DNA of 64,000 nucleotides, taken from Rhodospirillales bacterium (lineage in GTDB: Bacteria; Pseudomonadota; Alphaproteobacteria; Rhodospirillales; Casp-alpha2). Below are positions 1-64,000 of this stretch, piece by piece. The stretch lies in the NCBI GenBank assembly GCA_021775095.1, contig JAJFII010000110.1:1-64000 (forward strand). Reading direction: 5' to 3'. Under the pieces are notes generated by a model that worked only from the letters and a program-made list of their open reading frames with translations, made no database searches and was not told the origin of the DNA. Positions within the stretch are counted from its first letter, which is position 1. Each line of letters starts with the position of its first letter. Both the position numbers and the translations under genes were made by a program.

Positions 1-1
1 G

Positions 2-253
2 GTCAAGGCCACGAATAGGATGCAAAATTTGGGTTCCCAGGCCGGTGGTTTTGCCGGTGCCTTGTACGGATTTTGTTTGCTTTTTGCCTGGGCTTTTGAG
101 GCACCTGGACCCTATTTATATCCCCTTACGGCGATCGCTCCCGTGGGTGCCTGTGTGTTTGTTGGCAAACGTTTTATAACCCGTCGACGGCTTGATCGTC
201 TTCGGCAACATCAAGTGAACGTCCATCGGGCGGAGAAATTTCCATCGGTTTAA
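2..253 (+). CDS. C-terminal fragment of a membrane protein, possibly an MFS transporter
   Basis: The reading frame is open from the left edge of the window, so the gene starts outside it and only about 83 codons are visible. Two hydrophobic stretches are separated by a short polar loop (E-A-P-G-P-Y) and followed by a basic tail rich in Arg (T-R-R-R-L-D-R-L-R). That layout, two final helices and a cytoplasmic basic tail, fits the end of a major facilitator transporter, but no diagnostic motif is visible. It could equally be another polytopic protein. The first internal Met is at 20, but nothing there looks like a ribosome site, which supports the fragment reading. Confidence 0.35.
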   Translation, partial: VKATNRMQNLGSQAGGFAGALYGFCLLFAWAFEAPGPYLYPLTAIAPVGACVFVGKRFITRRRLDRLRQHQVNVHRAEKFPSV

Positions 254-443
254 GGGCTGAAGGGCGATGCCGTTTGGCGACCCGCAATAAATCCGGTCAA
301 TCAATTGATAGCGCTAAATCTGGGATCGGAGTTGCTGCCCTATGGGTGCTTTTAAGTGTCCCTTCCCCGCACCCCTGATTTTTTGTATCTTTGTTAAATA
401 TTTCTACTGGCGGATCACTGAGCCCTATCCCAAGGAGATGCAG

Positions 444-1076
444 ATGCTAAATGGCTCCCTATTCATCGGTTTTGTCGCTGCCGCTTTGGTTGTGTTGATC
501 CTGCCGGGGCCGGGCGTTCTTTATATAATTGCCCGCAGCGTCAGCCAGGGGTACCGGGCTGGCCTGGTATCGGTCCTGGGGTTGTCGGCCGGGGCGCTGG
601 TCCACGTGGCCGCCGCTGCTGGCGGGTTGTCAGCCCTCCTGCTCACTTCGGCAACGGCTTTTAGCCTGGTCAAAATGCTGGGCGCCGGTTATTTGATTTA
701 TTTGGGTTTTCGCACCCTGCTCACCGCCAGCCAAACCACGGATGTAAACACGCCGCCGCCCCTGCCCCTTGGCCGGTTGTTTGCCGATGGCGTAATTATC
801 AGCCTGTTTAATCCAAAAATCGCCGTGTTTTTTTTGGCGTTCCTGCCGCAGTTCGTCGATTTGAGCCTGGGCGCAGTGCCCGTGCAAATTGTCGTGTTGG
901 GATTGGTTTACGTCGCCCTGGCCCTGCTGACCGACGGTGGATATGCCTGCCTGGCTGGCCGTGTGCGGCCGTGGCTTAAGGCTCCGGCACTGCGGGGGTT
1001 TTTGCCCCGGATTTTGGCCGGTGGCCTGTATATGGGCTTGGGAATATATGCAGCGCTGGCCGAACGCCCCCGCTAA
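444..1076 (+). CDS. LysE/RhtB-family amino acid exporter
   Basis: A 210-residue inner-membrane protein of about six helices that exports amino acids or related metabolites; this family includes the homoserine/threonine and lysine exporters. The N-terminal half shows the family pattern P-G-P-G followed by a glycine-rich helix (G-Y-R-A-G-L and G-L-S-A-G-A-L), and the hallmark FNPK in the middle (S-L-F-N-P-K). The frame is open from 342, but AAGGAG at 432-437 fits ATG 444 with six bases of spacing better than ATG 438 or the upstream codons. It converges with azlD on the other strand. The substrate cannot be deduced from the sequence. Confidence 0.88.
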   Translation: MLNGSLFIGFVAAALVVLILPGPGVLYIIARSVSQGYRAGLVSVLGLSAGALVHVAAAAGGLSALLLTSATAFSLVKMLGAGYLIYLGFRTLLTASQTTDVNTPPPLPLGRLFADGVIISLFNPKIAVFFLAFLPQFVDLSLGAVPVQIVVLGLVYVALALLTDGGYACLAGRVRPWLKAPALRGFLPRILAGGLYMGLGIYAALAERPR

Positions 1077-1136
1077 AGGGTTTGATTTTTTATCCTGGCT
1101 GGCGCGGGTCGCTTCCGCATCGCCAACCGCCGCGAA

Positions 1137-1170
1137 GGGCACCCCGTGGGATCTAGGGGCGGTGGTGCCC
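1137..1170. terminator. Possible stem-loop between convergent lysE-like and azlD genes
   Basis: GGGCACC at 1137-1143 pairs with GGTGCCC at 1164-1170 in the gap between two converging genes. There is no clean T-run, so termination here is a guess from position. Confidence 0.3.
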
Positions 1171-1179
1171 CGGTGCCAG

Positions 1180-1473
1180 TTAAAAAAAGCTTCTCAACAG
1201 CCAAATTGAGCCGATGCCCACGGCCATGGTCAGGGGCAGGTTTCGGGTAATAAGCGCGACCAATGCGGCAGCGGCACCCGCCGCCCATTCGTGCGGGCCG
1301 CCGGCCAATAAGGAAACCGAAACCAGGGCGACGATCAAACTGCCGGGTAGGGCTTTTAAGGCGCGTGCCCAGGCACCGCCCTGCGGCAGGCGTTGCCCCA
1401 TCAAAGCCCCGGTCATTCGGATGACAAAAGTCACCCCGGCCAGGGGCAGAATCACCAGCCAGATCTCATTCAT
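1180..1473 (-). CDS. azlD: AzlD-family branched-chain amino acid transport subunit
   Basis: A 97-residue membrane protein with three to four hydrophobic segments. It begins M-N-E-I-W-L and has the AzlD features V-I-R-M-T-G-A and R-N-L-P-L-T-M. AzlC and AzlD form a two-subunit exporter of branched-chain amino acids and analogues. The frame extends upstream to 1518, but ATG 1473 overlaps the azlC stop (ATGAATGA arrangement), the usual translational coupling for this pair. Confidence 0.88.
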   Translation of the reverse strand: MNEIWLVILPLAGVTFVIRMTGALMGQRLPQGGAWARALKALPGSLIVALVSVSLLAGGPHEWAAGAAAALVALITRNLPLTMAVGIGSIWLLRSFF

Positions 1474-2164
1474 GATGTCTGACCCCGGCGACGGTTGCAC
1501 CGGCGACCCCGCCGGCAATCAACGCCCAGGAGGTATCAACAAAACCGGGCAACACAAGCAATGCGACGGTTGCAAAGGAGGTCATCCAGGGAGCCAGGTC
1601 GTGCTTGCCGGTCCACAGGGATCGGGCGATGGCGATAAAAGCCGCAGTAAAAGCAAAATCCATCCCCAGGGCCCTGGGTTCCGGAATGGTGCCGGCGAAA
1701 TAAACACCGACAACGGTTGCGACAACCCAGACAACGAGCAAATTGATCCCGGCACCAACCAAGTACCAGTAGCCGGCCCGTTGACCACGGGCCCGGGCCG
1801 ATACCATAAGGGCCCAGTTTTCGTCGGTTGTTAAATGCGCGCCGAGGGCGATTTGCCAGAGCGGGCGACCGGCAAAAACATCGCGAATGGAGGCGGTAAT
1901 CAGTAATAACCTTAAATTCAGGGCGATACCGGCAACGACGGCGACGGCACCGGCCGCGCCGGCGACGATCCGCTCGACCGCGACGATCTGCGAAGCACCG
2001 GCAAATACGATGGTTCCCATCACCCCGACCTCCAGGCCATCCATCTGCGCCTGCGCCGCTAACAGGCCAAAGGCCAGGCCATAGATTCCGGCACCCAGGC
2101 TAAGGGGAAGAATTTCCCGAAGACCGCAGGTAAATTCCCGGCGATTTGAGCTGACTGATGGCAT
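1466..2164 (-). CDS. azlC: AzlC-family branched-chain amino acid transport subunit
   Basis: A 232-residue polytopic membrane protein, large subunit of the AzlCD exporter. Family features are the early P-L-S-L-G-A-G-I-Y-G-L-A-F-G block, V-F-A-G-A-S-Q near residue 60, and L-T-T-D-E in the middle. The reading frame continues upstream to 2236, but the extra residues are polar and unlike the family, so ATG 2164 is taken as the start. It overlaps azlD by eight bases and the two are surely co-translated. Confidence 0.9.
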   Translation of the reverse strand: MPSVSSNRREFTCGLREILPLSLGAGIYGLAFGLLAAQAQMDGLEVGVMGTIVFAGASQIVAVERIVAGAAGAVAVVAGIALNLRLLLITASIRDVFAGRPLWQIALGAHLTTDENWALMVSARARGQRAGYWYLVGAGINLLVVWVVATVVGVYFAGTIPEPRALGMDFAFTAAFIAIARSLWTGKHDLAPWMTSFATVALLVLPGFVDTSWALIAGGVAGATVAGVRHHE

Positions 2165-2381
2165 GGGGAACAGATATCGTGTTCCAACTGCCGGGCCAAG
2201 GTAAATGCCGTCGCAATGCGACTTTTTTCCTGCCAATTCTGGGAGGTTACGGGCGACCGCGGCCCTGCCCTCCGGCCTTGCTGCCGATGATCAAACCTCC
2301 CCTACTCCCGGCGACGCGCAACCCCGGTGGCGGTCTGTACCTGTAAACGCCTTTGGCGAACGGATGGTGCCGGTTTTGCAA

Positions 2382-2411
2382 TTGACGTGGTTCCCCGAGG
2401 GCCGTTATTAT
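2382..2411 (+). promoter_or_regulatory. Sigma-70-type promoter of the micro-ORF
   Basis: TTGACG at 2382-2387 and TATTAT at 2406-2411 are separated by 18 bases. This is one of the better consensus promoters in the window. Transcription would begin near 2418, leaving a leader of only about 27 bases before ATG 2445. Confidence 0.6.
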
Positions 2412-2444
2412 GACCCATCCGAAACAACGAAAGGAGGTGATCAA

Positions 2445-2537
2445 ATGGTTGATCTCGAACGCAGTTTGAAGGCCGGAAACGGTGCCGCACTCGGAACGAC
2501 CGGCATTTGGTCCTCCCCATTGAGCGTGGCGTTCTAG
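2445..2537 (+). CDS. 30-residue micro-ORF with an extended Shine-Dalgarno sequence
   Basis: A 30-codon frame starting M-V-D-L-E-R and ending S-P-L-S-V-A-F. It is preceded at 2429-2442 by GAAAGGAGGTGATC, which is complementary to about 14 bases of the typical alphaproteobacterial 16S 3' end. A promoter lies at 2382-2411 and an intrinsic terminator at 2595-2629, so the micro-ORF is a complete short transcription unit of about 210 bases. The peptide has one short hydrophobic tail, no cysteine and no recognisable family. It might be a real small protein, a leader peptide, or a ribosome-binding decoy RNA. I do not recognise a function. Confidence 0.5.
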   Translation: MVDLERSLKAGNGAALGTTGIWSSPLSVAF

Positions 2538-2566
2538 CCACAATAAAAGGGCTGGATCCGGCCTTC

Positions 2567-2584
2567 GATCATAGTTCTATGATC
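2567..2584. repeat. Short perfect hairpin downstream of the micro-ORF
   Basis: GATCATAG at 2567-2574 and CTATGATC at 2577-2584 form an eight-pair stem with a two-base loop, 30 bases after the micro-ORF stop codon. It lies in the same predicted transcript, before the terminator. Confidence 0.4.
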
Positions 2585-2594
2585 ACGTATCTGC

Positions 2595-2629
2595 GAAAAC
2601 CCCGTTGGAATTGCCCTAACGGGGTTTTC
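2595..2629 (+). terminator. Intrinsic terminator of the micro-ORF transcript
   Basis: GAAAACCCCGTT at 2595-2606 pairs perfectly with AACGGGGTTTTC at 2618-2629 around an 11-base loop, ending in a four-base T-run. The symmetric A and T tracts mean it may act in both directions. Confidence 0.7.
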
Positions 2630-2640
2630 TGCATTATACA

Positions 2641-2767
2641 GCACTTCCGGGATAATAGGACGCCCTCTGATGGGGGAAAACGGTTCGATCGATTAGGCGC
2701 AGTGCGATGCCAATTGTGACAAAATAAAAGGAACCGGTCAGAGTGCGTCCTATTATCCCGGAAATGC
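2641..2767. repeat. 127-bp inverted-repeat (MITE/REP-like) element
   Basis: The arms at 2641-2670 and 2738-2767 are inverted copies matching at 28 of 30 positions, including a perfect 19-base core (TTCCGGGATAATAGGACGC at 2645-2663 and its complement at 2745-2763). About 67 unrelated bases lie between. The inner arm end reads GGTCAGAGTGCG, close to the GGGTCAGAGTAC motif found at 63761-63775. It ends 19 bases from the hrpB stop and, when transcribed, would fold into a long hairpin. No coding potential is evident. Confidence 0.7.
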
Positions 2768-2785
2768 TCCAGTTCCTGTATTTTT

Positions 2786-5335
2786 TTAGTCACGACGGGC
2801 CTTTTTGTTTTTTGTCAACCGGGTCGGTGTTGCCGCCAGCGGATCGTCGGGCCAGGGGTGTTTGGGGTAACGGCCTTTCATTTCGGCTTTTACCTGCGGG
2901 TAGGCATTGCCCCAGAATGCGGCAAGGTCCTGGGTAATTTGTAAGGGCCGGCCGGCCGGCGACAGCAGATGAAGGGTCAAGGGCAACTGGCCAAGGGCGA
3001 TGCGTGGGGTCTCCGTGGTACCGAACATTTCCTGTAATTTGACGGGTAGCGCCGGTGCCGACGGGTCGTCATAATCAATGGCGATCCGCGAACCGCTCGC
3101 CACCACAAAATGGCTGGGAACGGTTGTGTGCAAATCCTGCTGGGCGGACCAGTCGAGCATGGATTTTAAAATACCGGGCAAATCCAAAGATTTCAGGTGC
3201 TCAAGCCGGGTCATACCGTGCAGATAAGGCCCTAACCAGTCGTCGAGGTTTGTTAACAGATGTTCGTCGGACAGGTTCGGTCCGCGGCCCGTGGTCTGAT
3301 ACCAGCATCGCACCCGTTGTAACCACTGACGGCTTTCAGACGTCCAGGGCAGGCGATCGAGGCCCCGATCGCGGATTCCGGTACAGAGGGCACGGGTTAT
3401 TTGGTCTTTCGGAATGGTTTTGGCGGGCCGGTCGCTGAGCACGAGGGCTCCTAATTTTTTTTGTCTTCGGGCTAATACGCAATTGCTTTGGCGGTCCCAG
3501 ACCGCCGTTTCCAGTTCGGTTATCTGCTCGCCAAACACCCGCTCGAGGCTTGCCAGAGACAGATTTGCCGCCGTTCGAATGCGTGCTTCACGGTTGTCGC
3601 CGGTGACTTCAGCGACAGCCAGGTACGGGTTTTGGCTCAAGGGGTCCTGTTTGGCCAGGGCCGCCCCGCGGCCATTTGTCGTATGGTACCGACCGTCGTC
3701 GCCGGGCCGTCGGCCGGCGACCCGGTCGGGGTAAGCAAGGGCAATCAAAACCCCCGTATGATCTTCTGCTGGCAGCGCTGCCTGCTGGTTTTCGCCGGTG
3801 ATTTTTGGCCCGCGGTTTGACCACTGTTTGACCAGGGTACGGGCTCGGTTCAGGCCATTGCGGTTGATCTGCAGGGACGTTGTCTCGCCGTTGAGGGCGG
3901 CCACCCGCAAATTTAAATCGACCGGACCCGGCCCGTTCTCCGGGCGCTCGGCAATGTCTCTTTGGCTGAGCAGCGCGGCGACGCCAAAGGCGGCTTTTGC
4001 CAAACCCCATTTTCCACCGCCGATCACCATATGCGCCAATCTGGGGTGCATGGCAAGTTGCGCAACCTGGCGACCGTGGGCGGTTATCAGGCCTTTTGGG
4101 TCGAGGGCGCCCAACTCCCCTAATAGATCACGGGCCTGGTCCAGCGGTGCCTCAGGCGGCGCAGTTAACCATTTAAGCGCCGCCGGGTCGCGGATCCCCC
4201 AATTGGCCAAATCCAGGGCCAGGGGGGTCAGATCGGCATTGCTGATTTCCGGTTGGCGGAAACGGCGAAAGGCCCCTTCCCCGGCCTTATCCCATAACCG
4301 GTAACAGACCCCGGGACCCAGCCGTCCGGCGCGACCGGCCCGTTGTGTGGCACCGGCCAGGGATACGGTTTCTGTCACCAGCCGGCTCATGCCACTTTGC
4401 GGATCAAACCGTGGTTCACGCGAACGCCCGCCGTCAATCACCACCTCGATACCTTCGATCGTCAGGCTGGTTTCGGCAATGGCCGTCGCCAGGACCACCT
4501 TACGAACCCCTGGCGGTGCCGGTCGCAGGGCCTGATCCTGCTCGGTTTGGGAAAGCGCCCCATAAAGCGGAATGACGGTGGTCGATTGCGGTAACGGGCT
4601 GGAACAGAGCAAGCGGTCGACCCGGCGGATTTCAGCTTCGCCGGGCAGAAAAACCAGCAGGCTTCCGCGCTGTTCATCGAGGGCCTGCAGAACCGCCGAG
4701 ACGACGGCACGATTGAACGCGAAATCGGCCCGTCCGCTGGACCGCCCGCCCCTCCTGACGGGGTCACCCAGGTAATGAATATCAACAGGGAAGTTCCGGC
4801 CTTCGCTGGAGATCACCGGGGCATCTGCCATCAGGGCGGCGACCGGCTCCACGTCGAGGGTCGCCGACATTACCAACAGGCGCAGGTCTTCGCGCAACCC
4901 AGCCTGGCTGTCCAGGCACAGAGCCAAACCCAGATCAGCCTGCAGGGATCGTTCGTGAAATTCGTCAAAAATAACCGCTGCCACACCCTCCAGGGCCGGG
5001 TCCCGCTGTAACCGGCGCGTGAGTATTCCTTCGGTGATGACCTCAATCTTTGTATTTTTCCCGACCTTTGAATCCAATAGAATTCGATAACCAACGGTCT
5101 CGCCGACGCCTTCTCCCAGGGTTTGGGCCATCCGCTGGGCGGCGGCGCGGGCCGCCAGCCGGCGCGGCTCCAGCATGAGAATTTTGCCGCCCTGGCACCA
5201 GGGTCGATCGAGCAGCGCCAGGGGAACCCGGGTGGTTTTACCGGCCCCCGGGGCGGCCTGCAGGACCACATTGGCAGAGCCATCGAGCGCCGATACCAGC
5301 GCCAACATAATTTCGTCGATGGGGAGATTATTCAT
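2786..5335 (-). CDS. hrpB: ATP-dependent RNA helicase HrpB
   Basis: An 849-residue DEAH/DExH-type helicase. Visible motifs are Walker A G-A-G-K-T-T near residue 30, D-E-F-H-E-R-S near 124, S-A-T near 157, and motif VI Q-R-A-G-R-A-G-R-L-G in the second RecA domain. The long C-terminal part contains the HrpB-specific segment ending with the R-Y-P-K-H-P-W-P-D-D-P signature. Its length matches the family (about 800-850). The frame is open to 5362; ATG 5335 gives the usual short lead (L-P-I-D-E-I). HrpB helicases are widespread, but their RNA substrate is not well defined. It stands alone, with an inverted-repeat element just beyond its stop. Confidence 0.94.
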   Translation of the reverse strand: MNNLPIDEIMLALVSALDGSANVVLQAAPGAGKTTRVPLALLDRPWCQGGKILMLEPRRLAARAAAQRMAQTLGEGVGETVGYRILLDSKVGKNTKIEVITEGILTRRLQRDPALEGVAAVIFDEFHERSLQADLGLALCLDSQAGLREDLRLLVMSATLDVEPVAALMADAPVISSEGRNFPVDIHYLGDPVRRGGRSSGRADFAFNRAVVSAVLQALDEQRGSLLVFLPGEAEIRRVDRLLCSSPLPQSTTVIPLYGALSQTEQDQALRPAPPGVRKVVLATAIAETSLTIEGIEVVIDGGRSREPRFDPQSGMSRLVTETVSLAGATQRAGRAGRLGPGVCYRLWDKAGEGAFRRFRQPEISNADLTPLALDLANWGIRDPAALKWLTAPPEAPLDQARDLLGELGALDPKGLITAHGRQVAQLAMHPRLAHMVIGGGKWGLAKAAFGVAALLSQRDIAERPENGPGPVDLNLRVAALNGETTSLQINRNGLNRARTLVKQWSNRGPKITGENQQAALPAEDHTGVLIALAYPDRVAGRRPGDDGRYHTTNGRGAALAKQDPLSQNPYLAVAEVTGDNREARIRTAANLSLASLERVFGEQITELETAVWDRQSNCVLARRQKKLGALVLSDRPAKTIPKDQITRALCTGIRDRGLDRLPWTSESRQWLQRVRCWYQTTGRGPNLSDEHLLTNLDDWLGPYLHGMTRLEHLKSLDLPGILKSMLDWSAQQDLHTTVPSHFVVASGSRIAIDYDDPSAPALPVKLQEMFGTTETPRIALGQLPLTLHLLSPAGRPLQITQDLAAFWGNAYPQVKAEMKGRYPKHPWPDDPLAATPTRLTKNKKARRD

Positions 5336-5513
5336 AACGCGGCATGGGGTGCCTGTATCCATGGGGTTGCTGTCAGGCCCCTGTATAGAATTGCCCGAGT
5401 GGTTAAGTCAAAACCACCGGCGAACCACGGCCATGCGGAGAGGCCTTTTACACGCAACCGGCCTCACACAAAAGGGCAACCGAACGGAATCAAAATCCCT
5501 TCGTGCCGATTGT

Positions 5514-7046
5514 TTATTTGCGGTCCCCCTGGACAATTCGATCCAAAATCATGGCGCAGAACAGAATTGAGAATCCCGCCAGAATGCCCTGCCCGACATT
5601 GGCATATTGCAGGGCTTCAAGCACATCTTCGCCCAGTCCCTTGGCGCCGATCAGCGACGCCACAACGACCATGGCCAGGCTTAACATGATGGTCTGATTG
5701 ATCCCGGCGCGGATCGACGGACTGGCCAGAGGCAGGTCAATCTGGGTCAGCAGATACCACTTACTTGCGCCAAAGGAGATCGCCGCCTCGCGCACCGCTT
5801 CCGGCACCCCGCGTAAACCAAGAACGGTCAAACGAACGACGGGCGTGCCGCCAAATATCATAGTGGTGACCACGGCGGCCGGTTTGCCGGTTCCAAAAAA
5901 CGCAATAACCGGGATCATAAAAACAAAGGCCGGCATGGTTTGCATGAAGTCCATAATGGGGCTGATGACCCGGTAAATACGGGGGCGACGGGCACAATAA
6001 AGGCCGAGCGGAATGCCGATGGCAATGGACAGGCAAGCTGCGGTTCCTAATAACGCCAACGTGGTCATCGCCTTTTCCCAAAACCCCAGCAGCCCCATAT
6101 AGGCAAGGAAAGCCCCGGTGAAAATGGCCGCCCGCCGGCCCGCCGAAAGGCCCGTTAAAAGGATTAAAAAACTGGCGATAACCATCCACGGCGTGCTGAC
6201 GAATATCAATTCCAGGGCATCCAGGACAAACCGAATGGCAAAGGTAATTAAATCAAAAAATGCGTCGCCATTGGTTACGGCAAATTCAAAAAACTGTTCA
6301 ACCCAACTGATCACCGTAAGCCGAATGGCAGGTTCGGTGGGGAAATCCTTTAACAGGGTATAAGCCGTTGGAAAACTGTAATGAACGACTGTCGCTGAGA
6401 CGATAATGGCGAAAAAACCAACACTGAGGGCCAAATCAGCCGGCGTCATTCCCTTTGAGATCGTTGCATCCGATAACCAATTTGAAAACCGTCGTTCCAG
6501 CAGGGTATTGGCGACAACTGCCTGTAAACCTTTGATTGTAATCAATAATAAAAATCCAATGGACGCCACCAGCAGACCGGAATCTTCCAACTGTTGCGCT
6601 TCCAAGCGGATTCCGCCAATGGCACCCTCCAGTGATTCAACGGTCCTTTTGTAGACGTCAACGTTGTCGGCATTTTTTTCAATGGCCACTGCCAGTTGTT
6701 TCCGCCGAAGCTCCAGTGTCCCCTCAATATTGGCAATCCGTTGCCAGGCGTCGACGGCAAGGTCGCCAAACAGGCCGCGAATGGTTTGTACCCAGGCAAA
6801 GGTTTCGAGGATCAAAAAAATCAGACCCCAATTCCATATGCCACGCATGCCATACCAGATCGGGCCCAGTAATCCGGCCCACAGGTTAAAGGTCCAGACA
6901 AATTTGGCTTGGTTGCCGATCCTATCAAACTGCTGCAGATAATAGTCAGGTTTTGTCGTAACAAACTCTTTGACCTGCAGCGCCCTGTCATCTGCAGCCG
7001 CCTGGGTGGCGGTACGGTCCTGGGCATCGCTTGAGGTGCGGTTCAT
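5514..7046 (-). CDS. proW: Betaine-type ABC permease ProW with an N-terminal DUF2628-like extension
   Basis: A 510-residue inner-membrane permease of a quaternary-amine (glycine betaine/proline betaine type) importer. The C-terminal 200 residues are a typical permease domain, with I-P-L-G near 345, the M-D-F-M-Q-T-M-P-A-F segment and the EAA loop E-A-A-I-S-F-G-A-S. The N-terminus is unusual: residues about 27-100 (D-Y-Y-L-Q-Q-F then F-N-L-W-A-G-L-L-G-P-I-W-Y) resemble DUF2628 small membrane domains, followed by a charged, probably coiled-coil stretch at about 105-165. Typical ProW is 280-400 residues. Its ATG overlaps the proV stop by four bases (ATGA). Confidence 0.88.
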   Translation of the reverse strand: MNRTSSDAQDRTATQAAADDRALQVKEFVTTKPDYYLQQFDRIGNQAKFVWTFNLWAGLLGPIWYGMRGIWNWGLIFLILETFAWVQTIRGLFGDLAVDAWQRIANIEGTLELRRKQLAVAIEKNADNVDVYKRTVESLEGAIGGIRLEAQQLEDSGLLVASIGFLLLITIKGLQAVVANTLLERRFSNWLSDATISKGMTPADLALSVGFFAIIVSATVVHYSFPTAYTLLKDFPTEPAIRLTVISWVEQFFEFAVTNGDAFFDLITFAIRFVLDALELIFVSTPWMVIASFLILLTGLSAGRRAAIFTGAFLAYMGLLGFWEKAMTTLALLGTAACLSIAIGIPLGLYCARRPRIYRVISPIMDFMQTMPAFVFMIPVIAFFGTGKPAAVVTTMIFGGTPVVRLTVLGLRGVPEAVREAAISFGASKWYLLTQIDLPLASPSIRAGINQTIMLSLAMVVVASLIGAKGLGEDVLEALQYANVGQGILAGFSILFCAMILDRIVQGDRK

Positions 7047-8119
7047 GACGTTTCAGTTCCCTCAATAACGGTTGTAAGAATTTCGCGGCGGGTAACAACG
7101 CCAACGGATTTGCCGTTTTCGGCTATGACAATTGGCGCGTCGTGGTTAATGGCAAGTTTTATGAGGGTGCTGAGGTTTTCGTCGGCATCGGCGCGCTGTG
7201 CGTCGTTTGGTAAGGGCCCAAATTCTTTTTCATAGGCTTCCAGGGGTTGCATCACAGCCCGGGCACGAACGACCTTTAGTCGGGATATGCCGGCGACAAA
7301 TTCAGCCACATAATCGTCGGCGGGATGCATGACAATATCTTCGGCCGTACCGATTTGCACGACCCGCCCGTCGCGCATTATGGCGATCCGGTCGCCGATC
7401 CGTACGGCTTCGTCCAGGTCATGGGTAATGAATACGGTGGTCTTTTTCATGACCGCCGACAGTTTGATGAACTCATCTTGTAATTGACGGCGGATCAGTG
7501 GGTCAAGGGCACTGAAGGGTTCGTCCATCAACAAGACATCGGGATCGGCGGCCAGTGCCCGGGCCAGACCGACACGCTGTTGCATGCCGCCGGAAAGCTC
7601 ATGGGCAAACTTATTGCCCCAGGCATCCAGTTCGACCATGGCCAGAACCTTTTTGCCAATCCGCAGGCGTTCGTTTTTGTTTATCCCGCGAATTTCCAGG
7701 GGCATGGCGACGTTATCGAGCACCGAACGGTGGGGCAGTAAGGCGAAATTCTGGAAAACCATACCGATTTTTCGGTTGCGAAATTCCTGCAACTCACCAG
7801 GCGACAGAGCCATGGCGTCAATGCCGTCGACCATAATTTTGCCGGCTGTGGGTTCAAGCAATCGATTGATATGGCGGACCAGGGTTGATTTGCCGCTGCC
7901 GGACAATCCCATGATACAAAAAATTTCACCTTTTCTGATATCGAGCGTCACATCGGCAACACCGACAACGGCGTTGTAGGTTTCGTGGATTTGTTTTTTC
8001 GAGAGACCCTTTTCGTGAATGGCTTGCAGTGCGGCATCCGCGTTGGTTCCAAATATCTTCCAGACATTTGCGATGTCAATGACGATTTCTCCCTGCGAGG
8101 GGGATGTGGAGGAAGTCAA
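7043..8119 (-). CDS. proV: Betaine-type ABC ATP-binding protein ProV/OpuAA
   Basis: A 358-residue ATPase that powers the importer. Walker A G-L-S-G-S-G-K-S-T is at residues 71-79, the signature L-S-G-G-M-Q-Q-R-V follows, and Walker B ends L-L-M-D-E-P-F-S-A-L-D. The stretch before Walker A (V-W-K-I-F-G, then the A-L-Q-A-I-H-E-K-G-L-S-K insert) is characteristic of ProV/OpuAA. The C-terminus holds a CBS-like region (A-I-N-H-D-A-P-I-V-I-A-E-N-G). The frame opens at 8146, but TTG 8119 is preceded by AGGAGA with seven bases of spacing and is preferred. The gene is coupled to proW. Confidence 0.92.
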   Translation of the reverse strand: MTSSTSPSQGEIVIDIANVWKIFGTNADAALQAIHEKGLSKKQIHETYNAVVGVADVTLDIRKGEIFCIMGLSGSGKSTLVRHINRLLEPTAGKIMVDGIDAMALSPGELQEFRNRKIGMVFQNFALLPHRSVLDNVAMPLEIRGINKNERLRIGKKVLAMVELDAWGNKFAHELSGGMQQRVGLARALAADPDVLLMDEPFSALDPLIRRQLQDEFIKLSAVMKKTTVFITHDLDEAVRIGDRIAIMRDGRVVQIGTAEDIVMHPADDYVAEFVAGISRLKVVRARAVMQPLEAYEKEFGPLPNDAQRADADENLSTLIKLAINHDAPIVIAENGKSVGVVTRREILTTVIEGTETS

Positions 8120-8200
8120 AAGGGATCTCCTATTGCTTTGGCCCAAGGTATATTACGAGACCCAAAAGGACGTTACAGGACCCCATGGGTTCCGATCAGC

Positions 8201-8236
8201 GATGTGGCGGTGTCCGCGCCGGACCACCACCACATC
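8201..8236 (-). other. Stem-loop between proX and proV
   Basis: A near-perfect hairpin with arms at about 8201-8215 and 8221-8236 (GATGTGG outermost, matched by CCACATC) lies between the binding-protein gene and the ATPase gene. Placed here without a T-run, it is more likely an mRNA-stabilising or attenuating structure than a full terminator. Confidence 0.6.
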
Positions 8237-8257
8237 GTGACTTTTCAAGACGACCGA

Positions 8258-9223
8258 TCAGAGACCCAACCAACCGTCAACACGTTTGGAGTTTGCTTTA
8301 ATCCAGTCGCGGGCAACATCGGCAGGTTTGCGGCCTTTTCCGGAAATTTCGAAGGCAAAATTACTGACATCGTCAGCCGTCAACGAGATCTTTTGCAGGA
8401 ATTCAGTGATCGCCGGAGAACGGCTCTGCAGGGATTTGGAATAGGCAATTTGCACATTTTTTAAGGCGTCTTTGGTCATCACCTTGGAATTTTTGTACCA
8501 GTCCGGAGAATCGGACGGTTGCACCATTTTATATTTGGCCGGGTCAAATTTTGGTTCGGTCAACATTTCCACATCAAACATGTACCAGATGGCATGGGGT
8601 TTATAACAATAAAATGCATAACCCTCATTCTTGGCAATGGAGTCCTTTACCCGAGCCGTCTTAACACTCTCTTCGGCCCGAATGGGGTCGATGAAGGGCA
8701 ACAGATCGTAGTCACGGACCTTGACTTCATTGACGTTGGCCGAAGCCCAGCCCGGGGCACCAATCCACATTTCACCTTTGCCGTTGCCGTCGCTGTCCAT
8801 TTTCATGGCCACATCTGGACGCCCCAAGTCGGCAATATCCGTGATTTTGTTGGCTTTGGCGAAATTTTTGGAAACGCAGAACCCCTGATTGCCCTCATAG
8901 GCATTTTTGCTGAGAGCCACGGTGCCAGTGCCGTCGACATATTTTTTTGTGAAGCTCTGCTGATTTGGTAACCAGACGTCGGGATGTACATCAATATCAC
9001 CTTTGCCCTGGTGCATGCCCTGGAAAATGGTCGCGTTGTTGCCGGGAACCAGATTGGCTTCGCCGCCAATGCGATCAACAACAACAGCCTGAATGAGGGC
9101 GGCAATGGCTTGGGCACCGGTCCATGACGGGGCCCCAATATTGACTTTTTCGGCGCTCAGGGCGGGTCCGGATAAAAGGCCGATTGCGACGCCGCCAGCC
9201 AAACCCATTAATGTCTTTTTCAT
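8258..9223 (-). CDS. proX: Betaine-type ABC substrate-binding protein ProX
   Basis: A 321-residue periplasmic binding protein. It starts with a signal peptide (M-K-K-T-L-M-G then a hydrophobic core ending A-L-S-A-E). It shows OpuAC/ProX features: W-T-G-A-Q early, G-D-I-D-V-H-P-D-V-W-L-P, and G-A-P-G-W-A-S. The frame extends to 9385, but ATG 9223 follows AAGGAGACGAAA and starts the signal peptide. It lies downstream of the PLP enzyme gene and upstream of proV, separated from it by a stem-loop. The ligand is probably a quaternary amine, though the neighbouring enzyme raises the possibility of a sulfur- or sulfonate-containing amino acid. Confidence 0.9.
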   Translation of the reverse strand: MKKTLMGLAGGVAIGLLSGPALSAEKVNIGAPSWTGAQAIAALIQAVVVDRIGGEANLVPGNNATIFQGMHQGKGDIDVHPDVWLPNQQSFTKKYVDGTGTVALSKNAYEGNQGFCVSKNFAKANKITDIADLGRPDVAMKMDSDGNGKGEMWIGAPGWASANVNEVKVRDYDLLPFIDPIRAEESVKTARVKDSIAKNEGYAFYCYKPHAIWYMFDVEMLTEPKFDPAKYKMVQPSDSPDWYKNSKVMTKDALKNVQIAYSKSLQSRSPAITEFLQKISLTADDVSNFAFEISGKGRKPADVARDWIKANSKRVDGWLGL

Positions 9224-9290
9224 TTTCGTCTCCTTGTTTGATCGTTTGTTAGTTTCGGTTTTCAGTTCGTATTCGTCTTGCTTCTTGCGA

Positions 9291-10310
9291 TTAGGCACTT
9301 CGTTTGTATTTGTAGGTCGATAATACATCCTGATAGGCAAAAAGCGCCGCAGACCCTCCCGTATGCAGGAACACGACATTATCACCTTTCTTAAAAAAGC
9401 CGTCTCGGATCATTTGCACCATTCCGGCAAACCCCTTACCCGAATAAACCGGATCGAGAAGGATGCCTTCCATACGTGATGCCAAAAATATTGCTTCGAG
9501 GGTCGAAGGGGCGGGTACGCCATATCCCCCGCCGACGTATCCATCGTCGACAATCACTTTGTTTTCGGGAACGGTGCCGATTTTCATTTTGGCGGCGGTT
9601 TTCTCAACCAGCCCCTGTACGGCCTTAATTTGAAAATCGCGTTTTTGCCGGACGCTGACGCCCATGACCGGGATTTCAGACTGCAAGGCATGCAAGCCGG
9701 CAACCAGGCCCGCCTGGGTACCCGTACTGCCCGTCCCCATGACGATCCAGTCAATGGTCATGTCCCGATCACCGGCCTGGGTGACCATCTCCTGGGCGCA
9801 GACCGCATAGCCCAATGCGCCGGTCGCATTGGAACCGCCGCCCGGGATAAAATAGGGGTTACGTCCCTGGTCGCGTAATTTGTCTGCAGCGGCCTGAGCT
9901 TCGGCGTTCATATCCAGACCGCCTTCGCGAAATTCCAGGCTGGCACCAAACATATGGTCCAGAAACACGTTGCCGGTGACTTCATAGTCGGCACCGGCAT
10001 TTTGAACCCGGCGTTCGAGCAGGCCGTGGCAATCCATGCCCATGCGGCAGGCCGCCGCCGCGGTTTGACGCACGTGGTTTGATTGCACCGCCCCTTGGGT
10101 AACAAGAATGTCGGCCTTTTCGGCCATGGCCTCACCAACTAAAAATTCAAGTTTACGTGTTTTGTTTCCACCGGTGCCGAGGCCGGTGCAGTCGTCGCGT
10201 TTGATAAACAGGTTTGGCCCGCCCAAGTGTTCGGTGAGTCTGGGCATGGCTTCCAGAGGGGTTGGGCCGTGGCCGAGACTAACGCGCGGGAAATCGTCGA
10301 TATTTAACAC
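9291..10310 (-). CDS. PLP enzyme of the D-cysteine desulfhydrase / L-cysteate sulfo-lyase family
   Basis: A 339-residue fold-type II PLP enzyme. The probable Schiff-base lysine is K50 in G-T-G-G-N-K-T-R-K-L-E, followed by T-Q-G-A-V-Q-S-N-H (about 71-79) and the phosphate-binding loop G-T-G-S-T-G-T-Q-A-G. This group includes ACC deaminase, D-cysteine desulfhydrase (DcyD) and L-cysteate sulfo-lyase (CuyA). From memory the N-terminal region reads closest to CuyA/DcyD, not ACC deaminase, but I cannot separate the two. Start is GTG 10310 with AGGAG five bases upstream. It is the first gene of the run with proXVW and lies divergent to a LysR gene. Confidence 0.82.
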   Translation of the reverse strand: MLNIDDFPRVSLGHGPTPLEAMPRLTEHLGGPNLFIKRDDCTGLGTGGNKTRKLEFLVGEAMAEKADILVTQGAVQSNHVRQTAAAACRMGMDCHGLLERRVQNAGADYEVTGNVFLDHMFGASLEFREGGLDMNAEAQAAADKLRDQGRNPYFIPGGGSNATGALGYAVCAQEMVTQAGDRDMTIDWIVMGTGSTGTQAGLVAGLHALQSEIPVMGVSVRQKRDFQIKAVQGLVEKTAAKMKIGTVPENKVIVDDGYVGGGYGVPAPSTLEAIFLASRMEGILLDPVYSGKGFAGMVQMIRDGFFKKGDNVVFLHTGGSAALFAYQDVLSTYKYKRSA

Positions 10311-10686
10311 AAGTGACTCCTAAAAATATGATTATCGGTGGCGGATTTAATTTTAACCGAACCGAACGTGTCAGGAAGTTTGTCATTCGGGCGTGGCATT
10401 CTCCAATGTTATTTGTTTGTCGCATGATGCAAAAAACACATGACGTTGACTTATCAATTGGTTACGGGTCCTCAGACGGCAAATATTTTGCTGGTGGGCA
10501 TGACGATCAAGCGGTTTCATTCCGATATCCTGGTGATCTGAATCCAGATTAACAGGGGGGCATTGCCGTCGACGGTCAGGGTCAGACACCCGGCGTTGCC
10601 AGAGATCGATCAACACTGCTCGGATATTTCAATGCAAATCGTGAGCCGGGCAAATCCATGGATTGCAGCGGTCATCACATACATGA

Positions 10687-10716
10687 TTGACCCGCCTTCT
10701 CCTGCACGGTTATGAT
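10687..10716 (+). promoter_or_regulatory. Probable promoter of the lysR gene
   Basis: TTGACC at 10687-10692 and TATGAT at 10711-10716 are separated by 18 bases. The start site would fall near 10723, leaving a leader of about 36 bases. Confidence 0.5.
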
Positions 10717-10727
10717 TTTTGTGCATA

Positions 10728-10742
10728 ATGCTACTAACGCAT
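10728..10742. promoter_or_regulatory. Candidate LysR-type operator
   Basis: ATGC-N7-GCAT is a 15-bp interrupted palindrome of the T-N11-A class bound by LysR regulators. It sits just after the predicted lysR transcription start, a position suited to autorepression. Confidence 0.4.
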
Positions 10743-10758
10743 GACGTGATGGTAATTA

Positions 10759-11673
10759 ATGGATATATTTTGGTTTCAAAACCTTGGCAGTCTGGCGAAG
10801 ACAGGCAATTTTACCCATGCGGCTGAATTGGATAATATCAGCCAGTCGGCCTTCAGCCGGCGTATTAAAGCCCTCGAAACCTGGGTTGGTGCACCCCTCG
10901 TCGACCGCTCCAGTTACCCGGTAAAACTAACCGATTTTGGCAATCAGATGCTGGAAGCCGGCGAACAGGCATTGGCCCATGTGGAAGCCGAACGGTCACA
11001 CATCCGCGAAACCCTTGCCCAGCCCGATAAATATGTGGTGGCGTTCGCCGCTCAGCATTCCATCAGTTGGCGGTTTTATCCGGCTTGGCTTCAGGCCTTT
11101 GAAGAAATCTTCGGCCCTCTTATTTCGCGCCTGCGGGCCGATGATTTGCCAAACTGCCTGGCCGACTTAAAACGCGCTGAGGTTGATTTTGTAATTTCCT
11201 ACGAAAGCGCTCATGGGCGGAGCATTGGAACCGAATTTGAATCTCTGATCATTGGTCGTGACCGGTTGATACCAGTCGCCAAATCTGACGCCAGCGGGGC
11301 ACCCGTCTATCAAATTGATGATGGGGCCGATTCCCCCATTCCCTATTTAAAATTTGAATCGACAGCACCGATAGGTTGGCACGTGGAACCGGTATTGCGC
11401 GCCAGTCCCATTCATAAACGTCTGAGCAAAGTGTATGAGCATTCCATGGGCGGCGCTCTGCGCATCCGGGCCCGCGATGGCCTTGGCGTCGCCTGGTTGC
11501 CGCAAAGCCTAGTTCAACCGGATATTGAAGCTGGACTGTTAACCTGGGCCGGCTCAGAAAAATGGGCGATTGACGTGGAGATACAGCTTCACCGTTTTAA
11601 ACGGCACAACAATTTATTGACCCGGAAAATTTGGACGGTCCTTGAAACCCGGCAAGACGTTCCATTGATTTAA
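10759..11673 (+). CDS. LysR-family regulator, HypT/YjiE-like
   Basis: A 304-residue transcription factor. Residues about 5-60 form the LysR winged helix-turn-helix (F-T-H-A-A-E-L-D-N-I-S-Q-S-A-F-S-R-R-I). The effector part, with A-A-Q-H-S-I-S near 95 and G-L-G-V-A-W-L-P-Q-S near 245, reads like the HypT/YjiE subgroup, known from E. coli as a hypochlorite-responsive regulator. It is divergent to the PLP enzyme-proXVW run, so it probably controls that operon and itself. The inducer is unknown; cysteine, cysteate or a redox signal are guesses from the neighbouring enzyme. Confidence 0.88.
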   Translation: MDIFWFQNLGSLAKTGNFTHAAELDNISQSAFSRRIKALETWVGAPLVDRSSYPVKLTDFGNQMLEAGEQALAHVEAERSHIRETLAQPDKYVVAFAAQHSISWRFYPAWLQAFEEIFGPLISRLRADDLPNCLADLKRAEVDFVISYESAHGRSIGTEFESLIIGRDRLIPVAKSDASGAPVYQIDDGADSPIPYLKFESTAPIGWHVEPVLRASPIHKRLSKVYEHSMGGALRIRARDGLGVAWLPQSLVQPDIEAGLLTWAGSEKWAIDVEIQLHRFKRHNNLLTRKIWTVLETRQDVPLI

Positions 11674-11803
11674 GGTTTGGCAATCCCGTCGACACAAGTG
11701 CCTGCCCAAGGATTGGGGCTCAGGTTTCGTGTCGTTTATAATCACGTGAAATTGCTCTGCGCGGTGCGGTCAAATCCGCCGAACCGACGACCGCTTCCTG
11801 TCC

Positions 11804-12901
11804 CTATCTGTACAACAGGGATTGGCCGCCATGAAACAGGTGAACTTTATCCGCTGTTGCGGTCATTCGCAGTGATTTGCCGCGCACATTCCGGTGAATT
11901 CCCTGCAGTTTGGCAATGACCGGTTCCCGGTCCGGATCGGCTTTGGTAAAATAGATCTGGGTTAATTCGCCAAGTGCCTCGCTGTAATCGACCTTTCCTT
12001 CGAAGGCGTAATCCGGTTGATCCGTCGCGACCAGGTCTTCCGGGCGAATACCAACGTTTATTTCCAGGCCCTGATCGGCGTCTGTGGATTTGATGTTGGC
12101 GGTAATTTCGCCGCGGTTGCCGCTCATCTTAACTGCCGTCTGAGCGCCGGTTTTGGTTATCTTGCCAGGCAACAGGTTCATCGCTGGCGAGCCAATAAAC
12201 TGCGCAACAAATTCGTTTTCCGGGGTTTCGTAAAGCTCCAGAGGGGTGCCAACCTGGGCAATACCCTTATTTGCCAGGACGACAATTCTGCTCGCCAGGG
12301 TCATCGCTTCGACCTGATCATGGGTCACATAAACCATCGTTGAATTGGGCATGGATTCTTTGAGTTGGGCGATTTCAATGCGTGTCGCAACCCGCAACGC
12401 GGCGTCAAGATTGGAAAGCGGCTCGTCGAATAAATAGACTTTGGGGTCGCGAACAATTGAGCGGCCAATGGCGACACGCTGGCGCTGGCCGCCGGAAAGG
12501 GCCTTCGGCAGCCGATCCAGATAATCCGTCAGTTGTAAAGTTGCCGCCGCCTTGTCGACCGCCGCCTCGATTTCGGCCGGCGGCATTTTCGCCAGTTTCA
12601 AGGCAAAGGACATGTTATCTCTTACGGTCATATGCGGGTAAAGTGCATAAGACTGGAACACCATGGCGATGCCCCGCTGGGCCGGTGGCACATCGTTCAT
12701 CAACTCACCATCGATGAAAAATTCGCCGTCGGTGATTTTTTCGAGGCCGGCAATCATCCGCAATAAGGTTGATTTGCCGCACCCGGACGGGCCAACAAAA
12801 ACAATCAGTTCGCCGGTTTCGATATCCAGATTTATATTCTTGAGCACATCAATTGACGGGCCATAACTTTTAGCAACATTGATTAATTTTAATTCAGCCA
12901 T
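11804..12901 (-). CDS. aglK: Alpha-glucoside ABC importer ATP-binding protein AglK
   Basis: A 365-residue ATPase of the MalK/UgpC class. Walker A G-P-S-G-C-G-K-S-T is at 37-45, the signature L-S-G-G-Q-R-Q-R-V near 134, Walker B L-F-D-E-P-L-S-N-L-D, and the C-terminal OB-like regulatory domain contains G-I-R-P-E-D. It is the last gene of an aglEFGAK run, 14 bases downstream of the alpha-glucosidase gene. In this importer class the ATPase dimer serves the AglF-AglG permease pair. The order matches the Sinorhizobium agl operon. Confidence 0.93.
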   Translation of the reverse strand: MAELKLINVAKSYGPSIDVLKNINLDIETGELIVFVGPSGCGKSTLLRMIAGLEKITDGEFFIDGELMNDVPPAQRGIAMVFQSYALYPHMTVRDNMSFALKLAKMPPAEIEAAVDKAAATLQLTDYLDRLPKALSGGQRQRVAIGRSIVRDPKVYLFDEPLSNLDAALRVATRIEIAQLKESMPNSTMVYVTHDQVEAMTLASRIVVLANKGIAQVGTPLELYETPENEFVAQFIGSPAMNLLPGKITKTGAQTAVKMSGNRGEITANIKSTDADQGLEINVGIRPEDLVATDQPDYAFEGKVDYSEALGELTQIYFTKADPDREPVIAKLQGIHRNVRGKSLRMTATADKVHLFHGGQSLLYR

Positions 12902-12915
12902 CTTAACCTCCCGGT

Positions 12916-14580
12916 TTATGAATTTATTTTCAGGGCAAAACAGGGTTGCCAGGGAGCCAATCGTAACCGTCGATCCAAACTGAATTCGGAAGGGCCACCA
13001 AGTGGTTGGCCGATGGGTTTCCAGGTTCCCGCCGGCATTGCCAGCTCGGCCGCCGTATCGCCCATGTTAAAGGCGCAAAAAATCTCTTGCGATGGGAGCA
13101 CGCGCCGAAAATGAAAGACCTCACCCTGTGCCGTCAGGTCGCGATGCTGGCCCTTCATCAGGGCCGGATGGGCGCGCCGCAAACCGATGGCTTTGCGGTA
13201 ATACTGCAGCATTGAATTGGCGTCATCTTCTTGACGTTCGACATTCAAACCCAAGTGTGCGGACGCCAGCGGCAACCACGGCCTGCCACCGGATACGCCA
13301 GCATTGAGATTGGAATTGTCCCAGGCCATGGGGGTGCGGCAGCCGTCCCGCCCCTTATATTCCGGCCAGAATTCGATGCCATAGGGATCTTGGAGATCAT
13401 CAAAGGCGACATCGGCTTCGGTAAATCCAAGTTCTTCACCCTGATACAGGCAGATAGAACCGCGCAAGCCCATAAGCAATGCCGTATAAAGGCGCTGGGC
13501 GGCGGGGGTCAACTGCCAGCGGGAATTGTGGCGCATCACATCGTGGTTGGAAAACGCCCAACAGGCCCAGCCGTTTTCGGCGACCACATCGAGTCGGTTC
13601 AGGACCTCGACCATTCGCGCCGCACCTGGCCGGTCCTTAGCCAAAAACTCAAAGGCGTAACACATATGCACCCGCCCATTGCCCGTCGTATATTCACCCA
13701 AAATTTCCAACCCGAACTGGGCATCGCCCACTTCTCCCAGGGACGTGACCGCCGGATATTCGTCGAGAACGGACCGTAACCGGGTCAGGAACTGGAGGTT
13801 CTCTTTCTGGTTTTTTGAAAAGATATGTTCCTGATGGTTATAGGGGTTGACGGAAGGTGCAATGTTTGCGTTGCGGCGCGCTGCCGGTAAGGCCGGGTTA
13901 TCGCGCAAGTTCTTGTCAGCAAAATAGAAATTGATGGTATCCAAACGAAACCCGTCAACACCGCGCTGCAGCCAGAACCGGACGACCTCAAGCAACGCAT
14001 CCTGGACATCACGATTGTGGAAGTTCAAATCCGGTTGCGAGGTCAGGAAATTATGCAGATAATATTGTTCACGCCTTGCATCCCATTGCCAGGCGGAGCC
14101 GCCAAAAACCGATAACCAGTTGTTCGGTGCCGTTCCGTCGGCCTTGGGGTCGGCCCAAACATACCAGTCGGCCCGTGGATTGTCGCGGTTGGCCCGGCTT
14201 TCGACAAACCATGGGTGAACATCCGATGTATGGCTAATCACCAAATCAATCATCACTTTGAGGCCCAGATTATGTGCAGTATCCATCAGCGCATCAAAGT
14301 TTTCGATGGTTCCAAATATCGGGTCAACGTCGCAATAGTTGCTCACATCGTAACCAAAATCCTTCATCGGCGATGCGAAGAACGGAGAAATCCAGATGGC
14401 ATCAACACCAAGTGATGCCACATAGGGCAGCCGTTGGATAATGCCGGCCAGATCACCGATGCCGTCGCCATTGGAATCCTGGAAACTGCGGGGATAAATT
14501 TGGTAAATGATGGCACCGCGCCACCACTCCCGATCGATGATCGCGTCCGGGTCAGGGCGGCTGTTTAAAAGGCTGTTCAT
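12916..14580 (-). CDS. aglA: Alpha-glucosidase AglA (GH13)
   Basis: A 554-residue cytoplasmic GH13 hydrolase that splits imported alpha-glucosides such as sucrose, maltose or trehalose-like sugars. The catalytic residues are visible: nucleophile D214 in G-F-R-L-D-T-I-N, acid/base E283 in L-G-E-V-G-D, and transition-state Asp D347 in S-N-H-D. The N-terminal W-W-R-G-A-I-I-Y-Q-I-Y-P-R-S-F is the oligo-1,6-glucosidase/alpha-glucosidase signature. There is no signal peptide. It lies ten bases after aglG and is embedded in the transporter operon. Confidence 0.94.
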   Translation of the reverse strand: MNSLLNSRPDPDAIIDREWWRGAIIYQIYPRSFQDSNGDGIGDLAGIIQRLPYVASLGVDAIWISPFFASPMKDFGYDVSNYCDVDPIFGTIENFDALMDTAHNLGLKVMIDLVISHTSDVHPWFVESRANRDNPRADWYVWADPKADGTAPNNWLSVFGGSAWQWDARREQYYLHNFLTSQPDLNFHNRDVQDALLEVVRFWLQRGVDGFRLDTINFYFADKNLRDNPALPAARRNANIAPSVNPYNHQEHIFSKNQKENLQFLTRLRSVLDEYPAVTSLGEVGDAQFGLEILGEYTTGNGRVHMCYAFEFLAKDRPGAARMVEVLNRLDVVAENGWACWAFSNHDVMRHNSRWQLTPAAQRLYTALLMGLRGSICLYQGEELGFTEADVAFDDLQDPYGIEFWPEYKGRDGCRTPMAWDNSNLNAGVSGGRPWLPLASAHLGLNVERQEDDANSMLQYYRKAIGLRRAHPALMKGQHRDLTAQGEVFHFRRVLPSQEIFCAFNMGDTAAELAMPAGTWKPIGQPLGGPSEFSLDRRLRLAPWQPCFALKINS

Positions 14581-14590
14581 GCAGCTAATC

Positions 14591-15739
14591 CTATTTCACC
14601 GAGCCGGCGAGCAAACCCCGCACCAGGTATTTTTGCATGGCAAAAAATACCAGGAGAGGAACCGAAATGGAGACAAATGCCGATGTTGCTAAAATTTCCC
14701 AATTACCACCCCGGGTACCCAAAAGTTCGACAATCTGTTTGGTCATAACCGTTGTTTCACCGGTTGCGTCGATCAGGAAAACCAAAGCCACCAGCAAATC
14801 GTTCCAGGTCCAGAGAAACTGGAAAATGGCAAAGGAAGCGAGCGCCGGGAAACTCAGGGGCAGGATTATTTTTACGAAGATCTGAAAATCCGAGGCACCG
14901 TCAACTTTGGCATTTTCGATAATATCGCGGGGCAACCCGACCATATAATTGCGCAAGAGATATATGGCCAGGGGCAGGCCAAAGCCCGTATGGGCCAGCC
15001 ACACTCCGAAGTAACCTTTGCCAATTCCAACGAAGTTGTGAAATTTGAGTAAGGGAATCAACGCCAGTTGCAGAGGAACGACCAACAGACCGACGATCAT
15101 GGCAATCAGTAACGCCCGCCCCGGAAACTCCATCCAGGCCAAGGCGTAAGCGGCGAACGCAGCGACCAAAATGGGGATAATCGTCGCCGGAATGGTCACT
15201 GTCAGGGTATTAAAAAAGGCCTTGGCCATGCCTTCCGAATTGGCAGGGTCAAACAGTACGTTGCGATAATTCTCAAGAGTAAACTTTGGCGGTGTTTCCG
15301 CCGTCACGAAAACCCGTTGCCCCCTTTTCCCCTTGAAGGCTTCGGAATTCTTCATTTGATAATCACCATTTGCCAGAACCGTGATTGTCCCGCCATTTCG
15401 CAAGGGTGCCGTCTCGCCCACCTGGTAGGCACCCAGGGCGTTCGAGGCAATGCCATAAACCTGAATTTGCGAACTGCCGGCGCTGCCGAACAGATTTCCC
15501 TCGATGATAAATTCTCCTTCCCGCTCGATCTGTGATTTCGGCGGCTCGGTCCTCAGGGTCAGGTTCTGGGTTGACGGAAAGGTGGCGTTCCACCACCCAC
15601 TGGTGGCGATCTGGTCGCTCGTCCTGAAGGATGATACCAACAGGCCGAGCGTCGGGAACAACCACAGGGCCACCAAAATAACAACCGATATGTGGACCGC
15701 CCAGGTCAGTGAGGATTTTGTCCCTGCAATATTATCCAT
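14591..15739 (-). CDS. aglG: Alpha-glucoside ABC permease AglG
   Basis: A 382-residue MalG-type inner-membrane permease. The EAA loop lies near E-N-A-K-V-D-G-A-S-D-F-Q-I-F. A long insertion of roughly 110 residues, mostly beta-like and polar, sits between the first and second membrane segments and should face the periplasm; related AglG proteins also carry a large loop there. The frame extends to 15904, but ATG 15739 has GGGAGC nearby and starts the membrane-protein N-terminus. It begins 11 bases after the aglF stop. Confidence 0.92.
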   Translation of the reverse strand: MDNIAGTKSSLTWAVHISVVILVALWLFPTLGLLVSSFRTSDQIATSGWWNATFPSTQNLTLRTEPPKSQIEREGEFIIEGNLFGSAGSSQIQVYGIASNALGAYQVGETAPLRNGGTITVLANGDYQMKNSEAFKGKRGQRVFVTAETPPKFTLENYRNVLFDPANSEGMAKAFFNTLTVTIPATIIPILVAAFAAYALAWMEFPGRALLIAMIVGLLVVPLQLALIPLLKFHNFVGIGKGYFGVWLAHTGFGLPLAIYLLRNYMVGLPRDIIENAKVDGASDFQIFVKIILPLSFPALASFAIFQFLWTWNDLLVALVFLIDATGETTVMTKQIVELLGTRGGNWEILATSAFVSISVPLLVFFAMQKYLVRGLLAGSVK

Positions 15740-15750
15740 GATCAGCTCCC

Positions 15751-16758
15751 TCAGCGCATTTCTTTGCGCGCGTTGTATACGTTCCAAATCAGGATTGGGG
15801 TCACCAGCAGCATGATCACCATGGCGCTGGCAGAACCCAGGCCCCAATCGTTTGCACGGAACAATTTGTCGTACATATAATTGGCAAGAACCTGGGTTTC
15901 CCATTGGCCATTGGTCATCGCAAAGACGATGTCAAAGACCTTCAATACAACAATGGTAATGGTTGTCCAGACGACAACAATGGTGCCGATGATTTGTGGA
16001 ACTTTGATTTTAAAAAACACCTGAAACGGCTTCGCGCCATCCAGGATGGCGGCTTCGATGGTCTCTTCCGGAATGCCGCGCAAGGCGGCGGACAGGATCA
16101 CCATGGCAAAACCGGTTTGTATCCAGACAAGGACGATCATCAGGAAAAAACTGTTCCAGATCGGCAACGTTAACCAGGTTTGCGGGTCGCTGCCGCCAAA
16201 ATATAAATATAATGCATTGAGGACGCCAATCTGCTCCTGTTCGATGGGCCGCGTGTCATAGACGAGTTTCCAGATGACAGCGGCACCGACAAAGGAAATC
16301 GCCATGGGCATAAATATCAGCGACTTTGCAATATTGCCCCAGGAAATACGGTCCGTTAACTGGGCCGCCAGCAGGCCGAAGGCGGTCGATAATCCCGGTA
16401 CAACAATTAACCAAAGCATATTGTTGCGCATGGCCTCCCAGAATTTGGGTTCGGCAAACATCTGACTATAATTGTCCAGGCCGACAAAGGCGCTGCCACC
16501 GCCCGGCAGCCGTTCACTGAACGACATCCGCAGGGTTTCGAACACCGGATAAGCAAGATAAAGACCCAGGGCCAGCAGCGCCGGAAATAAAAATAACCAG
16601 GGTCGAATTAGGTTGGCACGATTGATGTTATGCCCGGCCCTCGGTCCGCGCGGCGGGTACAGAACCTTATCGAGGAACTGGTTGGAGAAATAATAATAGG
16701 CGACACAACCGCCGACCCCGATCACGATGGTAATTAAACCCTGTAATGCTGGATGCAT
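15751..16758 (-). CDS. aglF: Alpha-glucoside ABC permease AglF
   Basis: A 335-residue MalF-type permease with about seven helices, including two close to the N-terminus (residues about 6-28 and 50-72). The EAA motif appears as E-A-A-I-L-D-G-A-K-P-F-Q-V-F-F. It pairs with AglG to form the membrane channel. The preceding gap from aglE holds a strong stem-loop, and an AGGGAGG ribosome site precedes the start. Confidence 0.92.
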   Translation of the reverse strand: MHPALQGLITIVIGVGGCVAYYYFSNQFLDKVLYPPRGPRAGHNINRANLIRPWLFLFPALLALGLYLAYPVFETLRMSFSERLPGGGSAFVGLDNYSQMFAEPKFWEAMRNNMLWLIVVPGLSTAFGLLAAQLTDRISWGNIAKSLIFMPMAISFVGAAVIWKLVYDTRPIEQEQIGVLNALYLYFGGSDPQTWLTLPIWNSFFLMIVLVWIQTGFAMVILSAALRGIPEETIEAAILDGAKPFQVFFKIKVPQIIGTIVVVWTTITIVVLKVFDIVFAMTNGQWETQVLANYMYDKLFRANDWGLGSASAMVIMLLVTPILIWNVYNARKEMR

Positions 16759-16787
16759 TAGTTCCTCCCTGACAAATTTTTCTCGCC

Positions 16788-16816
16788 GGGAAATCCGGAT
16801 TTGCGCCGGATTTCCC
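16788..16816 (-). other. Stem-loop between aglE and aglF
   Basis: GGGAAATCCGG at 16788-16798 and CCGGATTTCCC at 16806-16816 form a perfect 11-pair stem with a seven-base loop. It follows the binding-protein gene at once and has no T-run, the usual placement of structures that protect the upstream message. Confidence 0.7.
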
Positions 16817-16836
16817 GTTCCGCTTTGGTAACGACC

Positions 16837-18189
16837 CTATTTAAGGGCGTCCCAGGAGTTTTGGATTTCCTGGGCGACCTGTTTTGCCGGTTTACCGCCG
16901 GCATAATCGACCATGCCTGTCCAAAAGGAGCCGGCGCCAACGCCGCCGGGCATCAAATCGGAGCCGTCAAATCGGAAAGTCGTCGCCTTAAGCAGAATGT
17001 CGCCCATGGCACGCAGGGTATCGGTTGCATATAATTTAGTGTTCACGCCCTTGTGGGGGGTCAAGAATCCCTGCTGAGCCATCCAGACTTCATGGGCGAT
17101 GGGCGATTTCAGGAATTCCATCAATGCCCTGGCACCCTTGCTTTCTTTGGTGATCGCAAAGACCGTTCCGGCCCCCAGGACCGGGCTGCCTAATTTTTTG
17201 CCGGAATAGGCCGGGAAGTAAAAAAAATCGGCATCTTCACCAACGCTGGTCCCTTCCGGGAAAAAGGCCGGAATGAACGAAGCCTGTTTGTGCATATAAC
17301 ATTGCGGCGGTGACGAGAACAAACCTTTGGGGCTGTCTCTGAAATCGGTCGAAGCAACGGTGCCCGCGCCGCCGGCAACATACGCATTGTTCCGGGCAAA
17401 GGCACCAAATTCCTCAATTGCGGCGACAACCCGAGGATCGTCGAAGGGAATTCTATTAGCAACCCAGTCATCGTAGACAGCCGCCGGTTGGGTGCGAAGC
17501 ATCATATCTTCTACCCAGTCCGTCGCCGGCCATCCGGTTGCGCCGCCGGACCCAAGACCGATACACCACGGTGTGCCGCCATCGGCGACAATTTGGTCGG
17601 TCAGGGTTTTTAAATCTTCCATGGATTCCGGAACTTCGTAGCCCGCGTCTTCGAAGTTTTCAGGTACGTACCAGACCAGAGACTTCACATCGACCTTAAA
17701 AAAGAACCCGTAAAGTTCTTTTTTGCCGTTCTGGTTGGCATAAGTCCCCAGATCCACCCAGGACTGCCCCGCCGCGTAATTGGTGCGCACCCAATCGGCT
17801 GTTTCTGTGCTCAGGGGTGACAAAAAACCGCGTTTAGCCATATCTGCGGCAAGGCCCGGTTGGGGAAATACCGAAACATTGGGCGCGGACCCGGCTTCCG
17901 CATCAATCAGGATCTGTTGTTCAAAACTGTCCGATCCAACGTATTTGACATCGGCTCCGGTGGCCTTGGCAAAATAGGCCAATACACTCTCAACAACTTT
18001 TTGGTCCGGCCCCAGCCAGGGCCCAAAAACCGTCACCTGTTCACCGTTGAGTTGGGTAGTTTTCAGCGCTTCATAGCTTTGCCAGTTAAAATCTCCCGTG
18101 CCCGGTGCGAAAGGCAATGGTGCCTGTGCCTTTACCGGGTTAACGGAAAGGGCGAGTGCCAGTGCCGCTGCTGATATCAGTGTTTTCAT
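16837..18189 (-). CDS. aglE: Alpha-glucoside ABC substrate-binding protein AglE
   Basis: A 450-residue periplasmic binding protein with a Sec signal peptide (M-K-T-L-I-S-A-A-A-L then cleavage near V-K-A-Q-A). It belongs to the large family-1 sugar-binding proteins; W-C-I-G-L-G-S-G-G-A-T-G-W-P-A-T-D-W is a recognisable AglE/GgtB-like block. It is the first gene of the agl operon, with GGGAGATTACTT before the ATG and a promoter with an overlapping operator further upstream. It delivers alpha-glucosides to AglFGK. Confidence 0.93.
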   Translation of the reverse strand: MKTLISAAALALALSVNPVKAQAPLPFAPGTGDFNWQSYEALKTTQLNGEQVTVFGPWLGPDQKVVESVLAYFAKATGADVKYVGSDSFEQQILIDAEAGSAPNVSVFPQPGLAADMAKRGFLSPLSTETADWVRTNYAAGQSWVDLGTYANQNGKKELYGFFFKVDVKSLVWYVPENFEDAGYEVPESMEDLKTLTDQIVADGGTPWCIGLGSGGATGWPATDWVEDMMLRTQPAAVYDDWVANRIPFDDPRVVAAIEEFGAFARNNAYVAGGAGTVASTDFRDSPKGLFSSPPQCYMHKQASFIPAFFPEGTSVGEDADFFYFPAYSGKKLGSPVLGAGTVFAITKESKGARALMEFLKSPIAHEVWMAQQGFLTPHKGVNTKLYATDTLRAMGDILLKATTFRFDGSDLMPGGVGAGSFWTGMVDYAGGKPAKQVAQEIQNSWDALK

Positions 18190-18230
18190 AAGTAATCTCC
18201 CAGTGCGAGTATGTGAAACGAACGTACTTT

Positions 18231-18259
18231 ATTATGACTGTATGGTTTTAATAAACCAA
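18231..18259 (-). promoter_or_regulatory. Promoter of the aglEFGAK operon
   Basis: Read on the minus strand, TTGGTT (18254-18259) and CATAAT (18231-18236) are 17 bases apart. The -35 element overlaps the palindromic operator by four bases. Confidence 0.5.
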
Positions 18260-18269
18260 AGCGCTTTGG
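18256..18269. promoter_or_regulatory. LacI-type operator for AglR
   Basis: CCAAAGCGCTTTGG is a perfect 14-bp palindrome with the central CG typical of LacI/GalR operators. It overlaps the -35 of the aglE promoter, so AglR bound there would block transcription until sugar is present. Confidence 0.7.
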
Positions 18270-18419
18270 GTGACAATTAAACGGCGTTTGATGCCCTTAT
18301 GTCAACCCTGTAGTGAAAAACTTCTATATAATCCTTGAAAATTATGACATATTCTTGCACCCTTTTTAAGAATGATTTTTGAAAATACAGAGCCAATGGT
18401 TTAAGAATCATCAATGATT

Positions 18420-18433
18420 TTAATGCGCTTTGA
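18420..18433. promoter_or_regulatory. Second, weaker AglR operator
   Basis: TTAATGCGCTTTGA matches the operator at 18256-18269 at 10 of 14 positions, including the central GCGCTTTG. It lies 11 bases before the aglR start codon, which suggests autoregulation. Confidence 0.4.
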
Positions 18434-18444
18434 GAACTGTTGTT

Positions 18445-19473
18445 ATGAATTTAAAAGAATTATCGGAGCGCCTGGGGCTTTCCCAAACAACGGTTAGTCG
18501 GGCGCTTGGCGGATATCCAGAAGTCAGTGAAACCACGCGCCGTCGTGTTTTGGAAATTGCCGACCAACATAATTATCGGCCAAATACCCGTGCCAAAGGG
18601 CTGGCTACCGGTCGGGCAATGGCGATAGGCCACGTCCTGCCCATCGGCTCGAAAACGGAAGCTGTTAACCCGATATTCGCGGAATTTATTACCGGTGCCA
18701 GCGAAATATACGGACAAAAAGGCTATGAAATTATTTTGTCAATTGCCCGCGATGACGATGAAAACAAAACCTATCGGGAACTGCGGTCAAAAAAATCAGT
18801 GGACGGGGTCATTCTACACGCACCGCGCAACGAAGACACGCGGCTCAAATTGTTGCGCGAAATTGGCCTGCCCTTTGTCGTTCATGGTCGAGTTTCAGGG
18901 AATAATGAAGGGCATTCCTGGGTTGATGTGGACAACAAACGGGCCTTCCAGCGGGCGACCCATTTTCTGATTGATCTGGGACATCAAAGAATTGCCCTTA
19001 TCAATGGTCAGGAAAGTATGAATTTTGCCAGTCGACGGCGCGATGGGTATTTATCGGCCCTGGCAGACCACCAAATCTCACCGGATCTCCATATCATGAA
19101 ATCCGACGTGTTAACGGAGTTTTATGGATACCGTTCGACGCAGGCCCTGCTGTCGTTGCCAAACCCGCCAACGGCTTTTTTGGTCTCGTCTTATATTGTC
19201 GCCATTGGGGTGCGCCGGGCCATTGAAAAGCACGGTCTGGTGCTGGGGCGTGATGTATCGGTGGTGACCCACGATGATGAATTGTCCTATTTTGCAAACG
19301 GCGAAGATGTCCCCCAGTTCACGGCGACCCGTTCGTCCGTCAGGGATGCCGGCAGGCGGGCAGCGGTGATGTTACTGGATATTATCGAAAATCCACAGCA
19401 ACTACCGCAAAATGACCTCATGAAAACCGAATTGATGGTCGGACTTTCCACGGGCCCCTGTCCGATCTACTGA
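18445..19473 (+). CDS. aglR: LacI-family repressor AglR
   Basis: A 342-residue LacI/GalR regulator. The N-terminal helix-turn-helix (L-K-E-L-S-E-R-L-G-L-S-Q-T-T-V-S-R-A-L) and hinge helix (R-P-N-T-R-A-K-G-L-A) are plain, followed by a periplasmic-binding-protein-like sugar domain with D-V-D-N-K-R-A-F and S-V-V-T-H-D-D-E. The frame could also start at TTG 18430, but ATG 18445 gives the standard N-terminus. It is divergent to aglEFGAK, as in Sinorhizobium, and should repress that operon. Confidence 0.93.
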   Translation: MNLKELSERLGLSQTTVSRALGGYPEVSETTRRRVLEIADQHNYRPNTRAKGLATGRAMAIGHVLPIGSKTEAVNPIFAEFITGASEIYGQKGYEIILSIARDDDENKTYRELRSKKSVDGVILHAPRNEDTRLKLLREIGLPFVVHGRVSGNNEGHSWVDVDNKRAFQRATHFLIDLGHQRIALINGQESMNFASRRRDGYLSALADHQISPDLHIMKSDVLTEFYGYRSTQALLSLPNPPTAFLVSSYIVAIGVRRAIEKHGLVLGRDVSVVTHDDELSYFANGEDVPQFTATRSSVRDAGRRAAVMLLDIIENPQQLPQNDLMKTELMVGLSTGPCPIY

Positions 19474-19655
19474 AATTTTCCAGATGTTTTGTGTGCGGGG
19501 TCACCCGCCCGAGAGCGGACGTCGGCACCGGTGTGTGGGGTTTTTAATCCCGTTCGATGGCTGGGCCGACATTGACCAGCCGGCGGTCTATCGGGATTGG
19601 CACAAGTGCCGTGTGGTTTTTGAAAGATCGTCAGGCAGCGGCTTTGGCCCGATCC

Positions 19656-20423
19656 CTACTCGGCGGCGAGGGATGAATTGTTTTTCCAATTGACGAGGGC
19701 ATGGCCAAAGGCTTCGAACAGGGGCCGGGAGACCGGATCTGCGTTGGCGTTGTATTCGGGGTGCCATTGGACGGCCAAGGCAAACCCGGGAGCGTCCTTA
19801 ATGGAGATCGCCTCTGGCGTGCCGTCGGGGGCGTGGCCTTCGATAATGACCCGCTGCCCTGCCTCCTCAACCCCTTGGCCATGCAGTGAATTGACCAACA
19901 CCGTATCGGTACCAAAAATCCGATTAAACGGGCTGCCGGCATTCATTTTCACATTGTGCCGATGTTCAAACTTTTCCTCGAGGGTGCCGTCGGGCGGCAT
20001 GCGGTGGTTCATGCGCCCTGGCAGGTCGCGGATTTCCGGATGTAAAGTGCCGCCCATGGCGACGTTAAATTCCTGGAAACCGCGACAAACCCCAAGTACC
20101 GGCTGGCCGGCGTCGACGCAGGCGCGAATCAGCGGCAATACAATTCTGTCCCGGTCCCGGTCGAATTCACCGTGCGCCGCAGTCGGCTGGTGTCCGTACT
20201 CTTCCGGATGAACGTTCGGCCGGCCACCGGTGAACAGGAAACCATCGCATATCGACATGATGTCTTCAATAGTGATGGAATTGGGAAGAGAGGGAATAAT
20301 AAGCGGCACCGCACCGGCAACTTCGGCGATGGCATCAATATTCATACGGCCCGTCGCCTGCGCCGGGTATTGATCATTAATCAGGAAAAAATTTGCTATA
20401 ATACCAACGACTGGTTTTTGCAT
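19656..20423 (-). CDS. PuuD-like gamma-glutamyl amide hydrolase (class I amidotransferase)
   Basis: A 255-residue class I glutamine amidotransferase-type hydrolase. The nucleophile is C113 in V-L-G-V-C-R-G-F-Q-E, and the partner pair is H221/E223 in Q-W-H-P-E. The R-G-F-Q-E-F-N form is typical of PuuD, which hydrolyses gamma-glutamyl-GABA in putrescine breakdown, and not of biosynthetic amidotransferases. No putrescine gene is nearby, so the true gamma-glutamyl substrate is open. It converges on aglR and is divergent from mazG. Confidence 0.85.
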   Translation of the reverse strand: MQKPVVGIIANFFLINDQYPAQATGRMNIDAIAEVAGAVPLIIPSLPNSITIEDIMSICDGFLFTGGRPNVHPEEYGHQPTAAHGEFDRDRDRIVLPLIRACVDAGQPVLGVCRGFQEFNVAMGGTLHPEIRDLPGRMNHRMPPDGTLEEKFEHRHNVKMNAGSPFNRIFGTDTVLVNSLHGQGVEEAGQRVIIEGHAPDGTPEAISIKDAPGFALAVQWHPEYNANADPVSRPLFEAFGHALVNWKNNSSLAAE

Positions 20424-20586
20424 GTGGCTTTCAATTTTTGCGTTGTCAGATTATGGTCCCTGAAACTTATCGGGATTTGGCGGAGACGGCAACCATACCT
20501 TCACATCTTTGGTTAAGGCGGATGGGCACGCGTTACCGTCGATAAATTACGCGGTTTGTAAACAATTGAATAGAAAGACGTCTCTC

Positions 20587-21417
20587 ATGCCTCAAATTCG
20601 CCCCATGGACCGGCTCATTGAAATTATGGCAACCCTGCGAAGCCCGGATGGCGGCTGCCCGTGGGATGTCGAGCAAACATTTGCCACCATCGCCCCCCAT
20701 ACCATCGAGGAAGCCTATGAAGTTGCGGACGCCATTGAACAAAACGATATGGATGCCCTAAAGGACGAATTGGGAGACCTGCTGTTTCAATCGGTTTTTC
20801 ACGCACAAATGGCAAGGGAATTGGGTGCATTTGATTTTGACGATGTGGTAAACGGGGTTGTCGAAAAAATGATTCGCCGCCATCCCCACGTGTTTGGCGA
20901 GCAATCGATTTTATCGGCGGATCAACAAATCGCTGCGTGGGAGACTATTAAGGCTGCGGAACGGGCAGAAAAATCAGCGGGCGAACACACCGCCGACAGC
21001 AGTGCCTTGTCCGGTGTGATTGGCGGTCTGCCGGCCTTGACGCGGGCGGAAAAACTGCAAAAACGAGCGGCCCGCGTGGGTTTTGACTGGCCTGACGCGC
21101 TGCCGGTCCTTGATAAACTGCGCGAAGAAACCGCAGAATTACAAACGGAAATCGACACCAACGGAAGTGCTGGTCGGTTGGCAGATGAATTGGGGGATTT
21201 GCTATTTGTCTGTGTCAATCTGGGGCGAAAATTAGGTATCGATGCGGAAACCGCCCTGCGCGGGGCAAATACAAAATTTGAAAAACGGTTTCGCCATATG
21301 GAAACGGCGCTTCGCGACCAAGGTCATCATCTACAGGATCTGGATCTCGATTCCCTGGAAGCGGGATGGCAAGAGGCGAAAAAAGATTTGGCCAGCAAGG
21401 TGGCAAATTCTGAATGA
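20587..21417 (+). CDS. mazG: Nucleoside triphosphate pyrophosphohydrolase MazG
   Basis: A 276-residue protein with two MazG repeats. The first contains C-P-W-D-V-E-Q-T followed by T-I-E-E-A-Y-E and the metal-binding D-E-L-G-D-L-L-F-Q; the second repeats E-E-T-A-E-L and D-E-L-G-D-L-L-F-V. It converts NTPs and dNTPs, including damaged ones, to monophosphates. The frame starts at 20509, but ATG 20587 matches the family start. It stands alone and is followed by a long non-coding stretch with a repeat element. Confidence 0.94.
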   Translation: MPQIRPMDRLIEIMATLRSPDGGCPWDVEQTFATIAPHTIEEAYEVADAIEQNDMDALKDELGDLLFQSVFHAQMARELGAFDFDDVVNGVVEKMIRRHPHVFGEQSILSADQQIAAWETIKAAERAEKSAGEHTADSSALSGVIGGLPALTRAEKLQKRAARVGFDWPDALPVLDKLREETAELQTEIDTNGSAGRLADELGDLLFVCVNLGRKLGIDAETALRGANTKFEKRFRHMETALRDQGHHLQDLDLDSLEAGWQEAKKDLASKVANSE

Positions 21418-21927
21418 GGCAGAAAAATCGAGCTGAGATCTCGGGTATTTCAGAGACGCCTGCCAAACGACAGCCGTGGGCCAAAAATTATTCTGTGCCG
21501 CGGTTTGAACGGTTGACCTATAAACTGGGGTCAGGACCCATTAGTTTCATCCATTCTGCGGAGGTGATTTATCTTATCGGTTAGGCGGAAAGACGCAGGA
21601 AACCCTACGGTTTTCAAGTTTTTTCAACGAAGCCAGAGAGATAAAGCGCCCCGCCTCAAGGGGGGTGTCCGTAAGCTCACGCCTTGTGCGAAAACAAGGC
21701 TCGAATATGCCCAGCATGTCCTTGCGCTTGTTTTCTTGTATTCGTAAGCTTACGGACAAACAGAATTGCATGTAATTAATGGGTCCTGACCCTAGGTGTG
21801 ATCGGCCCCTGCAAACCCTTGCGCTTATCTTCCTGTCTTCGTAACCTCCATGGCATACAAACCTGAATGTGATGAAAAATTTCAACCTTTGTGTCCCATA
21901 TGATCTGTTGGATAAATTGCGCCGCCC
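21418..21927. other. Non-coding stretch between mazG and the lipoprotein gene
   Basis: About 510 bases. The centre is the inverted-repeat element at 21525-21795; the flanks show no credible gene. A promoter for the downstream lipoprotein gene could lie in 21800-21920, but no clear -35/-10 pair was found. Confidence 0.5.
21525..21795. repeat. 271-bp element with 26-bp terminal inverted repeats (MITE-like)
   Basis: The ends at 21525-21550 and 21770-21795 are inverted copies matching at 23 of 26 positions around a perfect core GGGTCAGGACCCATTA. Inside, TGTCCGTAAGCT (21665-21676) and its exact complement (21747-21758) form a second nested pair, and GAAAACAAG / CTTGTTTTC a third. The minus strand has a roughly 100-codon open frame (21574-21885) with no recognisable family. 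It looks like a mobilised non-autonomous element or the relict of a larger one, inserted between mazG and the lipoprotein gene. Confidence 0.65.
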
Positions 21928-22554
21928 ATGATGACCCTTAAACGCCCCCTCCTCCGTTACCTGTTACCGCTGCTAATCGCCCTGGGCGTCACCGGGTGTT
22001 ATTTGCCGGTTCGGTTTGACGCAGAAATCGAGATTTCCCGGCGGGGCTATTATGAATTCTTTTTTGACGGTTATATTGCCCATATCGATCTGTTCGATAA
22101 ATTAACCAAAGGCGAAATGTCGCGCGAAGAAGAAAAAGAAAAAATTCAGGTGCTGAAAACGGATTTTACGCGCGACACCAATACACAGAGTTTCAAATAT
22201 ATTAAACGCGGCCATTTTTACGTTAACTGGCAGAAAAAAGGCGATTTGTTAAAGGCCAAAACCGTCACCTTCTTTCGGCGTAACGAAAATATGGTGTCGA
22301 TCAGTTATAATTCCAAATCCGGGCGGGTCCAGGTCGCCGGACGGTCCCTGCAACGTAAACAGCGTCGTACACTGCATGAAATGGGACTTGGTCTGAGCGG
22401 CCAACTGCGGGTCATAACCGACACCAACGTTATCGCCCATAACGCCACGACAATTAAAAAAATGCCAAAGCGTGGCCCGCGGTTCAGAATGTATATCTGG
22501 GAAATCAAAAATATTTTCGACAAAACGCCGAGTATAACCATGGCCCTTCGATAG
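21928..22554 (+). CDS. Predicted lipoprotein of unknown function
   Basis: A 208-residue protein with a lipoprotein signal peptide: basic start (T-L-K-R-P), hydrophobic core, and lipobox L-G-V-T-G-C with the lipidated cysteine at 24. After G-C the chain is mostly beta-like and basic, with a charged segment near 65-75 (S-R-E-E-E-K-E-K-I). I recognise no family. It is not obviously linked to mazG or the GntR gene; its position between two long intergenic regions suggests a single-gene unit. Residue +2 after Cys is Leu, not Asp, which would favour transfer to the outer membrane. Confidence 0.75.
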   Translation: MMTLKRPLLRYLLPLLIALGVTGCYLPVRFDAEIEISRRGYYEFFFDGYIAHIDLFDKLTKGEMSREEEKEKIQVLKTDFTRDTNTQSFKYIKRGHFYVNWQKKGDLLKAKTVTFFRRNENMVSISYNSKSGRVQVAGRSLQRKQRRTLHEMGLGLSGQLRVITDTNVIAHNATTIKKMPKRGPRFRMYIWEIKNIFDKTPSITMALR

Positions 22555-22928
22555 GGGTTGGCGATGGATTTTTTCCAGAATTCGTCCGATGAGCCCGGTT
22601 CTGGCAATTAGAATTCGGGATGCCGTCACCTGTGATGAATTCCTGATAACTTATCGGGTCTTTCGTGGCCCCTGCCTGCGGGTTTCCAAATAACGGATAA
22701 ATCCTTTCCTGGCCGTCGGCGGCGATCCCAACAAAACGAAAAAGTGTAACAGCAATCAAACTATTTGCATTTTAAATTAAAAATTATTAATTTTAATAAA
22801 TTGGGCGATCAGTTGCCCATCGCGCAACGTCGGCGTAGAGGAATATTTAACGATTTCAGCTTTAATTGGGGACTTGAAATGGTCATGGAAATGTCATCAA
22901 TTGCTAAAAATTCATTTGGATCCTAAAT
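22555..22928. other. Intergenic region before the GntR regulator
   Basis: About 374 bases with no credible gene. An AT-rich block at 22768-22800, rich in short A and T runs, probably belongs to the promoter region of the regulator. No operator-like palindrome stands out. Confidence 0.5.
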
Positions 22929-23645
22929 ATGAAATTCAGAGCCCACAGGTTGGCGAGCAAGGAAAAACGGCCCAGGAGCGAAGACGATTTCATTCATGAT
23001 GATATTTTTTCTGCAATCATCGACCGCAAAATCGCGCCTGGAACAAAACTAAAAGAAGAACTGCTGAGTGAAATTTATGATGTGACGAGGGCCCGCATCC
23101 GCAAAATTCTGACCCGCCTTGCGCACGACCGCGTGGTCACTCTGATCGCCAACCGGGGTGCGTTTGTTTATAAACCGAGTGTCGCTGAAGCCATTGAAGT
23201 TTTTGCAGCGCGGCGGGTGAACGAAGTGTATCTGGTTAGACACCTGGCAACCAAACAGGACCCGCAAGCTGTCAAATTGTTAAAACAGTTTCTCAAAAAA
23301 GAAAAAAAGGCCCGGTCATCCGATAAATTTGAAACCCATGTGCAGGTTGGTGGCGGCTTTCATTTACAGTTGGCGGACGTCGCCAACAGTCCAATTCTTG
23401 CAAATTTTGTCCATGAACTGGTTGCCCGTTCGGCGTTAATTTCTGCAACCTATGAAAGTGGTATGCCGGCCAGTTGCGAACATGATGAACATATCGAGAT
23501 TGTAACCTGTATCGAAAATGGCCAGGTGGATGAAGCCGAAGGGATTATGGATCAACATTTGCAGGGCATCCTTTCGCGCATGAATTTTGCATCGTCCCGG
23601 ACAGAAATTATTGATCTTTACGACGTCCTTTCCGGGCTTCGATAG
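22929..23645 (+). CDS. GntR-family (FCD) transcriptional regulator
   Basis: A 238-residue regulator. The N-terminal winged helix shows I-A-P-G-T-K-L-K-E-E-L-L and V-T-R-A-R-I-R-K-I-L-T-R-L. The C-terminal helical FCD domain carries the expected metal/ligand histidines in H-D-E-H-I-E-I and the final H-L (D-Q-H-L). It precedes a TRAP transporter and three catabolic enzymes on the same strand, so it most likely senses the substrate of that operon. A TGTATACA palindrome of the type bound by FCD regulators lies between it and dctP. Confidence 0.9.
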   Translation: MKFRAHRLASKEKRPRSEDDFIHDDIFSAIIDRKIAPGTKLKEELLSEIYDVTRARIRKILTRLAHDRVVTLIANRGAFVYKPSVAEAIEVFAARRVNEVYLVRHLATKQDPQAVKLLKQFLKKEKKARSSDKFETHVQVGGGFHLQLADVANSPILANFVHELVARSALISATYESGMPASCEHDEHIEIVTCIENGQVDEAEGIMDQHLQGILSRMNFASSRTEIIDLYDVLSGLR

Positions 23646-24039
23646 CAGATCGACGAAACTTCTTTTTCACAGAAATCTTAGTCCGGAAAATGGGATTGCG
23701 GTTGTCTGTTGGCGCGCATTTAAACGGTAATCGTCGGAATTATATGAGAAATTTATTTATAAAATAAAATAATTTTATAAGATTATTTTATAAATATTGT
23801 TCTATTTCAATATTTTATATAGTTATGTATACAAAATTTTTTATTTTGTTGACATTTTTTCCAAAATGTTAAAACCTAAGATCGAATAGAAGACCAATGG
23901 GTCGGGTTCGGTTTTTAACCAGATAAATAAGCGTTGGTTGCTAGACGACTGGTCGCAGTCCAGGAAATGGAGCGGGTCCGTTTGCCCCTTACTGGTGCTG
24001 TCCATTATTTTCATTAGGAACAGGAAGGTAAACTTGCAC
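23646..24039. other. AT-rich control region of the TRAP-enzyme operon
   Basis: About 394 bases. The part from 23740 to 23860 is extremely AT-rich, with an inverted repeat TTATAAAAT-N6-ATTTTATAA at 23757-23780. A TTGACA hexamer lies at 23849-23854, but the expected -10 position reads poorly. No gene is seen. Confidence 0.55.
23826..23833. promoter_or_regulatory. Candidate GntR/FCD operator
   Basis: TGTATACA is a perfect 8-bp palindrome of the form frequently bound by FCD-type GntR regulators. It ends 15 bases before the TTGACA at 23849 and about 200 bases upstream of dctP. Confidence 0.45.
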
Positions 24040-25092
24040 ATGTTTTCCATACAAAAAGTTAGTCTCATCGCTTTGGCTGGCGCCGTTGCCCTCGCCGCAG
24101 CACCGGTAAGGGCGGAAACCCAGCTGCGTTTCCTCGGTCAGTTTTTGTCGACACAAAAACACTTCCCGCCGGAAAAAGGCGCGCTCGATGCCATTGCCGC
24201 AAATAACACCGGGATAAAAATTATTCGCAATGAATACAAAGCACTGGGAATGAAAACCTCCGACGGCCTGCGGTTGGCCCGTTCCGGCACCTTTGACGTG
24301 GTCACGGTCCAAATTGGCACGGCGTCGCGTGACGACCCATTCCTGGAGGGACTGGACCTGATTGGTGTTTCTACGGACATGAAAACACTCCGGGAATCCG
24401 TAAACGCCTACAGGGATGCCTTTGATACCCGCCTCAGGGCCAAGTTTGGCGCGACTGTTCTCGCTTTATGGCCGTTCGGACCGCAGGTCTTTTATTGCAA
24501 TCAGCCGATCAATACGGTTGCCGATTTGAAGGGCCTGAAGGTGCGCAGTTTCACGCCGTCCATGTCGGCGTTGTTAAAAAGTTTTGGAGCGACGGCGGTG
24601 ACCCTGAACTTCCCCGAAGTGTACCCCGCCCTGCAACGCAACGTCGCGAGCTGCGGTGTGACCTCACCGACTTCCGGAAATACCGGCAAATGGCCGGAAG
24701 TTACGACCCATCAATTGCCGCTGTCCGTGTCGGGGTCCGTACAGGGTTATTTTGCTAACCTCAAATGGTGGGACAGCCTTTCTGACAGTCAGCGGGCTGG
24801 TGTGAAAAAGGCGTTCGCCGATCTTGAGAATGATCTGTGGGACCTATCGACAACCCTCAACGCCGATGCGATGGCCTGCAATACGGGCCAGGCATCTTGT
24901 AAGGACCATCAAAAATTCAACCTGAAACTCGTTGATGTAAGCGCCGAAGACATTGATCGGGTGAAGGCTGCATCCCGCGAGGTGGTGTTGCCTGAGTGGT
25001 TGGCAAAATGTGAGAAAACCTATCCCGGCTGCAGCGACATTTGGAACAGCACCGTTGGCAAGGCGCGGGGGATTTCCGCATCGCCTAAATAG
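24040..25092 (+). CDS. dctP: TRAP transporter substrate-binding protein DctP
   Basis: A 350-residue periplasmic solute receptor. The signal peptide begins M-F-S-I-Q-K and ends near P-V-R-A-E. The TRAP hallmark is the L-K-G-L-K-V-R block around residue 165, with R167-type arginine in V-R-S-F, which binds the ligand carboxylate in this family. The open frame begins at 23938, but ATG 24040 has AGGAAGG upstream and starts the signal peptide. It contains several cysteines near the C-terminus (A-C-N-T-G-Q-A-S-C and C-E-K-T-Y-P-G-C), possibly paired in disulfides. Confidence 0.9.
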   Translation: MFSIQKVSLIALAGAVALAAAPVRAETQLRFLGQFLSTQKHFPPEKGALDAIAANNTGIKIIRNEYKALGMKTSDGLRLARSGTFDVVTVQIGTASRDDPFLEGLDLIGVSTDMKTLRESVNAYRDAFDTRLRAKFGATVLALWPFGPQVFYCNQPINTVADLKGLKVRSFTPSMSALLKSFGATAVTLNFPEVYPALQRNVASCGVTSPTSGNTGKWPEVTTHQLPLSVSGSVQGYFANLKWWDSLSDSQRAGVKKAFADLENDLWDLSTTLNADAMACNTGQASCKDHQKFNLKLVDVSAEDIDRVKAASREVVLPEWLAKCEKTYPGCSDIWNSTVGKARGISASPK

Positions 25093-25104
25093 ATACAGAC
25101 AATC

Positions 25105-25135
25105 AACGGGGTGGTGGCCAATTCGCCACCCCGTT
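25105..25135 (+). other. Stem-loop between dctP and dctQ
   Basis: AACGGGGTGG at 25105-25114 and CCACCCCGTT at 25126-25135 form a perfect ten-pair stem, 12 bases after the dctP stop. With only a short TTT after it, it is likely a message-stabilising or partial termination structure. Confidence 0.65.
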
Positions 25136-25171
25136 TGCAGGATCAAAACCCACTCCTGGGATTGGAATAAA

Positions 25172-25199
25172 TCAATGGACGTGAATCAATGGACGTGAA
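25172..25199 (+). repeat. 14-bp tandem duplication at the dctQ start
   Basis: TCAATGGACGTGAA occurs twice in direct succession (25172-25185 and 25186-25199). Each copy holds an ATG GAC GTG start-like string, but 14 bases is not a multiple of three, so the first ATG (25175) reads out of frame into TGA after seven codons. Confidence 0.85.
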
Positions 25200-25779
25200 A
25201 ATGAATAAATCTATCGGATGTATTGCCCTGCTTGCCGGGTATGCTCTGCTTTTTCAGGCCTTCGCCACGGCAACGGAGATTATTTCGAGAAAACTTTTTA
25301 ATTATTCCTTCCAGGGAATTGACGAAATTGGCGGTTACGTTCTGGCCATTACGGCGAGTTTTGGTTTTGGTTATGCCGCCCTGACCCGCAGCCACACGCG
25401 GGTCGATTTTATCCTGCTGCTGGTGCCGGCGAAAATTCGGGCGGCGGTTCACGTGATATCGGCGATCCTCATGGCACTGATTGCGGCGGGTATGCTGTGG
25501 TATGCCATTCAAGCCATAACCGAGACATTGGAGTACCAGAGCATTGCAAATTCGCCCCTGGAAACTCCCATTTGGATTCCGCAATCCATTTGGTTAATTG
25601 GATTCGTTGTATTTGCTGTTGTTGCTTGTTACCTGGCCTTTCGCGCTGTCGTGCTTTTTGCCTGCAATGATCTGCAGACACTGGAACGCGAATTGGGCAC
25701 GGCTTCTGCGGAAGAAGAAGTCGACGCCCTGGAGGATGAGTTGGCGATGTTAAATCACTCCCAGAGTATTAAGGGGTAA
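25189..25779 (+). CDS. dctQ: TRAP transporter small permease DctQ
   Basis: A 196-residue membrane protein with four hydrophobic segments, as expected for DctQ. The family-typical pattern includes E-I-G-G-Y-V-L-A-I in the second helix and R-V-D-F-I-L following it. The acidic C-terminal tail (E-E-E-V-D-A-L-E-D-E) is longer than usual. The start could be ATG 25189 or ATG 25201; the former lies in the second copy of a tandem duplication and neither has a strong ribosome site. It couples to dctM five bases downstream. Confidence 0.88.
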   Translation: MDVKMNKSIGCIALLAGYALLFQAFATATEIISRKLFNYSFQGIDEIGGYVLAITASFGFGYAALTRSHTRVDFILLLVPAKIRAAVHVISAILMALIAAGMLWYAIQAITETLEYQSIANSPLETPIWIPQSIWLIGFVVFAVVACYLAFRAVVLFACNDLQTLERELGTASAEEEVDALEDELAMLNHSQSIKG

Positions 25780-25783
25780 TCAG

Positions 25784-27085
25784 ATGGTTGGAATACAGGA
25801 AATCGCCATCGGTTTTGTCATTGTTTTGACATTGCTGATGTCCGGATTGCAGGTGGCAAGTGTGATGATCGTTGCGGCTCTTGGCGGCATTCTTTACGGC
25901 TTGGGTCCAGCCATGCTCACAAATCTGGGCAATATGATGTGGTCTGAACTCAACAGTTTTATCTTAACAGCCATTCCCCTGTACATTCTAATGGGGGAAA
26001 TTCTGGTGCATAGTGAAGTTGCCCAACGGATGTACCGATCGCTGTCTGACTGGTTGAATTGGCTGCCCGGTGGATTGCTCCATACCAATGTGGTCGCGTC
26101 AACCGGGTTCGCGGCGATTTCAGGCTCATCCGTTGCCACCGCAGCAACCATTGGAACCGTCGCCTTTCCAACATTTCGTGCCCAGGGGTATGATGAAAAA
26201 TGGGTCGCTGGATCGATCGCCAGCGGCGCCACCTTGGGGATTTTGATTCCGCCGAGTATCAATCTCATCATCTACGGGGCGATCACCGAAACCTCGATCG
26301 GTGCCCTGTTCATGGCCGGCTTTATTCCCGGTTTGTTGCTGGCGCTGTTTTTTATGATAACGATCATTATCGCGTCGGTCATCTGGCCATCGATCGCCGG
26401 AACGAAAGAGGGCCTGGAAACGGCAGGACGGGTCGGACGGTTGTTCGATTTACTGGCACCGCTTTTTATATTCCTGCTGATTATCGGCGGCATTTACCAG
26501 GGATGGGCGACGCCAACGGAAGCGGCGGCAATCGGTGTCGTCGCCTCGATTTTTCTGGCCGGGATCAACCGGAAACTGTCCTTTAAAATGCTGCATACGG
26601 TGCTCACGGGTACAATAAAAGTGACGGCGATGATCCTGCTGATCCTAACCGGCGCGTTCTTCTTGAATTTTTCCATGGGTCTGCTCGGAATCCCGGAACA
26701 GATCTCGCAATTTGTCTCGTCGCTTAACGTTACGCCGTTGGTTCTTATTGCCTTTATTGTGGTCTTTTATCTGGTGCTCGGATGTTTTCTCGATGCCCTG
26801 GCAATGATGATAACGACCATACCGATCCTGTTCCCGATCATCCTTCATATTGGATATGACCCTGTCTGGTTTGGAGTGTTTGTCGTGATCATGTGCGAAC
26901 TGGCCCTGCTGACACCACCGGTCGGAATGAATTTGTACGTCGTCCAGGGGGTACGGAAATCCGGCCAGTTAACCGACGTTATGCGCGGTGTCATGCCATT
27001 TTTTGCGGCGATCCTGGCCTTGGTCGTACTCATCACTCTTTTTCCTTCCGTAGTTCTTTGGTTGCCAAAGACCATCGGCATCTAA
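25784..27085 (+). CDS. dctM: TRAP transporter large permease DctM
   Basis: A 433-residue sodium-coupled membrane protein with about twelve hydrophobic segments. Family motifs include P-L-Y-I-L-M-G-E-I-L early, G-S-S-V-A-T-A-A-T-I-G-T near 118, and I-P-P-S-I-N-L near 160. It is the transport channel of the DctPQM importer, which normally takes up carboxylates or similar anions. AAGGGG lies just before its start, overlapping the end of dctQ. Confidence 0.93.
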   Translation: MVGIQEIAIGFVIVLTLLMSGLQVASVMIVAALGGILYGLGPAMLTNLGNMMWSELNSFILTAIPLYILMGEILVHSEVAQRMYRSLSDWLNWLPGGLLHTNVVASTGFAAISGSSVATAATIGTVAFPTFRAQGYDEKWVAGSIASGATLGILIPPSINLIIYGAITETSIGALFMAGFIPGLLLALFFMITIIIASVIWPSIAGTKEGLETAGRVGRLFDLLAPLFIFLLIIGGIYQGWATPTEAAAIGVVASIFLAGINRKLSFKMLHTVLTGTIKVTAMILLILTGAFFLNFSMGLLGIPEQISQFVSSLNVTPLVLIAFIVVFYLVLGCFLDALAMMITTIPILFPIILHIGYDPVWFGVFVVIMCELALLTPPVGMNLYVVQGVRKSGQLTDVMRGVMPFFAAILALVVLITLFPSVVLWLPKTIGI

Positions 27086-27101
27086 TCAGGGGATTGGTGG
27101 T

Positions 27102-28655
27102 ATGGGCTCGCTCAAAATAATCAGGAATGTGCGCACGCTGTGTTTTGATCCGGCCGGCACGGAATTTACCGAGGCAAACATTCTGATCTCCGGTGACCAA
27201 ATTAGTGACGTTGGACCGGCATTGGAATTCCCCACAACCCATGGCGATGTTGAAGAGATAAACGGCACCGGCAAATTGGCAATCCCGGGGCTGATCAATG
27301 GCCACTTCCACTCACCGGCAAATTTAATGAAGGGTTCACTGCCTGGTTTGCCGCTGGAAGTTTTTATGTTGTATGAAGTGCCGCCCCTGGGCGATCAGCC
27401 GCCGCCGGCCCGTCTGGTTTATATTCGAACCCTTCTCGGCGCCATTGAAATGCTGAAACTTGGGATCACATCGGTTCAGGATGATGCTTTTTTTGTCCCT
27501 TTCCCCGATATGCCAAGTATAAATGCGGTGATGGAGGCCTATGTGGATTCCGGGCTCAGGGCGACGGTCGCCCTCGATCAGCCCAACGTGGTTGAATATG
27601 AAAAGTACCCCTATTTGGATGAACTTTTACCCCAACAGATGATGCAGGCCATGGCCCAGGCACCGGTCCCATCGAGCGAAACCCTGTCCGATCTGTATCA
27701 GACCTTTATTGACAAATGGCACGGTGCCGAGGACGGACGCATCGGTGCTGCGGTCTCGTGCTCCGCGCCGCACCGGGTTACCGGGGACTACCTGCAGTTT
27801 TTATCGCATCTAAGCCACACCCATGAGTTACCGTTTTACATCCACCTCCTCGAAACCAAAGTGCAACGGGTTTTTGGCAAACAAAAACTGGGCCAGTCGC
27901 TGGTGCAATATCTGAAACAGCAGAACGTGCTCAACAAGCATGTAAATCTCATTCATGGCATATGGATTGACGATCAGGATATAAAAACAATTGCCGAGGC
28001 CGGCACCCTTGTCGCCCACAATCCCATATGCAATTTGCGGTTGGGCAGCGGAATTATGCCCTTTCGAAAAATTCGGGATCATCATATACCGATCTGCATC
28101 GGTACGGACGAGGCCCTGGCAGATGATTCGATCAATCTCTGGAATGCGGTCAAACTCGCCGGCATGATTCACAACATAACGGACCCTGATTATCGAACAT
28201 GGCCGACCGCCAAGGAAATCCTGACGTGTTTATTTCAGGGCGGAGCGCGGGCAATGGGAAAACCAAACACCATTGGTGCCATCGCGGCCGGTATGCAGGC
28301 GGATATTACATTACTTGATTTGAACCATATTAATTTCACGCCCCTGAACGACGTAAAACGGCAGCTCGTTTATTGTGAAAATGGCGCATCGGTTTGCCTG
28401 ACAATGGTCGCCGGTGAGGTCCTGATGGAAAACGGTCGCCTGTTGAAAATTGATGAGGAAGCGGTTAAGCGCGAAGCCCGGGCGCTCATGACGGAACAGC
28501 GTTCGGGACTTAAAAAAGCCGCTGAGAGCGCCGCTGATCTGGAGCCCTATTACCGTGAAATGTATCTGCGTGCCGCGGCTGAAGACGTCGGCATGAATAG
28601 GTGGGCGAACGGACCCGATGACCAACCGGTGGTAAAAGGAACAAAAACAAATTGA
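27102..28655 (+). CDS. Metal-dependent amidohydrolase/deaminase
   Basis: A 517-residue amidohydrolase of the cytosine/guanine deaminase and TrzA/AtzA group. The metal ligands are visible: H68 and H70 in N-G-H-F-H-S, H248 with E251 in I-H-L-L-E-T, H285 in I-H-G-I-W, and D336 in G-T-D-E-A. Such enzymes deaminate or hydrolyse ring nitrogens of purines, pyrimidines and triazines. It is about 60 residues longer than the typical member, owing to its C-terminus. The gene follows dctM by 16 bases, so the transported compound is probably its substrate or a precursor of it. Confidence 0.87.
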   Translation: MGSLKIIRNVRTLCFDPAGTEFTEANILISGDQISDVGPALEFPTTHGDVEEINGTGKLAIPGLINGHFHSPANLMKGSLPGLPLEVFMLYEVPPLGDQPPPARLVYIRTLLGAIEMLKLGITSVQDDAFFVPFPDMPSINAVMEAYVDSGLRATVALDQPNVVEYEKYPYLDELLPQQMMQAMAQAPVPSSETLSDLYQTFIDKWHGAEDGRIGAAVSCSAPHRVTGDYLQFLSHLSHTHELPFYIHLLETKVQRVFGKQKLGQSLVQYLKQQNVLNKHVNLIHGIWIDDQDIKTIAEAGTLVAHNPICNLRLGSGIMPFRKIRDHHIPICIGTDEALADDSINLWNAVKLAGMIHNITDPDYRTWPTAKEILTCLFQGGARAMGKPNTIGAIAAGMQADITLLDLNHINFTPLNDVKRQLVYCENGASVCLTMVAGEVLMENGRLLKIDEEAVKREARALMTEQRSGLKKAAESAADLEPYYREMYLRAAAEDVGMNRWANGPDDQPVVKGTKTN

Positions 28656-29572
28656 AAAGCCACGACCGATATATCTATTCGCCGATGATCCGGCGCCCCA
28701 GATTTCGTTGGCCAAATGGCGCCGGAGTGGCGTTTTATGTGGCTTTGAATGTCGAACATTATTCCTTTGGCGAGGGACTGGTTGAAGACCTGGTGCCGGG
28801 CATGCCAAAACCCGACGTCTTAAATACCTCATGGCGCGAATATGGCACGCGTGTTGGTGCCTGGCGTTTGCTCGAGCTGTTCGCCGATCTGGATTTGCCA
28901 TCGACAATCCTGCTCAACAGTGAAGTTTGTGATTTTTTTCCCGAGCTGGTTACGGCAATGGTCCAAGGTGGTCATGAAATCACGGCTCATGGCCGGACCA
29001 ATTCAGAAAGTCAGGCGGGGTTTTCTGAACATAAAGAACGGGCCTTGATTGATCAGGTTACCAAAAAAATTACCGGTGCTACCGGTACGGTGCCGCCCGG
29101 CTGGCTCAGCCCCTGGTTGGCTGAAACCGAATTGACACCTGATCTGCTCGCCGAAGCGGGATACAGGTACATTCTTGACTGGTGCGCCGACGATCAGCCG
29201 ATCTGGCTGACCACCAGAAACGGGCGTTTGTTGTCCCTGCCCTACTCGCAGGAAATTAACGACAGCGCAGCGATCATGGGGCGGTTTGTCAGTGCCGGCG
29301 AATTTGCCCAGATGACAATCGATCAAATTGACGAATTGATCCAACAATCGGCGGAAACCCCTCTGGTTTTCGGGCTTGCCCTGCATGCGAATATTATCGG
29401 TCAACCCTTTCGCCTGCGGCATCTGCGCCGCGTGCTCAGTTATATCCGATCATTGGGTAACAAAGTATGGATGACCCGTGGTTGTGATATTGCCGATTTT
29501 GTTTTGGCGGACCCAGAAAACCGAATAACCGGGGGCACCGATGAGGTGATTAACCCGCCGGCGATGCCCTAG
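28652..29572 (+). CDS. PuuE-like polysaccharide-deacetylase-family hydrolase
   Basis: A 306-residue NodB-fold protein of the PuuE/allantoinase-like subgroup. It shows A-L-N-V-E-H in place of the usual TFDDG aspartates, H-G-R-T-N-S for the second metal motif, and P-P-G-W-L-S-P-W near 148. In this subgroup the reaction is hydrolysis of a cyclic amide, as in allantoin, rather than deacetylation of sugars. The start is TTG 28652, overlapping the stop of the amidohydrolase gene; ATG 28685 is the alternative. The chemistry fits ring opening of a ureide or hydantoin in a shared pathway. Confidence 0.85.
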   Translation: MKSHDRYIYSPMIRRPRFRWPNGAGVAFYVALNVEHYSFGEGLVEDLVPGMPKPDVLNTSWREYGTRVGAWRLLELFADLDLPSTILLNSEVCDFFPELVTAMVQGGHEITAHGRTNSESQAGFSEHKERALIDQVTKKITGATGTVPPGWLSPWLAETELTPDLLAEAGYRYILDWCADDQPIWLTTRNGRLLSLPYSQEINDSAAIMGRFVSAGEFAQMTIDQIDELIQQSAETPLVFGLALHANIIGQPFRLRHLRRVLSYIRSLGNKVWMTRGCDIADFVLADPENRITGGTDEVINPPAMP

Positions 29573-29581
29573 GAGATAAAA

Positions 29582-30319
29582 ATGCGTCTACTGATTGCGA
29601 ACCCAAATATGACATCGGCAATGACTGATTTAATGGTCGATGAAGGGCGTCAGGTTTGCCGCTCCCAAACGGAGGTTTCCGGTTATACGGCGGAATTTGG
29701 CGTCTCTTATATTGCGACACGAAGTGAAATGGCGATTGCCGGACACGCGTTGCTCGATGGTTTGGCACGCCACCATGAACACTATGATGCGGTAATCATC
29801 GGTGCCTTTTGCCACGGATTTGTTGATGCGGCAAAAGAACTGACGCCGCTGCCGGTTATTGGTTTGGCAGAAGCCGGCATGCGCGCCGCTCAGGTATTTG
29901 GAAAACGCATAACGATCATCGGGATCGGTGGTCATGACCGGGGCGCCAACCAAGATATTGTCCGTGAACTGCAGGTCGGCGATCACATGGCGAGCATACG
30001 TATCCTGCCGCTTTCAGGCACCGAATTGACCGCCGATCAGGGGCGGGCCGAGACGGAAATTGTTAAATTGGGTAAATTGGCGGTAACCGAAGACCATGCG
30101 GACACCCTGGTATTGGCGGGGGCCGCTTTTTCCGGAATGGCGACAAGACTAGCACCGCAGTTGCCGGTTCCCGTGATCTCTCCTCTTGCCTTTGCCGTCG
30201 GTATGGCGGAAGCGGCGTTCGCCAGCGGTTGGCGTAAGGCGTCCGAAGGAACTTACAAAGCGCCGGGTGCAAAACCCAATAAAGGTTTGACGCCGGAACT
30301 GTCGCGCTTTTTTAACTAA
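29582..30319 (+). CDS. Asp/Glu/hydantoin racemase-family protein with altered cysteines
   Basis: A 245-residue protein of the aspartate/hydantoin racemase fold (N-P-N-M-T-S at the N-terminus, G-F-V-D-A-A-K-E after the first active loop). Family racemases use two cysteines, in contexts like A-C-F-G-D-P and G-C-A-G-M. Here the first loop reads G-A-F-C-H-G-F, so the cysteine (C77) is shifted two positions, and the second reads A-G-A-A-F-S-G-M with Ala in place of Cys. It may therefore not racemise by the usual two-base route and could be an isomerase or decarboxylase-like variant. It is the last gene of the TRAP operon. Confidence 0.82.
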   Translation: MRLLIANPNMTSAMTDLMVDEGRQVCRSQTEVSGYTAEFGVSYIATRSEMAIAGHALLDGLARHHEHYDAVIIGAFCHGFVDAAKELTPLPVIGLAEAGMRAAQVFGKRITIIGIGGHDRGANQDIVRELQVGDHMASIRILPLSGTELTADQGRAETEIVKLGKLAVTEDHADTLVLAGAAFSGMATRLAPQLPVPVISPLAFAVGMAEAAFASGWRKASEGTYKAPGAKPNKGLTPELSRFFN

Positions 30320-30476
30320 CTTCATCCGGCAAATATTTACGTGGACGAATAGTGCTGTCGGAAGCCTTTAAGCGCCCACTGCCCGACCTGAGAGATCGGT
30401 GACAAGTCCCTGAATGCAGACCGACTTCGGTCGACCACAGTAACCATTCGACGCCCTGCATCCTGATCATCGAATT

Positions 30477-30506
30477 GAAAACAGGGGGCTTTTGCCCCCT
30501 GTTTTC
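30477..30506. terminator. Bidirectional intrinsic terminator
   Basis: GAAAACAGGGGGC at 30477-30489 pairs perfectly with GCCCCCTGTTTTC at 30494-30506 around a four-base loop. It serves the convergent racemase and dehydrogenase genes. Confidence 0.85.
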
Positions 30507-30529
30507 CTGATACAATGATGACGACGATG

Positions 30530-31396
30530 TCAGTCGTTCAAAAGCCGAAGCAGACTTGATGTATCCCAGCGACCGCCGCCGCGGTTCTGAATGTCCGCGT
30601 AAAATTGATCAACCAGGGCGGTTACCGGCAAGCGTGCCCCATTGCGACGGCCTTCGTCGAGGACAATCGCCAGGTCTTTACGCATCCAGTCGACGGCGAA
30701 ACCAAATTCAAACTCGTCCTTGACCATGGTATCGCCGCGGTTTTCCATCTGCCAGGATTGTGCCGCGCCTTTTGAAATGACGCCGAGGACTTTGTTCATG
30801 TCGAGGCCGGCTTTTGTGCCAAAGGCAACACCCTCAGACAGCCCCTGAACCAGACCGGCAATACAAATTTGATTTACCATTTTACAAATTTGCCCGCTGC
30901 CTACGGGACCCAACAGGGTGAACGCCTGAGAATAACAATCGACGACAGAAGTGACGGCATCAAAATCGGCCTGCTCGCCGCCAGCCATGACGGTCAACTT
31001 GCCGTTTTCAGCGCCCGCCTGACCGCCGGATACGGGGCCATCTAAAAACTTGATGCCCTTTGCCGCACAGGCTTCGCCAATTTCCCGGGCGACTTCCGCC
31101 GATGCCGTGGTATGGTCAATGAAAATTGCACCAGCGGCCATTCCAGCCAGAATTCCGTCATCGCCATAGACGACACTTCTCAGGTCATTGTCATTGCCGA
31201 CACAGGCGCACACAATTTCGGCACCCGTCGCAGCTTCGCGCGGCGTTGTCGCCATGGCACCGCCATATTCGGCCACCCATTTTTCGGCTTTTGCAGCGGT
31301 ACGGTTGTAGACTGTTACCTCATGCCCTGCCTTTGCTTTATGTCCGGCCATGGGATAACCCATGACGCCCAATCCGATAAAAGCTGTTTTCGTCAT
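30530..31396 (-). CDS. 3-hydroxyisobutyrate dehydrogenase-family oxidoreductase
   Basis: A 288-residue NAD(P)-dependent beta-hydroxyacid dehydrogenase. The N-terminal Rossmann motif is G-L-G-V-M-G-Y-P-M-A (8-17), the substrate motif is F-L-D-G-P-V-S-G-G, and the catalytic lysine lies in K-M-V-N-Q. Members act on 3-hydroxyisobutyrate, tartronate semialdehyde (GarR/GlxR) or related acids. GlxR is known from allantoin-glyoxylate metabolism, so its place next to the ureide-like operon, sharing a terminator with it, may not be accidental. Specificity cannot be read directly. Confidence 0.9.
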   Translation of the reverse strand: MTKTAFIGLGVMGYPMAGHKAKAGHEVTVYNRTAAKAEKWVAEYGGAMATTPREAATGAEIVCACVGNDNDLRSVVYGDDGILAGMAAGAIFIDHTTASAEVAREIGEACAAKGIKFLDGPVSGGQAGAENGKLTVMAGGEQADFDAVTSVVDCYSQAFTLLGPVGSGQICKMVNQICIAGLVQGLSEGVAFGTKAGLDMNKVLGVISKGAAQSWQMENRGDTMVKDEFEFGFAVDWMRKDLAIVLDEGRRNGARLPVTALVDQFYADIQNRGGGRWDTSSLLRLLND

Positions 31397-31500
31397 CTAA
31401 CTATGTGCCCCGTTTTATGGAAATAAAGTATATGAGAGGCGAAGTATATGCGCCGAAGGTCGGGAAACCCAGTGGTTTTGCAATGATACTCTTTATAGAA

Positions 31501-32199
31501 TCAGCGGATAATCGGACTGAGAATGGTATAAAAATTGGCTGTCCAGATTTCCGGTGGCGTTGCGACAAATTTTGAAATGAACCAGTGAAACAGGCGATCC
31601 TTGCGTTGACGCGAAGGGCTCCCCAGGTAATGGGGGTAGGTTTTTTCACAATGGTAGCCGGATGCGGCGGCCAGTTGGCGCATGCTGTCAGGAGTAAACG
31701 CCGTTTTGTGGGTCAAATCGCCGTGCTGGAATTGCAGGCCCCATGGTGAGCCGGCATTGGGGGTTTTCAACAGGACTTTCCCGTCCCGATTAAGTTTGCT
31801 GTCGAACGCCTTAAGCAGTTCAACAGCCTGTTCAGCTGTGAAATGTTCGATCACATCCAACAGCAATATCCGGTCGAATTTGGTCTCCTGAGCGGATTTT
31901 TCGAGGTACGTCCAGATATCGCCACATTCAAAATGGTCGCGGACGTCAGCGGGAATAACAGAATCCAGTTTCTGATCCTGATCCAATCCAAGGAACGTTT
32001 TTGCACCTTTCTTGTGGAGATATAATAAAAAGAGACCGGTCCCGCATCCGACCTCCAGGAAGGTCATTTCTTTTTGGCATGCCAAAGGTAGCCATACGTC
32101 CCTGTCGAACTTTCGCAGATGTTTGCTGTTAACCACAGGTGTCGTATAATTTTTGTAGGTTCCGTAGTGATCATACAGGGACATGGTGTCTATTCTCAC
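31501..32199 (-). CDS. Class I SAM-dependent methyltransferase
   Basis: A 232-residue methyltransferase. Motif I is L-E-V-G-C-G-T-G-L-F, the acidic loop is L-G-L-D-Q-D, and the post-II region is D-V-I-E-H-F, typical of the ubiquinone/menaquinone-type and sugar methyltransferases. The frame opens at TTG 32223, but GTG 32199 is preceded by AGGGAG at a good distance and is preferred; ATG 32184 is also possible. It is divergent to a DUF6165 gene and a GT9 glycosyltransferase, so a role in modifying a surface polysaccharide is likely but not shown. Confidence 0.82.
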   Translation of the reverse strand: MRIDTMSLYDHYGTYKNYTTPVVNSKHLRKFDRDVWLPLACQKEMTFLEVGCGTGLFLLYLHKKGAKTFLGLDQDQKLDSVIPADVRDHFECGDIWTYLEKSAQETKFDRILLLDVIEHFTAEQAVELLKAFDSKLNRDGKVLLKTPNAGSPWGLQFQHGDLTHKTAFTPDSMRQLAAASGYHCEKTYPHYLGSPSRQRKDRLFHWFISKFVATPPEIWTANFYTILSPIIR

Positions 32200-32337
32200 G
32201 TTATTTGTCTCCCTGTTTAACAAGACTTAACCGCGAAATCGAACCTAAAGCGTGTGGCCCTGTTTATAATGATTGATCGCCGGGCGGATGGCGGTTAATT
32301 CAGTCATCACAAACCAACATTTTCCAGGAATTGCCAA

Positions 32338-32730
32338 ATGTCTGAAACCATTCAGGTCGAAATTGCGCCAGGTGAATTGATTGATAAAATCACCATTCTC
32401 GAAATCAAAAAAGCACGCATTTCCGACCCGGATAAAAGACCAAATATACGTATCGAATGGCAAACCCTGACGGCGGCCCGTGACGCGACAATTCCAAAAT
32501 CAGACCGCCTGGAGGACCTGACGGCGGCTTTAAAATCCGTCAATGAAAGCCTTTGGCAGATCGAAGACGATATCCGCGATTGTGAACGGGCTTCGGACTT
32601 TGGGCCTAGGTTTATCGAACTGGCCCGATCCGTATATCGGACCAACGACAAGCGCGCGGCGCTCAAACGCGACATCAATGATCTGTTGGGATCCAGGTTG
32701 GTTGAGGAAAAGTCCTATGCCGCCTATTGA
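32338..32730 (+). CDS. DUF6165 family protein
   Basis: A 130-residue, largely helical, cytosolic-looking protein. It opens with the family pattern A-P-G-E-L-I-D-K-I-T-I-L-E-I-K and later shows S-L-W-Q-I-E-D-D-I-R and R-S-V-Y-R-T-N-D-K-R-A-A-L-K. These proteins are commonly found beside glycosyltransferases of surface polysaccharide loci; their function is not known. The GT9 gene follows 18 bases later on the same strand, supporting that link here. Confidence 0.82.
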   Translation: MSETIQVEIAPGELIDKITILEIKKARISDPDKRPNIRIEWQTLTAARDATIPKSDRLEDLTAALKSVNESLWQIEDDIRDCERASDFGPRFIELARSVYRTNDKRAALKRDINDLLGSRLVEEKSYAAY

Positions 32731-32748
32731 GACCAGCGACAAACGATA

Positions 32749-33867
32749 ATGCTAAAACCCTATCGGCTTGCAGATCGGCTGCAAAGATGGCGGGCGAAGT
32801 CCCGGCACCGGCCGCCGGTGGCAAGCGGGGTTTTATTGGTATCCTGTGGCGGTTTGGGCGACACGATCTTATTTTCCCATGTGATTGAACACTTTCTGGC
32901 CTATGCCCGTGACGGCGAGAAAGTGACTGTTTTGCTCCGCCAAGACGGCGCAAAGACGGCCTTTTTACTGCCCCAATCCGTTGAGCTTTTTGTCGTCGAT
33001 TTCCGTCGCCTTCGAAAAGATTTGGGTTACCGTATGGCTATTGGCGATAAGCTTTATGCGGCGCATTTTCGATCCGTGATTTCAACCGACTTTCTCCGTC
33101 ACCCGGACCTCGACGAGGCCCTGCTGTCGGCGGCCCAGTGTTCAGAAAAAATCGGTATGTCCGTCCGTCCCTGGGAGAAATATCAGGCACGTCTCGACCG
33201 GATCTCTGCAACCTACAGCCGGGTTTTTGAAAGTGGCCCGGCCGTGCAGGACAAAATTCTGCGCTGGACCAAATTCGCCAACTGGTTAACGGGCCGGACA
33301 ACGCCGGCGTCCCTGAAGTTTATCGCCCGTGGCGAGACCCTGAAGGCGGTGCCGCCCTTGGTTCTGATCCAACCGTTTTCCGCCGTTAAAGCCAAACAAT
33401 ATGACGTTTCCGTGTACGCCTCCTTGATCGACGCGTTGCCAAAAGATACGCAGATTAAAATTACCGGGGCACCTGGCGAGATGGACAAAAACCCCGACTA
33501 TACACCGCTTCTCAATCACTCGAATGTCAGTTTTGACAGTTCCGGGTTTGAGGATTTGCTGGGGTTTATTCAAGCGGCCCGTCTGGTTGTTTCCGTGGAT
33601 ACGGCAGTCATGCATTTAAGTGTGGCAGCCGGTGCCCCGACCCTTTGCCTGGCGAGTGCTGCCTATGTCGGTGAAATTGTGCCCTACGCGCCTGACCTTT
33701 CACCCGGCAATGTTTTTTTTCATTATAAAACAATGGCTTGTGAAGGGTGTCTGGGGAATTGTATACATCAACTTCAGGCGCAAAAATTTTTATGTATTGC
33801 CGACCCGCCGATCAAAGATCTGGTGGAAAAAGCCCTGGCATTGTATGGCGCATCGAAAATGCTGTAA
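32749..33867 (+). CDS. Glycosyltransferase family 9 (heptosyltransferase-like)
   Basis: A 372-residue GT-B-type transferase. It has the early glycine-rich G-G-L-G-D-T-I-L-F-S block of GT9 enzymes, and a C-terminal donor-binding part with S-V-D-T-A-V-M-H-L-S-V-A-A-G-A-P-T. GT9 enzymes transfer heptose or related sugars to lipopolysaccharide cores. A cysteine cluster near the end (C-E-G-C-L-G-N-C) is unusual and may bind metal or form disulfides. It pairs with the DUF6165 gene upstream. Confidence 0.85.
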   Translation: MLKPYRLADRLQRWRAKSRHRPPVASGVLLVSCGGLGDTILFSHVIEHFLAYARDGEKVTVLLRQDGAKTAFLLPQSVELFVVDFRRLRKDLGYRMAIGDKLYAAHFRSVISTDFLRHPDLDEALLSAAQCSEKIGMSVRPWEKYQARLDRISATYSRVFESGPAVQDKILRWTKFANWLTGRTTPASLKFIARGETLKAVPPLVLIQPFSAVKAKQYDVSVYASLIDALPKDTQIKITGAPGEMDKNPDYTPLLNHSNVSFDSSGFEDLLGFIQAARLVVSVDTAVMHLSVAAGAPTLCLASAAYVGEIVPYAPDLSPGNVFFHYKTMACEGCLGNCIHQLQAQKFLCIADPPIKDLVEKALALYGASKML

Positions 33868-33935
33868 TAAAATACGGGTTCTGTTGTGTGCCTGCAGTGT
33901 TAAGTTGTAATTTATATAAAAATTATTTGTTAAGT

Positions 33936-36900
33936 TTAAACAAGAGTCAAATCCTGCTCGTCAACCGCGACATCGTTTTGTACGTTTGCAACCAACGAAT
34001 ATCCGCCTGCGACTTGGCCATTGGTATCAATATATAAGTCGTTATTTCCGTCGCGGACGACATTTGTCGACCCGTTGAGTGCATTCGTCCCGTCGTAGGT
34101 TGCCGAGATCGCCTCGAACGAAATCGACGAGATGCCAAAGGATGAAGAACTGACATGAAAAATGTCATAACCGCGTGAAAAATCTGTAATCGCGTCATTA
34201 CCGTCACCGGCAACAAAATAGAAAATATCATTACCGGCTCCGCCGGTCAGCGTATCCGTTCCGCTCCCGCCCTGCAGGGTGTCCGCGCCGTCGCCGCCAA
34301 AAATCAAATCATTACCCGAACCACCGATTAAACTGGCTCCACTCGACGAAGGATCCGTGATAATCTGTCCGACAACTCCCGACGTTTGTCCCGTCAGGCC
34401 ATAATAATCAGTACCCGAAACAAATATCTCGACCTCATTGCCGGTCGTAAAGTGATTTTTGACGGTTACCATATCACCGGTTGTGAAACTCAAAACAAGG
34501 TCATCGGCCTGCTGAACCGCGTTCGCAAGATTGTCGATTGTAAATCCGGAAATCAGATCCTGGGTGCCGCTGCTGTCGGTAATCGTATCGCCACCAGAGC
34601 CGGATGAAATAGCGTAGGTGTCGTTACCCGCACCGCCCAGTAATATGTCATTTCCGGCACCGCCTGTGAGGGTGTCGTTGCCGTCGCCGCCGGTCAGCGT
34701 GTTGGCGATATAATTGCCAGTCAGCACATCATTGCCAGACCCACCCGTGGCATTTTCAATCATCGCACCATAAGCGACACCGACATTTTCTCTGCCGTCA
34801 TAGTCCGGTTGCAATGAAGCCGCATACCAGCTTGGCAGCTGGCTGGAGACGGGATCATATATGCCGATGGAACTAAAAGTGCCGGGATTGAGATCAATGA
34901 TACTGTCACGGGAAAAATTGCTGGCATCAATCGTATCGGTGCCGTCACCATCCCAAATCGCCTGAAAAAATCTTGCAGACGGATCAAAGGTATAGGTATC
35001 GTTGCCCGTTCTTGTTGACAAATTTGATCCGTATAGATGTTGCAATGTTGCGATATCGTTGATCATGAACGTCTCAGGGTTCCAATTGTACGATGAGGCC
35101 GAATAACTGGATTCATCGCCCGTTACATCAACAACTTTTGCTTTCGGATGTTCCGTATAGGACATGACGGAATACTGATTATTATCCGTCGCTGCGCTCA
35201 ATTGATTGGTGCCTTCAAAAGTGTGCGTTATACCGGTCGCGTGCCCGACTTCATGCAGTAAGGTGAAGTACCCATGGGCACCATTGGTCAGGGTCAGGCT
35301 GGACGTCTGATTATTGGCGATAAAGACATCGCCGCTTTTTTCCGTCGCGATATAATTGACGCCGTCGAGCGTATAGTTGACGCTTGGCGCGTAAGCAAAT
35401 CCTGCCGAAGTGGACTGCGCGCTGCCGCCAAATCTTAATTGACCGCCACTCCCCGTGTCGGCGACCTCGGTAAACGTAAGGTTGGCGGCATCAGCAACCA
35501 ATCCGAGGACGGTGCGGGCGGCCGTTTCCTGGGCGGTTGAGAATATGGAAAAACTGACAATCTCACTTCCGTAATAGGAGGGTAATGAATCCATAAAACT
35601 GTAGGTCAACGAAACCGCACTGCCGATAGAGGTATCGGCATTCCAGCGGGAATATGAATTGTCATACAAGACACCGGTGACGTAATCCGGCGTCGTAATC
35701 GCCTGTGCGGCCGTCAGCGTCATATCCGCAAACTGCAGGTTCTCGATATCTCGAATGGTGTTTATGCCATCTCTGGAACTCACACTGTCGGTGACGAGAT
35801 AACCGTTCTCCTGCACTGCGATGGTGTAGTCGGCAAAATTCCCTGTTAACATAAGGGTATCCGTGCCTGATCCGCCATTTAAGAAATTGTTTCCGCTTCC
35901 GCCTTGAAGGACATCTGCGCCGTCGCCGCCGAAAATAACATCGTCTCCCGTGGCCCCGCTTAAGGTTTCGTCCGTTGAAACCAAACCGGCGACAATTTGG
36001 CCCTTCACCCCACTGGTCTGTCCATTCAGGCCATAATTATCTGTACCTGACACCAAGATTTCCACTTCGTTGCCAACCAGAAAGTGGTTTTTGACAGTGA
36101 CCGTATCACCTGAGTAAAAATCCAGGACCAAATCATCCCCCTGCTTAGCAGCATTGGAAAGATTACCGATGGAGAAACCGGATATTTGATCCGCTGAACC
36201 GGCCTCATCGGTTACCGAATCGTTACCGAAACCGGGAGAAAATTTATAGGTATCGTTGCCACTACCGCCGAGCAAAGCATCGTTACCACCACCCCCTACG
36301 AGGATGTCGGAACCGCTTCCCCCGCTCAGCGAATCCTCTCCGCTACCGCCGGTCAGGATGATGTTGCTGGTGCCGCCGGAAAGGACCACTCCGCTGGTTG
36401 AGCTTGACGTCGTCGTCGCCGGTGAAGTGGTTTCACTGGTTGTCGTCGGGTTGAGCGGATTAACGCGGGGCACAATAGCGGGCGCATCCGGCGGCGGCGG
36501 GGGTTCTAGCCTCGGGACAAAATCGGTTATCCCAACATCCCGCGGCGTTAAATCCAGACCAGTCCCCGGCAAAATGTCACTGTCATACGGCGATGGGGAT
36601 AGCGGTAACGTCGGATCACCGGGTGGACCCAGTTGCCCGATACCGTCAGGTATGGATGTCAAATCGACGGCTTCATCCGAATTGTTTTGGGAATTGGTTT
36701 GTGGCGCGCGGCTCACACGGCTACCGGTTGAGTTTGTCCCCGCAGCTTCGACCGCTAAATTTACGAACGCGCTGGCTTCTTCCTGCGACGCGCCACTGGA
36801 CAAAAGGGCTTCATAAGTAACCTCTATGGCCGCGGATACAGCAAACTGAGCCTCCTCTTCCGACGCGCCAAACTCCAATGCGGCCTCGAATGCCAATTGG

Positions 36901-37106
36901 GCGGCCTCTTCCAGTGAAGCGCCGTCTGCTAAAGCAGATTCATAGGTCGCCAGAACCGCCAACTGAATATCCGCACGCGCTTCCGTGTTTGGTGGATTTG
37001 TCGTCTCCCCAGCGGCTTGCGCGAGTTCAACACTTGACGACGCGCGGTCGCCGTCGTTCAGGGGTATTGACGTTAGAAACTGGTTGCGGCTCCCGTCGTC
37101 AGGCAT
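33936..37106 (-). CDS. RTX serralysin-type metalloprotease with internal protease domain
   Basis: A secreted protein of about 1,056 residues. Order: N-terminal repeats containing G-A-S-x-E-E-A (about 50-125), a Pro/Thr/Ser-rich linker, calcium-binding RTX nonapeptides (about 255-310 and 395-440), an M10 serralysin domain with the zinc motif H-E-V-G-H-A-T-G-I-T-H at about 618-628 and Met-turn S-V-M-S-Y-T, then more RTX repeats to the end (G-G-S-G-N-D forms). A block containing V-T-V-K-N-H-F and V-E-I-x-V-S-G-T-D is present twice, before and after the protease. There is no signal peptide, as expected for type I secretion. A TTG at 37124 is an alternative start. The secretion genes lie divergently next door. 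Confidence 0.88.
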   Translation of the reverse strand: MPDDGSRNQFLTSIPLNDGDRASSSVELAQAAGETTNPPNTEARADIQLAVLATYESALADGASLEEAAQLAFEAALEFGASEEEAQFAVSAAIEVTYEALLSSGASQEEASAFVNLAVEAAGTNSTGSRVSRAPQTNSQNNSDEAVDLTSIPDGIGQLGPPGDPTLPLSPSPYDSDILPGTGLDLTPRDVGITDFVPRLEPPPPPDAPAIVPRVNPLNPTTTSETTSPATTTSSSTSGVVLSGGTSNIILTGGSGEDSLSGGSGSDILVGGGGNDALLGGSGNDTYKFSPGFGNDSVTDEAGSADQISGFSIGNLSNAAKQGDDLVLDFYSGDTVTVKNHFLVGNEVEILVSGTDNYGLNGQTSGVKGQIVAGLVSTDETLSGATGDDVIFGGDGADVLQGGSGNNFLNGGSGTDTLMLTGNFADYTIAVQENGYLVTDSVSSRDGINTIRDIENLQFADMTLTAAQAITTPDYVTGVLYDNSYSRWNADTSIGSAVSLTYSFMDSLPSYYGSEIVSFSIFSTAQETAARTVLGLVADAANLTFTEVADTGSGGQLRFGGSAQSTSAGFAYAPSVNYTLDGVNYIATEKSGDVFIANNQTSSLTLTNGAHGYFTLLHEVGHATGITHTFEGTNQLSAATDNNQYSVMSYTEHPKAKVVDVTGDESSYSASSYNWNPETFMINDIATLQHLYGSNLSTRTGNDTYTFDPSARFFQAIWDGDGTDTIDASNFSRDSIIDLNPGTFSSIGIYDPVSSQLPSWYAASLQPDYDGRENVGVAYGAMIENATGGSGNDVLTGNYIANTLTGGDGNDTLTGGAGNDILLGGAGNDTYAISSGSGGDTITDSSGTQDLISGFTIDNLANAVQQADDLVLSFTTGDMVTVKNHFTTGNEVEIFVSGTDYYGLTGQTSGVVGQIITDPSSSGASLIGGSGNDLIFGGDGADTLQGGSGTDTLTGGAGNDIFYFVAGDGNDAITDFSRGYDIFHVSSSSFGISSISFEAISATYDGTNALNGSTNVVRDGNNDLYIDTNGQVAGGYSLVANVQNDVAVDEQDLTLV

Positions 37107-37287
37107 AGTATCTATAATTCCCAAACACCTATAGCAACTTGCAGTTATAGAACTCTATTAGAGGTTTCTACAAGGCACCACCTCACTACAGTAATACAGA
37201 ACGGTTTCAAATGTTTAAAAATAATGAATAAACTAAATTTATGAACATTAATGGGTGTTTGCCACCGACACTTTTAAGGGAAGCCTA

Positions 37288-39024
37288 ATGAGTCCTACGG
37301 GCGAAACTAAAAACAGCTGGTTAAAAGATGTGATAAAACCTCTGCGCCCGCTGAGGCGCGAGATCATGCTGTCGTCGTTATTTGTCAATCTATTCGCCTT
37401 CGCAACTCCGGTGTTCGTTTTGCAGACCTATGATCGGGTCATTGCGCAGGGTGGCATTTCCACTCTTCAGGGGCTTGCCATCGGCATGGTTGTCATCGTG
37501 CTGTTTGATTTTGTCGTGCGAATGGCGCGAAGTGGATTGTTTAGACATGCCGCTATGGTTTTAGATGCCAGGGTTTCCGGCGATCTTTTTGACAAACTTT
37601 TATCGCTGCCCCTGCGCACCCTGGAAACCCGTCCTGCGGCCTTTTGGCAAAGTTGTTTTCGTGATGCCGATCAGTTGCGCGCCATGTTATCGGGAACCGG
37701 TGCCGTATTGGCGGCCGAAGCGCCGTTTGCGCTTTTGGGCTGCATCCTGGTTTATTATATCGCGTCACCCGTCGCCTGGGTGTTGGCCGTATTGGTTCCT
37801 TTGTATTTGTTGGTTGCATGGCGGGCAAGTAGCGCCAATAAGTCGGGAACCGTTGCGGAGCGCAGAAACGCAGTCCGCAGAGATTCTCTTGTTGCAGAAC
37901 TAATAACAGGGCGCGCGACGGCAAAAGCCCTTGGTGTTCGTTCGATCATGCGCGACCTGTGGGAAAAGCGTCAGACCGGAACCATTGAAAGTTCACTTAA
38001 GCGGGCCCAGTCGATTGACCGCTATCATAGCCTTGGACATGCGCTTAATGTGCTGGCGACAGTTACGATGGTATCTGTTGGCGCCCTGGCTGTGCTTGAG
38101 CAAAATATGACAATGGGCAGTCTGATTGCGGCTAATATGCTGATGGGGCGGATTATCCAGCCCCTCCACCAATTGATACACCAATGGCATAGCTATACCG
38201 GTTTTAAACAGGCTATGGAACGCCTCAACCAGGTTTTTCATTTGCAGGACAGCTTACAGGATTCCGTCCTCGATTTGGAACGCCCTAAGGGCCGTGTTGA
38301 AACAGATGGTATAATTTTTCGTTATAGCGGTGATGATCAGGCCAATGTCATACAGGGTATGCAGTTTGGTTTCGGTCCCGGGGGCATGCATGCCATTGTT
38401 GGTCCCAATGGGTGCGGTAAAAGTACCTTGTTAAAATTATTGCGCGGACTTTACGGACCGCTCGCCGGTCGTGTGATGTTAGACGGTGCCGATATTGACC
38501 AGTTTTCCGAACAGGAACTTGCATCATGGATCGGATATCTTCCCCAGGAATGTCGATTGTTTACGGGCAATATAAAACAAAATTTGTTAATGGGATACCC
38601 AAGTGCGACGGACAAAGAAATCGTTGCGGCGACGAAGCGTGTCGGGGTCCATGATCAGATCATGGATTTGCCCAAAGGCTATGGGTCACAAGTCGGCGAA
38701 GCGGGAGACATGTTATCTGGCGGGCTGCGTCAAAAGCTGACAATTGCCCGCGCATTGATTGGTGATCGTCCCGTACTTATCCTCGACGAGCCGACAAGTA
38801 ATTTGGATTCCCGGACCGAAAGAAACCTAGCGGGTGTGCTTAAAAATGTCAGCGAAACTTCAACGGTTATTATGGTAACTCATAGTCCTGTAATGCTTGA
38901 AGCTTGCGATAATATTCTTGTTCTCGACCGGGGACGCGTTGCGGCTGGCGGACCAACTAAGGAAATCCTGCCACGACTAAATGACATTCTTAGCCAACAA
39001 TCATCTTCTGGTGCAGGCAAATGA
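37288..39024 (+). CDS. Type I secretion ABC transporter (PrtD/LapB-like)
   Basis: A 578-residue protein with an N-terminal membrane domain and a C-terminal ATPase. Walker A is G-P-N-G-C-G-K-S-T, the signature L-S-G-G-L-R-Q-K-L, and Walker B L-I-L-D-E-P-T-S-N-L-D. No C39 peptidase domain is present, and it belongs with the transporters that serve RTX proteins. AAGGGA precedes ATG 37288; a GTG at 37255 also lies in frame. It starts divergently from the serralysin gene and overlaps the membrane-fusion gene by four bases (ATGA). Confidence 0.92.
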   Translation: MSPTGETKNSWLKDVIKPLRPLRREIMLSSLFVNLFAFATPVFVLQTYDRVIAQGGISTLQGLAIGMVVIVLFDFVVRMARSGLFRHAAMVLDARVSGDLFDKLLSLPLRTLETRPAAFWQSCFRDADQLRAMLSGTGAVLAAEAPFALLGCILVYYIASPVAWVLAVLVPLYLLVAWRASSANKSGTVAERRNAVRRDSLVAELITGRATAKALGVRSIMRDLWEKRQTGTIESSLKRAQSIDRYHSLGHALNVLATVTMVSVGALAVLEQNMTMGSLIAANMLMGRIIQPLHQLIHQWHSYTGFKQAMERLNQVFHLQDSLQDSVLDLERPKGRVETDGIIFRYSGDDQANVIQGMQFGFGPGGMHAIVGPNGCGKSTLLKLLRGLYGPLAGRVMLDGADIDQFSEQELASWIGYLPQECRLFTGNIKQNLLMGYPSATDKEIVAATKRVGVHDQIMDLPKGYGSQVGEAGDMLSGGLRQKLTIARALIGDRPVLILDEPTSNLDSRTERNLAGVLKNVSETSTVIMVTHSPVMLEACDNILVLDRGRVAAGGPTKEILPRLNDILSQQSSSGAGK

Positions 39025-40310
39025 GTTCCTTGCAGGACATGATTAGCAAAAACCGTCCGTCCTCGTGGCGATTTCCTTCCCGCATTCTGATGGTTATGGT
39101 CGCCGCTGTTTTGATTTGGGCCTGGAAAGCCCCCTTGACGGAAGTTGCCGTGGCACCGGGCGAGGTCGCGCCGCGCGGCAAAACGAAAATCGTCCAGCAC
39201 CTGGAAGGCGGTATAATCCGAAAAATTTTTGTCAGTGAGGGCCAAACCGTCCGTACCGGTGACGCGATTATGAGACTTGAACTGGGAACACAACGGCTCA
39301 ATCACGCCGAATTACAGGCTGAACTGGATGTATTGAAGTTGGCGCGAGAGCCTTGGGTGGCAGAAATCAAGGGCCAACCCGTCACATTTGATCAAGATAT
39401 AATCGCCCGCAGGCCACAAGACGCGCGCCGCGAAAAAACCTCATTTGATGCCCGCCAGGAAGAAATCAAAAGCGCCGTCGATGTTATCAGAAAACAGGTC
39501 AATCAAAGGGAATTGACGATCTCGACCTTTCTGACAAAACGTCAAGCCGTTGAAAATGATCTGGAACTGGCCAGACAGAATCTCGGATTGGCCGAAAATG
39601 CCGTATCGCAAGGGTTAGGGTCCTTGTCTGAAGTTCTGCCCTTGCGTCGCGAAGTCGCCCAGTTGGTTGGCGCTGAACGAACCTTTAGAGCTGAAATCTT
39701 ACAGGCCCGAGGGGACTTAAAAGAAGCCCAGTCGCGGATCAACGAATTGCGCAAACGATACCGCAACGCGGCAACCAGGGAGCTTGGTCAAATTGATCGG
39801 CGGATCGCAACGATTACAGAATCTTTGGTATCGGCCACTGAACAGGTTAAGCGTACAGAAGTCGTCGCCCCGATAGAAGGAATTGTTAAATCGATGCGTT
39901 ACAACACACTCGGTGGTATTGTGAAACCGGGTGAGCCCATTCTGGAAATTGTGCCACTAAGGGATGATCTGGTCATCGAAGCCCGTCTTCGACCTGAAGA
40001 CCGGGGATATGTGAGGGTCGGCTCGCCCGCCAATATCAAAGTGTCAACCTATGATTACACAAGGTATGGCACACTCGACGGCAAGGTTACATTAATTGGA
40101 GCAGATGCAGATAAAGACCGGGACGGAAATCCCTATTTCCGAATTGTTGTTCAGGCCGACCGGCTGTTTTTGGGAGACTCTTCCAACCCGTTACCGGTCA
40201 GTCCTGGCATGCAAACCACCGTCGACATTCTTACCGGTGAAAGGACCGTTTTTGAATATTTTACTCGGCCGGTCCTGAAACTGCGTCACGATGCCTTCCG
40301 CGAACGCTAA
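39021..40310 (+). CDS. Type I secretion membrane fusion protein (HlyD/PrtE family)
   Basis: A 429-residue periplasmic adaptor with one N-terminal membrane helix (M-V-M-V-A-A-V-L-I-W-A-W), a lipoyl-like half (V-A-P-G-E-V-A-P-R-G-K-T-K-I-V-Q-H-L-E-G-G), a long helical hairpin, and the second lipoyl half (V-V-A-P-I-E-G-I-V-K). It should bridge the ABC protein to the TolC-type channel. Its start overlaps the ABC transporter stop. The C-terminus ends in the usual beta-rich membrane-proximal domain. Confidence 0.92.
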   Translation: MSSLQDMISKNRPSSWRFPSRILMVMVAAVLIWAWKAPLTEVAVAPGEVAPRGKTKIVQHLEGGIIRKIFVSEGQTVRTGDAIMRLELGTQRLNHAELQAELDVLKLAREPWVAEIKGQPVTFDQDIIARRPQDARREKTSFDARQEEIKSAVDVIRKQVNQRELTISTFLTKRQAVENDLELARQNLGLAENAVSQGLGSLSEVLPLRREVAQLVGAERTFRAEILQARGDLKEAQSRINELRKRYRNAATRELGQIDRRIATITESLVSATEQVKRTEVVAPIEGIVKSMRYNTLGGIVKPGEPILEIVPLRDDLVIEARLRPEDRGYVRVGSPANIKVSTYDYTRYGTLDGKVTLIGADADKDRDGNPYFRIVVQADRLFLGDSSNPLPVSPGMQTTVDILTGERTVFEYFTRPVLKLRHDAFRER

Positions 40311-40451
40311 CCGCAGCCGCTAAATTAACCACCAATTAACCATAGTTCGGCATAATTCAAGGGCGGTGTATCTATCCAGCGTGCTAGGAAAACGGCCATT
40401 TTTGAGACAATATTACAAGGAGCGCCGGGGCTCAAATTAAAACGGTTTTGG

Positions 40452-42275
40452 TTGCGTGTTTTTGCCAGCCTTATTCTGTTGGGCTCGACCTCCCTAATTG
40501 TCCAGGCAAGTTCCCATTCATTTCTCGACGAATTAAGGAATCTGGTAGAGAGGTATCCGTCAATTCGGGCACGAACGGACCAAATTAATGCGGCAAAAGC
40601 CGACATTGATGTGGCAAAATCCGGCAATATGCCGACCGTTAATGTTTCCGGAAATACTGGCCTCGAACGAACGGATGAACCGGCCCTAAATCTTTATCGG
40701 AATCAAGGTGCCTTGACGGCTACCTATAACCTGTTCGACGCGGCATTGACGAAAAATAAAATCCGCACGGGCCAGTCGTTGGAAAAGGTCGCAAATTCTG
40801 ATTTCGACACAACCCTGCAGGACGTCCTGTTTCAAGGGATCCAAAGCCATCTAGATTTTGTCCTGCAAACTCAACTTGTCGGTATCTCTACCAACATTAT
40901 TGATGTGCTGCGAGATATTGCTGGTTTCATAAAACGCGAACGCGATATTGGCAGAATGACTTCAGCCGATTTGCTGCAGGCCGAAGCGCGGATAGAACAA
41001 GCCCGCGAAGCGCTCTTTGCCTATGAAGGTGCCCGCGACCGGAGCGTTGTCAGGTATAAAAAATTATTCGGACATGCCCCGACCGCGGTTCAACTAATTG
41101 ACATTCTGGCACCCATTGAGCCGCTTCCGAAAACGCTCGAAAGTGCACTGGAATACGCCGTTAAAAATAACCCGCAGATCCGCCGCGCAAGACACACCGC
41201 CGATGCCTCGAAATTTGACAGGGACGCAACCGAAGCAGGTAATTGGCCCCGCATCGATCTGGAAGGCGGATTAAACCTGAAACGCAATGTGGACGGCGTC
41301 GAGGCTTTTGAAAATGAAGCTTCAGTTCTTTTCAAGATGAACTGGAATTTGTTTGACGGCGCGTTAACTTCGTCTACCCAACGCGCCGCAACGCATCGTA
41401 TGGCGGCCGCGCAAAAAGCAATTGACATCCAAAGGCTTGAAATTGAAGAGCAGGTTGAAATGGCTTGGTCGTTGTTCGCGACCGAGCGAAAACGACTGGA
41501 GGCCCTGGACCGCGCCGAAGAAATAGCAAGTGAAGCCTTTAGAGCACGTAATCAATTGATGAAAGTCGGTAAAGAAAGTTTAATCAATGTGCTTGGCATG
41601 TCTGTCGAGGTATTAAACGTTAAAATTGCCGTTTTAAATGCCGATTATTCCCAACGTGCATCGGCTTTTCGGGTTCTGCAGACGGTTGGCCTGTTGCAGC
41701 TTGAATCCCTCGAAAAAGTGATCATGGGCCAAGTCATGGAGCCAGTAATTCTTAAATCGGCTTTTCTCGACAATCTCATGCGCCCAACCGACGAATTTGC
41801 GCCTGTGGTCACAGAAAAAGCGGAATCAGCCGTCAAAGAGGGTCCACCTGTCGAAGTGAATTCAGCCGTTAAGGATCGTCCGCCCCTAGAATTGAAGACG
41901 ACACCCAAAGATCGTGCGGCTCCACAAAATGCAAAAGGAACCTTAATATCCATACCAAGGATGACGCCGTCTCAACCATCGACAGTTCGCCTGTTGCCAA
42001 CAACAACCGGCTCGACAAAAGGCCGGTCATCGACCTTGCAACCGGTATCGCGCGGCGGCCATTTTATTGTTATGAGCAGCAATCGTCGGAAAGAGAACGC
42101 GATAAAGGATCAGTCAAAATTTGCGTTCCCGGGCGCTCGTGTTGAGACGTTTACGGTCAGGGGTAAAAACATGTACATGGTCGTCAGTGGTCCCTACTCC
42201 CTGAAGGATGCACGGACAATTAGTTTAGATGCTGAAGCGATGGGGATAAAGGGCGCGTGGGTGAAAAAGAACTAA
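40452..42275 (+). CDS. TolC-family outer-membrane channel with C-terminal SPOR domain
   Basis: A protein of about 607 residues. The N-terminus reads as a signal peptide (R-V-F-A-S-L-I-L-L-G-S-T-S-L-I-V-Q-A), followed by a typical OEP/TolC region with two repeats (A-R-I-E-Q-A-R-E-A-L-F and A-A-Q-K-A-I). A Pro/Lys-rich linker (about 440-535) follows, then a SPOR-like domain from about 536 to the end (H-F-I-V-M-S-S, then M-V-V-S-G-P-Y-S-L-K-D-A). SPOR domains bind denuded peptidoglycan, so the channel may be fixed at the septum or wall. The start is unclear: no ATG fits, TTG 40452 is taken, and AAGGAG lies at 40418-40423. Confidence 0.85.
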   Translation: MRVFASLILLGSTSLIVQASSHSFLDELRNLVERYPSIRARTDQINAAKADIDVAKSGNMPTVNVSGNTGLERTDEPALNLYRNQGALTATYNLFDAALTKNKIRTGQSLEKVANSDFDTTLQDVLFQGIQSHLDFVLQTQLVGISTNIIDVLRDIAGFIKRERDIGRMTSADLLQAEARIEQAREALFAYEGARDRSVVRYKKLFGHAPTAVQLIDILAPIEPLPKTLESALEYAVKNNPQIRRARHTADASKFDRDATEAGNWPRIDLEGGLNLKRNVDGVEAFENEASVLFKMNWNLFDGALTSSTQRAATHRMAAAQKAIDIQRLEIEEQVEMAWSLFATERKRLEALDRAEEIASEAFRARNQLMKVGKESLINVLGMSVEVLNVKIAVLNADYSQRASAFRVLQTVGLLQLESLEKVIMGQVMEPVILKSAFLDNLMRPTDEFAPVVTEKAESAVKEGPPVEVNSAVKDRPPLELKTTPKDRAAPQNAKGTLISIPRMTPSQPSTVRLLPTTTGSTKGRSSTLQPVSRGGHFIVMSSNRRKENAIKDQSKFAFPGARVETFTVRGKNMYMVVSGPYSLKDARTISLDAEAMGIKGAWVKKN

Positions 42276-42310
42276 AAAGCAGTTAATTGGTGCGCTATTG
42301 TGTCTCCTCT

Positions 42311-42326
42311 TAGGGTCAGGACCCTA
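42311..42326. repeat. Solitary palindrome TAGGGTCAGGACCCTA
   Basis: TAGGGTC-AG-GACCCTA is a near-perfect palindrome whose core GGGTCAGGACCC is shared with the ends of the 21525-21795 element. Only one copy is present here, between the TolC and inositol-phosphatase genes. Confidence 0.6.
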
Positions 42327-42339
42327 ATGCACCTGCCAA

Positions 42340-43149
42340 TTAGGTGGCCTGCAGTTCATTTAACGATTGCCACAGATCGGGAGACGGTGCCAACAAGATA
42401 TTGCCACGGCTCAATGTGGCGGCCACTTGAAAAGGATTATTTGTCTCAAGCAGCCGATCCATGCCGCCCGCTTCTCGATACATAAGGATACCTGCCACAT
42501 GGTCCCAGGGTTTGAGAACACCTCCATAGGCGGCAAAATCCAGTGTGCCGCGGGCTAAGTCCATATATTCACGACCCACACATCGGTATCGCTTAACAAT
42601 GGCCGGCAACCCGATCTCGCCAGCCGACTGGCGCTGTTGAACGGCGTGACGGGTAGATCTTTTCAAGGATCCCGTCATCCGGTCAATGGTTTTATCAGGT
42701 GTTATCGTCAGTCTCTTTTCTCCGTCCCAGGCCCCTTCACCCTGCTCCGCATACAGGGTCGAATTGGCAACTGGATCATGGATCCAACCGGCGATGATCT
42801 GTCTGTTATGCACGAGGCTGACGATGACTGCGTAGCAAGGTATTCCATGGGCAAAATTATGGGTGCCGTCGACCGGATCAATAATCCAGACGGGGCGATC
42901 TTCGGACAGGCGGCAAAGTGTGTGTGGATCCGCTGCATATCCTTCTTCGCCGATGGCCGCAGAGCCCGGCATAAGCACGGATAATTCTCGGGTTAAAAAC
43001 CTTTCGGCGGCCGTATCGGCGACGGTGACCAGATCGCCGGGGGCTTTTTCTGATATATCCGATGCGGTCAATTTCTGAAACCGAGGTAAAATCTCGGTTT
43101 CTGCAACGGCTCTGATGAGGGATTGAACAGCAATTCGATCTGGGCGCAT
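42340..43149 (-). CDS. Inositol monophosphatase (SuhB/CysQ) family phosphatase
   Basis: A 269-residue magnesium-dependent phosphatase. Metal ligands are visible in G-E-E-G-Y, D-P-V-D-G-T-H-N-F (about 90-100) and the C-terminal K-P-W-D-H-V-A-G. The family includes inositol monophosphatase, histidinol phosphatase and 3'-phosphoadenosine phosphatase; the H-N-F form of the central motif, versus T-N-F, is common among the less studied members. Substrate is undecided. It converges on the TolC gene, with the palindrome at 42311 in between. Confidence 0.88.
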   Translation of the reverse strand: MRPDRIAVQSLIRAVAETEILPRFQKLTASDISEKAPGDLVTVADTAAERFLTRELSVLMPGSAAIGEEGYAADPHTLCRLSEDRPVWIIDPVDGTHNFAHGIPCYAVIVSLVHNRQIIAGWIHDPVANSTLYAEQGEGAWDGEKRLTITPDKTIDRMTGSLKRSTRHAVQQRQSAGEIGLPAIVKRYRCVGREYMDLARGTLDFAAYGGVLKPWDHVAGILMYREAGGMDRLLETNNPFQVAATLSRGNILLAPSPDLWQSLNELQAT

Positions 43150-43289
43150 GCCCCCTTCTCACTCATTCGCCCCCTGATATAAAGGAAAATCTATATATTT
43201 TTCGCAGATGTGATCAATTCGGCTTGCGCATTGGGTAAGGCTCAGGCATCACGCCAGTGGTTCTGTAACTGAAGAAAGTAAGGTGAAAT

Positions 43290-45086
43290 TTGGCTCCGCC
43301 TATTCTGTCTCTAACCGAAGTTGTTGCCGGCTTCATTTCGCCTCCGCTGTTCAGCGGATTGACCATTGACGTTGGAAAAACCGATCGCATTGCGCTCGTT
43401 GGGCGCAATGGAACCGGTAAATCCACTTTGCTTAAAATGATGGCAGGATTTGTTGAATCCGATGGTGGAACGCGTTTTGTTCAGCCCGGTACCCGGATTT
43501 CCTATCTTTCACAAACCGTCAATTTTACCAGCTACACGACTTTGCAGGAATTTGTTGCGTCGGGCCTTGCCGCCGATCAGTCCGACGCCACCTACCTGGC
43601 CGATGCCCTGTTATTTGAGGTCGGTTTGACACCAGAACGACAGACCAGTGGTCTCTCCGGCGGCGAAGCCCGCCGCGCCAGTGTCGCACGGGCTCTGGTG
43701 GGCGACCCCGATGTCCTGCTGTTGGACGAGCCAACCAACCACCTTGATATAGCCATTATTGAATGGCTTGAGGAGACGCTTGCCGGCTTTCGCGGAGCGA
43801 TTGTCACGGTCAGCCACGACCGGGCGTTTCTGCGCCGGTTGTCGCGGGCAATTTTATGGTTGGATCGGGGTCGGGTTCACCGCCATGAACGCGGGTTTGC
43901 GACTTTTGATGACTGGTCGGAAACCCTATTGGCCCAGGAAGCAGAATCCAGCGCCAAACTCGATAAACTGATTGCCGACGAAACAAAATGGTCGCACGAA
44001 GGGATCAGCGCCCGACGCACCCGCAACCAGGGTCGCCTGCGCCGACTGGGAGATTTGCGCAAGGAGCGCCAGAACCGGCCTAAAACCCAGAATATGGTGG
44101 AGTTGAGGACCGATTCGAGTCAGAGATCGGGACGCCTGGTTTCAGAACTTGTGCAAGTCAGCAAAAGTTATGGTGACAAAGTTATCATTTCGGACTTTTC
44201 CACCCGTCTCATGCGGGGCGACCGGGTTGGTATTATTGGACCGAACGGTGTCGGCAAAACCACATTGCTTAAATTGATGTCGGGCGATCTCGCGCCCGAC
44301 GGGGGTTCTATCCGCCTTGGAACTAATCTCGAACCGTTGATTTTTGATCAAAACCGCGACACCCTTGATCCGGAAGCATCGCTTTGGGATACCCTGGCCG
44401 ACAGCGGTGGAGATTCCATTTCCGTGCTCGGCGAGCCCCGCCATGTGGTTGGGTATTTGCGCGATTTTATGTTTGATCCCAAACAAGCACGCAGCCCGGT
44501 AAAAAGCCTGTCTGGCGGCGAAAAAAATCGTCTCTTGCTGGCTAAACATTTAGCCCGCCCTTCCAATCTTTTGATCCTCGATGAACCAACCAACGATTTG
44601 GATATGGAAACGCTCGACCTGCTGCAGGAAATGTTAGCCGATTATAAGGGGACGATCATTCTGGTTAGCCATGACCGTGATTTTATTGATCGGGTTGTGA
44701 CGTCAACAATTGTTTTGCAGAGCAATGGTGTAATAACTGAGTATGCAGGCGGATATTCCGATTATTTGCTGCAGAAAAAACAGTCGCAATCGCTAACAAC
44801 CGAACAAAAACAGAAACAGAAAAAGGCCGAAAATAAAACCGCCGACAGCACCTTCCTTAAACGTTCGGGCCGGATGAGTTTTAAAGATAAACGAGAACTT
44901 GAATTATTGCCCGAACGGATGGCAAACCTTGAAACTGAAATTACCAAATTGAACTTAAAATTATCGAAAACCGACCCATCGACTGCTGTTATTGTTGAAC
45001 TTTCCGGCAAACTTGGGCGGCTCAGCAATGAACTCAGCCAGTGCGAAGAACGCTGGTTGGTCCTGGAGGAAATGCAGCAGGAATAA
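43290..45086 (+). CDS. uup: ABC-F family ATPase (Uup-like)
   Basis: A 598-residue soluble protein with two ATPase halves and no membrane part. The first half has G-R-N-G-T-G-K-S-T and L-S-G-G-E-A-R-R-A, the second G-P-N-G-V-G-K-T-T and L-S-G-G-E-K-N-R-L. Between them lies the charged P-tRNA-interaction linker, and the C-terminus is a Lys/Glu-rich coiled coil (about 500-598), the layout of Uup. ABC-F proteins act on the ribosome; Uup also affects transposon excision in E. coli. TTG 43290 is preceded by AAGGTGAAAT. Confidence 0.9.
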   Translation: MAPPILSLTEVVAGFISPPLFSGLTIDVGKTDRIALVGRNGTGKSTLLKMMAGFVESDGGTRFVQPGTRISYLSQTVNFTSYTTLQEFVASGLAADQSDATYLADALLFEVGLTPERQTSGLSGGEARRASVARALVGDPDVLLLDEPTNHLDIAIIEWLEETLAGFRGAIVTVSHDRAFLRRLSRAILWLDRGRVHRHERGFATFDDWSETLLAQEAESSAKLDKLIADETKWSHEGISARRTRNQGRLRRLGDLRKERQNRPKTQNMVELRTDSSQRSGRLVSELVQVSKSYGDKVIISDFSTRLMRGDRVGIIGPNGVGKTTLLKLMSGDLAPDGGSIRLGTNLEPLIFDQNRDTLDPEASLWDTLADSGGDSISVLGEPRHVVGYLRDFMFDPKQARSPVKSLSGGEKNRLLLAKHLARPSNLLILDEPTNDLDMETLDLLQEMLADYKGTIILVSHDRDFIDRVVTSTIVLQSNGVITEYAGGYSDYLLQKKQSQSLTTEQKQKQKKAENKTADSTFLKRSGRMSFKDKRELELLPERMANLETEITKLNLKLSKTDPSTAVIVELSGKLGRLSNELSQCEERWLVLEEMQQE

Positions 45087-45177
45087 TCCGAGGAGCAGTT
45101 CATGAGACGCGGCAGCTGACAAATCGTTCGCCCGGTACGGTCATTTGACCGAATTAGGGACGACAGGCTCAAACCCG

Positions 45178-46515
45178 TTAACTGATCCGGCGTCTCAGTC
45201 GTTCGGCGTCGGCAATTTCCATACGAACCGTTAATTCAATGGCGGCCAACTTATCATGGCGCGCGACGACATCGCCATGTTCATAGACCCAAGCCAGAGT
45301 AGCACCGTCCTGGTGCTTCAGCGTCAATTGAATTTCTTCGAAATTTGCGGTAACCAGGCGATCAAATATTCCGGCCAGGTGTTGGCAGCCGGCACCGGTG
45401 ATTGCAGATGCTAAATAAGGTGATTTCAAGCCATTGGCGCTGCGGCTTTCGTAAAAGTCCAGCTGATCGGGTGCCAACAAATCAGATTTATTCAAAACTT
45501 CCACAAAACCCGGGTTGTTCTCACTGGTATCGACGCCCAAGTCCTGCAAGACGGTCAAGACGTCGGTTTTCTGGGCTTGAGTATCCGGATGAGAGACGTC
45601 ACGAACGTGGACAATCAAATCTGCAGCCATGACTTCTTCCAGGGTCGCGTGAAAGGCATTTACCAGTTCATGGGGCAAATCAGAGACAAAACCGACGGTA
45701 TCGGACAAAATAACCGGTTTTCCAGAGGGCAGAACCATCTTTCGCATGGTCGGGTCAAGGGTCGCAAAGAGCTGATCCCTGGCAACAACATTGGCCGCAG
45801 TCAGGCGGTTAAACAGGGTTGATTTGCCAGCATTTGTATAACCGACCAGAGCGACAATGGGATAGGGTACCCGTTTGCGGGCCTGTCGGTGCAGGTTACG
45901 GGTTCTTTTTACGTCACTTAGTTCTCGTTTTAACCGGGTAATTCGCTGGTCAATCTGACGTCGGTCGTTCTCGATCTGTGTTTCCCCTGGGCCGCCCATA
46001 AAACCGGCGCCGCCCCGTTGCCGTTCCAGGTGGGTCCAGCTTCGTACCAGCCGGCTTCGCTGATAACTAAGGGCCGCAAGGTCAACCTGAAGCCGACCTT
46101 CTTTGGTTTGCGCACGGGCACCAAAAATTTCCAATATTAATCCGGTGCGATCGATCACTTTACACTGCCAAGCGCGTTCCAAATTGCGTTGTTGGATGGG
46201 TGTTAACGGCGTGTTGACAATAACCACATCACAGGTTTCACAGATATCGCTGTCGCCGGCGACCAACTTGGCAATACGGTCAACGGCCCCACCACCGATG
46301 AGTGTTGCCGGTTTCGGTTTATTAACGCGGATGATTTCCGAATGAAGAACTTCCAGATTGATCGCCTGGGTCAATCCAACACCCTCCTGCAGCGCCGCTT
46401 CGGGCGCACGTGCATGGGGGGTGTTTCGGTCCAGATCGGGATGAATGACAAGACAAAAGTCGCCACCTGCGGGGCGTTCGTTGCCGTTGCCTTCATTGGC
46501 CCTGTCGGCGCTCAA
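45178..46515 (-). CDS. hflX: GTPase HflX
   Basis: A 445-residue ribosome-associated GTPase. The G1 loop is G-Y-T-N-A-G-K-S-T, G3 D-T-V-G-F, and G4 N-K-S-D. The N-terminal HflX domain contains N-T-P-L-T-P-I-Q-Q-R-N-L-E, and the glycine-rich G-G-P-G-E-T-Q-I-E region precedes the GTPase. HflX rescues stalled or heat-damaged ribosomes. It follows hfq by 12 bases, the conserved hfq-hflX order of many proteobacteria. Confidence 0.95.
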   Translation of the reverse strand: MSADRANEGNGNERPAGGDFCLVIHPDLDRNTPHARAPEAALQEGVGLTQAINLEVLHSEIIRVNKPKPATLIGGGAVDRIAKLVAGDSDICETCDVVIVNTPLTPIQQRNLERAWQCKVIDRTGLILEIFGARAQTKEGRLQVDLAALSYQRSRLVRSWTHLERQRGGAGFMGGPGETQIENDRRQIDQRITRLKRELSDVKRTRNLHRQARKRVPYPIVALVGYTNAGKSTLFNRLTAANVVARDQLFATLDPTMRKMVLPSGKPVILSDTVGFVSDLPHELVNAFHATLEEVMAADLIVHVRDVSHPDTQAQKTDVLTVLQDLGVDTSENNPGFVEVLNKSDLLAPDQLDFYESRSANGLKSPYLASAITGAGCQHLAGIFDRLVTANFEEIQLTLKHQDGATLAWVYEHGDVVARHDKLAAIELTVRMEIADAERLRRRIS

Positions 46516-46527
46516 GTGGCGTCCGGA

Positions 46528-46782
46528 TTAATCTTCGTCATCCGTATCCTTCTCGGGTTCGAACAACTGAACCGGTGTCGATGGCATGACCGTCGAGATT
46601 GCGTGTTTATAAACCAGTTGGGTATGTCCGTCGCGGCGCAGAAGTACGGAAAAGTTATCAAACCACGTTACTATTCCCTGTAATTTTACACCATTTACTA
46701 AAAACACAGTGACCGGAGTTTTTTGTTTTCTTATGTAATTTAAAAAAACGTCTTGAACGTTCTGGGACTTTTCTGTTGGCAT
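46528..46782 (-). CDS. hfq: RNA chaperone Hfq
   Basis: An 84-residue hexameric RNA-binding protein that pairs small RNAs with messages. The Sm1 motif is [16 protein letters not shown], and Sm2 ends with Y-K-H-A-I-S-T. The proximal-face Q-residue in S-Q-N-V-Q-D is present. The tail is short and acidic (P-E-K-D-T-D-D-E-D). ATG 46782 follows GGGGAGG; upstream in-frame codons are not needed. Its promoter likely lies in the 143-base gap after the HAD gene. Confidence 0.97.
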
Positions 46783-46925
46783 GTTTGCCTCCCCTTCTTT
46801 TTTTGTTTTCACATTACTTGAACTTCGGAAATCAACCGAAAGCTTTAAGTCTATTCAGTAATGTCCCTGTTGCAACGAACCCACCTCGCCCCATTTTTTT
46901 TAAGGATATTGGTTTCTCAAAGAGC

Positions 46926-47582
46926 TTACATCTTCCGCAGGCGCTTGCAAAGAGCTTCGGCACTGTCAAAGTGGAAATGTGGCGGAAACTGATCAAACTC
47001 GTTATTTTCTGGTGGTCTTGCGCGCATAAGCACCGGCAAACAGTTAGCGCCAATTGCACATTCCATATCAATATCCGCGTCCCCGACAAACCAGACATTT
47101 TGGCCAGGAATGAAACCGCTTTGGGCTAATGCCATATGGATCGGATCGGCCGCAGGTTTGTCATGGGCGGCGTCGTTTGCGCCGACGATATGACCAAAAT
47201 ATTTAGTCCATCCCAGAGCATCTGCTTCCTTGCGCAGGTAATCGCCCCGCTTATTACTGACAATGCACTGATAAATTCCCAGAGAGGCAATTTCAGATAA
47301 CAGTTCGGAGATGCCACGGAGCGGTTTGACCTGCGCCGCGTGTATTTCATCGTAACGGGCATAAAAGACGTCGGCGGCGCTTTTCCATTTGTCACCAAAA
47401 AGTTCAGGGAAACTTTCTCGCGTGGATTTCTTTACCCGTTTACGGGTTTCTTCCAACGTCCAGGGCCGTTGGCCAAAGGATATCAACGTTGTATTCAAGG
47501 CATCACGGATAACCGGCCAACTGTCGACAAGTGTATTGTCCCAATCAAAAATGACGGCTCCGGGTAAGGCGGTCTGTGGCAT
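46926..47582 (-). CDS. HAD-superfamily phosphatase, phosphoglycolate phosphatase-like
   Basis: A 218-residue HAD hydrolase. Motif I is F-D-W-D-N-T-L (nucleophile Asp at about 13), motif II S-N-K-R, and motif IV V-G-D-A-D-I-D-M. The W in D-W-D is a variant of the more common D-L-D. It likely dephosphorylates a small metabolite such as phosphoglycolate. It lies 11 bases downstream of the transaminase gene and upstream of hfq. Confidence 0.87.
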   Translation of the reverse strand: MPQTALPGAVIFDWDNTLVDSWPVIRDALNTTLISFGQRPWTLEETRKRVKKSTRESFPELFGDKWKSAADVFYARYDEIHAAQVKPLRGISELLSEIASLGIYQCIVSNKRGDYLRKEADALGWTKYFGHIVGANDAAHDKPAADPIHMALAQSGFIPGQNVWFVGDADIDMECAIGANCLPVLMRARPPENNEFDQFPPHFHFDSAEALCKRLRKM

Positions 47583-47593
47583 GGGGGTGCTGA

Positions 47594-48475
47594 TTAATTC
47601 CAGCGGTTCGTTACCACTGGACCCCCTTTGCTTTCGATGAAGTCAACATAGAGATCAAGGAGATTGGCTGTGAGCTCGCCAACGTGCCCGTTGCCAACTG
47701 GTTTTCCATCGATCCGGGTTACAGCCTTTACATGGGACGTCGAACTGGTGACAAAAGCTTCCTTCGCTTCCGCCGCTTCCTGTCTGGAAAACGCCCGTTC
47801 CGAAAACGCCAAACCGGATGCCCGCGCCGCTTCAATAACAGCCAGTCGGGTAATACCGTTGAGGATCGATTGCCCGACCTGACGGGTCACCAATTCACCG
47901 GATTTGGTGACAATCCAGGCGTTGGCAGAAGTTCCTTCGGTGATTTCATCCTTTTCGTTGTACATCCAGGCCTCGTAGGCGCCGACCGACCGCGCTTGCT
48001 GTTTGCCCAGGCAATTGGGCAGAAGGGCGATCGACTTTATGTCTTTACGCTGCCAGCGAATATCCGGAATTGTTATGACACCAACCCCCTTGCTCAATGC
48101 GGCTTTGTCGAGGGGCGGCATTTTACGGGCGGTGATCACCAGTGCGCTTTGGCATTCGGCCGGGAACGGGTGGTCGCGACGGGCGACGCCACGGGTTATC
48201 TGTAAATAGACCAAACCATTTTTTACGTGGTTGCGCTGCACGACCTGACGTACGACGACCATTAACGACCGTTTGCCCATGGGCCATTTGATCTGTAGTT
48301 CGCCAAGGGAGTGCGTAAGTCGGTCCAAATGACCTTGCTCGCCAATCAATTTGCCGCCGTGTACAGCAAACACCTCATAAACCCCGTCGGCAAATTGATA
48401 GCCGCGGTCTTCAATGTGGACAGAGCCTTGGGAATGGGGGACGTATTGACCGTTTACGTAGGCAATTCGGGACAT
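47594..48475 (-). CDS. dat: D-amino-acid transaminase (class IV PLP enzyme)
   Basis: A 293-residue fold-type IV aminotransferase. The PLP lysine is in D-I-K-S-I-A-L-L-P-N, and the family marks E-D-R-G-Y-Q-F-A-D-G-V-Y-E, and T-E-G-T-S-A-N-A-W are clear. The D-I-K-S form is that of D-alanine transaminases, which make D-glutamate or D-alanine from keto acids. A branched-chain transaminase is less likely. It sits in the trkA-dat-HAD-hfq run with short gaps. Confidence 0.9.
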   Translation of the reverse strand: MSRIAYVNGQYVPHSQGSVHIEDRGYQFADGVYEVFAVHGGKLIGEQGHLDRLTHSLGELQIKWPMGKRSLMVVVRQVVQRNHVKNGLVYLQITRGVARRDHPFPAECQSALVITARKMPPLDKAALSKGVGVITIPDIRWQRKDIKSIALLPNCLGKQQARSVGAYEAWMYNEKDEITEGTSANAWIVTKSGELVTRQVGQSILNGITRLAVIEAARASGLAFSERAFSRQEAAEAKEAFVTSSTSHVKAVTRIDGKPVGNGHVGELTANLLDLYVDFIESKGGPVVTNRWN

Positions 48476-48503
48476 TTTCTATCTGCTTTCGTCAGTAATT
48501 GTT

Positions 48504-49880
48504 TTAAAAATATTCCAATTGTACAGAGAACATTTTTTCGACTTTTCGTATGGAATCCGCCGACGCGAAAAGTACCACGCGGTCCTTGGCCTGAACCACC
48601 GTGCTGCCGGTTGGACAAATCATTGCACCGTCGCGAACGATTGCACCCAATATGACGCCAGAAGGCAGATTGACTTCGCGCAGGGGTTTGCCGACCAGAT
48701 CTGAAGTTTCCAGGGCTTCCGCTTCAATCAATTCGCCAAACCCTTCGCGTAAGGTATGAACGGAGTGGATGCGGCCGCGCCGCACGTGTTGAAGTATTGT
48801 TGATACGGTAATGTTTCGCGGGCTGACAACGACATCGATGCCGAGGGAGCTGATGAGCGGCTCGTAGGTGTTTTTATTGATCAGTGTAATGGCGCGTTGA
48901 GAGCCATATCGTTTGGCCAGCAGCGACGCCAAAATATTGGTTTCATCATCATTTGTGACCGCAACAACGGTCTCAGTGGCGCTGACATTGGCTTCTTCCA
49001 GGATGTCCGGGTCCAGGACGTCGCCCTGTAGAACCATGGTTTTATTCAGTAACCCGGCGATCAATTCTGCTCGTTCCCGCTCCGATTCGATGATTTTGGT
49101 CTTAACCCATTCGTGTTCTCGTTCAATTTCCTGGGCTAGAAACAAACCGATATTTCCGCCGCCAAAAATAAGCAAGCGTCGGGCTTCTGTTTCTTCGTGG
49201 CCAAAGGCCGCCATGGCCCGGCCGATCTGATCACTATCGACGACAAAATAAACTTCGTCGCCGGGCAGCATCTGATCGTCGGATGTGGGAATGATCGCAT
49301 TGTTTTCACGGGTTAACCCGACGATAACAATGTTCAAATCTGGAAACAATTGGGTGAGCTGACGCAGCGGCGTATGGACCAACGGGCAATCATCTTCACA
49401 GCGAACCCCCAACAATTTTACTTTGTCGTCAACCAATGGGATCATTTCAAACGCCCCGGGCACGCGCAAGCGACGGCTGACGGCGCGCGCCACTTCCATT
49501 TCCGGCGAAATAATGAAATCAATGGGCATATGGTCACGGGAAAATAAATTGGCCCAGACCGGTTCCAGGTATCCCTGTTGGCGAACCCGTGCAATTTTTG
49601 TCGGCGCAGCGAATAGGGAATGGGCAACCTGACAGGCCACCATATTAACTTCGTCGGAATAGGTAACGGCAATCAGCAAATCGGCATCGGCAAGACCCGC
49701 GCGCTCAAGCACGTCGGGTAGGGAAGCGTGACCGACGATACCATTAACGTCCAGGGTATCACTGATGCGGCGAATGAGGTCGGGGGACTGATCAACAACA
49801 GTAACGTCATTATTCTCCAGGGCCAGGTGGCGTGCGATATTGGAGCCGACCTGCCCAGCGCCGCAAACGATCACTTTCAT
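48504..49880 (-). CDS. trkA: Trk potassium uptake regulatory protein TrkA
   Basis: A 458-residue cytoplasmic NAD-binding regulator of Trk potassium channels. Two RCK domains are present: G-A-G-Q-V-G-S-N-I-A at residue 6 and the second G-G-G-N-I-G-L-F near 239, each followed by a TrkA_C part. The length is right for the two-domain form. TrkA next to ntrX is a conserved arrangement in alphaproteobacteria. No trkH/G appears in the window. Confidence 0.95.
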   Translation of the reverse strand: MKVIVCGAGQVGSNIARHLALENNDVTVVDQSPDLIRRISDTLDVNGIVGHASLPDVLERAGLADADLLIAVTYSDEVNMVACQVAHSLFAAPTKIARVRQQGYLEPVWANLFSRDHMPIDFIISPEMEVARAVSRRLRVPGAFEMIPLVDDKVKLLGVRCEDDCPLVHTPLRQLTQLFPDLNIVIVGLTRENNAIIPTSDDQMLPGDEVYFVVDSDQIGRAMAAFGHEETEARRLLIFGGGNIGLFLAQEIEREHEWVKTKIIESERERAELIAGLLNKTMVLQGDVLDPDILEEANVSATETVVAVTNDDETNILASLLAKRYGSQRAITLINKNTYEPLISSLGIDVVVSPRNITVSTILQHVRRGRIHSVHTLREGFGELIEAEALETSDLVGKPLREVNLPSGVILGAIVRDGAMICPTGSTVVQAKDRVVLFASADSIRKVEKMFSVQLEYF

Positions 49881-49910
49881 TTTAACCCATTCCTTTGTTT
49901 CACTGGCCGC

Positions 49911-51317
49911 CTAGGCGTCCGCCGTTGGACGTTCCGTACTTTGAATGCCAAGCGATTTCAGTTTGCGATGGAGCGCCGAACGTTCCATTCCGACAAACTC
50001 GGCAGTTTTTGATATATTGCCAGCGAATCTGGTAATCTGGGCCGCCAGATATTGCCTCTCAAAGACTTCACGGGCATCGCGCAGCGGCAGCCCCATAATG
50101 TCATCGTTATGTTCAGAATCCAAACTTGGAACGGGTGCGTCGGCACCGATTTCTGGCGGTAACCCGGAAAGCCCAATGGTTTGCGAGGATTCGCCGGGGG
50201 TCATGATCAAAGTGCGCTCGATAACATTTCGCAATTCTCGGACATTCCCCGGCCATTTGTAAGCCCGCAAAGCTGCGACCGCATCGCCACCGATAACCCG
50301 GGGTGTGCGCCCATTTGCCTTTGCATATTGTTGCATAAAATGTTGCGCCAATAGTTCAATGTCTTCCGAACGTTCATTGAGCGATGGGATTTCCATGGGA
50401 ACCACATTCAGGCGATAATATAAGTCTTCGCGAAATCGCCCGTTGGCGATTTCGGTTGTCATATTTCGAGTGGTCGCGGCAATGACACGGACATCAACCT
50501 GTACCGATGCGGATCCCCCTATCCTCGAAAAATTTTGTTCTTGCAGAACACGGACGATTTTACCCTGGGTTTCCAGCGGCATATCAGAAATTTCGTCTAA
50601 AAACAGAGTACCGTTGTGCGCCTCCTCAAAAGTACCGACCTGAATGGATGTTGAGCCATCCGGTAAAACAATCTCCCGCCCAAAAAGACTCTCTTCAACG
50701 GTATCCGGCGTCATGGTTGCACAGTTGACAACGACAAAGGAACTGGCGGCGCGTTTCGACCGAATATGAATGAACCGCGCGGTAATTTCCTTTCCAGATC
50801 CGGCCGGCCCGGAGATTAAAACCCGGCTGTTTGATGGGGCGACGCGTTCAATCGCCTGACCAATTTCCCGTATGACAGCGGATTTACCCACAATTTTGTC
50901 ATTACCGCCGTTTCGTGCCCGCAATTCCTCAACCTCGCGGCGTAAATTGCCAGCGTCGATGGCGCGCCCGACCATCAGCAACAGATGGTCGGCTTTAAAG
51001 GGTTTTTGAATGAAATCATGGGCCCCGTCCTTTATCGCCTGAACGGCCGTTTCGACGGTACCATGGCCACTCATCATCAGGATCGGCAGGTCCGGATGAT
51101 CCCGCTTGACGGCTTTCAGGATGCCCAGGCCGTCCAGTTTGCTGCCCTGCAACCATATATCGAGGAGGATCAGGTTGGGGCGCCGGGTTTCGATCGCCGC
51201 CAGCGCCAGATCACTATTGGCGGCCTGGCGGGTTTCATAACCCTCGTCCTCCAAAAGACCGCAAACCAGAGTGCGAATGTCCTGTTCGTCTTCTACAATC
51301 AAAATATCATGTGGCAT
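49911..51317 (-). CDS. ntrX: Nitrogen response regulator NtrX
   Basis: A 468-residue response regulator. The receiver has E-D-E near 10 and the phospho-Asp in L-I-L-L-D-I-W. The central AAA+ domain has Walker A G-P-A-G-S-G-K-E and Walker B T-L-F-L-D-E-I-S-D. The sigma-54 loop GAFTGA is absent: the position reads R-E-I-V-L-P-D-G-S. The C-terminus is a Fis-type helix-turn-helix. TTG 51338 is in frame, but ATG 51317 gives the family start. It is the partner of NtrY, which ends 10 bases upstream. Confidence 0.94.
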   Translation of the reverse strand: MPHDILIVEDEQDIRTLVCGLLEDEGYETRQAANSDLALAAIETRRPNLILLDIWLQGSKLDGLGILKAVKRDHPDLPILMMSGHGTVETAVQAIKDGAHDFIQKPFKADHLLLMVGRAIDAGNLRREVEELRARNGGNDKIVGKSAVIREIGQAIERVAPSNSRVLISGPAGSGKEITARFIHIRSKRAASSFVVVNCATMTPDTVEESLFGREIVLPDGSTSIQVGTFEEAHNGTLFLDEISDMPLETQGKIVRVLQEQNFSRIGGSASVQVDVRVIAATTRNMTTEIANGRFREDLYYRLNVVPMEIPSLNERSEDIELLAQHFMQQYAKANGRTPRVIGGDAVAALRAYKWPGNVRELRNVIERTLIMTPGESSQTIGLSGLPPEIGADAPVPSLDSEHNDDIMGLPLRDAREVFERQYLAAQITRFAGNISKTAEFVGMERSALHRKLKSLGIQSTERPTADA

Positions 51318-51327
51318 GCGACGAATA

Positions 51328-53637
51328 CTATTCTCCAATGCCTCTCATGGCGAGTTGAATTTCCATTTGAAGCCGGTCTTTTTCCGGTTTTTTTTCTGTA
51401 CTTATGAGTTCATTCGGCGCTTGCGAAGCAATCGTGAAGGTAATTTGTGCGCCGCCGTCTGGATTATTCGCTAATTGTAAAGTTCCACGGTGGTCTTCGA
51501 CAATTTTCTTAACAATTGCCAATCCCAACCCGGTTCCTTTTGCCCGAGTTGTCACATAGGGTTCCGTCAAACGATCCCTGTTTTCAACCGGCAGTCCTCT
51601 GCCGTTGTCGATGATCGAAACTTCGATAAGCTGTGCTTCCTGACGGTCGTCGGGCGAGTCGTTCTCGAGGCGGCGAATCCGCACCCAAATGTTGCCGCTT
51701 GTTGGGTTGGCAACGGTGTTCTCAATTTTTCCGATGACAGATTCCGAGGCATTTTTTAATAAATTGGCAAGCGCTCGGCTGATCTGTTGACCGTCGCAGT
51801 AGCTGATCAGATCGTCGACCGGGAAATCCTTGGTGAAAGTAATTTCCGGATATCGATTTTCTTCCAGAAATAGCGCCTGCCTGCAAATCTCAGATAAATT
51901 TTCCGGTTTCATGGAAGGTTCCGGCATTCTGGCAAATGCAGCGAATTCATCAACCATTCGCCCAATATCCTCGACTTGACGGGTTATCGTGCCAATGCAG
52001 GATTTGAAAATATCAGGATCCGATTTGATTTCGGCTAGGTACTTGCGCTCAAGGCGTTCGGCGGACAACTGAATAGGCGTCAACGGGTTTTTGATCTCAT
52101 GGGCGATGCGCCGCGCCACGTCGGCCCACGCGGCTTTGCGTTGTGCGGACAGCAGTTCGGTTACGTCGTCAAATGTTATGACATATCCAATTGTTTCATT
52201 CCCGAGAAATTCTGCGGCAATTTGCACATGTAAAGTCAGAGACACGTTTTCACGCACCATCTCAATCTCATCTTTGTGCATCCGACCGTCTTTTTGCCGG
52301 ACGTCGTCCAATAAGGGGGCCATTTCAGGTATGACTTCATTTAAGGCCTTGCCGATGGCTGCATCCAGGTTGGTGGCCACCAGAGCGGATGCCGACCTGT
52401 TTGGCAAATGAATCATACCGTCGGCGTCAAGGCCAATAACACCTGCGGAAACGCCGGTTAATACGGTCTCTGTAAATCGGCGCCGTTCGTCCAGTTCGCG
52501 GTTGGCGTCAATAAGTCCGTCGTGCTGGGTTTGAAGTTGAATGGTCATTTTGTTAAAAGCCTGACCAAGCGAGCGGATTTCGTCGTCTTCTTCCGCCACA
52601 CTGACGCGAACCGACAGATCACCTTTGCTGACCGCTTCAGCGGCACCAATCAGTCGGCTGATTGGCGTCGCCAACTGTTTGGCAACGGTTAATCCAATCC
52701 AAGCTGCCGCCAGCAATAACAACAAAGCGACAACCGCAAAAATGACGACGAAGGTGACCTGGAACCCGCCGCGTTTTTCTTTCATTTCCTGATATTGACC
52801 AACCGCTTGATTGATCGAGTCAATATGTCCACTAACCCGAGCATCGATATATCTTTCGACAACCACATAGGTGTCAATGAAACGATTAAGTTTAATGAGA
52901 GCGCGCACCCGTTCTGAATCATCAGAATTCAGGACGGCTATTTTGCCGGTGTCCGCAGTTACAAACGCCGACGGTTGTATGGTATCTATGGCGTCCGTGA
53001 AACTGTAGCGTGACCGGCCAAGCACTTTACCCGAGCTGTCGATGGCAATCGCCTCCGATAGGGCTCTGCTAACCGAATAAGATGTCAAAATTTGGTTTAG
53101 GGCGAAACGGTTGTCGATCAACCGAGGCGCATTGTTGTTCAAGTCATTTGCGATAGCAAGCGCATCAAAACTGATCGTCTTACGGTGTTCGTCCAGGTAA
53201 GACTTGGCGACGACCAGAGATTGATTAAGCGCTGAATTGACGCGGTCGGAAAACCAGACTTCAAGACCGTGGTTCAAAAATAAGGCAGAAAATACGGCGA
53301 CTAAGATCGATGGTGTAACAGCAACAAAGCTGAACAGTGTTACCAGGCGCCCCTGCAATCCGGCCCCTGCCGCCCGATTTCTTCGTTCCTGCCAAAGCAA
53401 ATAGAGACGGCGCCCGACGACAATGCATAGCAGCAGTAAAAGAATTCCGTCTATGTAGAGCAGACTGACAACCGTCGTGACATTAAAGGTATCAGATTCC
53501 TGCGCCGTCAGCGCGGCGACCGTGGTAATACCGGAAATAACCGCAGCAGCAGACAGCGCGTAGGACAAACTGCGGCTGCTGCCAAGTTTCGCGGCCAATC
53601 GGGGAACGATTTCCGACAGGGCCTTTTGGCTGTTCAT
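51328..53637 (-). CDS. ntrY: Sensor kinase NtrY
   Basis: A 769-residue membrane histidine kinase. Three to four N-terminal membrane segments and a periplasmic sensor loop are followed by another helix near 300, a HAMP domain, a PAS-like region, and the kinase core with H-box [14 protein letters not shown]-box N-L-L-K-N-A-S-E and G-boxes D-N-G-R-G-L and G-T-G-L-G-L. With NtrX it responds to nitrogen and, in relatives, to redox conditions. It overlaps ntrC by four bases. Confidence 0.95.
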
Positions 53638-55067
53638 TTGCCGCCTCTTATCACTGGAATATCGAGTTCCTTGATTTTTTTACGCAGGGTATTGCGGTTG
53701 AGTCCGAGGACTTCGGAAGCTTTAATTTGATTGCCGCGTGTTGCCTGCAACGTCAAAGTTATCAGGGGGCGTTCAACTTCTTTGAGAATTCGCTCATACA
53801 GTCCCGTTGACGGCAATTGACCGTCGTGGGCGTTGAAATAAGCGGCAAGGCGTTCTTCAACCGTATCTGCCAAACCCCGGCTGCCAAACTCGGCGCTCGA
53901 CGACGACTTGTTACCAAGTTCCTGGTCTATATCGGCCAAGGTTATGACTTCCTGCGAACAGAGCGCCGCCAGGCGTTGCACCATATTTTCCAGTTCACGA
54001 ACGTTTCCGGGCCAGGAATAGGATTTAAGGCGCTCCATGGCGTCGTTATCGATGATTTTCCACGGCAGGCCCAATTCAACGGCCTGCGTGAGAAATGCCC
54101 GAACCAGTTCTGGAATATCCTCGGTCCGCTCGCGCAGCGGAGGAAGCCGAAGGGGCACGACATTGAGGCGAAAGAACAAATCTTCACGGAAGTGTCCGCG
54201 TCGAATCAATTGTTTTAAGTCGCGATGGGTCGCCGCAATGATGCGGACGTCGGCACGGATGGTTGCCCGACCGCCGACGGTTGTAAATTCCCCCTCCTGC
54301 AGGACCCGCAACAACCGGGTTTGCGCTTCCAGAGGCATGTCGCCGATTTCGTCCAGAAACAATGTACCTCCGGCGGCCAGTTCAAACCGCCCGGCAGATC
54401 GGTTAGCAGCCCCCGTAAAGGCCCCCTTCTCGTGGCCAAAGAGTTCACTTTCAATCAGCTCTCTGGGGATTGCAGCCATGTTCAACGCAACAAACGGACC
54501 GGATTTTCGTTTCCCGTAATCGTGCAGGGCGCGGGCAACCAATTCCTTGCCGGTACCCGACTCACCATTAATTGTCACGGTCAGATCAGTTGCCATCAAA
54601 CGTGCCAAAGTCCGGTATATTTCCTGCATCGCCGGGGATCGTCCGATGAGTGGCAAAGCCTCTTCAGTCGTCGCATCCAAAGTCGACCTGGCCCCGCTCG
54701 GAATTTCAAGTCCTCTGCGAACAACGTTAACCAGTTCGTTGATATCAAAGGGTTTTGGAAGATACTCAAAGGCCCCTCTTTCGTTAGCCTTGACGGCCGT
54801 TAACAGGGTGCTTTGTGCACTCATGACAACAACTCTGAGACTCGGACGCAGACGCAGGATACGGGGGACCAGATCAAGCCCGTTCTCGTCAGGCATAACT
54901 ACATCTGTGATCACCAGATCGCCCTCACCGTCCTTGACCCACTGCCACAGGGTGGCTGCATTGCCAGTTGCACGGACATCATAACCTGCCCGATTGAGGG
55001 CTTGTGTCACAACGGTACGAATGCCTGCGTCATCGTCGGCAACGAGTATGGTTTGCGAGGTCATCAT
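53634..55067 (-). CDS. ntrC: Nitrogen regulator NtrC
   Basis: A 477-residue sigma-54 activator. Its receiver has D-D-D near 12 and the phospho-Asp in V-I-T-D-V-V-M-P. The AAA+ domain has G-E-S-G-T-G-K-E, an intact G-A-F-T-G-A loop and T-L-F-L-D-E-I-G-D. The Fis-type DNA-binding end reads [16 protein letters not shown]. It activates nitrogen assimilation genes when phosphorylated by NtrB. The start overlaps the ntrB stop. Confidence 0.97.
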
Positions 55068-56179
55068 GTATCCTGAGTTGTCGAAAACATGGGTAAAATA
55101 ATCCGGAATGTTGTCTTTTTGGAATTTGAGTCACATTCAATCACGCCGCCGTGGTCGCCAATTATTTTGGCGACGAGGGCGAGGCCAAGGCCCGTTCCTT
55201 GGGGTTTTGACGTTACAAACGGGTCAAACAGGTAGGGTTTCAGATCGTCCGGGATACCAGAGCCGTTGTCGGATACGCTGATTTGCAGCGGCAGATGAAC
55301 ACGTTTGTCACTATTTGGAACCGCAAACCTTACGCCCTGTTGGTAGGCCGTCGACAAGGTGATTTGACCGTTTATTTTCGGCGCACTTTCCGACGCATTT
55401 TTGACCAAGTTTAGAAATACCTGTACCAGTTGGTCTCGATTGCCGAGTACGGCCGGCAGCGACGGGTCAAATTCATTTACAAATTTTAAGTGGCTGCCAA
55501 ATCCATTTTTCGCCAATTTATGGACCCGGTCCAGCACCTGATGAATATTGACCGCTTCACGTTGTAACGGGCCCGTATCGGAGAATACCCCCATTCGGTC
55601 GACCAAATCACATATCCGATCGGCTTCGTCGCGAATCAGTTCTGTTAGGGGGCGGTCTTCATCGTTGGCATTTTGCTCCAGTAATTGCGCCGCACCCCGG
55701 ATTCCCGAAAGCGGGTTTTTGACCTCATGGGCCAGCATCGCCGCCATGGCGGTGACCGAACGCGCAGCGCCCCGGTGGGTCAATTGGCGGTCAATTTTGT
55801 CGGCAATAGAACGCTGCTGCAGAGTCAGCGCAACAATTCCCGGTTGTTCGACCACCGGCGTCGCCTGAATATTCATAAAATTTATGCCAATGCGTGGCGT
55901 TTCCAGAGTCAATCCGTACTCAGAAACAATACTGCGCTGGCTGCGTACCTGTTCGATGAGTGCAAAAACAGGACTGTCTTTGGGCAAAAAGGCAGTCAGG
56001 GGTTTATTTAGCATATGGTCTGCACTTGATCGAAACAGTTGCTCCGTCGCCGTGTTGGCATAAATTATGACGTTTTGTTGATTAATCGCCAATAACGCCG
56101 TTGTTAATGCGTTGAGTAACTGATCGCCGTCAATCCCCTTTGCACGTCGGTCATGCTGGGCGATGGCGCGATTGGCCAT
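55064..56179 (-). CDS. ntrB: Nitrogen sensor kinase NtrB
   Basis: A 371-residue soluble histidine kinase with an N-terminal PAS domain ([12 protein letters not shown]) and kinase core. The H-box is [13 protein letters not shown], the N-box N-L-V-K-N-A-S-E, and the G-boxes D-N-G-S-G-I and G-T-G-L-G-L-A. It phosphorylates or dephosphorylates NtrC under PII control. It overlaps dusB by one base, as is usual for the nifR3-ntrB pair. Confidence 0.96.
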
Positions 56180-57159
56180 CAGGCAGCGAGCCGTTCGACA
56201 AGCGGATCATAAAACGTGCGAATTTCACTTTTGACCTGGTCTGGATCATCCAAACTATTAATTAACGCCCTGTATTCTGTGGATTTTGGTAATCCTTTGG
56301 AATACCAACCCAAATGTTTGCGGGCGATACGAACCCCGGGGGTAACCCCGTAATGGCTCAAAATCGTCTCGTAATGTTCCAATACGGTTGCCAATTGCAG
56401 TTCCATCGACGGATCGGGAAGTTTTTCGCCGGTCTGCAGATAATGCCAAACCTGGTTGGGAAACCACGGCCGACCATAGGTGCCGCGTCCGATCAAGGCA
56501 CCGTCAGCCCCGGACTCCAGTAACATTTGCCGGGCATCTTCTACGGTGTTGATATCGCCATTACCAAATACCGGCAGATTTACAGCCTCTTTTACCTTGC
56601 GGATGAACTTCCAGTCCGCCTGCCCCTTGTAGAATTGGCACCGTGTACGCCCATGCACGGCAAGCGATTGAATTCCACAATCTTCAGCGACCTTAGCCAG
56701 TGACGGCGCATTCCGGCTTTCGTCGTTCCATCCCGTGCGCATTTTCAACGTCACTGGAATTGAAACGGCTTTAACCACGGCAGAGAGGATCGCGGCCGCG
56801 TGTTTTTCATCGCGCATCAGGGCCGATCCGGCATCCCCGTTGGTCACTTTTTTAACCGGGCACCCCATATTGATGTCAATCATCGCGGCGCCACGGTCTT
56901 CGTTCAGGCGAGCCGCTTCCGCAACAATCTCCGGTTCGCAGCCCGCCAACTGCACAGACATCGGGTGCTCTTCCGCACAATGGGTTGCCATCTTCATGGT
57001 TTTTTTGGCGGCATAAACCATGGCTTTGCTGGCAATCATTTCCGACACGACAAGCCCGACCCCCCAGCGTTTAACCAGCCGTCGAAATGGCAGGTCCGTA
57101 ACCCCTGACATGGGCGCAAGGACGATTGGGTTATCAATTTTAACGGGACCGATGAACAT
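56179..57159 (-). CDS. dusB: tRNA-dihydrouridine synthase DusB (NifR3)
   Basis: A 326-residue flavin-dependent enzyme that reduces uridine to dihydrouridine in the tRNA D-loop. It has the start [12 protein letters not shown], the catalytic cysteine in I-N-M-G-C-P-V-K-K, and F-G-N-G-D-I-N near 200. It heads the ntrBCYX cluster, where the gene was first named nifR3. The gene upstream on the same strand is 84 bases away. Confidence 0.96.
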
Positions 57160-57243
57160 CGTTATTTACTCTCATGGAATGGGTGCACATTTATTAGGCA
57201 ATTGGCGAACCAATTACAAGGAAGCAGATGGGCGATAAAGGGA

Positions 57244-58053
57244 TTATTCGGCTAAAATTACGTCAGTGACTATTTTTACGCCAGGATAACTGAGTGTCAG
57301 GAGCAAATAGACAAACAGGACGACGCGTGCTGCTTTGCGACCACGCAGGCCGGATTTGAAATGCGCCGCTAACAGGCAACCGATGACCACAAAAGCGGCC
57401 AGGGCGAGGATCGATTTGTGGTTTAAGGCGATAACCGTCTGCGTTTCGGAATATTGCAAGGCCATTCCGCTGATCATGCCTATGGCCAATACAGCTTCGC
57501 CGGTTATCAGCAGACGCATCACCAAATGGTCGCAGTCGGCAAGTGACGGCAGATGACGAATCCATGGCGTCTGTGTTTTGGCTTTGAGCGCGCGCGCCTG
57601 GAGGGCGGCGGCCAACCCGGCGACAGCGGCGAGGGTCACCAAGGCATAGGTTGCAACCGAAACGACAATATGCATGGTCACCCAGCCTGAGATGATTTCC
57701 GGGTGGGCGGTTGATTGGGCTGAACTCAGGTAGGTCCAAACAACCGCACCGCTTGCCAGAAGAAACATATAGGGGGCAAATAACGCTCCAAGACGCCACA
57801 TCTCACCTGTCACAGCACTGATGGCAGCGAATAAAACCAGGCTGGCGGTAACGGTAATCCATAGCGCTGTGGACAAATCCGTATGCCATCCGTCCTGGGA
57901 ACCAATAATCAGCAGTAGTCCGGGTCCGACAATCGCTACGACCATTAATAGCCAGAATTTCGCGGTTTTGCCGGCTGGCGCGCGGGTCGATGTTACCGCC
58001 AGGGGTAACACGGCAATTAACGCGCTCAAATTGAGAAGGAATGTGTCGGACAT
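57244..58053 (-). CDS. YpjD/CcsA-like cytochrome c assembly-family membrane protein
   Basis: A 269-residue polytopic protein of about eight helices. The W-V-T-M-H-I-V-V-S-V-A-T-Y-A segment and a later N-H-K-S-I-L histidine are those of the CcsA/HemX-like family that handles haem in cytochrome c assembly; YpjD-type members have no firmly settled role. The frame extends to 58152, but ATG 58053 gives a typical N-terminus. It is divergent to ispDF and may be cotranscribed with dusB. Confidence 0.8.
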   Translation of the reverse strand: MSDTFLLNLSALIAVLPLAVTSTRAPAGKTAKFWLLMVVAIVGPGLLLIIGSQDGWHTDLSTALWITVTASLVLFAAISAVTGEMWRLGALFAPYMFLLASGAVVWTYLSSAQSTAHPEIISGWVTMHIVVSVATYALVTLAAVAGLAAALQARALKAKTQTPWIRHLPSLADCDHLVMRLLITGEAVLAIGMISGMALQYSETQTVIALNHKSILALAAFVVIGCLLAAHFKSGLRGRKAARVVLFVYLLLTLSYPGVKIVTDVILAE

Positions 58054-58207
58054 GGGTTTGTTCCTGCATGACTGGTTCAGGCGTGCGAGATCGCCAGAAG
58101 ATTGCTCTAGATGCCCCCCATAGCAAGACAAATTCAGGTTTGATCTTGGCATTCTACGACGGCGCGACTAATCTCGCGCACATTTTGAGGTCGAAAGGCT
58201 GAACCGG

Positions 58208-59362
58208 ATGAAAAAAGCGATTGCTCTCATCGTCGCTGCGGGGCGCGGCCACCGATTTGGTGGTCCCCTGGCAAAACAATATCTTGAATTAAACGGAGCT
58301 CCCGTGCTGCGCCATTCGATCCTGGCATTCCAAAAACATCCTGGTGTGTCTGCGGTTCGAGTGGTCATCCACCCTGATGATCTGGGCCTGTACCAAAAGG
58401 CGGTCCAGGGACTTGGCCTTCACGATCCTGTTACCGGTGGCGCGTCGCGCCAGGATTCCGTGCGTTTGGGACTGGAGCGGCTTGCGCCGGATGTGCCGGA
58501 ATTCGTCCTCATCCATGACGCCGCACGGCCTTTCATCGGCAGTGACGTGATTGATCGGGTGTTGGCGGGCCTGGAAACAGAGATCTGCGTCATCCCCGCA
58601 TTGCCCCTGACCGATACCATAAAAAGGATAAGAGACGGTTATGTGATTGCCACAGAAGATCGATCCGAGTTATGTCGTGTTCAAACGCCACAGGGATTTC
58701 ATTTCAGATCTATCCTCAAAGCCCATCGTCAGACCGCAGGTCAAAATTTTACCGATGATGCGGCAATTTGTGAATCGGTTGGATTAGCTGTCTTGCAAGT
58801 TGCCGGCGACGTGGCAAATCTAAAAATTACCACGCAGGAGGATATGAACGTGGGTGATCCACCCGGCACCCCGTTTGAGACAAGAACAGGTTCCGGATTC
58901 GATGTTCACCGTTTTAAGTCTGGTAATCAGGTTGTCCTGTGCGGCGTCCAAGTTCCCCATTCCCACGCCCTGGCCGGGCATTCCGACGCAGATGTCGGGT
59001 TACATGCCTTAACCGATGCCCTTTTGGGGGCCATTGGTGAGGGCGACATTGGTCATTTTTTCCCGCCGTCCGACGACCAGTGGCGCGGTGCGCCATCGGA
59101 TCTATTTGTCCGCCATGCGGTAGACCTCATAGCCGTTCGCGGCGGGCGAATTATCAACGTTGATGTGACGTTGATCTGTGAAGCGCCAAAAATTGGTCCC
59201 CACCGGCTGGTTATGAAAGACCGGGTTGCTGACATCCTTGGTATTTGCAAATCCCGGGTAAATGTTAAAGCCACGACAACAGAAAGCCTTGGGTTTACAG
59301 GGCGCGGCGAAGGAATTGCTGCGCAAGCGAGTGTTAATGTTGAAATTCCAGTGGCTGAATAA
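58208..59362 (+). CDS. ispDF: Bifunctional IspD/IspF (MEP pathway)
   Basis: A 384-residue fusion. Residues 1 to about 225 are the cytidylyltransferase IspD (A-A-G-R-G-H-R-F-G-G, then H-D-A-A-R-P-F, V-Q-T-P-Q-G-F). Residues about 228-384 are the cyclodiphosphate synthase IspF (G-S-G-F-D-V-H-R-F with metal D and H, G-H-S-D-A-D-V, and the final E-S-L-G-F-T-G-R-G-E-G). It catalyses two steps of isoprenoid precursor synthesis; fusion of the two is common in alphaproteobacteria. There is no partner MEP gene in the window. Confidence 0.97.
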   Translation: MKKAIALIVAAGRGHRFGGPLAKQYLELNGAPVLRHSILAFQKHPGVSAVRVVIHPDDLGLYQKAVQGLGLHDPVTGGASRQDSVRLGLERLAPDVPEFVLIHDAARPFIGSDVIDRVLAGLETEICVIPALPLTDTIKRIRDGYVIATEDRSELCRVQTPQGFHFRSILKAHRQTAGQNFTDDAAICESVGLAVLQVAGDVANLKITTQEDMNVGDPPGTPFETRTGSGFDVHRFKSGNQVVLCGVQVPHSHALAGHSDADVGLHALTDALLGAIGEGDIGHFFPPSDDQWRGAPSDLFVRHAVDLIAVRGGRIINVDVTLICEAPKIGPHRLVMKDRVADILGICKSRVNVKATTTESLGFTGRGEGIAAQASVNVEIPVAE

Positions 59363-59478
59363 AGGCAGATTTGATTAACGATCTAATTCATTTTAACAAA
59401 CCAGTTTGATTGCTCTAAACTATTGGTTAGTATAGGCTTTCGTTGAGGGAACGGCCTGTTGGGGCAGAAATCTGTATT

Positions 59479-60396
59479 ATGGCGCTAGACTACGCGGAAT
59501 GTGATGTGATCCTGGTTGACGACGATCTGAACTCGCGTCAGAGCGTGAAGAATATTCTGCACAACCACGGTTACAGAAAGCTACGAACGGGTCGAACACT
59601 GGCCGATGTGCGTGAGTTTTTGTCAAAGGGCATGCCCGATCTCTTGATTGGCTCGACCGACATAAAAGATGGCGACTTTGTTAATTATGTTCGTGAAGTG
59701 CGCAACGGCACAGCCGGAAATAACCCCTTCATACCGATCATCACAATGGTTGGTGAACCGACTCCAGAACTCGTGCGACGCATTGTTGAGTCAGGAACCG
59801 ACACGGTTGTCGCCAAACCGTTTTCCACGGCCCAGGTTCTGGACCGTGTTCAGGACCTGATAGACTCGCGAAAGAAGTTTGTTATAGCCGATGATTATAT
59901 TGGCCCCATTCGACGAAAAGACGGCGGAGCGCCGGGTATCGATGCGCCCAATACCCTGAAGGCGCGGGCCAATGGGCAAAGCCTCAGTTTTGCCGAAGTT
60001 GAAAGTATGATCAATCGGGCGACGCTTAAATTGCATATGCTCAAAGTCGATGTCATTGGCATCCAAATCGCCACCCATGTCACCAATCTGGTTCCGCTTT
60101 TGGAACGGGGTGGTCGGGTAGACCCTGCCATTCGAACCGAACTACTGGCGTTGCTGGATATTACGGATTCGTCCGATGACAAACTGAAGGACAGCAAATA
60201 CGAACACGTCGCCGAACTGTGTAATTCGCTTGGGAATGTCGCCAGTTCAATAATTGCGTCGCGCGGTGGTGAACCCGATGCAAAGGACGTTCGATTGTTA
60301 AAACCGCTGTCTCAGGCCATTCAGGCTTGTTTTAGCGGCGCCATCACCGACGTCGCGCAGGTTAAGGCCATTGCGGCACAGATTGGCGCCATGTAA
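59479..60396 (+). CDS. Receiver-domain-like protein lacking the phospho-Asp
   Basis: A 305-residue cytoplasmic protein. Residues 8-130 look like a CheY receiver: the acidic cluster D14-D16 and the K-P-F lysine K113 are present, but the phosphorylation position, 44 residues after D15, is Ser59 in L-L-I-G-S-T-D. D61 is the nearest acid. The rest (about 170-305) is mostly helical with no recognised output domain, and no DNA-binding region is evident. It probably works as a phosphorylation-independent adaptor. The frame extends back to 59443, but ATG 59479 fits the receiver start. Confidence 0.72.
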   Translation: MALDYAECDVILVDDDLNSRQSVKNILHNHGYRKLRTGRTLADVREFLSKGMPDLLIGSTDIKDGDFVNYVREVRNGTAGNNPFIPIITMVGEPTPELVRRIVESGTDTVVAKPFSTAQVLDRVQDLIDSRKKFVIADDYIGPIRRKDGGAPGIDAPNTLKARANGQSLSFAEVESMINRATLKLHMLKVDVIGIQIATHVTNLVPLLERGGRVDPAIRTELLALLDITDSSDDKLKDSKYEHVAELCNSLGNVASSIIASRGGEPDAKDVRLLKPLSQAIQACFSGAITDVAQVKAIAAQIGAM

Positions 60397-60471
60397 TCAT
60401 ATCGGTTCTTGGGTTGGTGCACCGGTGCGCGCTTTGAGGGGCCGTCAATTCCTACCAGAGAGACCAAAAGC

Positions 60472-60744
60472 GTGGATAATCAGTTGAGCAAAAGCCAGTC
60501 TTCATCCCCGGGGGAACCAGCAACTCCCACACGCAGCCAGGCAAAATGGCTTGAACGGGGGTTGTCCCAGGCTGGAGGAAAATTACCGTTGTTTGACGAG
60601 AACGGGAAACGCGTGAGTGACAGGACCGTTAAAAGTTGTCTGCAAAAAGGTTGGGCGGAACCCTGGTTCGATAATCCGGTAAAACCCGACTGGCAAATTT
60701 GTAAAATTACGGACAACGGTCGAAAATTGTTTGGCGACGAATAA
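60472..60744 (+). CDS. Small protein with a possible winged-helix fold
   Basis: A 90-residue protein if GTG 60472 is the start; the frame opens at 60409. After a Ser/Pro-rich head (S-K-S-Q-S-S-S-P-G-E-P) comes a compact block W-L-E-R-G-L-S-Q-A-G-G-K-L-P-L-F-D, then R-T-V-K-S-C-L-Q-K-G-W-A-E-P-W-F and I-T-D-N-G-R-K-L-F. The spacing of helix, helix and a final T-x-x-G-R resembles a MarR-like wing. I recognise no named family. It lies between the receiver-like gene and the STAS gene, all on the plus strand. Confidence 0.6.
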   Translation: MDNQLSKSQSSSPGEPATPTRSQAKWLERGLSQAGGKLPLFDENGKRVSDRTVKSCLQKGWAEPWFDNPVKPDWQICKITDNGRKLFGDE

Positions 60745-60856
60745 AGATGTTAAGACGTTTTTGATGATTTTATGAATAAATTGTTGAAACAATGCAAATA
60801 ACAAAAAACTGCAATTAAAGTTTTATATATTGATAAGGTAATGAAATCCGACAGGT

Positions 60857-61171
60857 ATGTTTAATATGGAACATAAAGTCGAAACACGCGGTGACAGCAC
60901 CTATATCTATTTTAGCGGCGATATCGATCAAACATGCGCCCATAGCGTTCGCCAAATCTTGCACGATATCGTTACCAGCCAGCTAACAACTGTGGTTGAG
61001 TTATCGGATGTGCCTGTAATTGATAGTTCTGGAGTTGCCAGCCTTCTTGATGGCGAGAAAACGGCAAAACAGCGCGGCCATCGGCTTGAATTGGCAGCAC
61101 CAAGCACGCGGGTAAGCCGGGTGCTGGAACTGGCCCACCTGGATCGTTATTTTATCATCCGAGATCGCTGA
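60857..61171 (+). CDS. STAS-domain protein (anti-sigma-factor antagonist or MlaB-like)
   Basis: A 104-residue single STAS domain. The conserved loop reads V-I-D-S-S-G-V-A-S-L-L-D, where the serines are the phosphorylation site in SpoIIAA-type antagonists. The N-terminus (Y-I-Y-F-S-G-D-I-D) fits the first strand pair. It could be a partner-switching regulator or an MlaB-type subunit of a lipid transporter; no kinase or Mla gene is adjacent. ATG 60866 is an alternative start. It is followed 10 bases later by a [2Fe-2S] protein gene. Confidence 0.85.
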   Translation: MFNMEHKVETRGDSTYIYFSGDIDQTCAHSVRQILHDIVTSQLTTVVELSDVPVIDSSGVASLLDGEKTAKQRGHRLELAAPSTRVSRVLELAHLDRYFIIRDR

Positions 61172-61181
61172 GGACTAAAAT

Positions 61182-61526
61182 TTGACCGCATCTGATAGGC
61201 CAGACGAACCTGTAAAACCAAAGTTTTTAATGATTTGTGTAAACCGTCGGTTTCGCGCCGATGAAGCGTCCTGCGCTGCGCGCGGCAGTCAGGCCCTGGC
61301 TGACGCCCTGGAAACGGGCATCCGCCAGCGTCGTATAGATATAAAGACCGAGCGCAGCGTCTGTTTGGGTCATTGCCAAGTTGGGCCGAGTATCCGTCTG
61401 GCACCGGGCGGTCGGTTTATTCTCGGAAAAACCCTGGACGACGTAAATGACCTGCTTGATGAGTTGCAACTGATCTGTGGGACCTGCGACGACGTGCTGC
61501 TGCCGCTGGACCTGCTGGGGTCATGA
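61182..61526 (+). CDS. Thioredoxin-like [2Fe-2S] ferredoxin-type protein
   Basis: A 114-residue soluble protein. Four cysteines, C19, C31, C61 and C65, in the spacing C-x11-C and C-x3-C (V-C-L-G-H-C-Q-V-G-P) match the thioredoxin-fold [2Fe-2S] ferredoxins. A second pair at C98 and C101 (I-C-G-T-C) is additional and could be redox active. The start is TTG 61182 with TGAGGA upstream. Its electron partner is unknown. Confidence 0.8.
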   Translation: MTASDRPDEPVKPKFLMICVNRRFRADEASCAARGSQALADALETGIRQRRIDIKTERSVCLGHCQVGPSIRLAPGGRFILGKTLDDVNDLLDELQLICGTCDDVLLPLDLLGS

Positions 61527-61555
61527 ATTGCGAAGTTGATTTAATTTTAACGTCC

Positions 61556-61571
61556 TGTGACGCAGGTCACA
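61556..61571. promoter_or_regulatory. CRP/FNR-superfamily binding site
   Basis: TGTGA-CGCAGG-TCACA is an exact match to the E. coli CRP consensus half-sites with six-base spacing. It lies between two convergent genes, so it cannot serve either as a normal promoter; the downstream AAGAAT at 61593-61598 has the class II geometry (centre 41.5 bases before 61605). Confidence 0.55.
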
Positions 61572-61604
61572 GCGAACTTCCTGCAATTGGTCAAGAATGC
61601 AGGT

Positions 61605-61690
61605 GTTGGAAGGGTTTCTAAATCGATCCCCTTCCCTTCCCTCAAGAGCACTAACTTAAGGTCGGGTTTCAAAACCCGACCTTTTTTTTA
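61605..61690 (+). ncRNA. Candidate CRP-controlled small RNA
   Basis: Predicted 86-base transcript with no open frame. A possible -10 (AAGAAT, 61593-61598) lies downstream of a CRP-type box, and the RNA would end at the intrinsic terminator 61659-61689. The middle holds the pyrimidine run CCCCTTCCCTTCCCTC (61628-61643), a good anti-Shine-Dalgarno match, part of which can pair with GGAAGGG at 61608-61614. Hfq, encoded in this window, could use the terminator U-tail. The evidence is positional only; no expression data exist here. Confidence 0.45.
61659..61689 (+). terminator. Intrinsic terminator ending the candidate small RNA
   Basis: AGGTCGGGTTT at 61659-61669 pairs with AAACCCGACCT at 61672-61682, followed by eight T residues. 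The A-rich flank lets it terminate the eamA transcript from the other side as well; its T-run overlaps the eamA stop codon. Confidence 0.9.
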
Positions 61691-62581
61691 TGGCTGTTTG
61701 TGTCGTTCGCGAACTGAAATGTAAATCCCACTAATTATGATGGTCGCGATTCCGATCCAGGTTAAAATATCAGGGAGGTCGCCAAAAACCACATAACCGA
61801 GCAAACAGGCCATGAGAATTTCCGTATATCCGTAGGGTGCCAATATCGATGCTTCGACAAATTCAAAGGCCCTAATTATCAAATAATGTCCGAGGGCGGC
61901 AATCGTCCCCAATAAAATCATCCACAACCAATCCGCCGTCGTTGGGGTTTGCCAGCCATAGGGTACGAGGATTGATAAAACCACAACACCAATGAGCGCT
62001 GTAAATGTGAGTGTCACCATCGGTGGTGCAGTATTTGCCAGTTTTCGTGTCGAGATCAGATAACAGCCATAGGTAATTCCGGCAGCTAACGCCAGCATCG
62101 TTCCGATACCGAAATCGGAAAAACCAGGACGGACAATTATAAGTGCGCCCAACAATCCGACAAGCACCGCCATCCATCGTCGGATGCCAACGGGTTCTTT
62201 GAGGATCACAACCGACAGAACTGTTACAACAAAGGGATAAATGAAAACCAGTGCCAGGGCATCGGCCAGGGGAATGAGAGCCAATGCGGAAAAATAAAGA
62301 AATGTTGATGCCATCAGAAACCCACCGCGCAGGATTTGCATTCCAGTCGATTTGACGACCAATGCCTGGCGTCCGTAGGTTGCCAGCGCCAGCGGCAACA
62401 TCAGGGCGAAGTGAAAAAAGTATCGTGCCCAGGTGATCTGGAGGACCGAATAACGTGTACTTAGTTCCTTGGCAATGGCATCAAGGAACGGAATGATAAT
62501 CATCGCAAGAACCATCAACAGGACACCCAGCACATATTTGCGGTCCGCTTGCGTAACGGATGTCGGGATATGGGATGACAT
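61688..62581 (-). CDS. EamA-family (DMT) transporter
   Basis: A 297-residue membrane protein of ten helices in two EamA repeats. Family features are P-L-A-D-A-L-A-L-V-F-I-Y-P-F near the end of the first half and the matching E-A-S-I-L-A-P-Y-G-Y in the second. Members export amino acids, nucleosides or drugs; the substrate is unknown. The frame opens at 62623; ATG 62581 is taken. It is divergent to the oxidoreductase gene. Confidence 0.88.
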   Translation of the reverse strand: MSSHIPTSVTQADRKYVLGVLLMVLAMIIIPFLDAIAKELSTRYSVLQITWARYFFHFALMLPLALATYGRQALVVKSTGMQILRGGFLMASTFLYFSALALIPLADALALVFIYPFVVTVLSVVILKEPVGIRRWMAVLVGLLGALIIVRPGFSDFGIGTMLALAAGITYGCYLISTRKLANTAPPMVTLTFTALIGVVVLSILVPYGWQTPTTADWLWMILLGTIAALGHYLIIRAFEFVEASILAPYGYTEILMACLLGYVVFGDLPDILTWIGIATIIISGIYISVRERHKQP

Positions 62582-62692
62582 TTGTCTCACGGTGTCGAAA
62601 TTGCCCAGAATATGTGTTACCACGGATTTTTATTGCGGGTCGGTAGCGACCATGGCTAACGCCTATCGACCTGCAGGTAAACCGAAAAAACC

Positions 62693-63718
62693 GTGGAAGT
62701 TTATTTGATGACGGGTTCCCAGGAAAAAGATCGGCCACTGGGCGTCGCCGTCTGGGGTGTCGGTGCGCATGCCATAAAAACGGTGCTGCCGGCGATTTTC
62801 GCCAGCCCTGACCTCCGGTTGGTTGGCATTCATAGTCGCAACCGCCAAACATTGGCGGAGCAGTCCGCTCTATATGGGTGCCACGCCTGGCACAATCGCG
62901 ACGATCTGTTGACGACAAATTCCGTTGACGTGGTTTTCCTGGCCACACCAACATCCCTGCATTTCGTGCATGGTCGGGCTGTCCTTGCGGCGGGAAAACA
63001 TCTTTGGTGTGAAAAACCACTGACCAGCCATTTGCAGGACGCCGTGGCCCTGGCGAAAATCGCCAGGACCAATAACCTCGCCTTAGCGGTTGTTTGCGGG
63101 CCTAAATATCATCCCCATTTTGACGCCGTTCGGGCGCAGTTTGGACCCGCAGGAATTGGACAGCCAAAGCATATCGAAGCGGTTTTCCAGTTCCCCCACA
63201 TTGACCGGAAGAATTTCAGGTATGACCCGGATCTTGGTGGCGGGGCCCTGCTCGATCTGGGGTTTTATCTGCTGACGATTGCCAATGCCCTGAGCCCCGG
63301 TAAACTCATCGGCCTCGACTGTAAACTTGCCACCGAAAACGGGTTTCGGGTCGATACGCGTGGATCAGCCCAGTTGCGGTTTGATTGCGGAACGACAGCC
63401 GATTTGTCCTGGGGATACGGCGCGGCTTATACAAATTATTTGTCCGTGCAAGGGGATCGAGGGCACCTCTGCGCCGGACCTTTTTTCTCAAAACCCAAAA
63501 ATCGGGTGCCGTCTTTAACACTAATCCGTTGCAATGAAAAAAAACGCCGGGTTAAATTCGCCAACAATGATCCCTTTGTTGATATGTTTCGGATCTTTGC
63601 AAAAGGGGTTTGGAGCCAAAGTGTTCGCGATCACTTGTTGTCCGAAGCGCTCGAATCCCAGCGGTTTCTTGATCTGGCAAAATCGGCTTCATATGCGTCG
63701 ACTTCGGATCTGCCATAA
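62693..63718 (+). CDS. Gfo/Idh/MocA-family oxidoreductase
   Basis: A 341-residue NAD(P)-dependent dehydrogenase. The Rossmann motif is V-W-G-V-G-A-H-A near 22; the family E-K-P (C-E-K-P-L-T) and the later G-G-G-A-L-L-D-L-G-F-Y-L with catalytic histidine-type position replaced by Y/L are visible. In the typical motif G-G-G-x-L-x-D-x-G-x-H the His is a catalytic residue; here F-Y takes its place, which raises doubt about normal activity. GTG 62693 and ATG 62708 are possible starts. Confidence 0.85.
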   Translation: MEVYLMTGSQEKDRPLGVAVWGVGAHAIKTVLPAIFASPDLRLVGIHSRNRQTLAEQSALYGCHAWHNRDDLLTTNSVDVVFLATPTSLHFVHGRAVLAAGKHLWCEKPLTSHLQDAVALAKIARTNNLALAVVCGPKYHPHFDAVRAQFGPAGIGQPKHIEAVFQFPHIDRKNFRYDPDLGGGALLDLGFYLLTIANALSPGKLIGLDCKLATENGFRVDTRGSAQLRFDCGTTADLSWGYGAAYTNYLSVQGDRGHLCAGPFFSKPKNRVPSLTLIRCNEKKRRVKFANNDPFVDMFRIFAKGVWSQSVRDHLLSEALESQRFLDLAKSASYASTSDLP

Positions 63719-63760
63719 CCTTTCGTCGGACGACCAATTAGAGCATTTACGGGCTCATAT

Positions 63761-63775
63761 GAAGTACTCTGACCC
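63761..63775. repeat. REP-like repeat end GAAGTACTCTGACCC
   Basis: The complement, GGGTCAGAGTACTTC, resembles ends I recall near REP-associated transposases, and shares GGTCAGAGT with the arms of the 2641-2767 element. Only one copy lies here. Confidence 0.5.
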
Positions 63776-63920
63776 TGATCTTTTATAGTGTGACCAGGAG
63801 GGCATCGCAACGCGATGCGGTGAAACGGGTAAGATGCGCGACGCTGACACCGAAAAAACAACAGGGCCGTCAGTGGCGTTTTTTACCGAACCGCCGCAAG
63901 CCGCGACGTATCGCAATCTA

Positions 63921-63934
63921 TTGATTTGGGTCAA
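63921..63934. promoter_or_regulatory. FNR/ANR-like box
   Basis: TTGATTTGGGTCAA matches TTGAT-N4-ATCAA with one mismatch. It lies 12 bases before a GGAGG-containing site, so it could control a gene that begins at or beyond the window edge. Confidence 0.4.
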
Positions 63935-64000
63935 GGCATTTAGTTAGGGAGGTTGCCATAATCGATGGGTCGGAACTGGCGATCCTGTTGGTGCGCCGGT

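Follow-up and report, generated by a model that had tools for sequence, protein, structure and literature searches.

The nearest described alphaproteobacterial RNAs to the one reported here are the alpha-r8 RNAs (RF00519), represented by MmgR of Sinorhizobium meliloti and SisA-D of Caulobacter. They are short RNAs composed of a hairpin, an exposed pyrimidine anti-Shine-Dalgarno core and a terminator, they occur in duplicated copies in some genomes, and the known cases have Hfq partners (PMC12559287, PMC7143759). SisA-D act via a 10-mer with an anti-Shine-Dalgarno signature (PMC12559287), and MmgR has effects on PHB storage (PMC7143759). No motif is common to the SisA-D promoters, and mmgR is under NtrC and AniA, whereas the RNA reported here has a fixed CRP box.

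Other described RNAs also share features with this one. The CcsR or cuckoo RNAs of Rhodobacter carry the motif CCUCCUCCC in hairpin loops and are under RpoH-type control. Spot 42 of gammaproteobacteria is a CRP-linked regulatory RNA of carbon metabolism and is repressed by CRP, while CyaR (RyeE) of enterobacteria is a CRP-activated small RNA that represses mRNAs near the ribosome site. To our knowledge, most of the known CRP-linked small RNAs are from gammaproteobacteria. The CRP dependence of CyaR is covered in references listed in PMC3927594.

The window analysed here is a stretch of 64,000 nucleotides from a Rhodospirillales bacterium (assembly GCA_021775095.1, contig JAJFII010000110.1). 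Close to its end lies what is almost certainly, judging from its sequence, a real small regulatory RNA gene activated by a CRP-type regulator. The RNA is almost certainly a member of a previously unlisted family found across one alphaproteobacterial order. Very probably, this is a stand-alone CRP-activated gene whose product carries an anti-Shine-Dalgarno seed and acts in trans, probably with dependence on Hfq. A preliminary description had proposed a CRP-dependent small RNA with an anti-Shine-Dalgarno run, and this is the best-supported reading. We found no description of a CRP-linked small RNA conserved through an alphaproteobacterial order. A search of largely open-access literature for the core sequence or for a CRP-dependent alphaproteobacterial RNA also returned none, and Rfam holds no family that matches the RNA at cut-off.

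Anatomy of the locus

The gap at 61527-61687 separates a plus-strand ORF, ending at 61526, from a minus-strand EamA transporter ORF with its stop at 61688. The features of the RNA unit, together with the hfq gene of the same window, are as follows.

61556-61571, plus strand: putative CRP-type operator with the sequence TGTGACGCAGGTCACA, its centre at -41.5 as in class II promoters
61593-61598, plus strand: -10-like hexamer AAGAAT, which aligns in sequence with CACAAT / CATAGT / CATTAT of homologs
61605-61690, plus strand: inferred small RNA of about 80-86 nt, its start set by box geometry and its 3' end within the T run
61608-61635, plus strand: 5' hairpin GGAAGGG...CCCUUCC, drifting in sequence among relatives with pairing kept
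61636-61657, plus strand: single-stranded linker with invariant UUCCCUCAAGAGCAC..AACU, the proposed anti-Shine-Dalgarno seed
61658-61690, plus strand: Rho-independent terminator AAGGUCGGGUUU/AAACCCGACCUU and T run, the hairpin being kept with different sequence in homologs
46567-46758, minus strand: hfq (Pfam PF17209, E = 1.4e-31), not linked to the RNA

The operator matches TGTGA-N6-TCACA at 10 of 10 positions. The preliminary description had pointed to a perfect CRP consensus in a convergent gap, and this holds: it is the sole perfect site in the window, where shuffled sequences give an expectation of 0.09. The 5.9-Mb genome has seven such sites in all, against four places for a backwards control pattern. 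A CRP dimer centred at -41.5 represents the class II activator arrangement, in which a -35 element is unnecessary. The centre of the box lies 41.5 bases before 61605, which places the start of the RNA near that position; the class II distance itself rests on this inferred start. The hexamer AAGAAT agrees with TATAAT at four of six positions and is a poor -10 in the copy of the window. It was not picked up by a generic promoter scan, which is unsurprising where a -35 element is lacking. The spacing of box, -10 and start is as originally claimed.

The genome (G000) has six further perfect TGTGA-N6-TCACA sites (loci L339-L344), on contigs C24, C55, C66, C103 and C110. One of them, at C66:142613, has a class III cyclase domain (C66:144253) at a distance of about 1.6 kb, an arrangement reminiscent of the CgrA system with its autoregulated cyclase genes.

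The 86-nt RNA has a predicted folding energy of -31.3 kcal/mol, 5.2 standard deviations better than shuffled sequences (z = -5.2). The terminator, which the preliminary description had called strong, comprises 11 pairs at 61658-61683 followed by the T run. When 37 sequences were folded individually, the terminator hairpin was present in all of them and the 5' hairpin in nearly all. An RNAalifold consensus computed on a MAFFT alignment retained the 5' hairpin only, because terminator lengths differ between homologs; the terminator was therefore assessed sequence by sequence. In the 5' hairpin, three of the six consensus pairs retain pairing via changes on both sides. Both stems thus vary in sequence yet keep their pairing, and the linker is invariant: among 33 aligned sequences, almost all invariant columns lie in it (UCCCUUCCCUCAAGAGCAC..ACU), and UUCCCUCAAGAGCA is the remainder that is conserved among the most remote model matches. 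The mean unpaired probability of the linker is 0.73 over 37 homologs and 0.82 in the window RNA.

These folds refine the idea that a pyrimidine run in the RNA could block ribosome sites. The run, CCCCTTCCCTTCCCTC, is present at 61629-61644 and the anti-Shine-Dalgarno reading is the best supported one, but the first half of the run is the 3' arm of the 5' hairpin. The exposed and conserved part of the pyrimidine region, and hence the likely seed, is UUCCCUCAAGAGCAC.

A small peptide encoded by the conserved core was considered and rejected: in 28 of 37 homologs no ORF spans the core, and the frames differ among the others.

Distribution of the RNA and its CRP box

A DNA search of 100 related genomes yielded convincing homologs within the genus, the family and the order, and those read out have the same order of parts as the unit of the window. 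The TGTGA-N6-TCACA box was found in 39 of 39 core homologs with upstream sequence (32 perfect, seven with one mismatch), although these are not 39 independent cases, several being from closely related species. In all of them the distance from the box places the 5' hairpin a few bases after +1, and many have a -10 of the CACAAT / CATAGT / CATTAT type. Thus, the box and the linker portion of the pyrimidine run are conserved in close relatives, as the preliminary description had asked of a genuine gene.

A scan of 84,980 species with the exact pattern TCCCTTCCCTCAAGAGCAC-N3-CT returned 34 stretches. Most come from records under the names Rhodospirillales or Rhodospirillaceae, and the rest from unplaced bins of alphaproteobacteria or proteobacteria; the set includes Magnetovibrio blakemorei MV-1 and Defluviicoccus. 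The former provides a culturable carrier of the RNA. A covariance model, R1, was built from 33 homolog sequences of the RNA alone, the promoter and box being excluded. It matches the window at 61604-61690 with 79.8 bits, the window being among the 33 sequences of the model. The covariance search in relatives that had been suggested at the outset is positive: R1 has matches in 128 of 317 genomes and 64 of 115 genera of the order, or in 82 of 212 when only genomes of good quality are counted. Among 385 genomes sampled across the class, there is almost nothing outside the order; three weak matches were read, and none has the core plus the box.

The 80 bases upstream of 65 medium- and low-score R1 matches provide a separate view of the association. 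A box matching at least 9 of 10 positions is present upstream of 48 of these 65 remote matches, 36 of the boxes being perfect. In shuffled upstream stretches, matches of at least 9/10 occur in 9 of 3250 (0.3%) and of 10/10 in 0 of 3250. Since R1 contains no promoter, this enrichment validates the R1 matches and at the same time links the RNA with the box. The unit shows order-wide conservation of its box, spacing, hairpin, linker and terminator. The link between RNA and box is strong but not universal: the box is missing in some groups, namely in four of four matches of family f4 and in parts of f19. Either the regulation was lost there or these matches are not true members. The f4 relatives without a box are L168, L178, L180 and L185, and in this family regulation may have changed.

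Copy number also varies. Some Magnetovibrio-type genomes carry two tandem copies of the RNA, each with its own box; in the pairs L043 and L057 the genes are about 150 bases apart and each box is perfect. One genome (G028) has two copies, one with a box and one, L139 on contig C145, without a CRP box; the latter may be a box-less paralog.

The place of the RNA is conserved as well. In many relatives ispDF, a response-regulator-like gene and a small conserved ORF lie upstream, and a STAS gene or a ferredoxin-like ORF often also precedes the RNA, Magnetovibrio-type genomes included. In the window, the ORF at 61182-61526 (plus strand) is small, has four cysteines and the look of a [2Fe-2S] ferredoxin, and adjoins the RNA in many relatives. 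A Pfam search of this ORF returned no family.

Proposed mechanism and rival explanations

The genome encodes hfq, cyclases and CRP-type proteins with an RETVxR recognition helix. There is one hfq gene, and Hfq is likely the chaperone of the RNA. Five clear HTH_Crp_2 proteins are present, two of which (L094 and L096) combine a cNMP-binding domain with an HTH containing the RETVAR helix, like E. coli CRP, and so have a recognition helix matching the box. Class III cyclase domains number 23. TGTGA-N6-TCACA is also bound by CgrA of Rhodospirillum centenum, which responds to cGMP (PMC4681086); therefore, the box cannot distinguish cAMP from cGMP, and the ligand of the activator may be either of them.

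We propose the following sequence of events. A nutrient or developmental signal would raise the level of a cyclic nucleotide, and a CRP/FNR-family dimer with bound cAMP or cGMP would occupy the box at -41.5. The dimer would recruit RNA polymerase in the manner of class II promoters that lack a -35 element, and would activate rather than repress transcription. The transcript would start near 61605, end at the terminator (61658-61690) and have about 80-86 nt, its 5' hairpin and terminator serving as scaffolds. Probable pairing partners of the linker UUCCCUCAAGAGCAC are purine stretches of the GAGGGAA type that lie at the start codons of targets or immediately ahead of them, and this pairing, with predicted binding and help of Hfq, would block ribosome binding and silence the mRNA. 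Such pairing is possible between an exposed UUCCCUC and Shine-Dalgarno regions that resemble GAGGGAA. A predicted promoter, an exposed seed, a terminator with a U tail and a genomic Hfq are all present, as in Hfq-dependent trans-acting small RNAs. Given how little its box varies and how few perfect boxes the genome has, the RNA is probably among the strongest members of the cyclic-nucleotide regulon. It would give this regulon a testable repressive arm in hosts that have many cyclases of unknown purpose. A wider proposal, which we find tentative and rather doubtful, is that cyclic-nucleotide signalling in Rhodospirillales-type bacteria acts post-transcriptionally mainly through this RNA, which would be order-wide and CRP-locked, would possibly answer to cGMP via a CgrA-like protein rather than to cAMP, and would repress many genes with GAGGGAA ribosome sites.

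Three rival explanations deserve attention. The RNA could be a divergent or paralogous alpha-r8 RNA (suhB/MmgR/SisA) that gained a CRP promoter, and not a separate family. No Rfam family matches in the window at the gathering cut-off, and RF00519 (suhB) is the best lenient match at 26.6 bits, the others being low; it also cross-matches another copy of the window RNA family (G001:C98) at 31.3 bits. The two kinds share a layout of weak hairpin, single-stranded anti-Shine-Dalgarno pyrimidine core, ACUU and a Rho-independent terminator after the core (cf. PMC12559287). However, both scores are below the gathering score of 41. The 10-nt single-stranded core of alpha-r8, UUUCCUCCCU, is not the core of the RNA described here, which is CCUUCCCUCAAGAGCAC with UUCCCUCAAGAGCAC exposed; many homologs do contain CCUCCCU, partly within the hairpin. 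Nor does the RNA lie beside the N-formylglutamate amidohydrolase gene typical of alpha-r8, its neighbours being the ferredoxin-like ORF, STAS, ispDF and EamA. Finally, eight genomes (G008, G013, G019, G023, G025, G030, G034 and G056) hold an alpha-r8 RNA over cut-off and a window-type RNA at separate places. Descent from within alpha-r8 thus seems unlikely; the two may share a distant origin. Duplicated copies are a further likeness between the two, and the Hfq partnership known for alpha-r8 is a prediction here. The RNA is filed as a new family of a known kind.

Much less probable is that the RNA is the 3' UTR and terminator of the upstream ferredoxin-like gene, released by processing and having no promoter of its own. 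That ORF shares the strand of the RNA and stops 30 bases short of the box, its homolog precedes the RNA in many relatives, and the terminator would serve it too. Against this, a conserved CRP box and a -10 at promoter spacing separate the ORF from the RNA, STAS or unrelated genes take the upstream position in other relatives, and tandem copies of the RNA carry their own boxes. A slightly better case, still a poor one, can be made for a sponge, that is, an RNA mainly binding another small RNA or a protein instead of blocking mRNAs. In Caulobacter the purine-rich CrfA acts as a sponge of alpha-r8 RNAs, which shows that comparable pyrimidine cores can have RNA partners (PMC12559287), and the mRNA targets of the present RNA are at candidate level. 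The complementarity of its core to a Shine-Dalgarno-like sequence nevertheless points to mRNAs.

The remaining described RNAs compare with this one as follows. The preliminary description had compared the pyrimidine run to the CU-rich loops of CcsR. Both are pyrimidine-rich anti-Shine-Dalgarno motifs of alphaproteobacteria, but the window RNA has a single-stranded UUCCCUCAAGAGCAC and a CRP box, it lacks CCUCCUCCC, the defining motif of the cuckoo RNAs, and it has no Rfam match; kinship is unsupported. With CyaR it shares the CRP link and the Shine-Dalgarno-directed working, both predicted here, whereas sequence and lineage are unrelated as far as Rfam shows: there was no match at gathering, and CyaR was absent from the lenient scan. 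Spot 42 is likewise a CRP-linked regulatory RNA, but CRP represses it, in contrast to the activation proposed here, and the window RNA has no Rfam match.

Candidate targets

Target prediction at purine-rich starts, another suggestion of the preliminary description, gave a suggestive candidate and weak statistics. The pattern TTGAGGGA-N2-9-ATG had more matches than its backwards control, but this excess is no evidence, because the control does not have a Shine-Dalgarno composition. The genes recurring in this search encode a DUF5930 protein (three genomes) and GAPDH (two). In 21 genomes, three of which had been used to pick the gene, the DUF5930 gene ranked among the best 0-21% of genes in pairing, and its z against shuffled leaders ranged from +0.3 to -2.4. 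It is suggestive at most as a target of the RNA and stands outside the main claim. DUF5930 leaders from several genera (L307-L337) have GAGGGA / GAGGGAAGG stretches before the start codon.
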